A stretch of DNA of 64,000 nt from assembly GCA_900466605.1 (NCBI GenBank), contig UBMU01000002.1:186001-250000 (forward strand), given 5' to 3'. This document shows, one piece after another, positions 1 through 64,000 of the stretch. The stretch comes from Hyphomicrobiales bacterium (GTDB lineage: Bacteria; Pseudomonadota; Alphaproteobacteria; Rhizobiales; Rhizobiaceae). How positions within the stretch are numbered: position 1 is the stretch's first letter; each line of letters begins with the position of its first letter. The position numbers were made by a program, and so were the translations under genes. A model generated the notes under the pieces. The model saw nothing but the letters and a program-made list of their open reading frames with translations. It ran no database searches and was not told the origin of the DNA.

Positions 1-447
1 TCGTTGACGCCTGAGCCGAATGGCGACAGGACGCGCGAAGTGCAGGTCGCCCAGGAACTGCTTCAGGTGATGGGCTTCCGCCAATTTATCCCCGTCGTTG
101 CCGCTTGTCCCGGCTGCGGGCGCACGACCTCGACGGTTTTCCAGGAGCTGGCCCAGAACATCCAGAACGACATCCGGAAGAACATGCCGGTTTGGCGTGA
201 GAAATATCCGGGCGTCGAAGCGCTAAACGTTGCGGTTATGGGCTGCATCGTCAACGGGCCGGGTGAAAGCAAGCACGCCGATATCGGCATTTCACTGCCC
301 GGTACCGGTGAAACGCCGGCTGCGCCCGTGTTCATCGATGGCAACAAGGCATTGACCCTGCGCGGACCGAACATCGCATCCGACTTCGAGGCGCTTGTCG
401 CCGACTACATCGAAAAGCGGTTCGGGCAGAAGACGGCCGCGGAATAG
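1..447 (+). CDS. ispG: 4-hydroxy-3-methylbut-2-enyl diphosphate synthase, C-terminal part (5' end outside window)
   Basis: This is the last 148 residues of IspG (GcpE), the cytosolic [4Fe-4S] enzyme that converts MEcPP to HMBPP in the MEP isoprenoid pathway. The reading frame is open from base 1 and its beginning lies outside the window. The cluster-binding CPGC pair is followed by the conserved GCIVNGPGE segment, which supplies the third cysteine and the glutamate ligand of the family, so the whole iron-sulfur domain is present. The closing G-rich segment and the stop look normal. The next gene runs convergently, with its stop 15 bases away. ispA, another isoprenoid gene, lies less than 1 kb downstream on the other strand. 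Identification is secure; only the N-terminal TIM-barrel part is missing. Confidence 0.96.
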
Positions 448-462
448 TCGCGGTCGAAGCCG

Positions 463-1101
463 TCAGATTCTGCTGGTCAGCAGCTTCAACCCCGCGACAC
501 AGTAGAAGGTGGCCATAGCGCCTTCTATCCAGCGGCGCAGGCCGCGGTAAATCTTCAAGGCGTGCGGCGTCGAGAACAATACTGCGTAGCCCATGAAGAT
601 GGTAAAGCCCGTTACCATGCACACACCGATGATCAGGCCGGCGACAGATGCCGGGGCGCCCTGCGGCATGCCGAGCGCGATGATCGCGAGCCACGCAAAG
701 ATGGCCTTCGGATTGGTAACGTGAATGCCGTAGCCGCGCAGCAGCAGGGAGCGCGCCGTAAGGCTCTTTCGCGCGATGGCCTGCGGGAGGTCATCGTCTG
801 AGCGTACGGCTTTGAAGGCCTTGTAGGCGAGATACAGCAGGTAGATGCCGCCGAAGATTTTCAGGATCTCAAGAGCTATGGCGTAGGTCTGGAGGATGGT
901 TGCCAGGCCGAGAGCAGCAGCACAGGCCCAGGTGAACGAACCCGCAAAAATGCCGAGCGAGATGGTCATGCCCGCCTTTCGGCCGTGCGTCATCGACGTC
1001 GAGACGATCGCCATGATTGCCGGGCCGGGGCTGATGACGGCGATCAAATATGCGATGTAGGCCGGCAGGATCTGCGGCAGATAGGTCAGGATCTCATGCA
1101 T
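463..1101 (-). CDS. LysE/RhtB-family amino-acid exporter
   Basis: A 212-residue hydrophobic protein with the LysE/RhtB layout of about six membrane segments. The family signature ISPGPAIMAI appears near residue 20 and a conserved NPKAIFAW segment in the middle. Family members export amino acids or homoserine-type metabolites across the inner membrane by proton antiport; the substrate cannot be read from sequence. I start it at the ATG at 1101 because homologous exporters begin directly with the first membrane helix, and a purine-rich stretch precedes this codon. A longer frame upstream would run into ispA and has no membrane character. It lies downstream of ispA on the same strand (118 bases apart) and converges on ispG. 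Confidence 0.88.
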   Translation of the reverse strand: MHEILTYLPQILPAYIAYLIAVISPGPAIMAIVSTSMTHGRKAGMTISLGIFAGSFTWACAAALGLATILQTYAIALEILKIFGGIYLLYLAYKAFKAVRSDDDLPQAIARKSLTARSLLLRGYGIHVTNPKAIFAWLAIIALGMPQGAPASVAGLIIGVCMVTGFTIFMGYAVLFSTPHALKIYRGLRRWIEGAMATFYCVAGLKLLTSRI

Positions 1102-1219
1102 CTTGCGTCTCTTGTTTGGCCGATTGGCCATTTTTCCCGGTTTTTTTGGCCCGGTTCCAGGCGATCGACAAGAGACAGCATCGCGCCTGCCGGTGGAAAT
1201 ATTGTATCGGTGACGATTT

Positions 1220-2134
1220 TCAGCTCTTGCGCCCGGCAATGAAGCGAGCAGCTTCCGCAAGAACGATACTGCGCTCGGAGTAGGAAGCCAATAGCGCTTC
1301 GGCCTCTCGTACAAGCTCGGCAAGTCTGGCTTCCGCCCATGTCATTCCATGCAGCGCCACCAACGTGCCTTTGCCGCGAGCGGCGTCCTTTCCTGTGGCC
1401 TTGCCCATCGTGGCTGCATCGGAAGTCAGATCGAGAACATCATCGGCGAGTTGGAAGGCAAGGCCGATCCGCTCGCCGAACTGACGCAATCTCGCCCGAT
1501 CCTCCGGCTGGGCGCCGGCGACAATCGCGCCCGCCTCACAGGCGAAGCGGATAAGCGCACCGGTCTTCATGGCTTGCAGGACAATGATGCCCTGCTCGTC
1601 AGGCGCCTGTTTCTCGGCGGCAAGGTCGAGGACCTGGCCACCGGCCATGCCTCCAATGCCCGCAGCGCGCGCCAGTGCCAGCGTCAACGCCACTTTGGCC
1701 GCGTCAGGCAATTTCGTTTCCGGCGCGGCGATGATGTCAAAGGCATAAGTCAGCAGGCTGTCGCCGGCCAGAATGGCAGTTGCTTCATCATAGGCGATGT
1801 GCACGGTCGGTTTGCCTCGGCGAAGGTCGTCGTCGTCCATTGCCGGCAGATCGTCGTGGACGAGCGAATAACAGTGCACGCATTCGAGTGCCGCACCCAC
1901 CCGCAGCGCCACGTTCCTGTCGCCGCCAAGCAACGATGCCGTTTCGACGACAAGGAAGGGCCGTAGCCGCTTGCCGCCGTTCAGGACGGCATAGTGCATC
2001 GCCGAACGCAGCCGCTCCGGCCGGACGACTTCGTCACTTAGAACGGATGTCGACAGCAGAGTGTCGAGCACGGCTTCGACCTCGCGCGCTGTAGCAGCCA
2101 GTCTGGCTTCGAATGTTTCAGAGCTTGCATCCAT
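1220..2134 (-). CDS. ispA: Polyprenyl (farnesyl) diphosphate synthase
   Basis: A 304-residue short-chain trans-prenyltransferase that condenses IPP with DMAPP/GPP to farnesyl diphosphate for quinones, undecaprenyl carriers and hopanoids. The first aspartate-rich motif reads [14 protein letters not shown], with the two-residue insertion typical of bacterial FPP synthases. The second is DDVLD within FQLADDVLD, and the GGKRLRP substrate-binding segment lies near the N-terminus. I chose the ATG at 2134; the open frame extends further upstream but reads as non-homologous, basic sequence overlapping the region before mtgA. mtgA is divergent, with about 165 bases between starts. Length and motifs match IspA; geranylgeranyl synthase is the main alternative within the family. 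Confidence 0.93.
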
Positions 2135-2298
2135 GGCGCGCTGTTTGGCATGAGCCGCCTTCCCTCTGCAACGGAATTGTCGATGGTCTGGCGAAGATTT
2201 CCTTTGTCTCTGGCAATGCCAGTTCGCAAACGGTATGGAGGAGAAGGGCAAGAGACTGGGTCGGGGAATTGGATATAACGCCGGAGAGAGAGGACAGG

Positions 2299-3015
2299 AT
2301 GACCGTGCCGTTTTACAGGCACGCGTTTCTTTGGCTTAAGGGTCGCCCTGTGATCATGCGCATCGTAGTCGCGCTGGCGGCGCTTGTCATACTTCCCTAT
2401 GTTCTGATCGTCCTTTACCTCCTGCCCTTCGTGCATCCTGTTTCCACGCTCATGCTGCGCGATCTGGTGTTGCTGCGCGGCTACGACCGGCAATGGGTGT
2501 CGCTCGACGATATTTCGCCGGTTCTCGTTCAGTCGGTGATGATGTCCGAGGACGGGCAATACTGCTTCCACGGCGGCGTCGACTGGGGTGAGATGAGGAT
2601 GCTTCTGGAGGACACGCTGAGCGGTCAGGCCACCCGCGGCGGCAGCACGATCCCGATGCAGACGGTGAAGAACCTGTTTCTGTGGAATAGCCGTTCATTC
2701 GTTCGAAAGGGGCTGGAGCTGCCTTTGGCGGTGACGGCAGACTTCATCTGGTCAAAGCGACGTCTGATGGAAATCTACCTCAACATTGCGGAATGGGGAC
2801 CGGGGATCTACGGCATTGAGGCTGCTGCACGCCATCATTTCAAGGTACCGGCATCCAAACTGACCAGCCGGCAGGCCGCGCTGCTCGCGGTTTCGCTTCC
2901 CAACCCCTTCGATCGCAACGCCGGCAAGCCGGGACGGGGGTTGCGGCGGCTCGCCAGCCTCATCGAGCGGCGCGCGCGTGGATCGGGTGATTACATCAGA
3001 TGCATTTATGATTGA
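2299..3015 (+). CDS. mtgA: Monofunctional peptidoglycan glycosyltransferase
   Basis: A 238-residue GT51 transglycosylase that polymerises lipid II into glycan strands at the outer face of the inner membrane. An N-terminal membrane anchor spans roughly residues 15-40. The family motifs follow in order: the catalytic glutamate region [46 protein letters not shown] with [13 protein letters not shown], and [16 protein letters not shown]. There is no transpeptidase domain and the length fits the monofunctional MtgA type. The ATG at 2299 is preceded by a strong purine-rich ribosome site (GAGAGAGGACAGG). It is divergent from ispA. Confidence 0.95.
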
Positions 3016-3113
3016 TATCGCAATAAGTCGTTGGTGCTCATGAATGTCATCTGACATTCGTGGTTCAGAAGTATGGACGGAAAATCCCGCCGCCAATTAC
3101 CGGATCACCAGCG

Positions 3114-3833
3114 ATGATTTCTGCCTTTTCGACCAGCCTTCTGACGTATTCCGCTGCTCATGACCCTTCTCCGCCGAGCCATCTCGGAACCCGCTACGAC
3201 GTAACCGGCACGTTTCTGCGTGAGCCGGGCAATACGGTCGTCTGCCATCTGACCGAGGGATCGCCGTCGCAGCAGGCGATCGTTGAAGCACGGCAGACGT
3301 TTCTGGCGATGCCGGAGGCATCTCAGTTTGCCTTCACGCCGATATCCAGCCTCCACATGACACTGTTTCAGGGTATTATCGAGTATCGCCGCAGGTTGCC
3401 TTATTGGCCGCAGGATGTGGCGCTTGATACCGGGACCGAGCGCATGAGCGAGATCTATCTGGATCGCTTGCAATCCTTCGAACCGTTGGGCTCCTTCGAT
3501 GTTGAAGTCACGGAAGTCACGCCAGTGGGACTTACGGTGAATGGCGTAACGGCGGCCGACCGGCGCGTTATGAAGGAATGGCGTGACGCTTTTGCCCATG
3601 TATTCGGCTACAAGCATCCGGATCATGACACCTATGAGTTTCACATCACATTCTGTTATCCGATCGCACGGCTGCCGGAAGCCGCACTCCCGGCATGGCA
3701 GGCAATGCTCGACAGCACGCTCGCCACGCTGCGCGAAAGCGCTCCGGTTATAGAATTGAGGTCGCCGGCCTTCTGCACTTTTGACGACATGAACCATTTC
3801 GAGGAGCGGCTTGTGTTCGCACCCGAAGCATAG
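3114..3833 (+). CDS. DUF1868 family protein, 2H-phosphoesterase-like
   Basis: A protein of about 239 residues of the DUF1868 group, which shares the 2H (RNA ligase/cyclic phosphodiesterase-like) fold. Two H-x-T motifs are visible: SSLHMTLFQG in the first half and YEFHITFCYP in the second, spaced as expected for the paired catalytic histidines. The segment PGNTVVCHL near the start is typical of the family. The substrate is unknown; a phosphoesterase or RNA-end activity is inference from the fold. The start is uncertain: I use the ATG at 3114, but an in-frame GTG at 3060 also exists and neither has a clear ribosome site. The following GST gene is probably co-transcribed. Confidence 0.8.
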   Translation: MISAFSTSLLTYSAAHDPSPPSHLGTRYDVTGTFLREPGNTVVCHLTEGSPSQQAIVEARQTFLAMPEASQFAFTPISSLHMTLFQGIIEYRRRLPYWPQDVALDTGTERMSEIYLDRLQSFEPLGSFDVEVTEVTPVGLTVNGVTAADRRVMKEWRDAFAHVFGYKHPDHDTYEFHITFCYPIARLPEAALPAWQAMLDSTLATLRESAPVIELRSPAFCTFDDMNHFEERLVFAPEA

Positions 3834-3846
3834 GAGGAAGATCCGG

Positions 3847-4494
3847 TTGGACAAGCTCACGCTCTACATCGGCAACAAGAACTATTCGTCATGGTCGTTT
3901 CGGCCATGGATCGCCATGACGGCTGCGGGTATTCCTTTTGAGGAGGTGCTGGTTCCTTTCGATTTCGCTGCCGGCAATCCGCGCTTCAGGGCGTTCTCGC
4001 CAACGGGTCAGGTGCCGGTACTCCAACACGGCGAGGTTCGTATCTGGCAGTCGCTGGCGATCATCGAGTATGTTGCCGAGCTTTTTCCGGAAGCCGGGAT
4101 ATGGCCAAAGGAGCGTGACAGGAGAGCTGTCGCGCGATCTGTTTCCATGGAGATGCTTGCGGGGTTCAGAGCCTTGCGGAGCGCTTGCCCGATGAATATC
4201 CGACGGCCGAAGGGCAAGATTGCGCTAGCCGACGGCGTCATGGCCGATGTCGCCCGCATCGAGACGATCTGGCGCGATTTGCGAGCCCACTCCGGCGGGC
4301 CGTTCCTTTTTGGCAGCTTTTCCGGTGCCGACGCGATGTTCGCTCCGGTAGTCAGCCGTTTCGAGATCTATGACCTCGTATCGGCCGGTGACACGCTGAG
4401 CTACATCGCGGCCGTCAAGGCGCATCCTGCCTGGAAGAAGTGGGAAGAAGCGGCGCGATCCGAGCCTTGGATTGTCGAGGAAGACGAAGTCTGA
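3847..4494 (+). CDS. Glutathione S-transferase family protein
   Basis: A 215-residue cytosolic GST-fold protein. The N-terminal thioredoxin-like part begins LTLYIGNKNYSSWSFRPW, where the serine next to the first turn occupies the usual catalytic or glutathione-activating position. A PVLQHGEVRIWQSLAIIEYV segment carries the glutathione-binding cis-proline and the Q-S-L-A pair. A helical C-terminal domain follows. The start is a TTG at 3847, chosen because a near-perfect Shine-Dalgarno (AGGAGGA, 3832-3838) stands 8 bases before it and overlaps the stop of the preceding DUF1868 gene. No ATG is suitably placed. Physiological substrate unknown. Confidence 0.9.
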   Translation: MDKLTLYIGNKNYSSWSFRPWIAMTAAGIPFEEVLVPFDFAAGNPRFRAFSPTGQVPVLQHGEVRIWQSLAIIEYVAELFPEAGIWPKERDRRAVARSVSMEMLAGFRALRSACPMNIRRPKGKIALADGVMADVARIETIWRDLRAHSGGPFLFGSFSGADAMFAPVVSRFEIYDLVSAGDTLSYIAAVKAHPAWKKWEEAARSEPWIVEEDEV

Positions 4495-4650
4495 TCCTTG
4501 AATCGCAGGAATCTCAAAAAATAAGCTTGGGGACTGGTCAAGCCCCCTGAAGGCATGTATAAGCGCGCAAAATTTCCGAAATCGCGATACGTCGTTTCGG
4601 CCGCCAGTCTGGCCGTTGGATGTGTTTGCCTGTGAAGTGGAGTAAGAGAA

Positions 4651-4836
4651 ATGGCTGTACCGAAGAGAAAAACGAGCCCGTCCAAGCGCGGTATGCGCCG
4701 CTCTGCAGACGCACTGAAGGCTCCGACCTACGTTGAAGACAAGAACTCCGGCGAACTGCGTCGCCCGCACCATATCGATCTGAAGACCGGTATGTATCGC
4801 GGCCGTCAGGTTCTGACGCCGAAGGAAAGCGCATAA
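4651..4836 (+). CDS. rpmF: 50S ribosomal protein bL32
   Basis: A 61-residue ribosomal protein L32, beginning [18 protein letters not shown], which is diagnostic of bL32. The protein has no cysteines, so it is the zinc-independent form of this protein. It has its own upstream interval of about 150 bases, a GGAG-type ribosome site, and a clear terminator hairpin directly downstream, so it is probably transcribed alone. Confidence 0.98.
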
Positions 4837-4867
4837 TACTTTTGCGCTTTGCATGAGTAAGAGTTGG

Positions 4868-4896
4868 AAGGTCGGCCACGCGCCGGCCTTTTGCTT
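4868..4896 (+). terminator. Rho-independent terminator after rpmF
   Basis: Stem 4868-4876 (AAGGTCGGC) pairs with 4882-4890 (GCCGGCCTT), with one G-T wobble and a five-base loop, followed by TTGCTTTTTC. It lies 32 bases after the rpmF stop. Confidence 0.85.
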
Positions 4897-4983
4897 TTTC
4901 CCAGCACAAATACATTCTTCTGATGTCTTGAAGTGATGCGGCTGTTTACGGCACTATTCTCCAGCTGAGGGGAGTTAGGCCAT

Positions 4984-5388
4984 ATGTTCAATGCCGTGCC
5001 ACTAATGATTATTCCATTCATTCTTTACAATATGTCGATGCTGGGCTTGATGGGCGGCGGTGGGCTTCCGTCGCTCGAAAATGACGTCATCGTTCTATCG
5101 ATGATTTCCGGAGCCATGTGGAGCATGTCGCTCGGCGACCTCTTCATCGTCGTCGCGCTTGCGGTGCTGTTCTTCGAAATACTGAAGGCGACGTGCAACA
5201 ACGGTAGCCTGACCAATCACATGCTGTCGATGCTCGTCTTTATAGCCTTCTTGGTCGAGTTTCTCCTCGTCCAGGATGCGGCGACCCAGGTTTTCTTCAT
5301 CCTGATGACGATTGCATTGATCGATGTGATTGGCGGCTTTGCCGTGTCTGTTCGCACCGCTGGGCGGGATGTTTCGATCGGGCTTTGA
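4984..5388 (+). CDS. Small four-helix membrane protein, unknown function
   Basis: A 134-residue hydrophobic protein with about four predicted membrane segments (roughly residues 3-22, 55-75, 80-98 and 102-122). A conserved-looking acidic/serine stretch, LPSLENDVIVLSM, separates the first and second. I do not recognise a named domain. It begins at an ATG after a GAGGGGAG ribosome site, has its own short upstream region following the rpmF terminator, and converges on phaR with only three bases between stop codons. The frame is clean and the hydrophobic pattern regular, so it is very likely a real inner-membrane protein; no function can be assigned. Confidence 0.75.
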   Translation: MFNAVPLMIIPFILYNMSMLGLMGGGGLPSLENDVIVLSMISGAMWSMSLGDLFIVVALAVLFFEILKATCNNGSLTNHMLSMLVFIAFLVEFLLVQDAATQVFFILMTIALIDVIGGFAVSVRTAGRDVSIGL

Positions 5389-5391
5389 AGT

Positions 5392-5964
5392 TCAGAGATT
5401 GTCGAGCTTGTTCTGAAGCGCGCGCAGCTGTTCCTTCAGTTCGTCGATGTCTTTAGCTTCGGCCTTGCGGCTTTCCTTGGCCGGTGGTGTCATGAACGGC
5501 GAAAACATCTGCATGGCTTGCTGGAACATCTCCGTGTTGCGACGGACCTGCTCTTCGACCATCTGCATCGGCAGTTGCAGGTTTTTGGTGATTGGTGTTT
5601 CGCCGAAAGCACGGGTGACTTGCTCGCGCATCTGCGCCTGCTGTTCGGTAAAGGCACGCATGGAGTGTTCCAGGAAGCTCGGAACCACCATCTGCATCTG
5701 GTCGCCATAGTAGGTAATCAACTGGCGAAGGAACGAGATCGGAAGCAGCGTGTTGCCCGTCTTGGATTCCTGTTCGAAAATGATCTGCGTCAGCACCGAG
5801 TGGGTAATGTCGTCGCCGCTCTTTGCATCCTGAACTGTAAAGTCCTCCCCCTTCTTCACCATCTCCGCCAGGTCTTCCAGCGTCACGTAAGTGCTGGTGC
5901 CTGTGTTGTAGAGGCGGCGATTGGCGTATTTCTTGATTACGATCTGCCCGTCATTCTTCGCCAT
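5392..5964 (-). CDS. phaR: Polyhydroxyalkanoate synthesis repressor PhaR
   Basis: A 190-residue regulator of PHB metabolism (PhaR/AniA). The N-terminal DNA-binding domain contains the hallmark IVIKKYANRRLYNT and TSTYVTLEDLA segments (about residues 8-32). The central PHB-accumulation regulatory region (about residues 60-110) includes LLPISFLRQLITYYG. The C-terminus is methionine- and glutamine-rich and then forms a charged coiled coil. Family members repress phasin and other genes and are released when they bind PHB granules. The gene is divergent from phbA, with a 235-base intergenic region that must hold both promoters. In rhizobia this factor also influences carbon flux and exopolysaccharide, which is known for the family and not visible here. 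Confidence 0.93.
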   Translation of the reverse strand: MAKNDGQIVIKKYANRRLYNTGTSTYVTLEDLAEMVKKGEDFTVQDAKSGDDITHSVLTQIIFEQESKTGNTLLPISFLRQLITYYGDQMQMVVPSFLEHSMRAFTEQQAQMREQVTRAFGETPITKNLQLPMQMVEEQVRRNTEMFQQAMQMFSPFMTPPAKESRKAEAKDIDELKEQLRALQNKLDNL

Positions 5965-6199
5965 ATCAGTCTCCCGAAGCCCGTCTGATTGTTATGGAAA
6001 TTCCTCCACCTAGGAATGTAGACGCAAACGAAGCCCAGTGACAATCTCTTTGTGCGATGCGGCAACCCCTTTTACGGCAGGGATAATTTGTCTCAGCGTA
6101 AGCAATCACTAAAATTGAATGATAGAGTCTTGTCGTTTGACTCGACGGTGAAGCTTTGTCAGTTTCGCTGTATCAGGTGGAGTTAACGAGGAGATCGTC

Positions 6200-7381
6200 A
6201 TGTCGAGTTCATCCATCGTCATCGCTAGTGCGGGCCGCACTGCCGTTGGCTCATTCAATGGCGCCTTCGCCACCGTTCCGGCTCATGAATTGGGCGCGGC
6301 CGCCGTCAAGGGCGCGCTGGAGCGTGCGGGCGTCGACGCGGGTGAGGTTGATGAAGTGATTCTCGGCCAGGTTCTTCCGGCTGGTGAGGGCCAGAACCCG
6401 GCTCGGCAGGCAGCCATGAAGGCGGGCGTTCCCAAAGAGGCGACTGCATGGGGCGTCAACCAGCTCTGCGGCTCGGGTCTTCGTGCTGTAGCGCTCGGCA
6501 TGCAGCAGATTGCACTCGGTGACGCAAAGATCATCGTCGCGGGTGGCCAGGAATCGATGTCGATGGCGCCGCATGCGGCGCATCTTCGAGGCGGCGTCAA
6601 GATGGGTGACATGAAGATGGTCGACACCATGATCAAAGACGGCCTGACGGATGCCTTCTACGGCTATCACATGGGCATCACCGCCGAAAACATTGCGCGC
6701 CAGTGGCAGCTTTCCCGCGATGAGCAGGATCGATTCGCCGTCGCATCGCAGAACAAGGCGGAAGCCGCGCAAAAGGCAGGCCGCTTTGCCGATGAAATCA
6801 TTCCTTTCGTTATCCAGACACGAAAAGGCGATGTGACGGTCGATGCCGACGAATACATCCGGCACGGTGCTACCTTGGAGTCGATGGCCAAGCTGCGTCC
6901 GGCTTTCGATAAAGAGGGCACAGTGACGGCAGCGAATGCCTCTGGCCTCAATGATGGCGCCGCCGCGGCCGTCCTCATGACTGAAGCCGAAGCCTCTCGC
7001 CGTGGTATCCAGCCGCTCGTCCGTATTGTCTCCTGGGCGACGGCCGGCGTTGATCCGCAGGTCATGGGAACGGGCCCGATCCCTGCATCCCGCAAGGCAT
7101 TGGAGAAGGCGGGCTGGTCTGTCGGCGATCTCGATCTTGTGGAAGCGAACGAAGCCTTTGCGGCGCAGGCCTGTGCGGTCAACAAAGACCTCGGCTGGGA
7201 TCCGTCGATCGTCAACGTCAACGGCGGTGCGATCGCCATTGGCCATCCGATCGGCGCTTCCGGCGCCCGGGTGCTCAATACGCTCCTTTTCGAGATGAAA
7301 CGTCGCGGCGCGAAGAAGGGATTGGCGACGCTCTGCATCGGCGGCGGCATGGGCGTCGCAATGTGCTTTGAAGCTCTTTGA
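6200..7381 (+). CDS. phbA: Acetyl-CoA acetyltransferase (beta-ketothiolase) of PHB synthesis
   Basis: A 393-residue biosynthetic thiolase that condenses two acetyl-CoA to acetoacetyl-CoA, the first step of polyhydroxybutyrate synthesis. The acyl-accepting cysteine is Cys90 in [10 protein letters not shown]. His349 lies in [11 protein letters not shown] and the second active-site cysteine is Cys379 in [10 protein letters not shown]. Length and spacing match tetrameric PhaA enzymes. The ATG follows a good GAGGAG ribosome site. phbB lies 68 bases downstream with a small GC hairpin between them, so the two are probably co-transcribed with some attenuation. phaR is divergent upstream. Confidence 0.97.
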
Positions 7382-7408
7382 ATAGCAGGCAGTCCAACTA
7401 GAAGCTGA

Positions 7409-7428
7409 GCCCCGCAGCATAGCGGGGC
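7409..7428 (+). terminator. Weak hairpin between phbA and phbB (attenuator-like)
   Basis: A perfect seven-base stem GCCCCGC/GCGGGGC with a six-base loop lies between phbA and phbB. The run of T that makes an efficient terminator is missing. It may stabilise the phbA mRNA end or partly reduce phbB expression; this is inference. Confidence 0.4.
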
Positions 7429-7449
7429 CTTCAAATAAGGGAGCGGAAC

Positions 7450-8175
7450 ATGAGCAGGGTAGCTGTTGTTACTGGTGGTACCCGCGGCATTGGCGCCGCG
7501 ATCTCCGTCGCATTGAAGAACGCGGGCTATACAGTTGCTGCCAATTACGCTGGCAATGACGAGAAGGCGAATGCCTTTCATGGCGCTACGGGCATTCCGG
7601 TCTTCAAGTGGGATGTTTCCGATTACGCGTCGTGCGGCGAGGGCATCGCGAAGGTCGAGGCTGAACTGGGTCCGATCGATGTCCTTGTCAACAATGCGGG
7701 CATCACGCGGGACGCGATGTTTCACAAGATGACGCCGCAGCAGTGGCACGAGGTCGTCAATACCAACCTCACCGGTCTCTTCAACATGACACACCAGGTC
7801 TGGAGTGGCATGCGTGACCGAAGCTACGGACGGATCGTCAACATCTCCTCGATCAACGGCCAGAAGGGGCAGATGGGGCAGGCGAACTATTCGGCCGCGA
7901 AGGCTGGAGACCTTGGCTTCACCAAGGCGCTTGCGCAGGAGGGCGCTGCCAAGAACATCACCGTGAACGCGATCTGCCCAGGCTATATCGGTACGGAAAT
8001 GGTTCTTGCCGTTCCGGAGAAGGTACTGAACGAACGGATCATTCCGCAGATTCCGGTTGGTCGTCTCGGCGAACCGGAGGAAGTGGCGCGCTGTGTCGTC
8101 TTCCTGGTTTCCGACGACGCAGGTTTCATCACTGGATCTACGCTGAGCGCCAATGGTGGCCAGTTGTTGGTTTAG
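7450..8175 (+). CDS. phbB: Acetoacetyl-CoA reductase
   Basis: A 241-residue short-chain dehydrogenase that reduces acetoacetyl-CoA to (R)-3-hydroxybutyryl-CoA with NADPH, the second PHB step. The glycine-rich cofactor motif is TGGTRGIG (residues 8-15), NNAG is at 81-84, and the catalytic Ser-Tyr-Lys set is Ser133/134, Tyr147 and Lys151 (YSAAK). The segment GQMGQANYSAAKAG is characteristic of PhaB as opposed to the related FabG. PHB synthase (phaC) is not in the window. The stop overlaps the end of a small opposite-strand ORF. Confidence 0.96.
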   Translation: MSRVAVVTGGTRGIGAAISVALKNAGYTVAANYAGNDEKANAFHGATGIPVFKWDVSDYASCGEGIAKVEAELGPIDVLVNNAGITRDAMFHKMTPQQWHEVVNTNLTGLFNMTHQVWSGMRDRSYGRIVNISSINGQKGQMGQANYSAAKAGDLGFTKALAQEGAAKNITVNAICPGYIGTEMVLAVPEKVLNERIIPQIPVGRLGEPEEVARCVVFLVSDDAGFITGSTLSANGGQLLV

Positions 8176-8324
8176 CGGATGGACGCCGTAAGGCCGTTAT
8201 CGTGGCTCTCGGTCTGCTGCGCATAGCGGCCCTGCTGGCTGCGCGTATCATACGGATTCAAATATGCCGCATAGGCCGCCATGGCGATTGTCAACATTGC
8301 GGCCGCACCGATAATTCTAGTCAT
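8172..8324 (-). CDS. Small exported or membrane-anchored protein, candidate
   Basis: A 50-residue frame starting at the ATG at 8324, preceded by GGAGTGCAGGGCA, which offers a usable ribosome site. It opens with a hydrophobic signal-like stretch (TRIIGAAAMLTIAMAAYAAY) and continues with a polar tail rich in Q, R and S. Its stop overlaps the phbB stop on the opposite strand by a few bases. I recognise no family. The signal-like start and plausible ribosome site make it a better candidate than other short frames here, but coding status is unproven. Confidence 0.45.
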   Translation of the reverse strand: MTRIIGAAAMLTIAMAAYAAYLNPYDTRSQQGRYAQQTESHDNGLTASIR

Positions 8325-8413
8325 TGCCCTGCACTCCAAAGTCCCCACGACGCATTGGTCGTTCAAGCCGGTGTCGATATTGGGGCCGATTTGAGGAATT
8401 ATTTGGCTGTCTT

Positions 8414-8560
8414 TCAGCCCTTTGGGTGGCGTCTTGCTTTAACCCTGACGGGCACCTTCTGCATTGCGCGGTCTTCGCTCCGAAGAACGGCGGTAGCCGT
8501 TGCCAAGGAGGCAGCCGCAATGAGGATGGCGATGGCAGAGTTCAAAATGATCTGGGTCAT
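8414..8560 (-). CDS. Small single-helix protein, candidate
   Basis: A 48-residue frame starting with ATG at 8560, with the purine run AAAGGAA upstream. The N-terminus (about residues 3-26) is a hydrophobic alanine/isoleucine segment resembling a signal or membrane anchor, followed by a strongly basic tail (KVPVRVKARRHPKG). It lies just upstream of the other small candidate, on the same strand, in an otherwise empty 527-base region between phbB and the SIS gene. No family is recognised; start context and composition are the only support. Confidence 0.38.
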   Translation of the reverse strand: MTQIILNSAIAILIAAASLATATAVLRSEDRAMQKVPVRVKARRHPKG

Positions 8561-8702
8561 GGGACCGTTCCTTTCAAAGCTGGCGGCACATGGCCTCGCC
8601 GCTGTTGTTGAAAGAAATATGCTCCTCAGTCACACAGCCCGGTAGATTGAACTTTGGCGACCGACTGTCGGCGTGGTGTTGACAATCGGACGCCGGGCGC
8701 TC

Positions 8703-9431
8703 TTAGAGGTGGGGATTGCGCGGTCGATACTTCTTTACAAGTCGCTGGTTCACCGCCGCGGCGCCGGGCATATTGGCGCTGAGATAAATAGGGGCGTCCC
8801 CGTCCTTCGCGAGCTCAGACGCAACTTCAGCCAAGATGGCGTTGAGGACCGTTGCTCCGATGGCGGTCGAAACCGGGCCGACTTTCAGCTCCGTTCCTGG
8901 GAGCCCGATCACTGCATCGCCGGGCGGAAGCCCGTTGTCCAGTACGACGTCGGCAATGTCCACCAGGCGGCGTCGGCCGTTGGCAACCGCACTCGAGTAG
9001 GAGACTGATGTAATCGCGATTACCTTGGCACCGATCTCACGGCCATAGTCGGCAGCTTCGATCGGCGCTGCGTTCACGCCGGAGTTCGATGCGATGATGA
9101 TGACGTCGCCGGGCTGCATGCCATAGCGCTCAAGCACGGGCCTCACCAATCCTTCGGTCCGCTCGTAGACCGAGCTGATCACCGCGCCCTCGTGCAGCAT
9201 CGCGGAGCCGACGAGAACCGGGACGGTAAAAGCAAGCCCACCTGCCCGATAATGCACCTCTTCCGCCAGCATATGCGAATGTCCGGTACCAAACACATAG
9301 ACCCGCTTGTCGTTGCGCGCGGCCTCCAGGATCGCATTGGCCGCCAGGGTCATGGGCTCGGCGAGTTCCGTTTTTAAAGTCTCGAGTCGGCCAATCAGGT
9401 TAGAAAAATAGGCATCGGTGATCGCTGTCAT
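8703..9431 (-). CDS. SIS-domain sugar-phosphate protein (UPF0309-like)
   Basis: A 242-residue protein built on one SIS (sugar isomerase) domain. The [22 protein letters not shown] segment (about residues 44-65) is the phosphosugar-binding loop, and [15 protein letters not shown] is the second serine-containing loop. It fits the UPF0309 group, whose biochemical role is not established; some relatives are phosphosugar isomerases and others resemble etherases. It is the last gene of a four-gene operon after the GntR regulator, the GlmS-like isomerase and nagA, with 14 bases separating it from nagA. A role with amino-sugar phosphates is therefore likely. No kinase or transporter is included in the operon. 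Confidence 0.85.
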
Positions 9432-9445
9432 TACGTCCTCGAGTT

Positions 9446-10597
9446 CTAGGCTGCTTCGCCGCTGACGAAGGTCCGGGTGACCTCCAGGGCATCAGTCAGG
9501 TGCACCAGATCAGCCCTGGCACCCGGCGACAGGTGGCCGTAGCCTTCAAGGCGCAGGAAGCGCGCCGGGTAAAGCGTCGCCATGCGAAGGGCTTCTGCGA
9601 GCGTCAATTCCAGATAGGTGACGCCATAGCGGATGGTGGACGCCATATCGACATCGGAGCCGGCAAGGGTGCCGTCCGATAGAACCAGTTTGGAACAGAA
9701 GCCGCCCCTCTCACGTCTGACGGTCCGGCCATTCAGCGTGAAGGAGTCCTGCTCCGATCCAACCAGCGACATTGCGTCGGTGACGAAGAAGAGCTTGCCT
9801 TCGCCTCGCTTTGCGCGAAGAGCGGTTCGAAGCGCCTTCGGATCGACGTGGTGACCATCGGCGATGATGCCACACCAGACTGACGGGTGGTCGATGGCTG
9901 CACCTACAAGGCCGGGCGCCCGGTGGCCGAGCTGGCTCATCGCGTTGAAGAGGTGGGTAACGCCACGCGCGCCGGCGTCAAAGCGTGCCTCGGCTGCTTC
10001 GCTGGAGCAATCGGAATGGCCGATACTGACGGTGACGCCGGCCTCGCTGAGTTCGCGTACCTGCTTTGCAGTGACCTGCTCTGCCGCCATCGTTACCAGC
10101 AGCGCGCCGATTGCATCCTTGGCCGCAATGAAGGCTTTCACGTCCTTGTCTTCGACCGGGCGCATGAGCTCGGCAAGATGGGCGCCCTTGCGCGCCGGTG
10201 CCAGATGCGGACCTTCAAGGTGCAGACCCGCTACGCCACGGTTCGTCTTGACCGCTTCCTTAGCTGCCTCGATCGCTGCCGCGGTCGCGTCCGCCGTGTC
10301 GGTGATCAGCGTCGGCAGCAGGGCTGTCGTACCATAAGGCCGGTGACCATCGGCAATCATGTACATCGAGGCTGCGGACGGCTCGTCGTTGAGCATTCGG
10401 CCGCCGCCGCCATTCACCTGCGCATCGATGAAGCCTGCCGAAAGCACGCCGCCTTCAAAGCGTGTGTGTTCGCCCTCCGGCAGTTCGCTTGTCGATGCAA
10501 TGGCCTCGACGCGTCCGTTCACGACAACGAGCGCCTTATCATCGTGGAAGCGCTGGCCGTCGAAAATCCGAGCACCGGAGAAGATCTTGCGAACCAT
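9446..10597 (-). CDS. nagA: N-acetylglucosamine-6-phosphate deacetylase
   Basis: A 383-residue amidohydrolase-fold enzyme that deacetylates GlcNAc-6-P to GlcN-6-P in the cytosol. Visible landmarks are the HLEGPHL metal/substrate segment, [32 protein letters not shown] and FVTDAM with the catalytic aspartate, all in NagA order. The ATG at 10597 overlaps the stop of the upstream isomerase as TGATG, so translation is coupled; an overlapping GTG one codon earlier is the alternative. Together with the adjacent GlmS-like isomerase it would take GlcNAc-6-P to fructose-6-P. Confidence 0.95.
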
Positions 10598-11628
10598 CAC
10601 ATCGTCTCCGTAACCTTGAGCAGGTTGGCCGGCTTGTCCGGGTCGAAGCCCTTGCGGCGTGTAACCGATTCGATCAGGCGGTAGTAGACGAGCAGTGAAA
10701 CGAGCGGGTCAAGGAGGCCGCTGCCCGTCGTAGGCACCTGCAGATTGATACCGGACACCGGCTGGCTCGAGAAGGGCACGGTCGTTGCGCCGAGCTTCCG
10801 CAGCCTCTCAAGCGCCTGGATGTTGTTGCCGAATGCCGGATCATCCGGTGTAAAGGCGACGATCGGGAAGCCCGGTTGAACAAGACGCATCGGCCCATGC
10901 ATAAGTTCGGCGAGCGAGAAGGCCTCTGCGTGCAAACCGGCGGTTTCCTTGGCTTTCAATGCTGCCTCGAGCGCAATGGCAAAGGCGGGGCCGCGACCTG
11001 CCGTATAAAGCGAGCTGGCGCTGAAAAGGACATCCTCTGCGGCCTTCGTATCGATCCCGCTGGTCGCCTGAAGCGCTTCCGGCAGTTTTTCCAGTGAGGC
11101 GTGCAGATCGCGCTTGCCGCTGATAGCGGCCGTGACGCCCGAGAGTGCGACAACCGAGGCGATGAAAGACTTGGTCGCTGCCACGCTCTTCTCGGCGCCC
11201 GCATTGAGCCCGATTACGATGTCGGCCTGTTTGGCAAGCGGACTATCGGTGACGTTTACGACGGCTATCGTTGTCGCGCCGCCGCGCTTTGCGGCATCCT
11301 GCAAGGCAACGATGTCGGGGCTCGCACCGGACTGTGACACGGTGAAGTGGATGCCACCCTTCAGATGCAGGGATGCGCCGTAGACCGATGCGATCGACGG
11401 GCCAACTGATGCGACCGGCACACCGCAGGTGATCTCGAACAAGTATTTGAAGAAAGTCGCAGCGTGATCCGAAGACCCGCGAGCCGCCGTTGTCACCACG
11501 CTCGGGGCGGCTGACGCAAACAGCTTCGCAATTTCGTCGAAGACGGGCTTTTCCTTCTGAAGCAGCGTTGCGACGACTTCCGGCGATTGGCCGGCCTCCT
11601 GCAACATTAGGGACTGATTTTCACTCAT
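10597..11628 (-). CDS. Glucosamine-6-phosphate deaminase/isomerase of the GlmS-like SIS type
   Basis: A 343-residue protein with two tandem SIS domains, equivalent to the isomerase half of GlmS but without the glutaminase domain. TTAARGSSDHAATFFKYLFE (about residues 46-65), FTVSQSGASPDIVAL and GAEKSVAATKSF are the phosphosugar loops. TAGRGPAFAIALEAALKAKE and EAFSLAELMHGP mark the second domain. Such proteins (NagB-II, AgaS, GlmS-related) deaminate or isomerise GlcN-6-P. Because nagA follows with translational coupling and no classic nagB is seen, I infer the NagB-II role. It overlaps the regulator gene by four bases (ATGA). Confidence 0.9.
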   Translation of the reverse strand: MSENQSLMLQEAGQSPEVVATLLQKEKPVFDEIAKLFASAAPSVVTTAARGSSDHAATFFKYLFEITCGVPVASVGPSIASVYGASLHLKGGIHFTVSQSGASPDIVALQDAAKRGGATTIAVVNVTDSPLAKQADIVIGLNAGAEKSVAATKSFIASVVALSGVTAAISGKRDLHASLEKLPEALQATSGIDTKAAEDVLFSASSLYTAGRGPAFAIALEAALKAKETAGLHAEAFSLAELMHGPMRLVQPGFPIVAFTPDDPAFGNNIQALERLRKLGATTVPFSSQPVSGINLQVPTTGSGLLDPLVSLLVYYRLIESVTRRKGFDPDKPANLLKVTETM

Positions 11629-12398
11629 AGATCATCTCCGATTCTCAATTCTGCAACAAAATCATATGCATCGCCACGATAGTGGGAGCGGGTGTATTCG
11701 ACGACGCGCTGGTCTTCCAGGCGCGAGACGCGTTCGATCAGCAGTGCGGGCGCGCCCGCCTTCACGTCCAACGCTGCGGCTGACGACGGATCGAGCGTTA
11801 CAGCCGTAAGCCTTTGAAGCGCTCGAACAGGGCGGTGGCCGCTCGCTGCGAGCGCCTCGTAAAGAGATCCTTCGCCGCCGGCATTGTCTCCAAGAAACTT
11901 CACCGGTACGACCGCGCGCTCGATGGCAAGCGGGAGACCGTCGGCAAGACGCAGACGATCCAGACGGAGGACAGGTTCATCGAGCCCGAGGCCAAGCAAA
12001 AAGGCCTCGTCAGGAGATGGCGTATTGACGGTTCGAGACAAGATCTTCGCAGCCGGCGCACGTCCGCGTGAGCGCATGTCGGCAGAGAACGAGGAAAGCC
12101 GCCACAGAGATTGCTCCATCCGCTCAACCTTGCTGGAAACGAAGGTGCCGCTTCCATGCCGCGACTCGAGCGTACCTGCGTTCAGCAGGTCGCGATAGGC
12201 GGTCCGAACGGTAACACGTCCGACCTTCAAGGCTTCGGCCAAATCGCGTTCGCCGGGAAGCGCGGTTCCGGGCTTCAGTAACCCTTCCTGGACCAGACCG
12301 GTCAGCGCCAAAGCCAACCGCCTGTAGAGTGGCCCGGTGAGCGCCTCGTCACGCAGGCCGCGGCTGTTTAGCTCGGCTATCAGACTGGTTCTATCCAT
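11625..12398 (-). CDS. GntR-family (UTRA) regulator of the amino-sugar operon
   Basis: A 257-residue HutC-subfamily GntR regulator. The winged helix-turn-helix (about residues 20-85) contains LPGERDLAEALKVGRVTVRTAYRDLLNAGTLESRHGSGTFV in family order. The UTRA ligand-binding domain (about 105-250) includes the R-D-R-L-R and SSAAALDVKAGAPALLIERVSR stretches. Its position as first gene of the operon with the GlmS-like isomerase and nagA suggests that it senses GlcNAc-6-P or GlcN-6-P, as NagR/DasR do. A pair of GGTTCTAA repeats directly upstream of its start is a likely binding site, implying autoregulation. Confidence 0.9.
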   Translation of the reverse strand: MDRTSLIAELNSRGLRDEALTGPLYRRLALALTGLVQEGLLKPGTALPGERDLAEALKVGRVTVRTAYRDLLNAGTLESRHGSGTFVSSKVERMEQSLWRLSSFSADMRSRGRAPAAKILSRTVNTPSPDEAFLLGLGLDEPVLRLDRLRLADGLPLAIERAVVPVKFLGDNAGGEGSLYEALAASGHRPVRALQRLTAVTLDPSSAAALDVKAGAPALLIERVSRLEDQRVVEYTRSHYRGDAYDFVAELRIGDDL

Positions 12399-12407
12399 GT
12401 TGCAATA

Positions 12408-12426
12408 TTAGAACCTATTTAGAACC
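12408..12426 (-). promoter_or_regulatory. Candidate operator: two TTAGAACC repeats 11 bases apart
   Basis: TTAGAACC occurs at 12408-12415 and again at 12419-12426, exactly one helical turn apart, between the galM terminator and the start of the GntR gene (start codon at 12398). The spacing and location suggest a regulator site, most simply for the GntR protein. GntR sites are more often palindromic, so this remains a guess. Confidence 0.4.
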
Positions 12427-12457
12427 AATCGCAAGCAGGAAAATGACTCCTAAAAGA

Positions 12458-12486
12458 AAACCCTCGCAGGTGACCTGCGAGGGTTT
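12458..12486 (-). terminator. Terminator after galM
   Basis: A perfect 13-base stem (AAACCCTCGCAGG with CCTGCGAGGGTTT, loop TGA). Read on the minus strand, it is followed by TCTTTTA, so it ends galM transcription ahead of the amino-sugar operon. It is nearly symmetrical and could act in both directions. Confidence 0.85.
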
Positions 12487-12512
12487 GTTTCTTCAAGTGA
12501 AAGGCGCGAGCG

Positions 12513-13535
12513 TTAGCTCTTCGAGAAAATGTAATCCGTTTCCTGGCGCAGCACTTCACCTGGGCGCAGAACCGCATTGGGAAAGCCCTCGTGGTTGATT
12601 GCATCCGGCCAGACCTGCGTTTCCAGGCAGAAGCCGGCAAACGGACCGTACTTGCGCCCCTCGAGGCCAGGAACGGGCACGTCTAGTTTGAAAGCGGCAT
12701 AGAACTGCACGCCGGGCTCGGTCGTGCGCACTTCCAGCGAAACGCCGGAGTTCAGGCTGCGGGCAAGCGCGACCGACCGCTTGGCAGTCCGGTCATTGGA
12801 AAGGCAGAAATTGTGATCGTAGAGCGCCTGTTCGCCGCCGTCGAACCGCTTCATCGGCGACATTTCGCGGAAGTCGAAGACCGTTCCAGCGACGGGGCGC
12901 ACCTCTCCGGTCGGGATCTGCAGTTCATTCGTGACGAGGTAGCCGTCGGCCGCAATCATGATGTCGTGGGCGAGAGCATCGTCGCGGCCGTCGAGGTTGA
13001 AGTAGGCATGCTGGCAGACGTTGGCGATCGTCGGCTGATCACTCGTTGATTCATAGGTGACGGACAATTCGCCGGCGCCATGCACGCGGTAGGTTGCCTG
13101 GATGGTGCAGTTGCCGGGATAGCCGGCGCGGCCGTCGGGATCGACGATCTTCAGCACAACGCGGTCGACATCATGCTCGACGATCGTCCAATTCTGTTTG
13201 GCAATGTTGTCTTTGCCACCATGAAGGTGGGTCATGCCCTTCTCGTTGAGGTCGAGCTGGTAGCTCTTGCCGTCCAGTGTGAACTTGCCGCCACCGATAC
13301 GGTTTGCACAGCGCCCAGGTGTCGCGCCAAAGTAGGAGGAGTGAGCTGGGTAGCTGTCGAAGTCGTCGAAGCCGAGCAGAAGCGGCGCATCGTGACCGTC
13401 GAGGCGGAGATCCTGAATGACGGCGCCCCAGCTGATGATTTTGGCTGTCAGCCCGCCGCCCTTGATCTCGACGCGATAGACGGTCTCTCCTGATTGGGTT
13501 TTCCCGAAAACTTCGCGCTTCAACATTTCCGCCAT
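12513..13535 (-). CDS. galM: Aldose 1-epimerase (galactose mutarotase)
   Basis: A 340-residue mutarotase that interconverts alpha and beta anomers of free aldoses. The substrate-binding segment TPGRCANRIGGGKF is at about residues 72-85, HLHGG near 103-107, the catalytic acid histidine is His176 in CQHAYFNLDG, and the catalytic base is Glu305 in FCLETQVWPDAINH. The predicted start is the ATG at 13535 after GGACGG; an in-frame ATG three codons later is possible. No signal peptide is seen, so it is cytosolic. A strong terminator follows, and it appears to be its own transcription unit, about 140 bases downstream of metA. Confidence 0.93.
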   Translation of the reverse strand: MAEMLKREVFGKTQSGETVYRVEIKGGGLTAKIISWGAVIQDLRLDGHDAPLLLGFDDFDSYPAHSSYFGATPGRCANRIGGGKFTLDGKSYQLDLNEKGMTHLHGGKDNIAKQNWTIVEHDVDRVVLKIVDPDGRAGYPGNCTIQATYRVHGAGELSVTYESTSDQPTIANVCQHAYFNLDGRDDALAHDIMIAADGYLVTNELQIPTGEVRPVAGTVFDFREMSPMKRFDGGEQALYDHNFCLSNDRTAKRSVALARSLNSGVSLEVRTTEPGVQFYAAFKLDVPVPGLEGRKYGPFAGFCLETQVWPDAINHEGFPNAVLRPGEVLRQETDYIFSKS

Positions 13536-13673
13536 AACGACCGTCCAAATATATCTACGATTGAGGCAGGGAACCTGCCCCCATTCGCAGAAAACCGCAA
13601 CTGGTACGTCGTAAAAAAGAACGTCTAGCGAGGACGGGACTCACCGCGCCCCGTCGTCGCAACCGTGACTCGC

Positions 13674-14597
13674 TCAGACGCCCTTGCCGATCTCTTCGAG
13701 ATCGTATGGCGTGGTCTGGTAGATCTCGTTGATCCAGTTGCCGAACAACAGGTGCGCGTGGCTACGCCAGCGGTTTTGCGGCGTCAGCGACGAATCGTTG
13801 TGCGGGAAGTAGTTGTGCGGCATCTTGATCGGCACGCCGGCATTGACGTCACGGAAATACTCGTCGGAAAGCGATGTCGAGTCATACTCTACGTGATTGA
13901 ACATATAGAGCCGCTTGCCCTTCCGCTCATGCACGAGACATACACCCATTTCGCTGGACTCCATCAGGATCTCCAGGTTTTCCGACTTTTCGATATCGCC
14001 ACGGCGCACCTCGGTCCAGCGCGACACGGGCACTTCAAAATTGTCGGAGAAGCCATTCAGGTAAACGGAGGAGGACTTCAGGTTGCGGTGCCGGTAGACG
14101 CCGAATGCCTTCTCCTTGAGTTCGTACTTGGGAACACCGTGGAAATGATAGATTGCGGCCATCGCGCCCCAGCAGACGTTCATTGACGAATGGACGTTGG
14201 TTTCCGTCCAGTCGAAAATCTGCTGCATTTCGCCCCAATAGTTCACATCCTCGTAGGGCAGCGTCTCGATCGGCGCGCCGGTGATGATGAAGCCATCGAA
14301 TTTGCGGTGCTTCACTTCCTCCCACGTCTGGTAGAAGGAGAGAAGATGGTCTTCCGAGGTGTTCTTTGCTTTGTGATTGCCGACGCGGATGAGCGAAAGC
14401 TCCACTTGCAGCGGAGAAGCCCCGACCAGGCGGGCCATCTGCAATTCCGTCTTGATCTTGTTCGGCATCAGGTTGAGCAGCCCGATCTGCAGGGGGCGAA
14501 TGTCCTGACGGATAGCCGCCGTCTCGGTCATCACGCGCACGCCTTCCTGAACCAGGGTTTCAAACGCAGGCAAGGTGTCGGGGATCTTGATAGGCAT
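13674..14597 (-). CDS. metA: Homoserine O-acetyltransferase (MetA family)
   Basis: A 307-residue MetA enzyme that acylates L-homoserine in methionine biosynthesis. Started at the ATG at 14597 (MPIKIPD), the numbering matches the family exactly: catalytic Cys142 in NVCWGAMA, His235 in FNHVEYD and Glu237. The residue that decides the acyl donor is position 111: here it is Glu ([10 protein letters not shown]), which in the family signals acetyl-CoA, whereas the E. coli enzyme has Gly and uses succinyl-CoA. I therefore call it an acetyltransferase despite the historical succinyltransferase name. A SAM-II riboswitch lies 52 bases upstream. A GTG three codons upstream is an unlikely alternative start. 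Confidence 0.95.
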
Positions 14598-14648
14598 TGC
14601 GGTCACTCGATCAAAACAACGAATACATCGCTATCGGTCCGCACGCGG

Positions 14649-14702
14649 CCCTTTAGCAACTTCTTTAACGTGGCTGCAAGCCGGCCGGCCAAATCACCAC
14701 GG
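14649..14702 (-). promoter_or_regulatory. SAM-II riboswitch controlling metA
   Basis: Read on the minus strand, the leader contains GTGGTGATTTG, then a GC-rich loop, then GCTTGCAGCCACGTTAAA, then GAAGTTGCTAAAGGG. This matches the compact SAM-II pseudoknot consensus found upstream of metA and related genes in alphaproteobacteria: P1 is GTGGT with GCCAC, and the downstream GCTAAA region pairs back into the loop. Binding of S-adenosylmethionine is expected to hide the ribosome site and lower metA expression. Confidence 0.93.
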
Positions 14703-14860
14703 AACGTCTTAAATAGCGCCACTCGATCTGCGAATCAATTGCCCAAACGAACGGCGGGGTCGATATGCGGTCACTGCAGCGTTAATGACTGCTAGAATCT
14801 GTTGGTGGACACAGCGAATCACCATGTTTATTGAAGTAGAATGATGGCTAGGGACGCGTA

Positions 14861-16687
14861 ATGGCAGATGACCTCGAAGGCAGGCCAAGCATTCAGGGGC
14901 AGGACAGAGTAGGATACGACCTGAGCCTGGGCTATCGCTTGAAGGTCATGTTCTCGGCTTTCTGGCACTCACCGGTGCGAGGAAAGGTGCTGGTGATCGC
15001 GCCGGCGCTGATCGCCGTCATCCTCGCCACTGCCTATGCGACCGTCATCCTCAACCAGTGGAACGCGCCGTTTTATGACAGCATCGCGCGACGTGATCTG
15101 CATGGGTTCTTTCATCAGTTGAAGGTATTCGCGGCGATTGCGGGCATGCTGCTATTGCTGAACGTCGTGCAGGCGTGGCTCAACCAGATGACTGCGGTCT
15201 ACATGCGCGAGGGTCTCACGCGTGACCTCGTCAATCAGTGGCTCCAGCGCAAGCGCGCGCTTCGGCTTTCGGCCAGCGGCCTCATCGGCGTCAATCCGGA
15301 TCAACGCCTGCATGAAGATGCCCGCAACCTGGCGGAAAGCACCACGAGCCTGATGATCGGGCTGGTGCAGGCGACGATCCTGCTCATCAGCTTCATCGGC
15401 GTTCTGTGGGAATTGTCCAGCGGTTTTGTCTTCCACTTCGGCGCGCGTTCCTTTTCCATTCCGGGCTATATGGTTTGGGCTGCGATCTTCTACGCGGCAT
15501 CCGCATCGATTCTCAGTCAGCTGGTGGGCCGCAAGCTTGTGAAGCTCAATGCGGATCGGTTCTCGAAGGAAGCAGAACTTCGCTTCGCGCTGATGCATGC
15601 CAACGAGAACATGCCGGCGATTACCGTGGCACGCGGCGAGGAGAATGAGCAGAAGCGTATCGACACTGACATCAGTGCGGTGCTTGCCGTCATCAAGCGG
15701 GTGGCGATGGCCAACGTCAATCTCACCTGGGTATCAGCCGGCTACGGCTGGCTTGTCGTGGTCATCCCTATCATCGTTGCGGCACCCGCCTACTTCTCAG
15801 GCGGACTGACGTTTGGCCAGCTGATGGTGTCGGTCGGCGCCTTCAATCAGGTCAACACCGCGCTTCGCTGGTATGTCGCAAACTTCGGCCCCATTGCCGA
15901 ATGGCGCGCCACGCTCATGCGCGTCACCGATTTCCGCCAAGCGCTCACCAGCATGAGCGACGACATCAATCTGAAGGGAACGATCAAGTACGAACGGAAC
16001 CCTCCCGGAACGCTGACGCTGGATCATGTCCGGATTGCTGCCAAGATCGGTGAGGACATTGACCAGTGCGGCGGATTCCGCGTGCACGAAGGCGCGGTGA
16101 CGATCAAGGCCGGCGAAAAGGTCATGATAAACGGCGATCACAACGTGAACCGCAAGCTGCTTTTCCTTGCGCTCTCCGAGCTCTGGCCGTGCGGCGGCGG
16201 CAAGATCGGCTTGCCGCCCACGGACGACATGCTTTTCGTCCCTCAATCGGCCTACATACCGGGGGGATCGCTGCGTGAAGCACTGGCGTTTCCCGAGCCT
16301 GCCGATACCTATCAGAATACCGACGTCGTCGCGGCGTTGGAAAAGGCAGGACTCCAGCATCTGGTTTCCCGGCTCGATACGCGGGCCCGTTGGGACAAAT
16401 TGCTCGATTCGGACGAGCAGCGGGCGATCGGGTTTGCGCGCCTGCTTCTTGTCCGGCCGAAGTGGATTGTGTTCGATGAGGTGCTTGAAGGCATGGAGCC
16501 GGAATGGCAGTCGACGATGATGGATGTTCTCGCCACCATGCCCGAGGCCGCTATGCTCTACATCGGTCGCTCCGACGCCTACGTCAACACTTTCAAGCCG
16601 CGCGTGCTGCATCTCGAGGCACTGCATGCGAAACCGGAAGCGAAGGCTTTAGCAAAAGCACCGAACGCACCTGCCCCGGCTCTCTGA
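14861..16687 (+). CDS. BacA/SbmA-like ABC transporter with a degenerate ATPase domain
   Basis: A 608-residue fusion of an SbmA/BacA-type membrane domain (about residues 25-350, with ILNQWNAPFYDSI and NPDQRLHEDARNLAEST) and a C-terminal ABC ATPase-like domain, the YddA/BclA layout. Relatives import peptides such as NCR or bleomycin-like compounds or contribute to very-long-chain fatty-acid handling. The ATPase half is eroded. The P-loop position reads INGDHNVNRKLL (423-434) instead of GxxGxGKS/T. The signature LSGGE is LDSDE (515-519) and the switch histidine region reads YIGRSD. Only Walker B (WIVFDE, 535-540) survives. ATP-driven transport is therefore doubtful; it may work like proton-driven SbmA. 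Confidence 0.88.
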   Translation: MADDLEGRPSIQGQDRVGYDLSLGYRLKVMFSAFWHSPVRGKVLVIAPALIAVILATAYATVILNQWNAPFYDSIARRDLHGFFHQLKVFAAIAGMLLLLNVVQAWLNQMTAVYMREGLTRDLVNQWLQRKRALRLSASGLIGVNPDQRLHEDARNLAESTTSLMIGLVQATILLISFIGVLWELSSGFVFHFGARSFSIPGYMVWAAIFYAASASILSQLVGRKLVKLNADRFSKEAELRFALMHANENMPAITVARGEENEQKRIDTDISAVLAVIKRVAMANVNLTWVSAGYGWLVVVIPIIVAAPAYFSGGLTFGQLMVSVGAFNQVNTALRWYVANFGPIAEWRATLMRVTDFRQALTSMSDDINLKGTIKYERNPPGTLTLDHVRIAAKIGEDIDQCGGFRVHEGAVTIKAGEKVMINGDHNVNRKLLFLALSELWPCGGGKIGLPPTDDMLFVPQSAYIPGGSLREALAFPEPADTYQNTDVVAALEKAGLQHLVSRLDTRARWDKLLDSDEQRAIGFARLLLVRPKWIVFDEVLEGMEPEWQSTMMDVLATMPEAAMLYIGRSDAYVNTFKPRVLHLEALHAKPEAKALAKAPNAPAPAL

Positions 16688-16691
16688 CCGC

Positions 16692-17312
16692 CTACATCGG
16701 CGGGACGGCGCCGTTTGTGCCGACGGTGACGGTTGCTGCGGACACTGTGCCGTCAGCAGCTTTTTCGCCCATGACGATCACGCGCGCTCCTGCGATCAGA
16801 TCCGCCTTTCCTGCAGGGGCGAAGGTGACGATCGGCGTATCGTAGGCAATGGATACCGTTTTCTCCTTGCCCTGATATGTGAGCGTGATGCTGTGGCCAT
16901 CAACTGCCTTGACGGCCTTGGCGACGGTTGCGTTGGTCATCGTGCTGTTTGGCTTCAGGTCCCAGGGGCGGCTGCCCTCTCCAGTGCCTTTCATCGCTGC
17001 GGGGAAAATCAGCACTTCGAGAGCGCCATCGCCTCCATCAGCTTTCGGTAGCGATGCGACGCCAACGAAATCTCCTGGCTTGATATCTTCGACGGACGCC
17101 TTGCTAATGCCGCGGACCTTCCAGTCAGGCTTCAATGCTATCGTCTGTTCCGCGCCTTCCCGTGTTTTTACCACTAGCGTATCGCCGGTTAGGCTTTCGA
17201 TCGTTCCACGTACCCGCTGCGCTTCCTGGGCAAGTGCAGCGGGTGATGTAACCGTGAGAAAACTCGCAGCCCACATCAGGGCGGCTGCAGATGCTTTGAG
17301 ATTGTGAGGCAT
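16692..17312 (-). CDS. Secreted protein with repeated small beta domains, unknown function
   Basis: A 206-residue protein with an N-terminal signal peptide ending near AALAQEAQ (about residue 30). The mature part contains two similar segments of the form VRGTIESLTGDTLVVKTREG (about 34-53) and a later VKAVDGHSITLTYQGKE (about 134-150). Each is followed by a hydrophobic strand and an alanine/glycine turn, resembling the small-barrel repeats of DUF5666-like periplasmic proteins. No catalytic motif is visible. It converges on the BacA-like transporter with four bases between stops. Periplasmic location is inferred; function unknown. Confidence 0.75.
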   Translation of the reverse strand: MPHNLKASAAALMWAASFLTVTSPAALAQEAQRVRGTIESLTGDTLVVKTREGAEQTIALKPDWKVRGISKASVEDIKPGDFVGVASLPKADGGDGALEVLIFPAAMKGTGEGSRPWDLKPNSTMTNATVAKAVKAVDGHSITLTYQGKEKTVSIAYDTPIVTFAPAGKADLIAGARVIVMGEKAADGTVSAATVTVGTNGAVPPM

Positions 17313-17453
17313 GTCGTTTTCCTGCCACGTGCAAGTTGGCTACGGGGCAACTTTGCCCTCGGCAACGAAGGCTGGCCAATCAATGAAACGTGACAGCGAG
17401 TTCACTGAGAAGGAAAGAGCCAGACCGGGTTTAGCGACACATCGGAGATCGCC

Positions 17454-19277
17454 TCAGCCCTCCAGCTCCTCGCGCAGCATCTCGAGCTCAAGCCATTCTT
17501 CTTCCATCTTCGTCAGGCTATCCCGAAGCTTCTCCATCTCCGCGGCCAGGCGATTGAACGTGGTCGGGTCCTTGGTGAACAGGCTGGGATCTGCCATCCG
17601 CTCCTCGCGCTTGGCGATCTCGGTTTCGGCCTTGGCCATTTCCTTTGGTAGATTTTCGAGCGCGAACTTCTGTTTGTAGGACAGCTTGCCCTTTCCTTTT
17701 GCCGTCTCGGCCGGAGCTCCCGCATCCTGCGATTTCGACCGTTCGGCTTTCTCGGCTTTCTTCCGCTCTTCGGCAGCGCCCTTTCGCTGCGCGAGCATAT
17801 CGGAATAGCCGCCCGCATATTCGATCCAGCGCCCATCCGGCGCGTCAGGCGCTGCAGGCGCGATCGTCGACGTCACGGTGCGGTCGAGGAAGTCGCGGTC
17901 GTGGCTGACGAGGATGACGGTGCCGGGGAAGCCGGCAACGATCTCCTGCAGCAGATCCAGCGTCTCGATGTCGAGATCGTTGGTCGGCTCGTCGAGGATC
18001 AGCAGATTTGCCGGGCGCGACATGATCCGAGCGAGCATGAGTCGCGCTCGCTCGCCACCGGAAAGGTTCTTGATCGGCGTGCGTGCCTGCTCGGGTTGGA
18101 AGAGAAACTCCTTCATGTAGCCTGTTACGTGGCGTTGCTCACCGTTCACGAGCAGGTTCTCGCCGCGTCCGTCCGTCAGATAGTGGGCGAGCGTTTCGTC
18201 CGGATTGAGGTCTTCGCGTTTTTGGTCCAGCGTCGCGATTTCGAGATTGGTGCCGAGCTTGATTGTGCCGGTATCGGGTGCAAGCTGGCCAGTCAGCATC
18301 GTTAGCAGCGTCGTCTTTCCAGCGCCGTTCGGTCCGACGAGGCCGATACAATCGCCGCGATGCACCCGGATCGAAAAAGGCGCGACGATTGTTCGGTCCC
18401 CGAATGTCTTCGTGATCTTATCGGCTTCGATGACTAGCTTGCCGGATTCCTGCGCATCAGAAACTGTTGCCTGAACGGTGCCCTGCGGGCCCTTATGGCC
18501 GCGATACTGTGTGCGCATGGTCTGCAGCTCGCCTAGGCGGCGCATGTTACGCTTGCGCCGGGCCGTGACGCCGTAGCGTAACCAGTGCTCTTCACGCTCG
18601 ATCGCTTTGCCGAGCTTGTGCTGCTCCAGCTCCTCTGCCTCCAGAACCTGGTCACGCCAGGCCTCGAAATGGGCAAAGCCCCTGTCGAGCCGGCGCGAAG
18701 TGCCGCGGTCCAGCCAGACGGTTGCAGTCGAAACCTTTTCGAGAAAGCGCCGATCGTGGGAGATCAGGACCAGCGCGCTTCGGCTCTTCTGCAGTTCGCC
18801 TTCCAACCATTCGATGGTCGGCAGGTCGAGATGGTTGGTCGGCTCGTCGAGGAGCAGGATGTCGGGTTCCGGCGCAAGGACACGTGCGAGGGCAGCGCGG
18901 CGCGCCTCGCCTCCAGAGAGGTTGTTCGGATCTTCCTCGCCAGTGAGCCCAAGGTGAGAGAGGAGATAGGTGACACGGTAGTGATCGTCACCCGGGCCAA
19001 GCCCAGCTTCGGCATAGGCCTGCACGGTCTTGAAGCCCGTGAAATCGGGCGCCTGTTCGAGGTAACGAACCGTTGAGGACGGATGCCGGAAAACTTCACC
19101 CGACTGCGCTTCGACAAGTCCGGCAGCAATCTTCAGCAGTGTCGACTTCCCGGAGCCGTTGCGGCCGACGAGACAGATCTTGTCTCCGGCCTCCACCTGC
19201 AGGGCAGCGCCGGCGAGCAACGGTGCGCCGCCGAAGCTGAGGAAGATGTCGTCGAGTTTCAGAATGGGAGGCGCCAA
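17454..19277 (-). CDS. uup: ABC-F ATPase, Uup type
   Basis: A 607-residue soluble protein with two ABC ATPase domains and no membrane part. The P-loops are GRNGSGKS (about residues 38-45) and GPNGAGKT (about 314-321). The signatures LSGGEARR and LSGGERAR are followed by LLLDEPTNHLD and LILDEPTNDLD, and a charged linker separates the domains. The C-terminal 85 residues form the coiled coil typical of Uup (LSYKQKFALENLPKEM onward). ABC-F proteins act on the ribosome; Uup also affects replication-related phenotypes such as transposon excision. thiN is three bases upstream on the same strand, so the two are likely co-transcribed. Confidence 0.93.
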   Translation of the reverse strand: MAPPILKLDDIFLSFGGAPLLAGAALQVEAGDKICLVGRNGSGKSTLLKIAAGLVEAQSGEVFRHPSSTVRYLEQAPDFTGFKTVQAYAEAGLGPGDDHYRVTYLLSHLGLTGEEDPNNLSGGEARRAALARVLAPEPDILLLDEPTNHLDLPTIEWLEGELQKSRSALVLISHDRRFLEKVSTATVWLDRGTSRRLDRGFAHFEAWRDQVLEAEELEQHKLGKAIEREEHWLRYGVTARRKRNMRRLGELQTMRTQYRGHKGPQGTVQATVSDAQESGKLVIEADKITKTFGDRTIVAPFSIRVHRGDCIGLVGPNGAGKTTLLTMLTGQLAPDTGTIKLGTNLEIATLDQKREDLNPDETLAHYLTDGRGENLLVNGEQRHVTGYMKEFLFQPEQARTPIKNLSGGERARLMLARIMSRPANLLILDEPTNDLDIETLDLLQEIVAGFPGTVILVSHDRDFLDRTVTSTIAPAAPDAPDGRWIEYAGGYSDMLAQRKGAAEERKKAEKAERSKSQDAGAPAETAKGKGKLSYKQKFALENLPKEMAKAETEIAKREERMADPSLFTKDPTTFNRLAAEMEKLRDSLTKMEEEWLELEMLREELEG

Positions 19278-19280
19278 AGA

Positions 19281-19937
19281 TCAGACTCCGGAAAGGTCGT
19301 AAGGGCGGGCGAGCACAACGGCGCGGCCGCTCTCGAGCGAAAAGCGCACCTTGCCCTTCGCGACATTGGAAATGGTGCGCGACGAGCCGAAGGGTAAATG
19401 GAAATCGGCAAGCGGGTAGCGCGCGTTTTTGATCGTCAGGCCGCGAAGTTCGCTGAAACCCGGAACGGAAAAGAGACTGTCCGGCGGCAGGTCCAGCTCG
19501 ATTGCGCCTGAAATTAGCGGCACAGCCTCTTCGTTGCCCGACGTCAGAAGCACGTCGTAGCCCTGCTCTGCAAGGCTGACGGCATAGAGCAAGTGCTGGA
19601 TCGCATGGTCGGAACGTTCACCGGCAAGGGCGCCTACCAAGACCAGGCGTTTCGCCCCCCGTGCGATCGCTTCCGCAACTGCAATCTCGCCGTCCGTGGA
19701 GGCCTTTGCCGCAGGGTAGGGTTGTCTCGGCACGGTCGGAAAAGCGTGCGCGAGATCAGGCGGCGTCGAGTCGAAATCACCGACCCAGAGTTCCGGAACG
19801 ACACCGAGCGAATCCGCATGACGCATTCCTCCGTCGGCCGCAATGAAACGGCTGTCCGAGATGGCATCGCGCAGACGATCGGTTATCTGCAACTCGCCGC
19901 CAAGCAGAATGGTGAAGATGGATTGGCTCATGCGCAT
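19281..19937 (-). CDS. thiN: Thiamine diphosphokinase
   Basis: A 218-residue thiamine pyrophosphokinase that makes TPP directly from thiamine and ATP. The family motifs are FIAADGGMRHA (about 31-41), WVGDFDST (about 51-58), PAAKASTDGEIA with the conserved aspartate (about 75-86), and LVGALAGERSDHAIQH (about 100-115), where GALAGERSDH takes the place of the usual G-GG-R-DH. The C-terminal beta domain contains LRGLTIKNARYPL and SNVAKG. Salvaged thiamine imported by the thiBPQ operon 2.4 kb away would be its substrate. The start may be at 19937 or two codons later. Confidence 0.93.
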   Translation of the reverse strand: MRMSQSIFTILLGGELQITDRLRDAISDSRFIAADGGMRHADSLGVVPELWVGDFDSTPPDLAHAFPTVPRQPYPAAKASTDGEIAVAEAIARGAKRLVLVGALAGERSDHAIQHLLYAVSLAEQGYDVLLTSGNEEAVPLISGAIELDLPPDSLFSVPGFSELRGLTIKNARYPLADFHLPFGSSRTISNVAKGKVRFSLESGRAVVLARPYDLSGV

Positions 19938-19979
19938 TGCCCATAGCGCAAAGCAGGGGGGAAGGGAAAGGGCCGCCGT

Positions 19980-20510
19980 TCAGGCTTCCTCCGCGATATC
20001 CTTGATGCGCGCTTGAAAAACGTCCTCGTAGCCGGAAATGAACTTTTCGAAGAGCTCCCCGAACGCTTCGATCTCTTCCGGCTTCCAGTCTTTGACGACT
20101 TCGGACACAAATGTCAGCTTCTGCGCGCGTATCTCCGACAAAAGCCTCTGTCCAAGTGGTGTCATCACGACGATGATCCGTCGCGCATCGGTCTGAGATG
20201 CCCTTCGTCGCAGAATATTGCGCCCAACCATATCCGCGACGATGCGGCTTGCGCGCGACGGATCGATCCGCATCATCTCGGCGATCGTCCCGACTGTTAC
20301 TTCACCGGCCTCTTGAGCACGCCGCACAGCGTCCAGCACGTCAAGGTGCGATAGCTCCAGACCGGGGGCCACACTCTGGATGGCGAGGCGCCCGATCAGT
20401 CGGCGCCCCGTCATAAGGCGCATGCGCGTCATGCTTTGACCAATGCGCAGAATGCCCGGTTCGTTGGTCGCGTGGTCCGTGTCGGTGAGGTTCATCAAGC
20501 TCTCGTTCAT
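19980..20510 (-). CDS. MarR-family transcriptional regulator
   Basis: A protein of about 176 residues with a MarR winged helix-turn-helix: LSHLDVLDAVRRA (helix start), VTVGTIAEMMRIDPSRASRIVADMVGRNILRRRAS (recognition helix) and the wing segment TDARRIIVVMTPLGQ. Helices at both ends would form the dimer interface. It is divergent from a DHA2-type MFS exporter, the common arrangement in which the MarR protein represses the pump until it binds the toxic compound. The start is uncertain: ATGs exist at 20531, 20510 and 20495, none with a strong ribosome site. Confidence 0.88.
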   Translation of the reverse strand: MNESLMNLTDTDHATNEPGILRIGQSMTRMRLMTGRRLIGRLAIQSVAPGLELSHLDVLDAVRRAQEAGEVTVGTIAEMMRIDPSRASRIVADMVGRNILRRRASQTDARRIIVVMTPLGQRLLSEIRAQKLTFVSEVVKDWKPEEIEAFGELFEKFISGYEDVFQARIKDIAEEA

Positions 20511-20569
20511 TCCGGAAGCATAACATGTCATGCGTGGATTGAGAATATGCTGAGGTCAATCAAGTGACA

Positions 20570-20598
20570 TTGACAAATATATGCTAATAGCACATAAG
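20570..20598 (+). promoter_or_regulatory. Probable promoter with embedded palindrome for the MFS gene
   Basis: TTGACA at 20570-20575 and CATAAG at 20593-20598 are 17 bases apart, a plausible sigma-70-type promoter. Between them lies the imperfect palindrome TATGCTAATAGCACATA, placed where a bound MarR dimer would block RNA polymerase. Assignment to MarR is inference. Confidence 0.45.
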
Positions 20599-20628
20599 TT
20601 CTCAATAGCTCATTCGGATCGACACTTC

Positions 20629-22161
20629 ATGGATACCCAAATTGCTGCGGCACCGCTTGTGACGGACCATCGTCGGCGGTTGATTCTCTTCCTTTTCCTG
20701 ATGGCAGCCATGTTTATGGCGACACTCGACAACCAGATCGTTGCAACAGCCCTGCCGACGATCGTTGGCGAGTTCGGCCATCTTGAGCGGTTTGGCTGGA
20801 TCGGCTCTGCCTATCTTCTCGCGGTGAGTGCGGTGATGCCTCTTTATGGCAAGCTTGGTGACCTTTTCGGCCGCAAGTATGTGATGATGGCCGCGATTAT
20901 GATCTTCACGGTCGGCTCCGCCGTGTGCGGACTCGCTATTTCCATGAACACTCTGATTGCGGCCCGCGTGCTGCAGGGGCTTGGAGGGGGTGGGATCATG
21001 GTGTCGATCTTCGCAGTCAACGCCGACCTGTTCGAACCGCGCGAGCGAGCGCGTTACCAAAGCTATTCCAGCCTTGTGCTGATGGCGTCGGGCGCCATCG
21101 GACCGGTGCTGGGCGGCGCGATGAGCGATCTCTTTGGTTGGCGCTCGATCTTCCTCGTTAACATCCCGATCGGTTTCATCGTTCTTGTCGGCCTGGCTTT
21201 GATGCTGCCTTACCGGAAGCCAAAGCGGCGTCCGAAGATCGACTATGCGGGTGCCCTGTTGCTCGCTGTGACGACGGCAAGCATTGTGCTGGCGGCTGAT
21301 GGCGCGCAGATCTTTGGTTCACTGGTGGCCCCTGAGAACCTCGCCGTTGTGGCGCTCGGTGTCGTTGCGGCTATCGGATGGGTTTTCGTCGAGCGACGTG
21401 CTGCCGAGCCGATTGTTCCCCTGTCGCTGTTTCGCAATTCCACGTTTAGCCTGTTGCTTGTCATGTCGATCATGAGTGGGGCGATCGGCATTGGCATGGT
21501 GAACTATTTTGCGCTGTTCCTGCAGACGACGACCGGCCTTTCACCGTCGGCTGCCGGGGCGTTCTTCATTCTCTTGACTGGCGGTATTGTGTGCGGCTCG
21601 CTCTCGGCCGGGCGGATCATCTCCATCACGGGGCGCTACAAGCCGTTTGCAATCGCGAGCCTGATCTGCAGCGCCATTGCATTCGTGCTGCTCACTGAGG
21701 TTCACGCAGGAACGCCGGTCCTGCTAATCGGAGCGATGATGGCGCTCCATGGGTTCGGCGTCGGCCTCGCACAGCAGGTGCCGGTCATTGGCGTTCAGAA
21801 TGCGGCGCCGGCGCGCGATGTCGGCGCGGCGACGGGGTCGGTAACGCTGTCGCGCATGGGCGGTGCCTCGATCGCAATCTCCATCTATGGTGCGATCATC
21901 GGCTCACAGCTCGGGAAGACGGGACCTTCCATTCCCGGCGTGATTGATATTGAGCAGCTGACGCCGAAGATGCTGGCCGCCTTGCCGGAAGCTGCACGCC
22001 AGGCTGTGGCAGACGCCTATGCCAATGCGTTCACGCCGCTTTTCATGGCGTCCTGTGCAATCGCTCTCATCGGTCTTTGCGCCGCCCTGATGCTGAAACC
22101 GACGCAGTTGCCGCGGGCCGCCGAGGCGCGCCCGGCGGCCCGCGCCGAAGCGGCGGAGTAA
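20629..22161 (+). CDS. DHA2-family MFS drug efflux transporter
   Basis: A 510-residue transporter with about fourteen membrane helices, the DHA2 (EmrB/QacA-like) type. MATLDNQIVATALPTIVGEF (about residues 26-45) is the helix-1 motif containing the conserved aspartate. GKLGDLFGRKYVMM is the motif-A loop between helices 2 and 3, and RVLQGLGGGG follows. Family members expel toxic organic compounds by proton antiport. The ATG at 20629 gives the usual start shortly before the first helix. It is divergent from a MarR regulator, which probably controls it. Substrate unknown. Confidence 0.92.
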   Translation: MDTQIAAAPLVTDHRRRLILFLFLMAAMFMATLDNQIVATALPTIVGEFGHLERFGWIGSAYLLAVSAVMPLYGKLGDLFGRKYVMMAAIMIFTVGSAVCGLAISMNTLIAARVLQGLGGGGIMVSIFAVNADLFEPRERARYQSYSSLVLMASGAIGPVLGGAMSDLFGWRSIFLVNIPIGFIVLVGLALMLPYRKPKRRPKIDYAGALLLAVTTASIVLAADGAQIFGSLVAPENLAVVALGVVAAIGWVFVERRAAEPIVPLSLFRNSTFSLLLVMSIMSGAIGIGMVNYFALFLQTTTGLSPSAAGAFFILLTGGIVCGSLSAGRIISITGRYKPFAIASLICSAIAFVLLTEVHAGTPVLLIGAMMALHGFGVGLAQQVPVIGVQNAAPARDVGAATGSVTLSRMGGASIAISIYGAIIGSQLGKTGPSIPGVIDIEQLTPKMLAALPEAARQAVADAYANAFTPLFMASCAIALIGLCAALMLKPTQLPRAAEARPAARAEAAE

Positions 22162-22222
22162 ATGCAGGCCGCCCACTTAAGGCTGCTACTTGCAAGACAC
22201 CAAGCGTGGCGATACATCTTCA

Positions 22223-22327
22223 AACGCTCTAACGGGGTGCCGCGTGCCATTCGGTGCGCGGCTGAGAGGCTGAAAGCCAACCCGCGGAACCTGATCCGGC
22301 TAACACCGGCGGAGGGATTAGACGCGT
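22223..22327 (+). promoter_or_regulatory. TPP riboswitch upstream of thiBPQ
   Basis: The THI-box is clear: ACGGGGTGC, GGCTGAGAGGCTGAAAGCC, then ACCCGCGGAACCTGATCCGG and TAACACCGGCGGAGGGA. It precedes thiB by about 50 bases. Downstream, TGGCACC (22334-22340) can pair with GGTGCCA (22373-22379), which covers the ribosome site and start codon of thiB and suggests translational control. Confidence 0.96.
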
Positions 22328-22378
22328 GACATCTGGCACCGCCCTTTTCCCCTTCAAACAAACCAGAGGAGAGGTGCC

Positions 22379-23407
22379 ATGTTCAAACACATATTCACGA
22401 GCCGTTCGCTGCTGAGTGCAGCCCTTGCCGCGACTTTCGGCCTTGCCGGCGCAAGCGCACAGGCGGCGAACAAGACGCTCACTGTTTACACCTACGAGAG
22501 TTTCACATCCGAATGGGGACCGGGGCCGAAGGTCAAGGAAGCATTCGAGAAGACCTGCGGCTGCAGTGTCAATTTCGTCAGCGTGGCCGATGGCGTAGCG
22601 CTGTTGTCGCGCCTCAAGCTTGAAGGTACCGGTACAAAGGCAGATGTCGTGCTCGGCCTGGATACGAACCTGACAACCGAAGCGAAGGCGACGGGGCTGT
22701 TCGACGCGAGCGGTGTCGATGTCGGTGGACTCAAGGTGCCCGGGGACTACAGGGACGATGTGTTCGTGCCGTACGACTACGGCCACTTCGCCGTCATCTA
22801 CGACACCCAGACGATCAAGAACCCTCCGCAGAGTATGAAGGATCTCGTCGAAGGCGACCCTTCGCAAAAGATCGTCATCGAGGATCCTCGAACCTCGACA
22901 CCCGGGCTCGGTCTCCTGTTGTGGGTAAAGTCGGTCTACGGCGACAAGGCGCCCGAGGCTTGGGCAAAACTCAAGAAACGGGTTTTGACGGTAACGCCTG
23001 GTTGGTCCGAAGCTTATGGCCTGTTCACCAAGGGCGAGGCGCCAATGGTGCTATCCTACACGACGTCGCCTGCCTACCATATGGTGGCAGAGAATACGGA
23101 CCGCTATCAGGCTGCTGCATTTTCGGAGGGCCATTACATACAGATCGAAGTGGCCGGACTGCTGAAGAACGCGCCAGACAAGGAGCTCGCGCGTGATTTC
23201 CTGAAGTTCATGGTGACGCCGGGCTTTCAGGACACCATCCCGACTAATAATTGGATGATGCCGGTCTCGGCGACGTCGCAACCTCTTCCCGACGCATTCG
23301 GCGAGCTCGTGAATCCCTCAACGACCTTTCTGATGAGCTCGGATGAAGTGGCTGAGAACCGCAAGGCCTGGATCGATGAGTGGTTGGCTGCCATGAGCAT
23401 GAACTGA
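22379..23407 (+). CDS. thiB: Thiamine ABC transporter, periplasmic binding protein
   Basis: A 342-residue periplasmic binding protein with a signal peptide ending near GASAQAA (about residue 30). The mature start [22 protein letters not shown] and the paired cysteines in [10 protein letters not shown] match ThiB. Later segments [14 protein letters not shown] and [21 protein letters not shown] line the thiamine pocket in the family. The gene follows a TPP riboswitch and a strong GAGGAGAGG ribosome site, and overlaps thiP by one base (TGATG). It delivers thiamine or its phosphates to ThiP/ThiQ. Confidence 0.95.
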
Positions 23408-25041
23408 TGCTTCTGACCAAGGCGGAGACGCGACAGGCGATGTTAGGTGGGGCCATGAGCCTCGCCGGCATTGTCGTTTTTGTAGGCCTTGCAGTCCTTG
23501 CCTTACTCCTTTCGAGCGGCGCTTCATCCGTTCTTGCGGCGGTGTTCGAACCATACATCCTGCGGGTATTGCGTTTCACCTTGTTGCAAGCCTTGCTCTC
23601 CACCGCCTTGTCCATCACTCTGGCTATTCCCGTCGCGCAAGCCCTGGCACGTCAACGGCATTTCCCCGGCCGTATCTGGATCATCCGTCTCCTGGCCGTG
23701 CCGATGGGGCTTCCTGTTCTGATCGGGGCACTTGGATTGATTGGCATATGGGGGCGGCAGGGCATCCTGAACTCGTTGCTGCTAAAGCTCGGCATGGCGG
23801 AACCGATAAGCATCTACGGGCTTTCCGGCATCCTGCTGGCACACGTATTCTTCAATATGCCGCTGGCCTGTCGCTTGATGCTGGCTGCGCTGGAACGGGT
23901 GCCGGCGGAATACTGGTTGATGGCGAGCGGTCTCGGCATGCGGCCCGGTTCGATTTTCCGCTTCATCGAATGGCCGGTTCTGCGCGCGGTCATTCCCGGC
24001 ATCGCGGGCCTGATCTTCATGCTTTGCGCCACGAGCTTCACGCTCGTGCTGACTTTGGGTGGCGGGCCGGCCGCAACGACGGTCGAGGTCGCCATCTATC
24101 AGTCGCTTCGTTTTGATTTCGATCCGGGCAGGGCGGTTGCTCTCTCTCTGCTTCAGATTGTTCTCACAGCCATGATCCTCGGAGCCCTGTCGCTTCTTCC
24201 TGCACCGGAGGATGAGGGCATGACGGCAGGCAAAGCCGTCGGGCGTCCGGATGGGCGATTGCGGGGTGTGCGGCTTGCAGATGGCGGCGTCCTGTTGCTT
24301 GCCGTGCTGTTTCTGGGCTTGCCGTTGATGTCCGTCGTCCTGGCGGGCCTTCGGTCCGATTTCATGAAGCTCTTGAGCGAACCCATCTTCTGGCAGTCGA
24401 CTGCTACCAGCCTTGCAATTTCGACGTCTGCGGCAGCTCTCGCTTTACTGATCTCCATGATGTTGATGAGTGCGCGCCGCGCGGTGCTGCTCGGAGATTC
24501 ACAGGCCTCGGGCGCGAGAGTATTTTTCGCCGCCATGGGCGGCGCCTCGTCATTGGTGCTGCTGGTGCCGCCGATCGTTCTCGCAACGGGCTGGTTTCTC
24601 GCATTGAGAAATTTCGGCGTGGCAAACGCCGCTGCTCCACTGCTGATCCTGACCATCAATGCATTGATGTCGCTGCCCTTTGTAATGCGTGTCCTCGAGC
24701 CGGCGTTCATCGTCCACAAGCATCGGACACAGAAACTTGCAGCGAGCCTCGGTGTCTCCGGCTGGGCGCGGTTGCGCCTCGTCGACATGCCGGCCCTGCT
24801 CAAGCCGCTACTGACGGCATCTTCATTCGCGATGGCACTCTCGCTCGGCGACCTCGGTGCAGTTGCACTGTTCGGTTCGGACAGTTTCGTCACACTGCCG
24901 TGGCTGGTTTACAGCCGTATGGGTAGCTACCGGACGAACGATGCCGATGGGCTGGCGTTGATCCTTGGTGTCGTCTGCCTGCTGCTTACCATCGCGGGTA
25001 CCATGGGACCGGCGCGGCGCGAGGTGGCTTTCCATGGGTGA
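23407..25041 (+). CDS. thiP: Thiamine ABC transporter, permease
   Basis: A 544-residue fused permease with about twelve membrane helices and two BPD-type halves, typical of ThiP/FbpB transporters. The two EAA-like cytoplasmic loops are EYWLMASGLGMRPGSIFRFIEWP (about residues 170-192) and TQKLAASLGVSGWARLRLVDMP in the second half. The start ATG overlaps the thiB stop (TGATG) and its end overlaps thiQ by eight bases, so the three genes are translated as a unit. It forms the membrane channel for thiamine import. Confidence 0.94.
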   Translation: MLLTKAETRQAMLGGAMSLAGIVVFVGLAVLALLLSSGASSVLAAVFEPYILRVLRFTLLQALLSTALSITLAIPVAQALARQRHFPGRIWIIRLLAVPMGLPVLIGALGLIGIWGRQGILNSLLLKLGMAEPISIYGLSGILLAHVFFNMPLACRLMLAALERVPAEYWLMASGLGMRPGSIFRFIEWPVLRAVIPGIAGLIFMLCATSFTLVLTLGGGPAATTVEVAIYQSLRFDFDPGRAVALSLLQIVLTAMILGALSLLPAPEDEGMTAGKAVGRPDGRLRGVRLADGGVLLLAVLFLGLPLMSVVLAGLRSDFMKLLSEPIFWQSTATSLAISTSAAALALLISMMLMSARRAVLLGDSQASGARVFFAAMGGASSLVLLVPPIVLATGWFLALRNFGVANAAAPLLILTINALMSLPFVMRVLEPAFIVHKHRTQKLAASLGVSGWARLRLVDMPALLKPLLTASSFAMALSLGDLGAVALFGSDSFVTLPWLVYSRMGSYRTNDADGLALILGVVCLLLTIAGTMGPARREVAFHG

Positions 25042-25750
25042 TCCTCATTTTGCGATCGAGATGCACGATGTTGGTCTCCGGTTGGGCAAGCAGGAGTTTC
25101 ATTTCGATTGTCGGCTTTCTGCCAGCGCCGTGATTGCCGTGACCGGTACATCCGGAGCCGGTAAATCGACATTCATGAATCTGCTCGCCGGCTTTGACAC
25201 AGCTGCCCGAGGGCGGATTCTAATCCGGGGAAAGGATGTGACAGACGAGCACCCGGCGCGACGAGCCGTCTCGTTCGTCTTCCAGGACAACAATCTGTTT
25301 GCGCATCTTGATATCTTCACCAACATTGGTCTTGGCATTGATCCGGCGATGAAACTTACGATCGCAGATCGCCGATCCATCTCCGCTGCGCTTGAAAAGG
25401 TGGGGCTCCCCGGTTTCGAACGGCGAATGCCGGGGACGCTGTCCGGTGGGGAGAGGCAGCGGGCTGCTTTTGCGCGCGCGCTTGTTCGCAACCGTCCTGT
25501 GCTTCTGCTCGACGAGCCGTTCGCGGCCCTCGACCCGGGCTTGCGAAACGGAATGGCGGCGCTGCTGCTCGACATGCATCGTGAAACCGGCAATACCGTC
25601 GTCGTGGTTTCGCACAATTCTGACGAGGTCAAACGTATCGCAGACTTCGGCCTTTTCCTCGAAGACGGCAGGATTGCCGTGGCGGCTCCCATTGATGAGT
25701 TTCTGGGTCGCGAGGATCATCCCGGATTGAGCCAATTTCTCCGTAGTTAA
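25034..25750 (+). CDS. thiQ: Thiamine ABC transporter, ATP-binding protein
   Basis: A 238-residue ATPase. The Walker A motif is GTSGAGKST (about residues 36-44), the Q-loop is FVFQDNNLF, the signature LSGGERQR, Walker B LLLDEPFAALD and the switch histidine lies in VVVSHNSDEV. The compact length without a C-terminal regulatory domain suits ThiQ. It is the last gene of the riboswitch-controlled thiBPQ operon and overlaps thiP. Confidence 0.94.
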   Translation: MGDPHFAIEMHDVGLRLGKQEFHFDCRLSASAVIAVTGTSGAGKSTFMNLLAGFDTAARGRILIRGKDVTDEHPARRAVSFVFQDNNLFAHLDIFTNIGLGIDPAMKLTIADRRSISAALEKVGLPGFERRMPGTLSGGERQRAAFARALVRNRPVLLLDEPFAALDPGLRNGMAALLLDMHRETGNTVVVVSHNSDEVKRIADFGLFLEDGRIAVAAPIDEFLGREDHPGLSQFLRS

Positions 25751-25999
25751 CGAATCTGGCAGTTGCAACGGCACTTTCGCCATAATTTGAGGCGACCGAG
25801 GAAACTCCAAGATCACGTTAGGCTTGCTAAAATACAACGGCGCCATATTTAGTCAGAGTCTCGCTATGCAACCGATGCGGAAATCAGTTACAGCAAAGAC
25901 TTGTGTCCCCCTATTGTGCCATGCAGGAACGGGGACGGACGCCTGTTGAATCACAATGAGACCGACCGGGTCGCTGGAGCGGGCCGATCGACGAGCAAG

Positions 26000-27544
26000 A
26001 TGACCTGGAGAGCCAGACTGGACAGCATGACGACGTGGAAATTGCCCGCGCCTTCCAGTGATGTGTTCTCTTCTGTGTGCCGTTTCGCCCGGCGTGCCTC
26101 GTTTGTCTGTGCCGCAAGCGTAACGCTTTTGGGCTGCCAATCCATTCTTGAGCAGTCTTACCAGCCGAGCGTTGGGCCGTCTTCGAATCCGCAGATTGTC
26201 GATGAAGTGCAGAAGAACGATCCTCGCGCGGCGATGGGCGCTCGCGAGCATCCGCGCATCGTTGCGAGCTATGGCGGCGAATACAAGGATGCAAAGACCG
26301 AGCGCCTGGTTGCGAGAATCGCCGGCGCATTGACGGCTGTGTCCGAGAATCCGAGCCAGTCCTACCGCATCACCATCCTGAACTCGCCTGCGATCAACGC
26401 GTTTGCGCTGCCCGGCGGATATCTCTATGTGACGCGCGGCTTGCTGGCGCTTGCAAACGACGCATCCGAGGTCGCTGCGGTTCTTTCGCACGAGATGGGC
26501 CACGTCACGGCAAATCATGGCATCGAGCGGCAAAAGCGCGAGGAGGCGGAAGTCATCGCCAGCCGCGTCGTCGCCGAAGTGTTGTCCAGCGATATCGCCG
26601 GAAAGCAGGCGCTGGCGCGCGGCAAGCTCCGGTTGGCTGCTTTCTCCCGCCAGCAGGAACTGCAAGCGGACGTGATCGGCGTCCGCATGCTCGGCGAGGC
26701 GGGTTACGACCCCTATGCGGCTGCACGGTTCCTGGATTCCATGGCGGCTTACAGCCGCTTCATGTCGGTCGATCCTGAGGCGGATCAGAGCCTCGACTTC
26801 CTCTCCAGCCACCCGAACTCGGCACAGCGCATCGAGCTGGCGCGAGACCATGCGCGTGCTTTTGGCCAGGAAGGCAAGGTTGGAGACACGGGCAGGGACT
26901 ACTATCTCGACGGTATCGATGGCCTGCTTTATGGCGATAGCCCGGAAGAAGGCTATGTCCGTGGCCAGACCTTCCTGCATGGCGGCCTCGGTATTCGCTT
27001 CGATGTGCCTCCCGATTTCAAGATCGACAACAAAGTCGAAGCGGTCATGGCGACTGGTCCGGGCGACGTCGCGATCCGGTTCGATGGCGTCGCTGACAAT
27101 CAGAATCAGAGCCTGACCAACTATATCTCCAGCGGCTGGGTCACCGGTCTTGATCCGTCGACCATCCAGCAAATCACGGTCAATGGGATGGAAGCGGCGA
27201 CGGCCCGCGCGAGCGCGGATCGCTGGGATTTCGATGTCACCGTTATCCGCAACAATTCGCAGATCTTCCGATTCTTGACGGCGGTGCCGAAGGGCAGTCC
27301 GACGCTGCAGCAGACGGCCGATGTCTTGCGGGCGAGCTTCCGTCGAATGACGCCGCAGGAAACCGCTTCGTTGAAGCCTCTGCGGGTGAGGGTGGTCAAG
27401 GTTAAGCCGGGCGAAAACATTACGACGCTTGCTGCGCGGATGATGGGTACGGATCGAAAGCTCGATCTCTTCAAGCTTATCAACGCTCTGCCGACGGGCG
27501 CCTCCGTTTCTCCAGGCGATCGCGTCAAAATCATCTCAGAATAA
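26000..27544 (+). CDS. M48-family zinc metallopeptidase lipoprotein with C-terminal LysM-like domain
   Basis: A protein of about 514 residues. An N-terminal lipobox (TLLGC, cysteine near residue 46) indicates a lipoprotein. The M48 domain contains the zinc motif HEMGH at 164-168 followed by TANHG, and a later QADVIGVRMLGEAGYDP supplies the third ligand, as in BepA/YfgC-type periplasmic proteases that maintain outer-membrane proteins. The middle is uncharacterised. The last 55 residues (VKPGENITTLAARMMG to SPGDRVKII) resemble a LysM or LysM-like wall-binding unit. The start is uncertain: ATGs at 26000 and 26027 are both possible. It converges with rpoH2; a shared terminator lies between. Confidence 0.88.
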   Translation: MTWRARLDSMTTWKLPAPSSDVFSSVCRFARRASFVCAASVTLLGCQSILEQSYQPSVGPSSNPQIVDEVQKNDPRAAMGAREHPRIVASYGGEYKDAKTERLVARIAGALTAVSENPSQSYRITILNSPAINAFALPGGYLYVTRGLLALANDASEVAAVLSHEMGHVTANHGIERQKREEAEVIASRVVAEVLSSDIAGKQALARGKLRLAAFSRQQELQADVIGVRMLGEAGYDPYAAARFLDSMAAYSRFMSVDPEADQSLDFLSSHPNSAQRIELARDHARAFGQEGKVGDTGRDYYLDGIDGLLYGDSPEEGYVRGQTFLHGGLGIRFDVPPDFKIDNKVEAVMATGPGDVAIRFDGVADNQNQSLTNYISSGWVTGLDPSTIQQITVNGMEAATARASADRWDFDVTVIRNNSQIFRFLTAVPKGSPTLQQTADVLRASFRRMTPQETASLKPLRVRVVKVKPGENITTLAARMMGTDRKLDLFKLINALPTGASVSPGDRVKIISE

Positions 27545-27549
27545 AAGAA

Positions 27550-27569
27550 GGCCCGGTTTTCACCGGGCC
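27550..27569 (-). terminator. Terminator after rpoH2
   Basis: Eight-base perfect stem GGCCCGGT/ACCGGGCC with loop TTTC. On the minus strand it is followed by TTCTTTTATT, so it ends rpoH2 transcription; on the plus strand, after the metallopeptidase gene, there is no T run. Confidence 0.8.
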
Positions 27570-27597
27570 AGTCGCATCACTGGGGGAGTAAGCTCTT

Positions 27598-28461
27598 TCA
27601 GGCCGATGCGGCCATATAGGGATCAGCTGTAACGAGGGCGCTGCGGAGCTTTTCCATTGCCCGGCTCTCGATTTGCCGGACGCGCTCCTTGGAAATACCG
27701 AGATCGGCACCGAGTTCCTCAAGTGTGGCGCCGTCTTCCGCTAGCCTGCGGGCGCTGATGATCTTCATCTCCCGCTCGTTGAGGTGTTTCAGGGCGGAAG
27801 CAAGCCAATTGCGCCGGCGCTCGCCGTCAATCATGTTCGATACCTGTTCGTCCGGGAGGGGCTCGTCGCTGACAAGGAAATCCATCTTCTCGGCGCTGTC
27901 GGCGTCGCCCGAAACCGAGGGCGCCTGAAGGGAGGCGTCGTTGCTCGAAAGCCTTGCGTCCATCGTCTGCACGTCGGAAAGGCTGACGCCGAGGGCGGCC
28001 GCTATTTCCTGATGGATGGACTGGAGGGTGAGTTGTGTGTCGCCCTTGGCGAGCTTGGCGCGCAGACGGCGGAGGTTGAAGAAAAGAGCCTTTTGCGCGG
28101 AACTCGTGCCGCCGCGAACGATCGACCAGTTGCGAAGTATGTAGTCTTGAATGGAGGCGCGGATCCACCAGCTGGCATAGGTCGAGAATCGGACGTCACG
28201 CTCTGGCTCGAAGCGTGCCGCGGCTTCCAGCAGGCCGACATAGCCTTCCTGCACCAGATCGCTCATTGGTAGGCCGAAATTGCGGAATTTTCCCGCCATC
28301 GAGATGACGAGACGCATATGGGCCATGGCGATCTGGTTGCGTGCACCACGGTCATCATTATTTTTCCAGCGTATCGCGAGATCATGTTCTTCTTCGCGAG
28401 CAAGGTAGGGAGCCGCCATGGCGATCTTAATCATGCGCCGGTCTGCAGACATGTTCTTCAT
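27598..28461 (-). CDS. rpoH2: RNA polymerase sigma-32 factor, RpoH2 type
   Basis: A 287-residue sigma-70-family factor of the RpoH group. Region 2 contains LVQEGYVGLLEAAARFEP and FSTYASWWIRASIQDYILRNWSIVR (about residues 69-116). The RpoH box QKALFFNLRRLR is at 123-134. Region 4 near the C-terminus has a helix-turn-helix, LEELGADLGISKERVRQIESRAMEKLR. Rhizobia have two RpoH proteins. I call this RpoH2 because two GGAAC-N16-CGTT promoters, the EcfG/RpoE2 stress type known to drive rpoH2, lie upstream, and because the surrounding genes (phb, carD, fdxA) resemble what I recall of the Sinorhizobium rpoH2 region. The paralog choice is therefore inference. Confidence 0.9.
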   Translation of the reverse strand: MKNMSADRRMIKIAMAAPYLAREEEHDLAIRWKNNDDRGARNQIAMAHMRLVISMAGKFRNFGLPMSDLVQEGYVGLLEAAARFEPERDVRFSTYASWWIRASIQDYILRNWSIVRGGTSSAQKALFFNLRRLRAKLAKGDTQLTLQSIHQEIAAALGVSLSDVQTMDARLSSNDASLQAPSVSGDADSAEKMDFLVSDEPLPDEQVSNMIDGERRRNWLASALKHLNEREMKIISARRLAEDGATLEELGADLGISKERVRQIESRAMEKLRSALVTADPYMAASA

Positions 28462-28708
28462 ATCGGTCTCCTGAATTCAGGCGTGACGCCAAAACGGGCA
28501 AAGAATGCTTGCTTCCGGACATTGCTGCCCAGATCAAATTCATGTCTTGAAGGTATGAGGGCTCCGGACTCTGGACGTTTCCAGGTTGAGCCCTAGCTTA
28601 TCATTATGCGCCGGTAGTCCGGCCGGGTAGGACCAGTTTCTTCAAGTTGCCATATAGGCAGAACGTGGAAGGCATGATCCGCTCCTCATCGAACGTTACA
28701 AGGATGCG

Positions 28709-28733
28709 AACGTTCGAGCGTGAAGCTAGTTCC
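28709..28733 (-). promoter_or_regulatory. EcfG (RpoE2)-type promoter, proximal to rpoH2
   Basis: On the minus strand, GGAAC (28733-28729) is followed after 16 bases by CGTT (28712-28709), the exact general-stress sigma factor consensus of alphaproteobacteria. It directs transcription toward rpoH2, giving a leader of roughly 240 bases. Confidence 0.7.
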
Positions 28734-28760
28734 CGACTCTGTCCGCAGCAACAATCCAAT

Positions 28761-28785
28761 AACGCGCCAGGACGGAAAAAGTTCC
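28761..28785 (-). promoter_or_regulatory. EcfG (RpoE2)-type promoter, distal to rpoH2
   Basis: A second exact GGAAC (28785-28781), N16, CGTT (28764-28761) match lies 52 bases upstream of the first, immediately after the carD terminator. Both point at rpoH2. Confidence 0.7.
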
Positions 28786-28789
28786 AATA

Positions 28790-28819
28790 AAAAAACCCGG
28801 CGCGAAGGCCGGGTTTTTT
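28790..28819 (-). terminator. Terminator after carD
   Basis: Stem CCCGGC/GCCGGG with loop GCGAAG, flanked by six A on one side and six T on the other. Read on the minus strand it gives a GC stem plus TTTTTT after carD; the symmetry could make it bidirectional. Confidence 0.85.
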
Positions 28820-28837
28820 GCAGGAAAAACAAAGAGC

Positions 28838-29410
28838 TTATGCAGCTTCTTCCTGAGATTCGTCTTCTTCAATCGCTTTGCCGCGCTTCGGACCCTTGTT
28901 GAGGTTGGTCTCTACAAGGCGGACAGCTTCCGTTTCCGACATCTTGTTCACGGCAGCGATTTCGCGTGCCATGCGATCAAGCGCAGCTTCGTAAAGCTGA
29001 CGTTCGGAATAGGACTGTTCAGGCTGGTTTTCGGCGCGATAGAGATCGCGAACGACTTCAGCAATCGAGATAAGATCGCCGGAGTTGATCTTGGCATCAT
29101 ATTCCTGGGCGCGGCGAGACCACATGGTACGCTTCACGCGCGCCTTGCCCTGCACAACCTTCAATGCACGCTCAACGAAGTCGGTTTCGGAGAGCTTGCG
29201 CATGCCGATGCTCATGGCCTTGGCGACCGGCACTTTCAGGCGCATCTTGTCCTTCTCGAAATCGATAACGAAAAGTTCAAGCTTCATGCCTGCTACTTCT
29301 TGCTCTTCGATAGCGCTGATGGTACCGACGCCATGTGCGGGGTACACGATCGATTCACCGGTCTTGAAGCCGTGACGTGCGGAAGAAGGTTTTTTCTGCT
29401 GGGTCGTCAT
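28838..29410 (-). CDS. CarD-family transcriptional regulator
   Basis: A 190-residue CarD/CdnL-type protein. The N-terminal RNA-polymerase-interacting Tudor-like domain (about residues 10-70) contains GESIVYPAHGVGTISAIEE and LELFVIDFEKDKMRLKVPV. The C-terminal helical domain has WSRRAQEYDAKINSGDLISIAEVVRDLYRA and the charged SYSERQLYEAALDRMAREIAAV helix. CarD proteins stabilise open complexes, including at rRNA promoters. I start it at the ATG at 29410, preceded by GGGAG; a TTG three codons upstream is closer to that site. It is monocistronic with its own terminator. Confidence 0.93.
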   Translation of the reverse strand: MTTQQKKPSSARHGFKTGESIVYPAHGVGTISAIEEQEVAGMKLELFVIDFEKDKMRLKVPVAKAMSIGMRKLSETDFVERALKVVQGKARVKRTMWSRRAQEYDAKINSGDLISIAEVVRDLYRAENQPEQSYSERQLYEAALDRMAREIAAVNKMSETEAVRLVETNLNKGPKRGKAIEEDESQEEAA

Positions 29411-29810
29411 TCTATTCAAAAACTCCCTGTTACGCTTCCGGCTGCAGCCGGAGCCGGGTCAGTCAGGCCCGGATGAGACGGTCGGATCCGTCGGGTGACT
29501 TACTTCTGGTCCCACCGGACCAAAACCAAACATATCCATGCGCACAAGCTTGGAACCTCACGGCTCAAGGCGTTGATATGTCACGGAAACCGCGGTTGTG
29601 GATTTGTTTTGCTTTCGTGGTGGTTTGGGCATGCTTCATGCCGCAAATGGATCAGTGTGGGAAAGCTATCACAAAAATATGAGGAAATCAATAATTTACT
29701 GCGCCTGAGTCATGCGTGCAACACATGACACCCATATGTCGCAGGCACACTTCAGTCATTTTCTGGCCGAATAAACTCGGTTTCAGGCCCTGATCTTTCG
29801 GGCCGCAGGG
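29411..29810. other. 400-base non-coding interval between carD and fdxA
   Basis: I see no convincing gene here. The interval must hold the carD promoter (minus strand) and the 3' end of the fdxA transcript. Short plus-strand frames lack ribosome sites and conserved-looking composition. A GGCCC/GGGCC hairpin near 29788-29807 lies just past the fdxA stop but has no T run. Confidence 0.5.
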
Positions 29811-30149
29811 TCAGTCGCCTGACCCTGGCTTCTCCGAGAAATACTTCTCGAACTTGCCGCTTTCGCCATCCAGTTCCTTCGCTTCGGGCATAGCATCCTT
29901 CTTGACCGTGATGTTTGGCCAGATGCTTGCGTACTCGGCGTTGACCTTGAGCCACTTGTCGAGGCCCGGTTCCGTGTCCGGCTTGATCGCTTCGGCGGGA
30001 CATTCTGGTTCGCAAACGCCACAGTCGATGCACTCGTCAGGGTGAATGACGAGGAAATTTTCGCCTTCATAGAAGCAGTCGACAGGGCAGACTTCCACGC
30101 AGTCGGTATATTTGCAGCGAATGCAATTGTCGGTCACGACATAGGTCAT
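29811..30149 (-). CDS. fdxA: Seven-iron ferredoxin FdxA
   Basis: A 112-residue ferredoxin with both cluster motifs near the N-terminus: [18 protein letters not shown] (the first, [3Fe-4S]-type arrangement) and [16 protein letters not shown] ([4Fe-4S]). The rest, ending SEKPGSGD, is the extended C-terminal tail of the Azotobacter FdI-like group. It is a small cytosolic electron carrier whose partner is not evident here. The ATG at 30149 (MTYVVTDNC) follows a GGAG site; the longer open frame upstream is not conserved-looking. Confidence 0.96.
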
Positions 30150-30343
30150 GAAGAACTCCAGGACTTCCATAAAATGGGGCCGGGCAACCTGGAACGTCGC
30201 GCCTTTCCCCCAACCGGAAAGGAAGCAGTGAGATGCTTGGGAGGCAGTCACGCTATCCGGCAAGTTGATTGTGACGTATCGGCTTTGCCTGCGGATTTCA
30301 AGAATAAAGAAATCGTAAAACCCACCAGTTCGGATAGAGTTTT

Positions 30344-30748
30344 CTAATCCTCGTCCGACATAAGCCGGTCGATTGCACGGCGTTCCTTTTTCGTGGGTCG
30401 TCCCGCCCCCGTGGCACGCATTGCCTGCTCATAGGCTGTCAGGCGCTTTGTCTCGTCCGGCGGCGGCGTTAGATCCTCGTAGAGCAGCCGGGCTTCTTCA
30501 TAAGGACCACGCCGCTCGCCGCATGATTTAACGACGAGGACAATATCGCGTCGCTCGAGCGCCAGCTCGACCGTGTCGCCCGCTTTGATCGTTTGGCTCG
30601 GCTGTAGCGCGCGCCCGCCGTTGATCCGCACATGCCCGGATTGAATGTGGCTTTGTGCCAGCGAGCGCGATTTCACCATGCGCGTGAAGAACAGCCACTT
30701 GTCGATGCGCTGCCGCGAACCGCTTCCTGGCTGTGTCTCCCCGCCCAT
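30344..30748 (-). CDS. hslR: S4-domain RNA-binding protein, HslR (Hsp15) family
   Basis: A 134-residue basic protein with an S4 RNA-binding domain (about residues 14-75: [39 protein letters not shown]) and a charged C-terminal tail ([14 protein letters not shown]). Hsp15 recognises stalled 50S subunits carrying nascent chains. It lies four bases after the Suv3-like helicase gene on the same strand, so the two RNA-acting proteins are co-transcribed. Confidence 0.9.
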
Positions 30749-30752
30749 CCGC

Positions 30753-33812
<3,060 letters not shown>

Positions 33813-34249
33813 GGTCCTGCAGGTGAGGCTAGGGTGCCCCAGGTCAAGTCAGCTCCTCTCCGAAGCAGACAACACATGGACAGCCATTGTCTCAAACGCA
33901 AGGGCTGATTTCAATTTACTCTGCGGTTTTCCGTTGCGCGAAAAGCTCACAGATTGCTCGTTTTCCGATTCGGAACAGCTTGAGAACGAATCAGAGACGA
34001 ATCGCTGACTCTGGCTGATTCAGTGTTTGTTCACGGCTAAGTATTGATTTTGAATCACTTTTTCCCACAAGATGCTGAATCGTAAAATTCGTGGCTTGAT
34101 CTGTATATGGGCTGTCAACAGCCTTGTGTCGAAAATCGGCGATCCATTTGAGTCACGGTCTTCCCTGAGAAGTCACCATTACCGAGAGGAAGTGAAAATC
34201 GGTCCGGATTGGGTGCTTTTGCCATCAAAGCGGAACATTTGATGCATGT
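33813..34249. other. 437-base non-coding interval, AT-rich
   Basis: No gene is seen. Around 33960-34030 the sequence GATTC/GAATC occurs repeatedly (CGATTCGGAAC, CGAATCAGAGACGAATCGCTGA, GCTGATTCAG), which may be regulatory or just AT-rich drift. The helicase promoter must lie in its left part, on the minus strand, and the promoter of the two small envelope genes in its right part. Confidence 0.4.
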
Positions 34250-34274
34250 GGAACAAAAAACCGTGATGTGTGTT
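34250..34274 (+). promoter_or_regulatory. Candidate EcfG-type promoter upstream of the DUF3309 gene
   Basis: GGAAC (34250-34254), 16 bases, then TGTT (34271-34274): one base away from the GGAAC-N16-CGTT general-stress consensus, placed 41 bases ahead of a small membrane-protein gene. DUF3309-type proteins are commonly found among stress-induced genes, but the link here is inference. Confidence 0.4.
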
Positions 34275-34315
34275 TCTCGTCCATTCCAGGTGCAATGACG
34301 TTGAGGACTTGAACC

Positions 34316-34471
34316 ATGCTTGGCACGATACTTCTGATTATCCTTATTCTGCTTTTGATCGGCGCCTTACCGAATTGGGGTTATAGCCGCGGATGGGGCT
34401 ATGGACCTTCGGGCGGTTTAGGGCTAGTTCTCGTGATTATTATTATTCTTGTGCTGCTCGGTCGCATCTAA
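34316..34471 (+). CDS. Small DUF3309-family membrane protein
   Basis: A 51-residue protein with two hydrophobic segments (residues 4-19 and 34-48) around a glycine/tryptophan/tyrosine loop, PNWGYSRGWGYGPSGG, the recognisable DUF3309 pattern. The ATG at 34316 follows GAGGACTT. It is followed by a glycine-zipper lipoprotein gene after 27 bases, probably in one transcript. Function of the family is unknown. Confidence 0.85.
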   Translation: MLGTILLIILILLLIGALPNWGYSRGWGYGPSGGLGLVLVIIIILVLLGRI

Positions 34472-34498
34472 GCGACGGAAAAAACTGGGAGATATGTC

Positions 34499-34759
34499 AT
34501 GATGAAAAAGATTGTGCTCATTGGCGCCCTCGTCGGTGCGCTTGCTTCCTGCACGGCGACTGAACAAGGTACCGCGATCGGTGCTGGTACAGGCGCTATT
34601 ATCGGTGGTGCTGTCAGCAACAGCTGGGGCGGCGCTGCAGTGGGTGCTGTTGCAGGTGGTCTGGCCGGCGCGTTAATCGGCCAGTCCGTCGAGCGCCGCG
34701 GCTATTGCGTCTATCGGGATCGGTACGGCCGCCGTTACGAAGCACGTTGCCCACGCTAA
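34499..34759 (+). CDS. Glycine-zipper lipoprotein (17 kDa antigen-like)
   Basis: An 86-residue protein with a lipoprotein signal (LVGALASC, cysteine at residue 18). Glycine-zipper repeats follow: GTAIGAGTGAIIGGAV and GGAAVGAVAGGLAGALIG (about residues 24-61). It ends in a short tail, YCVYRDRYGRRYEARCPR. Such proteins sit in the outer membrane or periplasm and are often stress-related. The ATG at 34499 follows GGGAGATATGTC. A good terminator follows. Confidence 0.88.
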   Translation: MMKKIVLIGALVGALASCTATEQGTAIGAGTGAIIGGAVSNSWGGAAVGAVAGGLAGALIGQSVERRGYCVYRDRYGRRYEARCPR

Positions 34760-34796
34760 TAAGGCAGCTGCGTCAGCGGACTATAATTTGAGATCG

Positions 34797-34827
34797 AAAG
34801 CGCCGGTTTAGCCGGCGCTTTTTGTTT
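34797..34827 (+). terminator. Terminator after the glycine-zipper gene
   Basis: Ten-base perfect stem AAAGCGCCGG/CCGGCGCTTT with a five-base loop, followed by TTGTTTG on the plus strand. Confidence 0.85.
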
Positions 34828-34860
34828 GAGCAGCAGTCGCGACAAACCGCCGACAAGAAA

Positions 34861-34888
34861 AAGGCCGCATCGTTTCCGACGCGGCCTT
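34861..34888 (-). terminator. Terminator after efp
   Basis: Stem AAGGCCGCATCG/CGACGCGGCCTT (one wobble) with loop TTTC; on the minus strand it is followed by TTTTTCTTG, 28 bases past the efp stop. Confidence 0.85.
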
Positions 34889-34915
34889 GGTTTCTCGGTA
34901 CATGAGGCGGACGAT

Positions 34916-35485
34916 TTAGTCCTTTGCGCGCTCAACGTAGGAATTATCTTCCGTGGCAATAACCACGCGCGTGCCGGCATTGATATGCGGCGGCACCATG
35001 GTGCGCACGCCGTTTGCCAACATTGCCGGCTTGTAGGACGACGAAGCCGTCTGGCCCTTAACGACCGGTTCGGTTTCCGTAATTTCGAGGGTCACATGGC
35101 GCGGCAGTTCGAGCGCGAGCGGAACGCCCTCATGAATCGACAGAATACAGGTCATGCCTTCCTGTAGATAAGCCTTCTGATCGCCCATCGTTTCATCGTT
35201 CACGACTACCTGGTCGTAGGTCGCCGGGTTCATGAAGTGGAAGCCTTCACCATCTTCGTAGAGATACTGGAAGTTCACATCTTCAACGAAGGCGCGCTCG
35301 ACTTGCTCGGTCGTGCGCCAGCGCTCGGAAACCTTGACGCCATCGACGATACGACGCATGTCGACCTGGGTAACCGGCGTGCCCTTGCCAGGATGAAAGT
35401 TCTGGGCAGTCAGAACGACGTAGAGCTTGCCATCCACATCGAGAACGTTGCCCTTGCGGACGGAAGAGGCGATGACCTTGACCAT
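34916..35485 (-). CDS. efp: Translation elongation factor P
   Basis: A 189-residue EF-P that relieves ribosome stalling at polyproline. Domain I holds the modification loop [10 protein letters not shown] with Lys34 exactly at the position that is beta-lysylated in the EpmA/EpmB system. Domains II and III follow with [22 protein letters not shown] and the C-terminal [19 protein letters not shown] and [20 protein letters not shown]. Start ATG at 35485 after AAGGAAG. epmA and epmB lie divergently upstream, 149 bases away, giving a complete substrate-plus-modifier locus; epmC is not seen. Confidence 0.97.
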
Positions 35486-35634
35486 TAAGACTTCCTTGTA
35501 ACTCGGCTTTTGGCGTCGTAGAGGACTGTCGATACAGCCTTGGAGACGCGATTGATTGTTCTTTGGGGGCGCAACTAACCTAAAATCCGGCAAATAGCCA
35601 GCCCTAGCGTTGGACGACCGGTCAGGACGAACTC

Positions 35635-36702
35635 ATGAATTCCTCGATCGCCAAAGTATCGCCGTGGTGGACGCCGAGCGTGCATTTGGATCGGCGCCCA
35701 TTCCTGATTGGGCGCAATGCGATCCAGTCTGCGTTGCGCGGCTATTTCCTGAGTGAGGACTTTCTGGAAGTCGACACCGCAACTCTGCAGGTGTCGCCGG
35801 GCAACGAGGCGCATCTTCACGCCTTTGCCACCGAGGCATTGACGACGGACGGCCAGACGGCGCCGCCGCTATACCTGCATACTTCGCCCGAGTTCGCCTG
35901 CAAGAAACTGCTTTCGGCCGGAGAGCAGCGCATTGCCTGCTTTGCGCACGTCTATCGCAATCGCGAGCGCGGACCCTTGCATCACCCGGAATTCACAATG
36001 CTCGAATGGTATCGTGTGGGTGAAAGCTATGAGAGTCTGATGATGGATTGCGTTCGCATTCTGGCGCTTGCCGCAGAAACGACGAAGACAGTGCAGTTCA
36101 CTTATAAAGGCAGGGACTGCGACCCGTTTGCGGGGCCGGACCGGATAAGCGTTGCCGCGGCTTTCGAACGCTATGCCGGCATCGATCTTCTGGCATCCGT
36201 TTCCGTCGATGGCGCGACGGATCGGGCGCATCTCGCTGATCAGGTAAAGAGGAACGGAATGCGTGTTGCTGACGATGACGGCTGGGCGGATCTGTTTAGC
36301 CGCGTGCTCGTTGAAAAAGTCGAACCTCATTTGGGTTTCAACCAAGTGACCATTCTTGACGAGTACCCTGTTTCGGAAGCTGCCTTGGCGCGTCCCTCTG
36401 CGCGTGATCCCCGTGTTGCGGAGCGTTTCGAGGTCTATGCTTGCGGGGTCGAGCTCGCGAATGGCTTTGGCGAGCTTACCAATCCGGCCGAACAGCGTCG
36501 TCGCTTCGAGATCGAGATGTCCGAAAAGGCTCGCATCTACGGCGAACGCTATCCGCTCGATGAGGATTTTCTGGACGCGCTTGCTATCATGCCCGAGGCG
36601 AGCGGCATCGCTCTTGGTTTCGATCGGCTGGTCATGCTGGCAACCGGGGCGTCGCGGATCGATCAGGTGATGTGGGCGCCGGTCGCGGAGTACGGCAGAT
36701 GA
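35635..36702 (+). CDS. epmA: EF-P beta-lysine ligase (GenX/PoxA)
   Basis: A 355-residue class-II lysyl-tRNA synthetase-like catalytic domain without the anticodon-binding domain. Motif 2 is CFAHVYRNRERGPLHHPEFTMLEWY (about residues 101-125, quoted in part) and motif 3 is GIALGFDRLVMLATG near the C-terminus. It attaches beta-lysine to Lys34 of EF-P instead of a tRNA. epmB overlaps its stop by four bases (ATGA) and efp is divergent next door, so the assignment is well supported by context. Confidence 0.95.
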   Translation: MNSSIAKVSPWWTPSVHLDRRPFLIGRNAIQSALRGYFLSEDFLEVDTATLQVSPGNEAHLHAFATEALTTDGQTAPPLYLHTSPEFACKKLLSAGEQRIACFAHVYRNRERGPLHHPEFTMLEWYRVGESYESLMMDCVRILALAAETTKTVQFTYKGRDCDPFAGPDRISVAAAFERYAGIDLLASVSVDGATDRAHLADQVKRNGMRVADDDGWADLFSRVLVEKVEPHLGFNQVTILDEYPVSEAALARPSARDPRVAERFEVYACGVELANGFGELTNPAEQRRRFEIEMSEKARIYGERYPLDEDFLDALAIMPEASGIALGFDRLVMLATGASRIDQVMWAPVAEYGR

Positions 36703-37754
36703 ACAGTATCGGGCCGATCAAGACCGTCGAGGGACTGGAACGCGCTGGGCTGCTCGGCCAGAGAGATCGGGAGGCGTTGGCTGATGTCGCCGCGCGCTAT
36801 GCTATTGCGCTCACTCCAACCGTCACAGGTCTGATCGATAGGGCAGATGATGTGGACCCGATCGCCCGGCAATTCGTTCCCGACGCGGCCGAGCTTGTCA
36901 CAGCGCCCGAAGAGCGCGCGGATCCGATCGGCGACGAAGCCCATAGCCCCGTGCCGGGGATCGTTCATCGCTATCCTGACCGGGTGCTGTTGAAGGCTGT
37001 GCATGTATGCCCGGTCTACTGTCGGTTCTGCTTTCGCCGCGAGATGGTTGGCCCGCAGGGCTTGGGCACCCTGGACCCCAAGGCAATGTCGGCAGCTTTT
37101 GCCTACATCCGCGATCGGAAGGAAATCTGGGAAGTGATCCTGACGGGCGGCGATCCGCTCGTGTTGTCTCCGCGACGGTTGGAAGAAATCCTTCGCGAAC
37201 TGGCATCGATCGATCACGTGAAGATCGTCCGGTTTCATACTCGCATTCCCGTGGTTGATCCGTCAAAGGTCGATGCGGCCCTCATTGCGGCCCTGAAGGC
37301 AAGCGGCAAAACTGTCTATGTGGCGTTGCACGCCAATCATCCGCGCGAACTAAGCGAGGAAGCGCGGGCTGCCTGCGCCCGCCTGATTGATGCCGGAATC
37401 GTCATGGTCAGCCAATCGGTGCTCTTGAAGGGCGTCAATGATGATCCGGCGGTGCTCGCAGAGTTGATGAGGGCTTTTGTCGAGACGCGTGTGAAGCCTT
37501 ACTACCTCCACCATCCGGATCTTGCGCCTGGAACGAGTCATTTTCGGCTGACCATCGAGGAGGGACAAAAAATAGTCGCCGCCTTGCACGGCCGGATTTC
37601 GGGTCTGTGCCAGCCCACCTACATACTCGATATACCCGGCGGCTACGGCAAGGCGGTTATCGGTGAACAGGCGATCAGGGAGATCGGCGAGGGCTGTTAC
37701 TCCGTTTCGGACTATCACGGCGCCGAGCACCAGTATCCGCCGCCCGGCTCGTGA
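36699..37754 (+). CDS. epmB: EF-P (R)-beta-lysine synthesis: lysine 2,3-aminomutase-like EpmB
   Basis: A 351-residue radical-SAM, PLP-dependent enzyme that converts lysine to beta-lysine for EF-P modification. The cluster motif CPVYCRFC gives Cys104, Cys108 and Cys111. ILTGGDPLVLS and the C-terminal YYLHHPDLAPGTSHFR match the KamA/EpmB family, and the PLP lysine is expected in the last 40 residues. The ATG at 36699 overlaps the epmA stop (ATGA), so the pair is translationally coupled. Confidence 0.95.
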   Translation: MNSIGPIKTVEGLERAGLLGQRDREALADVAARYAIALTPTVTGLIDRADDVDPIARQFVPDAAELVTAPEERADPIGDEAHSPVPGIVHRYPDRVLLKAVHVCPVYCRFCFRREMVGPQGLGTLDPKAMSAAFAYIRDRKEIWEVILTGGDPLVLSPRRLEEILRELASIDHVKIVRFHTRIPVVDPSKVDAALIAALKASGKTVYVALHANHPRELSEEARAACARLIDAGIVMVSQSVLLKGVNDDPAVLAELMRAFVETRVKPYYLHHPDLAPGTSHFRLTIEEGQKIVAALHGRISGLCQPTYILDIPGGYGKAVIGEQAIREIGEGCYSVSDYHGAEHQYPPPGS

Positions 37755-38011
37755 AAAGGGAAGGGCAAGTGTTGTTCTTGGACAATCTGTCGCAATATCC
37801 TTCTTGCGGCGCGAGAATGCAAATAACAGCAAGACCTTGAAATATAATATAAGTTCCGTTTCCTTCCGTTTCTTTCATAAGAATTTTAGCAGAGAAGCTT
37901 AGCTGGATTTAACTACGTCATTTAGCAGAATTTTGTCTTTTCCAGACTACGCCTATCCCGAGAACAAGGCGGTTTCGCCACTCGAGATATGATCATCTTG
38001 GAGAAGTCATC
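37755..38011 (+). promoter_or_regulatory. AT-rich leader of the carrier-protein operon with direct repeats
   Basis: This 257-base interval is clearly richer in A+T than its neighbours. It contains TTCCGTTTC twice at a 10-base period (37854-37862 and 37864-37872) and TTTAGCAGA twice (37885-37893 and 37921-37929). AATATAATATAAG at about 37839-37853 is a possible -10 region. It presumably holds the operon promoter. A GGAG ribosome site precedes the ACP start. Confidence 0.4.
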
Positions 38012-38263
38012 ATGAATACTACAATCCGTGAACTGCTGGCTAAATTCGGAAAGCTTCCCGTCTCTGTCGATCAGGTTGCCGACGATGCCGACCTCTATGC
38101 TGTCGGTCTGTCGTCCTTCGCTTCGGTGCAGCTTATGCTTGGCATCGAAGAAGCTTTTGACATCGAATTTCCTGACAATCTCTTGAATCGCAAGTCTTTC
38201 GCCAGCATCGCGGCGATCGCGAAGACTGTGGACCAGATCAAAGATAGTCGGAAGGTCGCCTAA
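38012..38263 (+). CDS. Stand-alone acyl/aminoacyl carrier protein
   Basis: An 83-residue acidic ACP-like protein. The phosphopantetheine site is DLYAVGLSSFASVQ, with Ser35 as the likely attachment serine. Helices I (residues 3-14), II (35-50) and IV (62-78) are in the expected places. It is not the housekeeping AcpP: the pattern resembles the dedicated carrier proteins that accompany class-II synthetase-like amino acid:CP ligases. The ATG follows GGAG. The dehydrogenase gene begins directly after its stop, and the ligase is the third gene, so I infer that it carries an activated amino acid rather than a fatty acid. Confidence 0.9.
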   Translation: MNTTIRELLAKFGKLPVSVDQVADDADLYAVGLSSFASVQLMLGIEEAFDIEFPDNLLNRKSFASIAAIAKTVDQIKDSRKVA

Positions 38264-39445
38264 ATGAACTTTCCGGTCAAAATCGCTGAAGAGGATCTTG
38301 CCGCCAGGGTCGCCCGCGTATCCGCGATCGCGGCCAGGCATGCCGACTCCGTCGATTTTGATGGGAGGTTCCCCCACGAAGCCGTGGATGCAATGAAGGC
38401 CGAGCGGTTGCTTGGAATACAGATCCCACGCCACTTCGGCGGTGAAGGTGCGGCCATCGCGCAGATTGCTGAGCTATGCTCGATGCTTGGGCAGGCGTGT
38501 TCCGCGGCTGCCATGGTTTTCGCCATGCATCACATCAAGCTTTGCAGTCTTGTCGAGCACGGAGCCGAGAGCGAATGGCATCGGGCGTTCATGCAGCGTG
38601 TGGCGACCGAGCAATTGCTGATTGGATCGGCGACGACCGAAGGCGGCATCGGCGGCAATCTCCGGAATAGCATCTGCGCGGTCGAGGTGGACGGCGACAC
38701 CTGCCGTCTGGAGAAAGACGCGACTGTCATATCCTACGGCTCCTACGCCGATGCAATCATGATCACGTCGCGCGCCCACGCAAATGCGGCCCCCTCCGAC
38801 CAGGTTCTGACCGTTTTTGTCAAGGAGCAGTACGCGCTGGAAAAAACGCACGCGTGGAACACGCTTGGTATGCGCGGTACGTGTTCAGATGGCTTCCTCT
38901 TCAAGGGTGAAGCGCCCGCCGTGCAAATTCTGCCCAAGCCCTTCGCAGAGATCGCCGCTCAATCGATGCTGGCATCGTCACACCTCCTCTGGAGCGGCGT
39001 GTGGTACGGTATCGCCGTCGATGCCGTGAGTCGTGCGCAGGCGTTCGTGCGCGCTGCCGCACGCAAGTCACCCGGGGCGCCGCCGCCCGGAGCTCTGCGA
39101 CTGGCCGAGGTGTCAAACCTGCTGCAGATGGTTCGCTCGAACGTCGTCGCTGGTCTGAAGGCATACGAGGATGCCAAGAGCGACGCAGACAAGCTTTCCT
39201 CCATGGGCTTTGCCGTCACGATGAACAACGTGAAGATAGCCTCGTCGGAAACAATTCTCGAAATCGTCAATCACGTGATGCTGATTTGCGGGATCATGGG
39301 CTATAAGAACGGCACGCCATTCAGCGTCGGCCGCCATCTGCGCGATGCCCACTCCGCACAACTCATGATCTCGAATGACCGCATCCTCGGCAACACGTCG
39401 AGCATGCTTCTTGTCCACAAGCAGGACACTAGCCTACTGGGGTGA
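38264..39445 (+). CDS. Acyl-CoA dehydrogenase-fold flavoprotein acting on the carrier protein (inferred)
   Basis: A 393-residue acyl-CoA dehydrogenase-fold protein with an N-terminal helical domain, a middle beta domain ([17 protein letters not shown], about residues 120-136; [13 protein letters not shown], about 202-214) and a C-terminal four-helix part. The usual C-terminal catalytic glutamate, found as Y-E-G-T in classical enzymes, is not evident: the corresponding stretch reads [13 protein letters not shown]. The chemistry may thus differ from alpha,beta-desaturation, as in ACAD-fold monooxygenases, or use another base. The gene starts at the base after the ACP stop, so its substrate is probably thioester-bound to that ACP; this is inference. 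Confidence 0.82.
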
Positions 39446-39449
39446 CGAC

Positions 39450-40358
39450 ATGGACGTGCAGACAACGTTTCTGGACAGGCTCTTTGACTCGGGCCTTCTG
39501 ATCGATACGGGCGTTGACGGCCTTTATGGGCGCAGCGGACAATTCGAAGAGGTGATTGCGGCCTTCGAGCGGCTTATCGACAAGTTCGGTGGTGCCGACG
39601 GTGCTGAAGCGATGCGCTTTCCGCCAGGCATGAACCGCGCCTTCTTCGAGAAGAGCGGTTACATGAAGAGCTTCCCGCAGCTCGCCGGTACCGTTCACAG
39701 TTTCTGCGGCAGTGAACTCGACCACATCAATCTCCTTCAGTGCATGGAGGTGGGCGATGACTGGACGAAGGATCAGCAGGCAACCGACATCGTGCTGACG
39801 CCGGCGGCATGCTATCCGCTCTATCCGACGGTTGCCCGCCGCGGCAAACTGCCGATGAGAGGCGGTCTCTTCGATCTTCAGTCCTACTGCTTCCGCCACG
39901 AGCCTTCGCAGGATCCCGCGCGCCAGCAGCTCTTCCGCATGCGCGAATACGTTTGCATGGGTACGGAACAGCACGTCACGGATTTTCGTCAACGCTGGAT
40001 GGACCGCGGCGTCGAAATGATGGAGGCCGTTGGACTCGATGTTACAATCGATGTGGCCAACGATCCGTTCTTCGGCCGCGCCGGCAAAATGCTGGCCAAC
40101 AATCAGCGCGATCAGAACCTGAAGTTCGAGTTGCTCATACCCATCACCTCGGTTGCAAACCCGACGGCCTGCATGAGTTTCAACTATCATCAGGACGCGT
40201 TCGGCACGAAATGGGACCTCTATCTCGAAGACGGCAGTGTTGCGCATACGGCCTGCGTCGGCTTTGGGCTCGAACGGATCGCGCTCGCCCTGTTCCACCA
40301 CCACGGGCTTGAGGTGGAGCATTGGCCCTCCAAGGTGCGTGAAGCACTGTGGGGCTGA
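39450..40358 (+). CDS. Amino acid:[carrier protein] ligase, class-II synthetase homolog
   Basis: A 302-residue protein homologous to the catalytic core of atypical archaeal seryl-tRNA synthetase but lacking a tRNA-binding domain. Motif 2 lies in [20 protein letters not shown] and motif 3 in [16 protein letters not shown]. The zinc ligands of the family (Cys131, Glu176, Cys279 in the Bradyrhizobium enzyme) correspond exactly to Cys121, Glu166 and Cys269 here, a constant offset of ten. Family members load glycine or another small amino acid onto the phosphopantetheine of a small carrier protein encoded nearby. The ATG at 39450 lies four bases after the dehydrogenase stop. The amino acid used cannot be read with certainty. 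Confidence 0.93.
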
Positions 40359-40366
40359 ATGGATCC

Positions 40367-41329
40367 ATGAATGCCGTCTTCCCGCGGCTGCACACGGATG
40401 GCTATCAGCCACATGCGCTACACTCCAGCGAGCGCATGTGGCCGGAAACCAATTGCTACGTCGACCTCTGGATCGAAGTGTTGAACGCTGTTGGAGCCGC
40501 GCCGGAGGCGATGCTTGGCTTCACGCTCACGCAGGACTTCGAGGGCGATCAATTCACCTTCTTCAAGGTGCCACTCGAGGATCTTGAGGCACTCTACGAC
40601 GTCCGTGTCACCGAGCTCGCCATCTTCGACCATGTCGAGCGACACATCGAAGTGCAGATTGCACGCGGGCGTCTCTGCCTGATCGAGATGGATTCCTTCT
40701 ATATGCCCGATACGCAGGGCACTGCCTACCGGACCGAGCATGGCAAGACCACTGTGGCAATCAACCGGCTCGACCTTGCCGGAAAGCGTATCGAGTATTT
40801 TCACAACGGCGGTTACTTCAAACTCGAGGGCGAAGATTTCGACGGGTTGTTCCAGCTTCATCTGAGGCCAGAAGATCCGTTGTTCCTTCCATACGCGGAG
40901 TTTGCGAAATTCCCCGTTCGCATCCCGGACGTTGTGCATGTCAGTACTACGGCACGCAAACTTCTCGACTTTCATTTCGGTCGCCGGCCCGTCTCGAACC
41001 CTATTCGTGCCTTCGCCGAAGTTTTTCCACTGCAGGTGGAAGGAGTGGCAGAGCGACCTTTCGGTTTCTTTCACAAGTATGCGTTCAACACGCTGCGCCA
41101 ATTCGGTGCCAATTTTGAACTCGCCGGCGATCATCTGGCCTGGCTCTCCGCCAACGAATTCTCGACCGCCATCGATAACGCGCGTCGAATTTCCGAAGTC
41201 GCGAAGTCGGTGCAGTTCCAGCTCGCCCGGGCGGTCACTCGGAAGAAATACGATCCGCTGCGTACGGCGCTTGATCCGGCAGCCGATGCGTGGGATTCCA
41301 TGATGGCTTCGCTCAAGGAGCGCTTGTGA
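40367..41329 (+). CDS. DUF1839 family protein
   Basis: A 320-residue protein of the DUF1839 family, which I associate with amino acid:CP ligase operons. Near the N-terminus the segment ETNCYVDLWIEVLNAVG (Cys30) resembles the cysteine-plus-helix start of papain/BtrH-like acyl-acceptor enzymes. A histidine in YRTEHGKTTVAINRLD and an aspartate or glutamate after FHNGGYFKLEGEDF follow. That would fit a transferase that takes the amino acid from the ACP, but this is only pattern-based inference. Start at the ATG at 40367, eight bases after the ligase stop. Confidence 0.8.
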   Translation: MNAVFPRLHTDGYQPHALHSSERMWPETNCYVDLWIEVLNAVGAAPEAMLGFTLTQDFEGDQFTFFKVPLEDLEALYDVRVTELAIFDHVERHIEVQIARGRLCLIEMDSFYMPDTQGTAYRTEHGKTTVAINRLDLAGKRIEYFHNGGYFKLEGEDFDGLFQLHLRPEDPLFLPYAEFAKFPVRIPDVVHVSTTARKLLDFHFGRRPVSNPIRAFAEVFPLQVEGVAERPFGFFHKYAFNTLRQFGANFELAGDHLAWLSANEFSTAIDNARRISEVAKSVQFQLARAVTRKKYDPLRTALDPAADAWDSMMASLKERL

Positions 41330-41345
41330 GGCCGGGAGTCTGAGG

Positions 41346-43820
41346 ATGCGGGGACGGTTGGCGAGTGTCGGGGCAGAGGAAACTCTGCTCGACGAGGGTT
41401 GGAACTTGGTTCTGACGGAGCCGGACGCTTGCGCAACCCCTCATGACATTCCCTTGTCTGCCCAGTTCATCGCTGCCGAAGTGCCTGGAACCGTTGCCGC
41501 AGCGTTGGAAAAGGTTGGGCGCTTTGATCGTGACAATCCTGAGCCGCTCGATACCCGCGACGCATGGTATATCTGCCGGCTCTTTGACGTACAGCCAGGC
41601 GACGCGATCCTGCGCTTCGAGGGCTTGGCGACACTGTGCCATGTCTTCCTCAATGGTCAGGAAATCCTGTCATCGGAAAGCATGTTCACCATGCATGAGA
41701 TACCGGTGACGCTCTCCGGCGGCGACGAGTTGGCACTTTGCTTTCGAGCCCTTGCGCCGAGACTGGCCGAACCGGGTCCACGCGCCCGATGGCGGGCGCA
41801 GATGATCACGCCGCAAGGCTTGAAGAACGTTCGCACGACGCTGCTTGGGCGGATGCCGGGTTGGTGCCCTGAAATTCATGCGGTCGGGCCTTGGCGTCCC
41901 ATCACGCTCGTGCGCCGCGATGTCGTTTCGATCGACAATGTCACTGTTCGTGCGATGCTTGAGGCGGATGGCACCGGACGGTTGAGCGTTTCGCTTCACA
42001 CGGATGTCGACAATCCCGATTTGATGCTTCGTTGTGGAGAGATCGAGCAGGTCTTCGAGAAAATTGGAGACAGCCACTACTCGGCGATTTTGAAGCTGAA
42101 GGACGTCGACCTCTGGTGGCCGCACACGCACGGGGTGCCTCACCTCCATGACTACTCGATCGTCGTTGATGGCGTTGCGCATCACGCCGGTCGAACCGGC
42201 TTTCGGCGGATCGACGTTGACCGTGGAGCTCAGGGCAACGATTTTGCGCTGTTGGTCAACGGTGAGCGCGTCTTTTGCCGTGGTGCGGTCTGGACAACAG
42301 CCGATATTGTTCGGCTGCCGGGTGATAAGGCGGACTATGAGCCGTTCTTGCGCCTCGCTGCCGAGGCGGGCATGAACATGATCCGCATCGGCGGGACGAT
42401 GGCCTACGAGACGCCGGAGTTCTTTCATCTCTGCGACGAGCTCGGACTGCTTGTCTGGCAGGATTTCATGTTCGCCAATTTCGACTATCCGAAGAACGAC
42501 AAGGCTCTTACCGCGCATGTGCACGCGGAGGTCGAGGAATTCCTGCACACCGTCCAGGGATGCCCGTCGCTTGCAGTTCTGTGCGGTGGGAGCGAGATCT
42601 ACCAGCAAGCGGCGATGCTTGGGTTGCCGCGTGAATATTGGGCCGGTCCGATCACCGAAGAGATTATTCCGGCGATCGCGAGCCGCGTAAGACCTGATGT
42701 ACCTTATGCAGTCAATTCCCCGTCGGGCGGCGCCATGCCGTTTTCGCCGAGCGCGGGGGTTACGCACTACTACGGTGTGGGCGCCTATATGCGGCCGCTT
42801 GACGACGCTCGTCGAGCGAAGGTTCGCTTCGCGGCCGAGAGCCTGGCGTTTGCCAATGTGCCACAGCAGCGAACGCTGCAGCGCCACCTCGATGTACCGC
42901 CCGTCCATAGCCCGCTATGGAAATCGCGGGTGCCCCGCGATCGCGGTGCATCCTGGGACTTTGAGGATGTGCGGGATTTCTATCTGGCAGAGCTCTATCG
43001 CGAGGATCCGGCGCAGCTTCGTCGTGGTGATCGCGAGCGGTACCTTGATCTTTCCCGCGTCGTCACCGGCGAAGTCGCGGAGGCGACCTTCGCTGAATGG
43101 CGCAGCAATGGATCGACGTGCAACGGTGCATTGGTTTGGACCTTACAGGATCTTATGCCAGGTGCCGGTTGGGGGGTGATCGATTCGACCGGCGAGCCGA
43201 AGCCGGTCTGGTTTGCTCTGCGCCGGGCTTTCCGGCCGGTGCAGGTGGTAGTGACCGACGAGGGCACGAATGGCCTCGACGTTCACGTGCTGAATGAAAC
43301 CGAGCACACGCTCCAGCTTGATCTCGAGCTGGTGTGCCTGCGGCACGGCAAGCAGCACGCCGTCAGCGGCGGTCGCATTCTGACTTTGGCGCCGAGGAGC
43401 CGCGATACGTTTGCCGCGACCGATCTGTTTGGCGCATTCTTCGACACGACCTACGCCTTTCGTTTCGGCCCGCCTTCTCACGACGTTACCGTCGCTCGCC
43501 TGCGCCTGCCGGATGGTGGTCCTGTGGTCGCCGACGCCTTCCATTTCCCCCTAGGGCGCTCCAAGGCCTTTTACGATGCCGAAATCCAGGTGGCTTTGAC
43601 GCAACAGGACGCTGCGTGGGTGCTTGATCTCTCAGCCGACAGGTTCGCGCAGTCGGTCCACGTCAGCGTCGATGGCTATCGGCCGGATGATGATTGGTTT
43701 CATCTCGCTCCTGGCGCAGCCAAGCGCGTCAGGCTGCTTCCGATAGCCGGGCAAGCGGATGGGGAAACGCCTTCCGGTGAGATAACAAGCCTCGGCGGCA
43801 CGCGTGCGCTTTCATTCTGA
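41346..43820 (+). CDS. Glycoside hydrolase family 2-like (beta-mannosidase-like) protein
   Basis: An 824-residue protein with the GH2 layout: sugar-binding domain (DAWYICRLFDV, FEGLATLCHVFLNGQ, about residues 70-105), immunoglobulin-like domain, TIM barrel and C-terminal beta domains. In the barrel, MNMIRIGGTMAYE and LVWQDFMFANFDYP match beta-mannosidases. The acid/base position is Glu417 in CGGSEIYQQ (usually CGNNE) and the nucleophile is likely Glu498 in FAAESLAF. No signal peptide, so it appears cytosolic. It is the last gene of the carrier-protein operon, which is unusual company for a glycosidase and hints that the final product contains a sugar. Substrate unknown. Confidence 0.85.
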   Translation: MRGRLASVGAEETLLDEGWNLVLTEPDACATPHDIPLSAQFIAAEVPGTVAAALEKVGRFDRDNPEPLDTRDAWYICRLFDVQPGDAILRFEGLATLCHVFLNGQEILSSESMFTMHEIPVTLSGGDELALCFRALAPRLAEPGPRARWRAQMITPQGLKNVRTTLLGRMPGWCPEIHAVGPWRPITLVRRDVVSIDNVTVRAMLEADGTGRLSVSLHTDVDNPDLMLRCGEIEQVFEKIGDSHYSAILKLKDVDLWWPHTHGVPHLHDYSIVVDGVAHHAGRTGFRRIDVDRGAQGNDFALLVNGERVFCRGAVWTTADIVRLPGDKADYEPFLRLAAEAGMNMIRIGGTMAYETPEFFHLCDELGLLVWQDFMFANFDYPKNDKALTAHVHAEVEEFLHTVQGCPSLAVLCGGSEIYQQAAMLGLPREYWAGPITEEIIPAIASRVRPDVPYAVNSPSGGAMPFSPSAGVTHYYGVGAYMRPLDDARRAKVRFAAESLAFANVPQQRTLQRHLDVPPVHSPLWKSRVPRDRGASWDFEDVRDFYLAELYREDPAQLRRGDRERYLDLSRVVTGEVAEATFAEWRSNGSTCNGALVWTLQDLMPGAGWGVIDSTGEPKPVWFALRRAFRPVQVVVTDEGTNGLDVHVLNETEHTLQLDLELVCLRHGKQHAVSGGRILTLAPRSRDTFAATDLFGAFFDTTYAFRFGPPSHDVTVARLRLPDGGPVVADAFHFPLGRSKAFYDAEIQVALTQQDAAWVLDLSADRFAQSVHVSVDGYRPDDDWFHLAPGAAKRVRLLPIAGQADGETPSGEITSLGGTRALSF

Positions 43821-43861
43821 CGCGTCGCGGCTGCGGCTCGCTCGCTGGCCGGAGCGGCTGC

Positions 43862-44098
43862 TTAGAAGGCTTTGAAGGTCAGCGTGGTCAGCGAACGCAC
43901 GATGCCGGGGATATTGGCGATGTTGTCGTTGATGAACTTGCCGATGTCCTGTCCCTCTTCGATGTAGACCTTGAGCAAGAGATCGTAGTCGCCGCTCGTC
44001 GAGTAGAGTTCCGAAACGCGCTCGGTTTGATAGATGGCATCGGCGACTTCATAAGTCTTGCCGGGCGCGCATTGGAGCTGAACGAAAATTGGCTTCAT
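43862..44098 (-). CDS. Stand-alone Lrp/AsnC ligand-binding domain protein
   Basis: A 78-residue protein consisting only of the C-terminal RAM/AsnC domain of Lrp-family regulators: KPIFVQLQCAPGKTYEVADAIYQ, ELYSTSGDYDLLLKVYIEE and IPGIVRSLTTLTFK. There is no DNA-binding domain. Such proteins bind amino acids and may modulate full-length Lrp proteins. The ATG at 44098 follows GGAAACTCC. It is downstream of the LysR gene on the same strand (72 bases) and converges on the carrier-protein operon. Confidence 0.9.
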   Translation of the reverse strand: MKPIFVQLQCAPGKTYEVADAIYQTERVSELYSTSGDYDLLLKVYIEEGQDIGKFINDNIANIPGIVRSLTTLTFKAF

Positions 44099-44170
44099 CG
44101 GAGTTTCCTGCATCATATTCTGGTTCGGCGTATAATGGTCGAAAGCGCTATGTCGGCGCAAGCTGTTCCG

Positions 44171-45061
44171 TTACATCGCGGCTTCCCTGACGATCCAGCT
44201 GCGGAATGCTTCCAAGGGCGCGGAGTCGGCCCGTTCGGTAGGATAGGCAAGAAAGTAACGCTCGCTGCTTTCCGTCTCGCGGTCGATAGCTGCAATCAGG
44301 TCGCCACGTTTCAGCTCGTCCTGTATGAGGAAAGTCGGTAGCAGCGCAACTCCTAGACCTGCCATCGCTGCTTGGGCGGCAGTCGCGAACTGGTCGAAGA
44401 GCATGCCGTGCACGGACTGAAAATTCACGCCATTGCCGGCGAACCATCGCTCCCAGGCATCCGGGCGCGTCGTCATATGCAGCAGCGGAACGTCGAGCAG
44501 ATCCTGCGCCACGCTGATCGCGTGCTGACTGCGGAACACTGGGCTGCAGGCCGGTACGGTCTTTTCCGACATTAGAAATGTCAGCTCTGCGCCGGGCCAA
44601 TGAGGGTGGCCGAAATGAATCGCCGCATCGATCGAATCGAGCCGGAAATCAAAAGGAGACAATCGAGTGACGAGATTGATCGTCACCCCCGGATTAGCCG
44701 CGAGGAAGCCTCCCAGCCGGGGTGCCAACCATCGCGTCCCGAAAGTAGGGAGAATGGCCAGATTGAGCGTACCGCCGTGCGGGTTGGCGCGGAGATTCAG
44801 CGATGCACTCGAAATGCGTCGCAGGGCCTCGCGTATCTCGCGGGCGTAGCCGTCGCCGGCGAGCGTCAAGCGCACGGTCTGGCGCTCGCGCACGAACAGC
44901 TCGACACCGAGCTGCTCTTCGAGCGCCTTGATCTGGCGGCTGACGGCGCTTTGCGTGAGGTCGAGTTCGCGCGCGGCGGCTGTCACGCTACCGGTCCGGG
45001 AGACGGACTCGAAGGCAACAAGCAGGGATGTCGACGGAAGAAATCGTCTTGATGGCAGCAT
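44171..45061 (-). CDS. LysR-family transcriptional regulator, GcvA-like
   Basis: A 296-residue LysR regulator. The N-terminal helix-turn-helix (about residues 8-65) contains SLLVAFESVSRTGSVTAAARELDLTQSAVSRQIKALEEQLGVELF in family order. The effector domain has GTRWLAPRLGGFLAANPGV and FDSIDAAIHFG-like segments typical of the GcvA branch. It is divergent from the oxidase/ALDH7 cluster, with a 220-base intergenic region containing T-N11-A and palindromic candidates, so it probably activates pipecolate/lysine catabolism. The effector is not known. Confidence 0.92.
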   Translation of the reverse strand: MLPSRRFLPSTSLLVAFESVSRTGSVTAAARELDLTQSAVSRQIKALEEQLGVELFVRERQTVRLTLAGDGYAREIREALRRISSASLNLRANPHGGTLNLAILPTFGTRWLAPRLGGFLAANPGVTINLVTRLSPFDFRLDSIDAAIHFGHPHWPGAELTFLMSEKTVPACSPVFRSQHAISVAQDLLDVPLLHMTTRPDAWERWFAGNGVNFQSVHGMLFDQFATAAQAAMAGLGVALLPTFLIQDELKRGDLIAAIDRETESSERYFLAYPTERADSAPLEAFRSWIVREAAM

Positions 45062-45066
45062 CCATC

Positions 45067-45081
45067 ATTCCATTTCAGAAT
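45067..45081. promoter_or_regulatory. Candidate LysR binding site (T-N11-A)
   Basis: ATTC-N7-GAAT fits the T-N11-A pattern of LysR proteins and lies only six bases from the LysR start codon, where autorepression would act. Short motif; moderate to low certainty. Confidence 0.35.
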
Positions 45082-45165
45082 AAGCTATTTCCTAAATGTC
45101 GATATTTACGGCTTGTCCCGCTTTGTAAAGTAATTCGTCTTGCGGAATCGGAATGAACTGGAAAT

Positions 45166-45179
45166 GCTGATCGATCAGC
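45166..45179. promoter_or_regulatory. Perfect 14-base palindrome in the LysR/oxidase intergenic region
   Basis: GCTGATCGATCAGC is a perfect palindrome about 100 bases from each start codon (LysR at 45061, oxidase at 45282). It could be a second operator or chance; the GATC-rich composition makes chance palindromes more likely. Confidence 0.3.
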
Positions 45180-45281
45180 CGGGCTCTCCATCCCAGGCCG
45201 CGATCGGCAACCGGACTTGCTGTTTTACAAGCAATCGCGCGGCGCTAGAATGCCGCAAGTTTGATGGATGGATTTTGATCG

Positions 45282-46565
45282 ATGCTGAACGATCCCCGTT
45301 CCCACGGCCTTTGGGAAAAGACCGCGCCTCCGCCGCCTGTGACCTCGTCGCTCGTGGGCGCAGTGAGCTCCGATGTCGTCGTCGTGGGTGGAGGCTATAC
45401 CGGCCTTTCTTCGAGTCTGCATCTGGCCGAAGCGGGCTCGAAGGTGATGTTGCTGGAAGCCAAGGAAATTGGCTTCGGCGGCGCGGGCCGCAACGTTGGC
45501 CTTATCAACGCCGGCATGTGGGTGATGCCGGACGACCTTCCCGGCGTTCTTGGACCCATTTATGGTGAGCGTCTGCTGGACATCCTGGGCAACGCCCCAA
45601 GGCTCGTCATGGAGCTGATCGACAAGCACGGCATAGCCTGCGAGCTTGAACGGAACGGCACGCTTCACGTTGCCGTCGGCGAAAGTGGCTTGAAGGAGAT
45701 CGAGGATCGCGCGCGGCAATGGGTGACGCGTGGCGCGCCCGTGACTTTGCTGGATGCAGCCGAGACGGCCAAACGCGTTGGCAGCAGCTTCTACACGGGA
45801 TCATTGCTCGACATGCGCGCCGGCACGCTGCAGCCGCTCGCCTACGCGCGAGGTCTTGCCCATGCTGCGGTGAAGGCCGGGGTTTCGATCCACACCTCGA
45901 GCCCTGTTGTGGAGACCGAGCGGAAAGGCAATCGCTGGATCGTCAAGACCGCAACGGGAGAAGTGGCGGCCGACTGGATCATCGTCGCGACCGACGCGTA
46001 CAGCACCGGCCCATGGGAAACGGTGCGCAACGAGCAGGTGCACCTGCCATATTTCAATCTAGCCACCCGGCCGCTTAGCGACAATTTGCGCCGCTCGATC
46101 CTCGCCGGGCGCGAAGGGGTTTGGGACACGAAGGAAATCCTGTCGTCCTATCGCATGGATCAGGCCGGTCGCCTTGTCTTCGGCAGCGTCGGCGCCTTGC
46201 GTAATACGGGGCTGGGTATTCACACGGCCTGGGCGAAACGATCTCTGAAGAAGCTCTTTCCGCAGCTTGGCGATGTCGAGTTCGAATGCGAGTGGTACGG
46301 CAAGATCGGGATGACCGATAATGCGCTGCCCCGCTTCCACAGGTTCGCGCCCAATGTTGTGGGTTTCTCCGGTTACAATGGTCGCGGTATTGCGCCAGGT
46401 ACGGTCTTCGGCCGCACGCTTGCCCAACTCATCGCGGGGCAGACGACGGAAGCGGACCTGCCGTTGCCACTTACGTCGCCGTCAGAGCCGAGCTTCCGTG
46501 CCATGAAGGAAGTGTGGTACGAAGCCGGCGCCCAAGTGGCCCATTTCGCCGATGCTCGCTTTTGA
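45282..46565 (+). CDS. amaA: FAD-dependent oxidoreductase, probable L-pipecolate oxidase
   Basis: A 427-residue DAO-family flavoprotein. The FAD-binding Rossmann motif is VVVVGGGYTGLSSSLHLAEAG (about residues 32-52, quoted in part), followed by the GGAGRNVGLINAG segment typical of the PuuB/OrdL/AmaA group. The C-terminal FAD-contacting part is FSGYNGRGIAPGTVFG. The family oxidises secondary or N-substituted amines. The next gene is an ALDH7 enzyme and the third is DpkA-like, which fits oxidation of L-pipecolate to piperideine-6-carboxylate (AmaA). gamma-Glutamylputrescine oxidase is the main alternative. Confidence 0.8.
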   Translation: MLNDPRSHGLWEKTAPPPPVTSSLVGAVSSDVVVVGGGYTGLSSSLHLAEAGSKVMLLEAKEIGFGGAGRNVGLINAGMWVMPDDLPGVLGPIYGERLLDILGNAPRLVMELIDKHGIACELERNGTLHVAVGESGLKEIEDRARQWVTRGAPVTLLDAAETAKRVGSSFYTGSLLDMRAGTLQPLAYARGLAHAAVKAGVSIHTSSPVVETERKGNRWIVKTATGEVAADWIIVATDAYSTGPWETVRNEQVHLPYFNLATRPLSDNLRRSILAGREGVWDTKEILSSYRMDQAGRLVFGSVGALRNTGLGIHTAWAKRSLKKLFPQLGDVEFECEWYGKIGMTDNALPRFHRFAPNVVGFSGYNGRGIAPGTVFGRTLAQLIAGQTTEADLPLPLTSPSEPSFRAMKEVWYEAGAQVAHFADARF

Positions 46566-46582
46566 GAACCGAGGTTGAACCC

Positions 46583-48121
46583 ATGACCATCTCTTCACTT
46601 GATCTCGCCACCGAGACAAAAACCCTTCTCACAGAGTTGGGCGTCCGCGCCGACCGCTATACTGGCGGTACGCTTCGCGTTAGCTCTCCGGTCACCGGCA
46701 GGGAGATTGGCGCGCTGAAGGAGCATTCGGCCTTAGAGGCAAAGGCTGCGATTGAGGCCGCCCACAAGGCATTCCTTGAATGGCGGGCCGTTCCGGCTCC
46801 GAAACGCGGGGAACTCGTGCGCCTGCTCGGCGAAGAGCTTCGTGCTGCGAAAACAGCTCTCGGCCGACTTGTCTCGATCGAAGTTGGCAAGATCACATCC
46901 GAGGGGCTTGGCGAAGTCCAGGAAATGATCGACATCTGCGACTTTGCTGTCGGTTTGTCACGCCAGCTCTATGGCCTGACCATCGCCACGGAGCGCTCCG
47001 AACACCGCATGATGGAAAGCTGGCATCCGCTCGGCGTCGTCGGCATCATCTCGGCCTTCAACTTCCCGGTCGCGGTCTGGTCTTGGAATGCCGCCTTGGC
47101 GCTTGTCTGCGGCAACTCGACGGTCTGGAAGCCGTCGGAAAAGACACCGCTGACGGCACTTGCTGTCCAGGCGCTTTTTGAAAGGGCACTGAAGCGGTTC
47201 GTTGCCGAAGGCGGCGTGGCGCCTGCCAACCTCTCGACCTTGCTCATCGGCGGCCGCGATGTGGGGGAACTCCTCGTCGACCATCCAAAGGTGCCGCTTG
47301 TCTCCGCGACCGGCTCGACGGCCATGGGCCGCGCTGTCGGTCCCCGCCTGTCGCAGCGTTTCGCCCGCGCAATCCTTGAGCTCGGTGGCAACAATGCCGC
47401 GATCATCTGCCCGACGGCGGACCTTGATCTTACGCTGCGTGGCGTTGCCTTTTCAGCCATGGGTACTGCCGGCCAGCGCTGCACGACGCTGCGCCGCCTT
47501 TTCGTTCATGAGAGCGTCTACGACAAGCTCGTTCCGCGCCTGCAGAAGGCCTATGGTTCGGTGTCGATCGGCAACCCGTTGGAAACCGGGACGCTGGTCG
47601 GGCCGCTGATCGACAAGCAGGCATTCAGCAATATGCAGTCCGCATTGGAGCAGGCGAAGGCGGCCGGTGGCAAGGTCACCGGGGGTGAGCGCGTCGAAAA
47701 TGGTGCGGCGGATGCCTTTTATGTTCGTCCAGCACTCGTTGAAATGCCCTCACAGACTGGCCCGGTCGAGCATGAGACGTTCGCACCGATCCTGTACGTG
47801 ATGAAGTACACGGATTTCGATCAGGCATTGGAGCTTCACAACGCTGTGCCGCAGGGCCTTTCTTCGTCGATCTTCACGAATGATATGCGTGAGGCAGAGA
47901 CCTTCGTTTCGGGTCGTGGTTCCGATTGCGGCATTGCCAACGTCAACCTTGGTCCGTCCGGGGCCGAAATCGGGGGCGCGTTCGGCGGTGAGAAGGAAAC
48001 CGGTGGTGGTCGCGAATCCGGCTCGGATGCTTGGAGAGCTTACATGCGCAGAGCGACGAATACGGTCAACTACGGCAAGACATTGCCGCTTGCGCAGGGC
48101 GTAAAGTTCGACGTCGAATGA
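46583..48121 (+). CDS. amaB: Alpha-aminoadipate semialdehyde (piperideine-6-carboxylate) dehydrogenase, ALDH7
   Basis: A 512-residue aldehyde dehydrogenase of the ALDH7/antiquitin branch. VGIISAFNFPVAVWSWNAALALVCGN (about residues 153-178, quoted in part) and KPSEKTPL mark the cofactor site. The catalytic glutamate is in LELGGNNA, and the catalytic cysteine in GTAGQRCTTLRR, where QRCTT is the ALDH7 form. It would oxidise aminoadipate semialdehyde to alpha-aminoadipate with NAD. The gene lies 17 bases after the oxidase and is followed by a terminator hairpin. Confidence 0.92.
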   Translation: MTISSLDLATETKTLLTELGVRADRYTGGTLRVSSPVTGREIGALKEHSALEAKAAIEAAHKAFLEWRAVPAPKRGELVRLLGEELRAAKTALGRLVSIEVGKITSEGLGEVQEMIDICDFAVGLSRQLYGLTIATERSEHRMMESWHPLGVVGIISAFNFPVAVWSWNAALALVCGNSTVWKPSEKTPLTALAVQALFERALKRFVAEGGVAPANLSTLLIGGRDVGELLVDHPKVPLVSATGSTAMGRAVGPRLSQRFARAILELGGNNAAIICPTADLDLTLRGVAFSAMGTAGQRCTTLRRLFVHESVYDKLVPRLQKAYGSVSIGNPLETGTLVGPLIDKQAFSNMQSALEQAKAAGGKVTGGERVENGAADAFYVRPALVEMPSQTGPVEHETFAPILYVMKYTDFDQALELHNAVPQGLSSSIFTNDMREAETFVSGRGSDCGIANVNLGPSGAEIGGAFGGEKETGGGRESGSDAWRAYMRRATNTVNYGKTLPLAQGVKFDVE

Positions 48122-48141
48122 TCGTTGCTGCATTGCAGCCG

Positions 48142-48180
48142 AAAGGGTGATGACGTAACACGTCGTCACCCTTTTCTTTT
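48142..48180 (+). terminator. Terminator after amaB
   Basis: A 14-base stem (48142-48155 with 48161-48174, one wobble, loop TAACA) followed by TCTTTTTT. The dpkA-like gene starts only 12 bases beyond the T run, so its expression may depend on read-through or on a promoter within the terminator region. Confidence 0.85.
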
Positions 48181-48192
48181 TTGCAGGTCGCC

Positions 48193-49182
48193 ATGCATTT
48201 GACCCTAGCTGCGGCGGAAACGCTGGTTGTCGACGCCTTGACCCGCAATCGTGTGGATGGGGCAAATGCGCGATCGGTTGCCAGGGCACTGGTTGCTGCT
48301 GAAGCTGCCGCACAGGGTGGCCACGGCTTGCGCCGGGTCGAGGCCTACGCAAAGCAGGCGAAGGCAGGCAAGGTCGATGGATTTGCCAAGCCGCAGCTCG
48401 AACGGCTCTTTCCCGCCGTCGTGCGGATCGATGCCTGTCACGGCTACGCCTATCCGGCCTTCGATCTCGCGGCTTCGGTTCTTCCGGATATTGTCCGGGA
48501 GCAGGGCATCGCCCTGGCAGCGGTTCATCGTTCGCACCACGCTGGCGTCCTTGCCTTGACTGTCGAGCGGTTTGCGGAAATGGGTTTTGTCGCCTTGATG
48601 GTCGCCAATGTCACTGCTTCCATGGCAGCTTGGGGCGGGCGCAAGCCCGTCTTCGGAACGAATCCCATCGCGTTCGCCGCGCCGATCCCGGCTGCTGACC
48701 CTCTCGTCATTGATCTTGCGCTCTCTCGCGTCGCCCGTGGCAAGGTTATGGCTGCGCGTCAAAAAGGTGTCGATATTCCTGCGGATTGGGCCTTCGACCG
48801 TAATGGTCAGCCGACGACGGATGCAGTTGCAGCCCTCGAGGGGACGATGGCCCCTTCAGGAGAAGCCAAGGGCGCAGCACTGGCGATGATGGTCGAATTC
48901 CTCGCCGGCGCACTGACAGGGGCAAACTTCTCTTTCGAGTCGTCCTCGCTTTTCGATGACAAGGGTTCAGCGCCCGGCCTTGGGCAGATGCTTGTTGTCA
49001 TCAACCCGACCGCCAGCGGCGGAAGCGGTGTGGCCGATCGGTTGGCCACGCTGGTCGGCGAAATCTCGTCCGACCCCGGCGTTCGACTGCCGGGACGCCG
49101 CGGCCAGACGGCGCGAAGGCAGGCGTTGGAAGACGGCATCCATGTCGAGGATGAGGTCATTGCCACCATTCACGCGCTCTAG
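48193..49182 (+). CDS. dpkA: Malate/L-lactate dehydrogenase-family (Ldh_2) oxidoreductase, DpkA-like
   Basis: A 329-residue NAD(P)-dependent Ldh_2-family enzyme, the fold of sulfolactate dehydrogenase and of piperideine-2-carboxylate reductase (DpkA). RVEAYAKQAKAGKVDG and the histidine segment AAVHRSHHAGVLALTVERFA (about 111-130) match the family, as do FGTNPIAFAAP and SGEAKGAALAMMVE. Directly after amaA/amaB, the best functional guess is reduction of piperideine-2-carboxylate to L-pipecolate in D-lysine breakdown. The ATG at 48193 was preferred over a TTG four codons earlier. Confidence 0.85.
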   Translation: MHLTLAAAETLVVDALTRNRVDGANARSVARALVAAEAAAQGGHGLRRVEAYAKQAKAGKVDGFAKPQLERLFPAVVRIDACHGYAYPAFDLAASVLPDIVREQGIALAAVHRSHHAGVLALTVERFAEMGFVALMVANVTASMAAWGGRKPVFGTNPIAFAAPIPAADPLVIDLALSRVARGKVMAARQKGVDIPADWAFDRNGQPTTDAVAALEGTMAPSGEAKGAALAMMVEFLAGALTGANFSFESSSLFDDKGSAPGLGQMLVVINPTASGGSGVADRLATLVGEISSDPGVRLPGRRGQTARRQALEDGIHVEDEVIATIHAL

Positions 49183-49209
49183 CTAGAACGATTCTAAAGT
49201 TGATGAATG

Positions 49210-49254
49210 ATTTCAAGTATTTGTGATCCCTGAGCCATCACTAAAACTTGAAAT
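49210..49254. promoter_or_regulatory. Large imperfect inverted repeat upstream of the iron transporter operon
   Basis: An 18-base left arm (49210-49227) and right arm (49237-49254) match as reverse complements at 16 of 18 positions, with loop CCCTGAGCC; the outer nine bases (ATTTCAAGT/ACTTGAAAT) are perfect. There is no T run, so it is not a standard terminator. It could be an operator or an mRNA leader hairpin ahead of fbpA. Confidence 0.55.
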
Positions 49255-49321
49255 GCCAGATCAACAAAAATATACGGCTCCCATCACCTCGGATCTCGGG
49301 TGAAACACCATGGAGGGCTTC

Positions 49322-50350
49322 ATGAAAATTTCCCTTAACCGCGCTTCCGGTGCAGTGGCGCTCGCTGCTTCGCTCTTTGCTGCGACTTCGCTGGTCGCAG
49401 GTTCTGCTGTGGCGCAGGAATCCGAAGGTATTGTCGTTTATAACGCCCAGCACGAGAGCCTCGGGCGCGAGTGGATCGACGCCTTCACCAAGGCAACCGG
49501 CATCAAGGTAACGATGCGCCAGGGCAGCGACATGCAGCTCGCCAACCAGATCGTTCAGGAAGGCGATGCGTCACCGGCTGACGTTTTCCTGACTGAGAAC
49601 TCTCCCGCCATGACGCTGGTCGATGCAGCAGGCCTCTTTGCGCCAGTCGATAAGGAAACACTGGAGCAGGTTCCCGAACAATATCGTCCGTCTGACGGCA
49701 TGTGGACCGGCATTGCTGCCCGTTCGACGGTTTTTGCCTACGACAAGACGAAGCTGACCGAAGACAAGTTGCCGAAGTCGCTGCTCGATCTCGCAGATCC
49801 GGCCTGGAAGGGCCGCTGGGGTGCCTCGCCGGCAGGCGCTGATTTCCAGGCGATCGTCAGTGCGCTTCTTGAGCTCAAGGGTGAAGAGGCAACCGCTGCG
49901 TGGCTTAAGGCACTCAAGGAGAACTCCACGCCGTACAAGGGCAACAGCGTCGCCATGAAGGCGGTCAATGCTGGTGAAGTCGAGGGCGCGGTGATCTATC
50001 ACTATTACTGGTTCGGCGACCAGGCGAAGACCGGGGAAAACAGCAAGAACGTTGCGCTGCACTACTTCAAGAACCAGGATCCGGGTGCATTCGTCAGCGT
50101 CTCGGGCGGCGGCGTCCTGAAGTCCAGCCAGCATGCGAAGGAAGCTCAGGCCTTCCTGAAATTCGTGACTGGTAAGCCCGGTCAGGACATCCTGAAGAGC
50201 GGCACGTCCTACGAATATGCCATTGGAAAGGATGCGGCTTCGAACGAAAAGCTCGTTCCGCTGGCCGATCTTGATGCGCCGAAGGTCGATGCGGCCAACT
50301 TGAACAGCAAGAAGGTGACGGAGCTGATGACCGCCGCCGGAATCATCTAG
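49322..50350 (+). CDS. fbpA: Ferric iron ABC transporter, periplasmic binding protein
   Basis: A 342-residue FbpA-type binding protein with a signal peptide ending near GSAVAQ (about residue 32). IVVYNAQHESLGREWIDAF begins the mature domain. The iron-ligating tyrosine pair of the family appears in VIYHYYWFGDQ (about 220-230). DPGAFVSVSGGGVLKSSQHAKEAQ is the C-terminal family segment. Start at the ATG at 49322 after GGAGGG. A strong terminator separates it from fbpB, so the binding protein is probably made in excess of the membrane parts. Confidence 0.93.
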   Translation: MKISLNRASGAVALAASLFAATSLVAGSAVAQESEGIVVYNAQHESLGREWIDAFTKATGIKVTMRQGSDMQLANQIVQEGDASPADVFLTENSPAMTLVDAAGLFAPVDKETLEQVPEQYRPSDGMWTGIAARSTVFAYDKTKLTEDKLPKSLLDLADPAWKGRWGASPAGADFQAIVSALLELKGEEATAAWLKALKENSTPYKGNSVAMKAVNAGEVEGAVIYHYYWFGDQAKTGENSKNVALHYFKNQDPGAFVSVSGGGVLKSSQHAKEAQAFLKFVTGKPGQDILKSGTSYEYAIGKDAASNEKLVPLADLDAPKVDAANLNSKKVTELMTAAGII

Positions 50351-50423
50351 CCTTTCCGCCATACGCCCTAAGGGTCAAAACTGTTGCTTTTGGCTCAAGA
50401 AAAACGTAGGGCATGACGAAATC

Positions 50424-50459
50424 GGCAACCGCCTTTCATAGGCGGTTGCCTTCCTTTTT
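50424..50459 (+). terminator. Intra-operon terminator between fbpA and fbpB
   Basis: Perfect ten-base stem GGCAACCGCC/GGCGGTTGCC with a seven-base loop and a TTCCTTTTT tail, placed just before fbpB. Partial termination here would give more FbpA than FbpB/FbpC. Confidence 0.85.
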
Positions 50460-50465
50460 CAGCGT

Positions 50466-52082
50466 ATGAAGGCGGCGGCCTTGCTGCAGGACAACAGATT
50501 GCTTGTTCCCGGCCATGAAAGGCCGATCGCACGGCCGGTGGCGGGAATAGATCGGCTGCGGGCACGTCTGCCGCATGTCTCGGTCCTTCTCTTTGCTTCC
50601 GTCGTAGCGCTGTTCAGCCTCGTTCCGCTTGGGTTCATCGGCTGGATAACCTTTGATGTCGGCTGGCAGACCGTCAAAGAATTGGTTTTCCGCGCGCGCG
50701 TCGGCGAGCTGCTCGTAAACACGGTGCTGTTGGAAGCCTTTACGATTCCGTTGTCGATCGCCCTTGCCGTGACGCTCGCCTGGCTCGTTGAACGGACAGA
50801 TATCCCCTTTGCCCGGCTATGGTCGTGGCTGGCAGTTGCACCGCTCGCCGTGCCCGCCTTCGTCCATAGCTACGCCTGGGTGAGCCTCATTCCCGGCATG
50901 CGCGGGCTGCAGAGCGGTGTCTTCGTTTCCGTACTTGCGTACTTTCCGTTTCTCTATCTCCCGGTGGCTGCTGCCTTGCGCCGGCTTGATCCCGCTATTG
51001 AGGATGCGGCCTCTTCGCTTGGCCTTGGGCCCTGGCGCTTGTTCTTCCGCACCATACTGCCGCAACTACGCTTCGCCATCTGTGGTGGCTCGCTGCTGAT
51101 CGCGCTGCACCTGCTGTCGGAATACGGTCTCTATGTGATGATCCGTTTCGACACCTTCGCCACCGCGATCGTCGATCAGTTCCAATCCGCCTACAACAGT
51201 CCGGCCGCCAACATGCTGGGCGGTGTTCTCGTCTGCTGCTGTCTGTTTCTGCTCGGCCTCGAAATCCTTTTGCGCGGCAATGAGCGATATGCCCGGGTCG
51301 GATCAGGCTCAGCCCGGCCAGCAGATCGCCATAGGCTCGGCTGGTTCGCCGTTCCGGCCATTCTGCTGCAGGTGGGACTGGCGGCGTTGACGCTCGGCGT
51401 CCCTCTCGTGACTCTGATGCGGTGGCTCTATCTTGGCGGTCTTGATGTCTGGCGCATTGATACCGTCGGCAACGCGTTCGCGCAAACCATAGTTCTTGCC
51501 ATAGCCGGTGGCGTGCTCGCCACGATTGCCGCCGCGCCGATGGCCTGGCTCTCGGTGCGTGCGCCGGGGCGTCTACAGCGTCTACTCGAGGCTTGCCATT
51601 ACTACGTCGGCTCGCTGCCGGGCGTGGTCGTGGCGCTTGCACTGGTGACGATTACGGTTCGTCTCGTTCTGCCTCTCTATCAAACCTTCGCGACCCTCGT
51701 TGTTGCCTACATACTGCTGTTTCTGCCGCGTGCCATGGTGGGCTTGCGCGCCAGTATCGCCCAGGCGCCGGTGGAGCTTGAGCGTGCGGCAATGGGGCTT
51801 GGCCGCACGCCCGCCCAGGCCGTGAGGCAGATCACCATGCGGCTGGCCGCGCCCGGTGCAGCCGCCAGCGTCGCACTTGTCGGCCTCGGCATCACGAACG
51901 AGCTGACCGCGACATTGATGCTGGCCCCGAACGGCGTCGAGACGCTTGCGACAAGGTTCTGGTCGCTGACCAGCGAGATCGACTACGTGGCGGCGGCGCC
52001 TTACGCATTCATGATGGTCGTGCTATCGCTGCCGCTGACCCTTCTTCTCTATGCCCAATCGAAACGGACTGCCGGACAATGA
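50466..52082 (+). CDS. fbpB: Ferric iron ABC transporter, permease
   Basis: A 538-residue fused permease with about twelve membrane helices. The two EAA-like loops are [26 protein letters not shown] (about 178-203) and [26 protein letters not shown] (about 434-459), both quoted only as landmarks. This is the FbpB/SfuB arrangement. The ATG at 50466 has no obvious ribosome site, perhaps because the terminator occupies that space. fbpC overlaps its stop by four bases. Confidence 0.92.
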
Positions 52083-53119
52083 CGCTGCTTACGATCGATC
52101 GCATCAGCAAGCGCTATGGGCATGTTCAGGCGTTGCAGAACATATCACTCGATGTTGCCGCCGGAAGCCGCACAGCCGTTGTCGGCCCTTCAGGATCGGG
52201 CAAGACGACGCTTCTGCGTATCATTGCCGGTTTCGAGCAGCCAGATGACGGCCGCGTGACGCTTAGCGGGGAGCTTTTGGCTGACGGCCCGGCAACGGTG
52301 CCCGCCCATAAGCGAGGCATTGGTATCGTGTCGCAGGACGGCGCGTTATTTCCGCATCTGAGTGTTGCCGACAATATCGGTTTTGGTTTCGAGCGTGGCG
52401 CACCCGATCGCGAACGACGCATTATCGATCTGCTTGATATGGTAGAGCTTGACCGCAATATGCTCACCCGTCGGCCACACCAGCTTTCCGGTGGCCAACA
52501 GCAGCGCGTGGCGCTTGCCCGCGCGCTTGGCCGCAAGCCCCGCCTGATGTTGCTCGATGAGCCCTTCTCGGCACTCGATACAGGCCTGCGCGAGAACATG
52601 CGGAAGGCCGTGGCGCGCGTTCTTCAGGCCGCGGGTATCACGACAATCCTCGTTACGCATGATCAGGCCGAAGCGCTCTCGTTCGCCGATCAAGTTGCCG
52701 TCCTACGGGAAGGCAGGTTGATGCAGGCCGGATCACCGCAATCGGTCTATCTGCAGCCGCTCGATCGGGAGACTGCGTTGTTCCTCGGCGACGCGGTGAT
52801 GCTGCCGGCGGTCGTTCGAAACGGCTTTGCCGATTGCGCGCTTGGCCGCGTTGCGGTCGATGGCAATTATCAGGGCAAGGTGGAGATCATGCTGCGCCCT
52901 GAACAGATCAGGGTCGTTCCTGATGAAAGTGCGCAGACCTATCGCGGAAGAGTCGTCGAAGTGGAATTCGGCGGGGCGACCTGCACTGTCGCTGTATCGC
53001 TTGAGGGTGTCGCTCTGCCGCCGATCATGATCAAGACATCGAGCGTGGCGCTTCCGGAGCGCGGCGATCGGGTTCGTCTCGATATCGCCGGTAAGGCGCA
53101 TGTTCTCGGAAGCCGCTGA
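52079..53119 (+). CDS. fbpC: Ferric iron ABC transporter, ATP-binding protein
   Basis: A 346-residue ATPase with Walker [10 protein letters not shown] (about 39-47), Q-loop [14 protein letters not shown], signature LSGGQQQR, Walker [12 protein letters not shown] and switch histidine in [12 protein letters not shown]-terminal TOBE-type domain ([14 protein letters not shown] onward) is present, as in FbpC. The ATG overlaps the fbpB stop (ATGA). Its stop abuts the stop of the convergent glycoamylase-like gene. Confidence 0.93.
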
Positions 53120-54514
53120 TCAGGCGGTCTTCAGCTCCGGGCTTTCTTCTTCCGAAAGCCAGCCACCGGTAAAACCTGCCCGCTCGAGACCACGCCGGAT
53201 TATGGGTGACTGGCGCATCAGGCCCCAGATGAAGTCTGACCGATCGTTTTCGATCGTCATCACGAGAAGTCCCTGATCTATACCGACGCAACGGTCGTCG
53301 ACCCAGCCTTCGGGTCGCTTGGTCTTGACGGTCGGATTGAAACCGCCGGGAAAGCGATCCTCATAGAGCAGGTTGGGGTAAGTGGACATAAGCGCGCGAA
53401 GGCCGTCGAGCGAGGTCTGGCGGTCGTAGGGGAGAGACGCCAGCGCTGCCCAGGGAGCGATCGTGCCGTCATCGGGTCCGAGCGGCGCGCCGCGGGCAGC
53501 ATAGCCGAGCACTCGCGGGTGGCGACCGCCACGCATGTTGCGGGTCGGCGGCGGGCCATCCGAGGCAGACAGGCCCCATATATCCTTGTTATAGCCAACG
53601 AAATGACCGGGATTGCGCTCTGCGTAGTCTCGTTGCACCGCGATCGATACTTGCGTGTTGCGGAAATAGTCCCAGTTGCGATCAGCCATCGGCTTGTCCT
53701 GGATCCCACGGAAATCGATCCAGGCATGCGAGAAGAAATGAATGAAGAGAGGGCCGGCATAGAGATAGGGTTGGTCGCCAAACAACATCCACGAATAACT
53801 CGTGGTAAAGGCATCATAGCTCGACGCCGGGATCGGATGCGTCGGGGAGGCGAGTGCCAGCGTGTAGAGAAGGACCGCTTCGTCGTAGCCTTGCCAGCGC
53901 CAACGCAGAAAACCGCTGCCTGGCTTCCAGCCCATGCAGACCGTCTCGCCCTTGTTGAGAGCCCAGTGCCAGTCGATCCTCTCGTAGACCAAGTTTGCGA
54001 GCCTGCGGATTTCAATTTCGGCTTCGGTGTTGCGGTCGAAATAGGCCGCAGCGGTCAACATGCCTGCAACCAGAAGCGTGGTGTCGATCGTCGACAACTC
54101 GCTGTTCCAGGCTCGATGTCCGGTGTCCATGTGCAGGAAATGGTAGAAGAAGCCGCGATAGCCGATCGCGTGCCGCTCGCGACCTTGGTGACCGTTGGCA
54201 AAGAAGCAAAGCGTCTTCAGCGTGTACTCGATCGCATCGGAACGCTGCATCCAGCCACGTTCGACCGCGACGGGGTAGGACGACAAAGAAAAACCGACCG
54301 CAGCGATACTGCAGGGGACGCCAGCGATGGACGTGTCCGCAACGAGCCCGTTTTCGGCATTGTAATGCTTCGGGAAATAATTGAATGCGCCCTGCTGAAG
54401 CCTGTCGATCAGCGCGACATCCGACTCCTCGGTCCGTTTTAACATACGTGCCAAGCCCAACTTGTTGTCCAGCCCCGGTTCAACATGGTGAAGCATGATG
54501 CGCAAATCAATCAT
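53120..54514 (-). CDS. Glycoamylase-like (GH144/GH189-type) beta-glucan hydrolase
   Basis: A protein of about 464 residues with the (alpha/alpha)6 glycoamylase-like domain found at the end of cyclic beta-1,2-glucan synthase and in stand-alone endo-beta-1,2-glucanases. Segments such as FNYFPKHYNAENGLVADTS, STIDTTLLVAGMLTAAAYF, WDYFRNTQVSIAVQRDYA, NKDIWGLSASDGPP and DDGTIAPWAALASLPY follow family order. No signal peptide is seen at this start, which leaves a cytosolic location likely. Rhizobiaceae make cyclic beta-1,2-glucan, so turnover of such glucans is a reasonable guess. The start is uncertain (ATGs at 54514 and 54496; the open frame extends into thiE). Confidence 0.82.
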   Translation of the reverse strand: MIDLRIMLHHVEPGLDNKLGLARMLKRTEESDVALIDRLQQGAFNYFPKHYNAENGLVADTSIAGVPCSIAAVGFSLSSYPVAVERGWMQRSDAIEYTLKTLCFFANGHQGRERHAIGYRGFFYHFLHMDTGHRAWNSELSTIDTTLLVAGMLTAAAYFDRNTEAEIEIRRLANLVYERIDWHWALNKGETVCMGWKPGSGFLRWRWQGYDEAVLLYTLALASPTHPIPASSYDAFTTSYSWMLFGDQPYLYAGPLFIHFFSHAWIDFRGIQDKPMADRNWDYFRNTQVSIAVQRDYAERNPGHFVGYNKDIWGLSASDGPPPTRNMRGGRHPRVLGYAARGAPLGPDDGTIAPWAALASLPYDRQTSLDGLRALMSTYPNLLYEDRFPGGFNPTVKTKRPEGWVDDRCVGIDQGLLVMTIENDRSDFIWGLMRQSPIIRRGLERAGFTGGWLSEEESPELKTA

Positions 54515-54564
54515 TTTTGAAGACGCTGCGACTGCACGCCCCCGCGACCGCCCGGCTTTGCTAC

Positions 54565-55191
54565 TCACCCAATGGTATTTTCGCCGCGACGCCAGGGTGC
54601 TGTAGCCGAGAGCCACTGCCGAGTTCGCGCCTCTGGATCGGGGTTCAAGGTAATGTCGGTCACGACAGCAGCACTGTCGGCACCCTGAGAAAGAACACCC
54701 TCGATGCGATCAACGTTCAGCCCGCCGATGGCGACGAGCGGTAGTTCGCCGACCCGCGTTCTCCATATGCGTAGGCGTTCCAGTCCTTGCGGCGCCCACT
54801 TCATCTGCTTCAGGATGGTCGGATAGATCGGGCCAAGCGCGATGTAGTCCGGCTTTGCCGCCATTGCTGTCTCAAGTTCGGCATCGTCGTGGGTCGATAG
54901 CCCGAGCCTCAGGCCGGCGGCATGAATGGCGCTGAGGTCAGCGGCTTCGAGGTCCTCCTGGCCGAGATGGACGAAATTGCACCCTTCGTCGATCGCAAGC
55001 TGCCAGTGGTCGTTGATGATCAACTGGCAGCCATGCGCGGCGCAAATCGTCATCGCAGCGCTGATTTCAGCGCGCAGCTCTGCCGGCGCTTTGTCTTTGA
55101 TGCGCAGTTGCACAAGCTTGACGCCGAGCGGCACCAGCCGCGCGATCCACTCGGCACTATCGACGATGAGATAAAAGGGATCCAGTTTCAT
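54565..55191 (-). CDS. thiE: Thiamine phosphate synthase
   Basis: A 208-residue TIM-barrel enzyme that couples HMP-PP to the thiazole phosphate. [13 protein letters not shown] (about 24-36), [26 protein letters not shown] (about 56-81, landmark) and [10 protein letters not shown], followed by [12 protein letters not shown], are the family motifs. It overlaps thiG by four bases (ATGA) and ends the thiCOSGE operon. thiD, needed to make HMP-PP, is not in the window. Confidence 0.94.
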
Positions 55192-55961
55192 GCGAACACG
55201 GCCTTTCCGATAATGGGTGTTGATGGGACCGCGATATCGCGCGGTTCCAGCATGCCGGCGCCAAAAGCTTGTCGGCCGGATTTAATTGCCTTGGCAAACG
55301 CGCTAGCCATCGCGGCCGGATCGCCGGCGCCGGCAACCGCGGTATTCAACAGGACGGCGTCGAAGCCGAGTTCCATGACGGTCGCCGCGTGCGACGGCCG
55401 ACCGATACCGGCGTCGACAATGAGGGGAACGTCAGGAAAATGCGCGCGCATTGAACGCAACGCGGAGAGGTTGAGCGGCCCCGCGGCACTGCCGATAGGG
55501 GCGCACCAGGGCATCAGAACCCGGCAACCTGCTTCGATCAACTTCTCTGCTACCACGAGGTCGTCGGTCGTGTAGGGAAAGACCTCAAACCCCTCGCCTG
55601 ACAGAATGCGGGCTGCCTCGACCAAGCCAAACACGTCAGGCTGAAGCGTATCGTGATTGCCGATCACCTCCAGCTTGATCCAATTGGTGCCGAACAGCTC
55701 GCGCGCCATCCTAGCCGTCAGTACCGCCTCGGAGGCCCCATGGCAGCCGGCAGTGTTTGGCAGCACGCGAACGCCAAGCGCTCGGATCAATTCGAAGAAG
55801 GCTCCGCCGCTACGCCCGCCCGCCGTCTCGCGGCGCAGGGAAACGGTGACGATCTCCGTCCCCGATTGTCTGACGGCCTCCGCCAGGATTGCGGGTGAAG
55901 GGTATCGCGCAGTGCCAAGAAGCAAACGCGACGAAACCTCGGTGTCATATAGTGTCAGCAT
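55188..55961 (-). CDS. thiG: Thiazole synthase
   Basis: A 257-residue TIM-barrel enzyme that assembles the thiazole from deoxyxylulose phosphate, dehydroglycine (here from ThiO) and ThiS-thiocarboxylate. [26 protein letters not shown], the Schiff-base lysine in WIKLEVIGN, and [27 protein letters not shown] are present in order. ATG at 55961, two bases after the thiS stop. Longer upstream frames belong to the shadow of thiS/thiO. Confidence 0.96.
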
Positions 55962-55963
55962 GG

Positions 55964-56161
55964 TCAGCCCCCCTGCATCGGCGACAGGATTTCGATCCTG
56001 TCGTTGTCGTTGAGCGCGTGGTCGCCACGATCCTCGCGGTGGACTATTTCGCCGTTGACGGCGGTCGCCAGCCAGTCGCCTTCGTATTCCATTAGTGTCA
56101 GCAGTTCGGACAGCGTTGGTGCAATCAAGTCGTGATGCTCGCCGTTTACGATCAGTTTCAT
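55964..56161 (-). CDS. thiS: Thiamine biosynthesis sulfur carrier ThiS
   Basis: A 65-residue ubiquitin-like protein beginning MKLIVNGE and ending SPMQGG, with the essential C-terminal diglycine that is adenylated and thiocarboxylated. It overlaps the end of thiO (ATGA) and precedes thiG by two bases. thiF is not in the window. Confidence 0.95.
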
Positions 56162-57132
56162 CGGCTATTTCCTCCTGGTTCAATTCTGGAGAAGACAAGG
56201 TCCGCAGCGTCCTGCGCCATTGCGGGCGCCAGCAGGAAGCCATGGCGATAGAGGCCGTTGAGCACGACCACATCATGCTCGCGGGTCGCGCGGGGGAAAT
56301 TATCGGCGAATGCAGGTCGGATGCCCACGCCGGTTTCAACGACGGCCGCGTCAGCGAAGGCGGGATGCACCGCATAGGCGGCGTTCAGCAGCTCCATCAT
56401 CGAACGCGCCGAGATCGGGCCGTCGTGTTCCGTCTCGATCATGGTGGCGCCCACCATAAACAGGCCATCTCCACGCGGAACGATATAGACGGGGAAGCGA
56501 GGATGCAGAAGGCGAACGGGCCGGCTGAGGACAACCTCCGTGGTTTCCAGATAAAGCATTTCGCCACGAACGCCGCGAAGTCCGCTTGTCTGCCCGATTC
56601 GCGCTGCGCCCGTGCAATCGACGACATCGTCGTAGTCGGCCTCGTTGACCACTTGTTCGATGAACGCGACATGCCGAACGGCGAGTTTTTCTCGAAGCAG
56701 ACCCAACACTCGCCTAGGGTTCACATGTCCTTCCAACGCGAAGAACAGCGCGCGCCTGAAGTGCCCGGCGAGAGCCGGTTCCAATGCGGCGATTTGCTCT
56801 TCGCCGAGCCATTCATGGCCGCTCGTGCGACGGGCAAATCGGTCGAGTTCTCCCTGGTCGCGCGTGGGAGCAACGACCAGCGTTCCGTTTCGGTGTACCT
56901 CACCCGGCAGTATCATGTCCCACCGGTCGATCGCATCACGGCCGCGCAGCAATACGGTTTCCTCGGCACTTTCGCGTTCGCACCAGGGTGCCAGCATACC
57001 GCCCGCGAGCCAGGAGGCTGCCCGGCTGGAGTCCGAACGCGGATCCGCAATGGTGACGGCGGCACCGCGAACACTGAGTTCGTGCGCGACCGCGAGGCCG
57101 GCAACGCCGGCCCCTCTGACAAGGACATGCAT
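56158..57132 (-). CDS. thiO: Glycine oxidase ThiO
   Basis: A 324-residue DAO-family flavoenzyme that oxidises glycine to the imine used by ThiG, the aerobic alternative to ThiH. The FAD motif [20 protein letters not shown] is at residues 5-24, followed by [34 protein letters not shown] and the C-terminal [19 protein letters not shown] at 57132, one base after the thiC stop; the frame further upstream is a shadow of thiC. Confidence 0.94.
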
Positions 57133-57133
57133 C

Positions 57134-58990
<1,857 letters not shown>

Positions 58991-59064
58991 ACCCAGTCAT
59001 CAGCCGGAATGATGAAAAGACGCCGGCACGGATTCCACGTGAGAATCCAATACCTTCGAGCGCT

Positions 59065-59159
59065 TGCACCGTCCCTACGCCAGTATGAACTGGATCAGGT
59101 TCAACGGGTCACTGCGCGCGATAGCAGTATCTCAGCCCCTTGCCGGGACCCCCCTGGTG
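59065..59159 (-). promoter_or_regulatory. TPP riboswitch upstream of thiC
   Basis: On the minus strand: GGGGGTCCCGGCAAGGGGCTGAGA, then ACCCGTTGAACCTGATCCAG, then TACTGGCGTAGGGACGGTG (landmarks of the THI-box in order). It sits about 105 bases before the thiC start. Confidence 0.96.
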
Positions 59160-59213
59160 AATGTGAAAAGGTTAGAGCGAGAGCAGCGGCGCTGTCAAGC
59201 CAACTGTCGCAAC

Positions 59214-60005
59214 CTACATCGAAAGGTCCAGGGCGCGGCCTTCGAACAGGCGGCTCTGGGAGCCCTCGAGATGCGCCTTCATCAGGGACCGGGCGTCGTC
59301 TGCGCGACCTTCGACGATGGCGAGATAAATCTTGTTGTGCTCCTCATAGACCTGCTCGAGACCCTGGCGCGGGCCGAGGAGCGATAGCCCGTGAAGATGC
59401 ATGCCTACAGCGATATGGGCCTTCAGGGCGTCGATCGAGGCCGTGTAATAATGGTTGTTGGCGGCTTCGGTAACAGCTCGATGGAACATGAAGTCAGCGT
59501 CGGTGCGATGAAGCTGGTGGCTGGTCGCTTCGCGCAGATCGGCGAGCGCGGCGGCAATCTTCTGGATCGCCGCTTCATCACGGCGCTTGGCTGCGAAATA
59601 GGCGGCGGCTGGCTCGATCGTCAAGCGAAACTCATAGCAGCGCTGAATGTCGGCGATCGTCTTGACCGGCGAATAGGAAAGCTGCGTTGTCGGTGAGCCG
59701 TGGGCGCTGACAAAGGTGCCGGCCCCTTGCCTGGCGTAGACGATGCCCTGATCGCGCAGGCGTGCCAACGCGTCTCGTACGATCGGACGCGAGACGCCAA
59801 GCAGTGACGCAAGCTCGTGTTCACCGGGAAGTCGCGAATCGGGTGGATAGTTTCCCGAGCGGATGCGCTCCTGCAACTGGTCGAAGACCCGATCGACCAG
59901 CTTGACGGCCTTGCCGCGCTCGGGCTTGGTTGCGGGCGCCGCTTGCGCGTTCGCCGGTACACCGTTTGCTTCGTCCACCTTCAATCTCCCCGTCGGCACG
60001 TTCAT
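59214..60005 (-). CDS. FadR-subfamily GntR regulator
   Basis: A 263-residue regulator. The winged helix-turn-helix (about residues 33-100) includes LPGEHELASLLGVSRPIVRDALARLRDQGIVYARQGAGTFV in family order. The all-helical FCD domain contains CYEFRLTIEPAAAYFAAKR, DADFMFHRAVTEAANN and a histidine set (HIAVGMHLHG) that usually binds a metal and a small carboxylate. It overlaps the DUF1537 kinase gene (ATGA) and ends the transporter operon, which it probably controls. Confidence 0.92.
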   Translation of the reverse strand: MNVPTGRLKVDEANGVPANAQAAPATKPERGKAVKLVDRVFDQLQERIRSGNYPPDSRLPGEHELASLLGVSRPIVRDALARLRDQGIVYARQGAGTFVSAHGSPTTQLSYSPVKTIADIQRCYEFRLTIEPAAAYFAAKRRDEAAIQKIAAALADLREATSHQLHRTDADFMFHRAVTEAANNHYYTASIDALKAHIAVGMHLHGLSLLGPRQGLEQVYEEHNKIYLAIVEGRADDARSLMKAHLEGSQSRLFEGRALDLSM

Positions 60006-61066
60006 GCCGCCTGATTCTGTGAAATCAGTCTTACCAAACTATCAGAGTTACCGAAGCCCCCGGATTTCACCGCGCAGCGGAAACGCAGGCCATCTGCCGT
60101 TGTTACATCAAACCACGGAATGCCCGCCTCGATCTCGCCCTGCGGCCTCAGGACTCGAATTCCGAGCGCTCGAAAAACCGCCAGCGCCGTATCGCCACCG
60201 CCGACCATCAGCATCTCCGGGCGGGTCATCTCTATCACCGATTTTACGCCTTTCGCGAAGCGATCGGCAACCGCTGCGGCTTCGCTGGTAATTTCGCCGG
60301 TGCAGCGTAGAAGAATTGGCAGGCCAAACCGCTCATCGTGCGGCAGCACTCCCATTGGGGCATCGATTGCCAGTGCCAGACTGCCTGTGGCTTCCAGTTT
60401 GGTCATCTGCGCTGCTGTGATTGGGTCGCGGGAGCCGAAGGCGAAGACCGTCCGAGCGGATCCTGTGAAGTGTTTGTCTGCCTTACCGGAGACCTTTCCG
60501 ATCTTGCGAGCCAACGCAGCCCCTATGCCACGCGCGCCGACGGCAAGGGTTGTTTTCCAATCGTAGGCGTCGACCACCCGGTCGAGGTCGCTGTCAGTTT
60601 CAGCATCACGGACGAGCACCTGCCCGTCATTTGCCTTGAAGAGATCGGCGATCGGCAGTGCCTCGTCGAGGCCACGACCGACGACGTGGCCGTCGCGGGT
60701 CAAGCGCTGCTGATCGGGGATGGCTGGAGCCACCACGATCATCTCATGACCGAAGGAGGCAGCCAAAGCTGCGCTTTCTGCTGCAACATTGCCCTTGAGA
60801 CGGGAGTCGATCTTTTTCAGAACGATATGAGGCGAGGCGGCAAGAAGGGCCGTCGCCGCAGCGCTGACCGTCCTTGCCGCTTCCTCCTCCGGGAGAGCTC
60901 TTGAAGCCGTGTTGACCACCACGACCTCGCAACTTGTAGAAAGTGTTTCCGCTATGGCCCCGACATCGATCGCGACAGCGACAGACAGACCAGCGTCGAT
61001 GAAGGGGGTCCCCGTGTCGAGCGCGCCGGTCAAATCGTCCGCGATGATGGCGACCTTCAGTCTCAT
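60002..61066 (-). CDS. DUF1537 family acid-sugar kinase (OtnK/DtnK-like)
   Basis: A 354-residue protein of the four-carbon acid sugar kinase family, at the short end of the family's usual length. The N-terminal domain starts VAIIADDLTGALDTGTPF (residues 5-22) and contains HIVLKKIDSRLKGN. The C-terminal nucleotide-binding domain has LMVGGGDTALAVFRALGI. Family members phosphorylate C4 acid sugars such as erythronate or threonate. It is coupled by ATGA overlaps to both dppF (upstream) and the FadR-type regulator (downstream), so the transporter's substrate may be a compound that releases an acid sugar. No dehydrogenase or decarboxylase partner is visible. Confidence 0.85.
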   Translation of the reverse strand: MRLKVAIIADDLTGALDTGTPFIDAGLSVAVAIDVGAIAETLSTSCEVVVVNTASRALPEEEAARTVSAAATALLAASPHIVLKKIDSRLKGNVAAESAALAASFGHEMIVVAPAIPDQQRLTRDGHVVGRGLDEALPIADLFKANDGQVLVRDAETDSDLDRVVDAYDWKTTLAVGARGIGAALARKIGKVSGKADKHFTGSARTVFAFGSRDPITAAQMTKLEATGSLALAIDAPMGVLPHDERFGLPILLRCTGEITSEAAAVADRFAKGVKSVIEMTRPEMLMVGGGDTALAVFRALGIRVLRPQGEIEAGIPWFDVTTADGLRFRCAVKSGGFGNSDSLVRLISQNQAA

Positions 61067-62055
61067 GCGGTCTGCCCTGTGTTGACAGCGTGACAGGCGA
61101 CGAGATGGCCGGGCTTGGCTTCCGTCCACTCCGGTACAACCTTGCTGCAAACGTCCATGGCGACAGGGCAGCGCGTATGGAACCGGCAACCGCTTGGCGG
61201 ATTGAGCGGGCTGGGCACGTCGCCCTGCAGAATTTGGCGCTTCCGGGTGCGCTCCAGTTCCGGATCTGTCTCTGGTACAGCCGACAGCAACGCCTTCGTA
61301 TAGGGGTGCAATGGATTGTCGAACAGCTCCTCGCGCGTCGCCAGCTCCGCCAGGCGCCCGAGATACATCACGCCGACGCGCGTGCTGATATGGCGCACGA
61401 CGGCGAGGTCGTGAGCAATGAAGAGGTACGTCAGGCCGTATTTCTCCTGCAGGTCGAGCAGGAGGTTGATGATCTGCGCCTGGATCGAGACGTCGAGAGC
61501 GGAGATAGCTTCGTCGCAGACGATGAATTTCGGCTGGCATGCGAGTGCACGGGCAATGACGACACGCTGCCGCTGACCGCCGGAGAGTTCATGCGGATAG
61601 CGTTGTGCAAAGCGCGTTGGCAGGCCGACATCGGTCAGCAGCGTTGCGATCTTGTCTTTCAACTCAGCTTTTGTGCAAAGCTTATGGAAGAGGATCGGCT
61701 CGCCGATCGCTTCGCCGATCGTCATGCGCGGGTTGAGCGTCGAATAGGGGTCCTGAAAGACGATCTGCAGGTCACGCCGGAAAGGGCGCATCTGCTTTTC
61801 ATCCAGTGTCGCCAGGTCCTGTCCCTTGTAGACGATCTTGCCGCTGGTTGCCTTGTAAAGGTTGAGAATGGTGAAGCCGGTCGTCGACTTGCCGCAGCCG
61901 GATTCCCCAACGAGGCTCAGTGTCTCGCCTTCCATGATATCGAGGTTGACGTTGTCGAGCGCATAGACGGTCGCGGCGCGCTCGCCGAAAGCGCCGAGCT
62001 TGACGTGGAAATGCTTGACGAGATTTTCGATCTTCAGCAGCGGTTGGGCGCCCAT
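61063..62055 (-). CDS. Dipeptide/oligopeptide-type ABC transporter, ATP-binding protein (DppF-like)
   Basis: A 330-residue ATPase. Walker A is GESGCGKST (about residues 48-56), the Q-loop [15 protein letters not shown], signature ELSGGQRQR, Walker [13 protein letters not shown] and switch histidine FIAHDLAVV. The C-terminal oligopeptide-transporter extension with its cysteines ([15 protein letters not shown]) can hold an iron-sulfur cluster in the family. It overlaps dppD by one base (TGATG) and the kinase by four. The substrate need not be a peptide given the kinase neighbour. Confidence 0.92.
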
Positions 62056-63062
62056 CACGCAGCCTCCTGCATTTTGTGAACAACGAAGCAAGCCGCCCGG
62101 TGATTGCCAGCACCGGCTACCGGCTCCAGCTTCGGCACCCGCTCGTGACAGACCGGCTCGGCCAGCGGGCAGCGCGGCGCAAACGGGCAGCCCTTCGGCC
62201 GGCGGCCCGGCTCGGGCGGCGTGCCGCCGATCGAGGAAAGCCGGCTTGCCGGTGCGTCCGACAGTTTCGGGATAGAGGCGAGCAGACCGCGCGTATAGGG
62301 ATGGCTTGGTCGTGCATAGAGCGCATCGACCGGTGCATCCTCGACGACGGTGCCGGCGTAAAGCACGGCAACGCGGTCAACGAGACCGGCAATCAGCGCC
62401 AGGTCATGGGTGATCCAGACCACGGACATGCCGAGCTTGGCGCGCAGATCCTTCACGAGATCGACGATCTGCGCCTGGATAGTGACGTCGAGTGCCGTCG
62501 TCGGCTCGTCGGCAATCAGCAGTTTCGGATTGCAGGCAAGGCCGATCGCGATCATAACGCGCTGGCGCATGCCGCCGGACAGCTCGTGAGGGTAGGCCTG
62601 TAGGCGCTCTTCAGGGCCGGGAATGCCGACGAGGCGGAGTAGTTCGACGGCACGAACGCGCGCCTGCGCCTTGCTCATCCCGCGATGATAGATGAGCGGC
62701 TCGCAAATCTGGTCGCCCACCCGCATGACCGGGTTCAAGGAAGTCATCGGATCCTGGAAGACGAAGCCGATGTCGCCGCCGCGTACTTTGCGCAGTTCCC
62801 TGTTTGACATCTTCTGCAGATCTTTGCCATCAAAGCTGGCGCTGCCGTTGGTCACCTTGATCTTGTTGGGCAGGAGCCGCATCAGGCTCAGCATCGTCAA
62901 GCTCTTGCCGCAGCCGGATTCTCCGACAACGCCAAGCGTCTCGCCTTTGTTGACGTAGAGATCGATCCCGTCGACAACAACGGCAGGGCCGTTGCGTCCG
63001 TCGATTTCGACGGTAAGGCCGCGGACGTCGAGCAACCGTTCGTTGGATTTGGTCGTGTTCAT
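62055..63062 (-). CDS. Dipeptide/oligopeptide-type ABC transporter, ATP-binding protein (DppD-like)
   Basis: A 335-residue ATPase, partner of the DppF-like protein. Walker [12 protein letters not shown]-loop [14 protein letters not shown], signature [10 protein letters not shown], Walker [13 protein letters not shown] and switch WITHDLALI are present. The C-terminal cysteine segment reads [17 protein letters not shown]. The ATG at 63062 overlaps the dppC stop by one base; a longer upstream open frame is the shadow of dppC. Confidence 0.93.
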
Positions 63063-64000
63063 CACTTGCTGCCCCGCGGATTGAGTGCGTCGTTGAGGCC
63101 ATCGCCGAGGAAGCTGAAAGCAACCGAGGCAAGGCCGAGGACGGCTGCCGGTGCGGCGAGGAGATGGGGATAGTGCTGCCAAACACGCAGACCATCGGAG
63201 ATCATGTTGCCCCAGCTTGGGGTGGGGGGATTGACGCCGACGCCGAGGAAGCTGAAGGCGCTCTCCAGAACCATCGCGGTGCCAAGACCAGCGCTGACGG
63301 AGACGATGAGCGGTCCCAGCGCGTTTGGCACCACGTAGCGCTTCATGATGACCCAGTTGGAAAGGCCGAGAGCCTGCGCCGCGGTGATATAGGGACGGCT
63401 GCGGATCGACAATACCTGGGCACGAACGAGACGTGCGTAGGGCGGCCAGGAGATCAGTGCCATCGAGCCGAAGACAAGGAAGAAGTCGACCCAGATCGTC
63501 TGGCGGTAGAACGGATTGAGGGTTGCCATATATTGGGCCTCCATCCATTTCGCGATCGGCGTTTTCAGGGATGCGTTGATAACGACCACGAGCAACAGGT
63601 TCGGGACTGACATTGTCACATCTGTCAACCACATGATGGCACTGTCGAACGGGTTGCCAAAAAAGCCGGCGATGGCGCCGAGCACGAGGCCGATCACCAC
63701 GGCGATAAAGGTCACGACGATCGCCACCATGAAGGCGGTGCGCGTCCCGAAGACGACGCGGCTGAAGACGTCACGACCGAGATCGTCGGTGCCGAACAGA
63801 TGGTGCAGCGAAGGAACGGCGTTTCGAGCCTGCAGGTCCTGGCTGAGATAATCGTAAGGCGCAAAATACGGGCCGAAGATTGCGGTGAAGGCCAGGATCA
63901 GCACGATGACGAGGCCGAACAGGGCAAGCTTGTTGCGCTTCAGGCGGTACCACGCATCACGCCATAGGTTGACAGGAGGTTCTTCCTGCGTCGTTTCAAT
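63062..64000 (-). CDS. Dipeptide/oligopeptide-type ABC transporter, permease (DppC-like), 5' end outside window
   Basis: The last 312 residues of a DppC-type permease; the frame is still open at base 64000, so the start lies outside. Near the visible N-terminus are LWRDAWYRLKRNKLALFGL, the usual cytoplasmic lead-in, and then FGTDDLGRDVFSRVVFGTR, the DppC landmark. Five or six membrane helices and the EAA loop YITAAQALGLSNWVIMKRYVVPNA follow. The remaining partners (DppB-like permease and binding protein) are probably further upstream. Confidence 0.93.
   Translation of the reverse strand: METTQEEPPVNLWRDAWYRLKRNKLALFGLVIVLILAFTAIFGPYFAPYDYLSQDLQARNAVPSLHHLFGTDDLGRDVFSRVVFGTRTAFMVAIVVTFIAVVIGLVLGAIAGFFGNPFDSAIMWLTDVTMSVPNLLLVVVINASLKTPIAKWMEAQYMATLNPFYRQTIWVDFFLVFGSMALISWPPYARLVRAQVLSIRSRPYITAAQALGLSNWVIMKRYVVPNALGPLIVSVSAGLGTAMVLESAFSFLGVGVNPPTPSWGNMISDGLRVWQHYPHLLAAPAAVLGLASVAFSFLGDGLNDALNPRGSK

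Follow-up and report, generated by a model that had tools for sequence, protein, structure and literature searches.

Which product comes from an operon built around a ligase that joins an amino acid to a carrier protein? In 2022 the role of the aminoacyl carrier proteins charged by ligases resembling aminoacyl-tRNA synthetases (aaRS) was still called unknown (PMC9437257). The question is raised by the window analysed here, a 64,000-nucleotide stretch of the Hyphomicrobiales contig UBMU01000002.1, in which five genes follow an A+T-rich leader:

37755..38011, + strand: leader or promoter region, A+T-rich (41.6% G+C)
38012..38263, + strand: acyl carrier protein (ACP), 83 aa (PF00550, NF005480)
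38264..39445, + strand: ACAD-fold flavoprotein, 393 aa (PF02771/PF00441, Acyl-CoA_dh)
39450..40358, + strand: amino acid:[carrier protein] ligase, 302 aa (NF005479)
40367..41329, + strand: proposed carrier-dependent transferase of aminoacyl groups, DUF1839 family, 320 aa (PF08893)
41346..43820, + strand: GH2 beta-mannosidase-like protein, 824 aa (PF22666)

All five genes lie on one strand with gaps of 0 (ACP to flavoprotein), 4 (flavoprotein to ligase), 8 (ligase to DUF1839) and 16 bases (DUF1839 to GH2), which confirms the compact layout of 0-16 base gaps described in an earlier sequence-only reading. The start of the DUF1839 gene was taken as the ATG at 40367; with the GTG at 40349, also in frame, as its start the gene would overlap the ligase. 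The leader is A+T-rich, as had also been claimed, its G+C content standing against 59.5% window-wide, and a value as low is found in 0.16% of 257-base segments (step 50). Within it, a block at 37909-37934 has TTAAC, TTAG and AAT invariant among 11 aligned leaders. An Rfam scan of the leader gave no RNA element at E<=1, and a sigma-70 promoter scan gave no sigma-70-like site within it. Far from being rarely neighbours elsewhere, the outcome that was to count against the proposal, the five genes share one strand and the same order at 78 of 80 named loci and 52 of 55 diverse loci, with GH2 the last gene in both sets, and this order extends across nine family labels. Among the strains that have the set is the laboratory strain R. 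johnstonii 3841 (locus L073). Hence the grouping is not due to chance. We consider it probable that the operon is a cytoplasmic module which decorates the precursor of a Wzx/Wzy-type surface polysaccharide.

The ligase scored 519 bits against the NF005479 amino acid--[acyl-carrier-protein] ligase profile (cut-off 357), and its PDB matches were 4h2w (E 8.5e-98) and 3mey (E 1.2e-92). It was matched over the class II core only, with no tRNA-binding domain found by Pfam in its 302 residues. The zinc ligands Cys121 (39810-39812), Glu166 (39945-39947) and Cys269 (40254-40256) are where the sequence-only reading placed them and are conserved in all 124 aligned operon ligases. The nearest solved chains to the ACP are 4h2w_C and 2jq4 (Atu2571), and its proposed phosphopantetheine serine, Ser35 (38114-38116), is kept in 115/115 aligned operon ACPs. 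Family membership, the zinc ligands and Ser35 together support the predicted loading of an amino acid onto the ACP. Such loading is known for relatives of the ligase (PMC9437257). The ligase shares with Bll0957 and Atu2573 the family, in which it scores above the cut-off, the zinc ligands and an ACP partner in the operon; here, however, the ligase-ACP pair belongs to a larger set of six genes. Those two ligases were reportedly studied as pairs with their carrier proteins. Glycine would be the most likely amino acid of the operon ligase. In 15 genomes of the order the ligase and an ACAD gene are present, with DUF1839 and GH2 absent nearby, and ten loci of distant ligases outside the order gave no DUF1839, ACAD or GH2 matches. 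Among these ten, L279 has an MBOAT gene nearby and several have an ACP-sized gene adjoining the ligase.

Aligned with 13 further proteins of ACAD fold from its own genome, the flavoprotein has neither canonical catalytic glutamate, the MCAD-type (YEG-type) position being Ile369 (39368-39370) and the IVD-type position Ser239. Isoleucine 369 is present in 132/132 operon flavoproteins, none of which has a glutamate at either aligned position. Because both glutamates are missing, the label of ordinary acyl-CoA dehydrogenase was ruled out. A tree made to compare it with group D flavin monooxygenases separated seven glutamate-bearing rows from a set of six SfnB/DszC-like and ten operon or ligase-linked rows (100/99), but the latter ten are on a long branch. 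Oxygenation of the ACP-bound aminoacyl group would be more likely than ordinary alpha,beta-dehydrogenation. The structure model was poor (pLDDT 71, below 50 at the C-terminus) and was left out of the fold search. A somewhat unlikely alternative is that the flavoprotein N-oxygenates an amino sugar, as KijD3 and DnmZ do, while the ligase, ACP and DUF1839 protein add a plain glycyl or alanyl group. The best single-sequence PDB matches are indeed FAD-dependent oxidoreductases, 3m9v/4kcf (E ~1e-13), which we take to be KijD3, and DnmZ (1.8e-11), level with acyl-CoA dehydrogenases; a profile search, however, ranks acyl-CoA dehydrogenases first. Furthermore, the ACAD gene adjoins the ligase in 15/15 loci that lack DUF1839 and GH2, which indicates aminoacyl-ACP as the substrate. 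Amino-sugar N-oxygenation is compatible with polysaccharide decoration in all but this step.

The DUF1839 assignment is at 434 bits (cut-off 22.5). Searched against PDB sequences, a profile of the family gave nothing significant (best E 0.17), and the structure model, a papain-like N-terminal part with a helical C-terminal part, matches CcbD, AziU3 and CtaG over its whole length at 11-14% identity. The conserved Cys30 (40454-40456) opens helix 30-41 of the model, and its apparent partners Thr129 (40751-40753) and His146 (40802-40804) fit the Cys-(Thr/Ser)-His set described in PMC10318531. An N-terminal cysteine and, by prediction for DUF1839, a carrier-bound donor are common to DUF1839 and the lincosamide amide synthases CcbD and LmbD, whereas the triad of CcbD is Cys-His-Glu against a proposed Cys-Thr-His, and the partner ligase is an NRPS A-domain for CcbD/LmbD and aaRS-like for DUF1839. 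BtrH, a papain-like ACP:aminoglycoside acyltransferase, is similar by description. A fold shared with CcbD is by itself no demonstration of DUF1839 function, and a literature search covering few subscription journals, in which DUF1839 turned up in a single paper, found nothing linking DUF1839 to CcbD, CtaG or AziU3. The fold of carrier-dependent amide synthases, as modelled, supports the earlier suggestion that DUF1839 is the transferring enzyme.

The GH2 N-terminal domain scored 46 bits (cut-off 27) and the PDB matches of the protein are beta-mannosidases, the best being 5n6u (E 2.8e-47). Aligned to these, its catalytic glutamates are Glu417 (42594-42596), kept in 130/130 proteins, and Glu498 (42837-42839), kept in 129/130 with one gap. 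No signal peptide was seen by eye. Since both catalytic glutamates are retained, the predicted enzyme more likely hydrolyses glycosides than builds them.

The gene set has a sixth member, a tandem hydrolase that co-occurs exactly with the five-gene operon and is at times unlinked from it. By profile it is a fusion of exosortase A-associated hydrolase 2 and hydrolase 1, and it is found in polysaccharide loci, as are those two hydrolases in exosortase A-associated loci. In contrast to them, the five proteins scored all fall below the NCBIfam cut-offs (at most 128 bits against 168 for TIGR03100 and 102 against 203 for TIGR03101). The elbow of the N-terminal half lacks a nucleophile, and that of the C-terminal half has a cysteine. 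The unlinked hydrolase lies near a Wzc-type gene in 12/12 cases, and the hydrolase is also found fused to a flippase. As a control the neighbourhoods are weak, because a Wzc-type gene is also near 4/15 ligases without DUF1839 and the eleven polysaccharide families, the hydrolase among them, were chosen after the neighbourhoods had been seen. None of these families, hydrolase included, occurs in the stretch read at 13/55 diverse and 23/78 named loci, counts that leave out L060 and L109 (stretches below 9 kb). The operon of the window itself has no polysaccharide gene adjoining. Second copies of the hydrolase at L305 and L306 have none of the families around them. In the polysaccharide locus of the window genome no amino-sugar-making enzyme (aminotransferase or deacetylase) was recognised, with Pfam run on ten of its genes and two more and the rest judged from the protein start. 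Collectively, the hydrolase co-occurrence and the polysaccharide loci support a sugar polymer as the target.

We regard it as unlikely that the module instead makes a small secreted glycoside, similar to a lincosamide or butirosin, from the ACP-bound amino acid and a free amino sugar, with polysaccharide loci nearby through coincidence or because sugar donors are shared. The closest folds, CcbD, AziU3 and CtaG, all belong to small-molecule pathways, and the operon occurs also on plasmids, with no glycosyltransferase listed adjoining in an incomplete gene table. However, the strict association with a hydrolase that sits near Wzc-type genes when unlinked, its fusion to a flippase and a gene order kept across families, unlike a typical natural-product cluster, argue against this reading. 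Very improbable is a loaded ACP feeding non-ribosomal peptide synthesis next to unrelated sugar genes, as proposed in the 2010 discovery paper of the ligase family according to PMC2922099, where Iyer et al. opposed it on context; a Pfam profile search of the five genes found neither a condensation nor a thioesterase domain, and a glycosidase closes the gene order.

For polysaccharide decoration we propose the following steps. The aaRS-like ligase would adenylate a small amino acid, of which glycine is the likeliest, and load it onto the phosphopantetheine arm of the ACP, as is known of the family; the flavoprotein would then modify the bound aminoacyl group. Judged from its fold, DUF1839 may accept the aminoacyl group on Cys30 and pass it to a sugar amino group, so that an amide forms; CcbD works in this way when celesticetin is made. 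The acceptor sugar would be part of a lipid-linked repeat unit that the polysaccharide locus builds, flips and polymerises, with the tandem hydrolase, a putative Cys-type alpha/beta enzyme often encoded there, acting in a second acyl transfer or in proof-reading, and GH2 trimming or recycling wrong glycosides in the cytosol. Product, acceptor and oxidation are what we infer. Of the sequence-only reading, loading, transfer by DUF1839 and a sugar target are supported; it is amended in that the flavoprotein is no ordinary dehydrogenase, the GH2 enzyme is probably hydrolytic and the set has a sixth member. Tentatively, this would be a tRNA- and NRPS-free pathway of six components (aaRS-derived ligase, ACP, flavin monooxygenase-like enzyme, CcbD-like Cys amide synthase, tandem Cys hydrolase and GH2) leading to an oxidised glycyl amide on an exported polysaccharide repeat unit, and the first physiological role of amino acid:carrier-protein ligases, a family that would act separately in Dlt-like systems with an MBOAT acyl shuttle.

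An amide to a cell-surface amino sugar was already predicted for the neighbourhood of this StRS paralogue in a 2010 note in proof by Iyer et al. (PMC2922099), where, as here, an ACP, a redox enzyme, an Atu2574-type protein, a glycosidase and liposaccharide genes are named. The papain/CcbD-type fold, the tandem hydrolase and the missing glutamates are named here and absent from that note in proof. The hydrolase co-occurrence and the CcbD-type fold of DUF1839 make the proposal directly testable: one named polysaccharide should carry an aminoacyl group, perhaps in oxidised form. If the proposal is true, a long-orphaned ligase family gains its first job, in a soil bacterium, and aaRS-derived ligases join the bacterial means of charging amino acids for envelope decoration; the bacteria concerned are plant-associated, and surface sugars govern their attachment and symbiosis. 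Dlt D-alanylation resembles the proposed module in combining an amino acid, a carrier protein and transfer to an envelope polymer, but it includes an MBOAT acyltransferase, and profile searches found none among the five genes of the window. At loci L230-L233, a Dlt-like operon does include an aaRS-like ligase, a pairing for which a search covering few subscription journals found no literature.

The five genes at window 38012-43820 (ACP, ACAD-fold flavoprotein, ligase, DUF1839 and GH2) lie where the sequence-only reading placed them. All five are on the + strand, separated by 0, 4, 8 and 16 bases. By Pfam and NCBIfam the first is an ACP (NF005480), the second ACAD-like, the third an amino acid--[acyl-carrier-protein] ligase (NF005479, scoring 519 bits where the cut-off is 357), the fourth DUF1839 and the last GH2. 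The window's genome carries a single DUF1839 gene and a single NF005479-family ligase, and the closest DUF1839 relatives among those with organism names are from Rhizobium, including R. grahamii. In alignments to PDB chains the ligase matches Bll0957 and the ACP matches Atu2571, and the chains of the complex 4h2w align with both. The zinc residues Cys121, Glu166 and Cys269, claimed to match the known family, are invariant in all 124 aligned operon ligases, as is the serine of the ACP in all 115 aligned operon ACPs.

Conservation of the neighbourhood had been named beforehand as one check on this operon. The order ACP-ACAD-ligase-DUF1839-GH2 on one strand was found in 78 of 80 named loci, which are near relatives because they were taken as the best 80 of at least 557 confirmed, and in 52 of 55 diverse loci from 54 other genomes. 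There are five exceptions: L069 and L168 miss one gene at a contig end, L060 (a 6.5-kb contig) is without ACP and ACAD upstream, L170 has a second DUF1839 copy only, at a contig end, and L172 was scored as mixed, its second DUF1839 copy outscoring the one in the operon. Of 59 plasmid records with a match six were examined, and five of these (two Azospirillum, Mycetohabitans, Phyllobacterium and Rhizobium rhizoryzae) have the same gene order; in the sixth, from R. leguminosarum (NZ_CP121639.1), ACP-ACAD-ligase-DUF1839 is followed by an IS5-family transposase, with GH2 not listed in an incomplete gene table. The operon is genuine and strongly conserved. Of the 297 genomes sampled from the order, 49 have DUF1839, as do 16 of the 398 in a phylum sample that shares some genomes with the first.

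Directly upstream of the operon (window 34916-37754) are EF-P, EpmA (the EF-P lysine aminoacylase) and an EpmB/AblA-like radical SAM gene, another aaRS-paralogue system that adjoins the operon in many Rhizobium loci too. Upstream of the ACP gene, 11 aligned leaders share a block (37909-37934) with invariant TTAAC, TTAG and AAT, which we take to resemble a CtrA half-site.

We lean, with moderate confidence, towards a polysaccharide-decorating amide synthase system as the best explanation of the operon, because of the DUF1839 fold match to carrier-dependent amide synthases of the CcbD/AziU3/CtaG type, an exact sixth partner and the missing flavoprotein glutamates. These three are new evidence. 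The earlier proposal of amino acid loading, oxidation and DUF1839 transfer towards a glycoconjugate is partly supported and is largely a prediction already in print (note in proof, Iyer et al., PMC2922099), where an amide to a cell-surface amino sugar was foreseen. Atu2574 is, in our reading, the DUF1839 gene, from its position after the ligase. The amino acid favoured by Atu2573 and Bll0957 is glycine. A table in PMC9437257 includes Gly, Ala and Ser, and the paper says that what such loaded carrier proteins do is unknown. PMC10318531 assigns DUF1839 to the papain-like fold, proposes a Cys-(Thr/Ser)-His set for it and guesses at glycan processing at the cell wall. A table in PMC10888616 gives a fold change of 3.0 for both bll0957 (ligase) and bll0958 (ACAD) of B. 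diazoefficiens (Bradyrhizobium) in a phaR mutant grown microaerobically.

In two genomes (L171, L172, L170, L040 and L041) the catalytic Cys and Thr are missing from the DUF1839 copy within the operon and retained in a second copy, possibly a pseudoenzyme pair. At G210:C1:2515620-2516545 DUF1839 matched as two overlapping pieces, perhaps through a frameshift or sequencing error. The GH2 protein can be aligned with beta-mannosidases of solved structure and retains the two catalytic glutamates; no obvious signal peptide was seen by eye, and our guess is a role in cytosolic trimming or salvage.

When the flavoprotein was aligned with 13 other ACAD-fold proteins of its genome, the YEG-type Glu position fell on Ile369 and the isovaleryl-type position on Ser239, and none of 132 operon flavoproteins has Glu at either aligned position. 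In a tree (ten of the 13 named from NCBIfam) the seven Glu-bearing rows split from the operon proteins and six SfnB/DszC-like rows (100/99), the operon branch being long. Sugar N-oxygenases and acyl-CoA dehydrogenases tied as PDB matches. Given the missing Glu, the tree grouping and this tie, oxygenation is the favoured reaction as judged from sequence comparison. In 15 genomes with a ligase above cut-off, and with neither DUF1839 nor a full-length tandem hydrolase (L215-L229), the ACAD gene adjoins the ligase in every case and an ACP-like gene was found in 13, on the other strand; the flavoprotein substrate is therefore probably the loaded ACP. Genes for an AMP-binding enzyme and an SDR lie close by in several of these loci.

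The sixth partner is a 600-residue alpha/beta hydrolase downstream of GH2 in many loci, which by profile matches exosortase A hydrolase 2 and then hydrolase 1, both below cut-off. In the second half of the protein a G-x-C elbow, Asp527 and His560 are present in 44 of 44 sequences (the next Ser-Gly in 43 of 44); the first half has no nucleophile at the elbow place. Among the 297 genomes of the order, full-length hydrolases (E 1e-112 or better) occur in exactly the 49 with DUF1839 (Fisher p 1e-55, kinship ignored), and the sole other genome matched at E 1e-25, G253, has two separate pieces (1e-43 and 1e-33). The concern over kinship is eased because genera are mixed: under label g2 one of seven genomes listed has both genes and the other six neither, and under g85 both are present in two of the five genomes seen and both absent from the other three. 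The hydrolase is unlinked in 12 of the 49 genomes, on another contig or more than 200 kb off; a thirteenth apparent separation (G246) reflects a contig that ends next to GH2, and some of the rest may be contig breaks too. A Wzc-type gene lies within the stretch read around the unlinked hydrolase in 12 of 12. Five second hydrolase copies exist, and the two whose surroundings were read have none. In the window's own genome contig C75 carries the hydrolase, with Wzx, Wzy_C, Wzz, WecG-type, GT2 and GH10 genes as neighbours, and five genes of this polysaccharide locus are homologous to operon neighbours in another locus, L161. In 38 loci (cluster f12) the hydrolase forms part of a protein of 1,100 residues whose N-terminal portion is a flippase. 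Contig C75 of the window's genome also carries adjacent YcaO and TfuA genes, a trifolitoxin-type RiPP pair (L308:14747-16761).

At least one of eleven families, picked after inspection and including the hydrolase, lies near the operon in 42 of the 55 diverse loci and in 55 of 78 named ones; for Wzx the counts are 4 of 55 and 46 of 78.

Six weaker ligase matches fell below the NF005479 cut-off in the order, of which four loci (L230-L233) were read, for example:

L233:6474-10666, Dlt-like operon

In all four an MBOAT gene (PF03062 above cut-off) is directly upstream of the ligase; the DltB model TIGR04091, compared with L233 alone, matched below cut-off. A GASQ-motif protein, with no Pfam match, precedes the MBOAT in three, and an ACP-sized gene follows the ligase in two, that of L233 being PP-binding at cut-off. 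The two of these ligases that were aligned to that of the window retain the zinc ligands. Each of the four MBOATs has FLYYQF, FVYYQF or FLYYKF at its end, which fits the FXYXXF acyl-shuttle motif that PMC12148441 describes for DltX and similar MBOAT tails. An aaRS-like amino acid:carrier-protein ligase occupies the place that DltA would have. These loci resemble a Dlt system in which an aaRS-like ligase does the charging. A PAS histidine kinase and a GGDEF-EAL response regulator lie beside the L233 operon.
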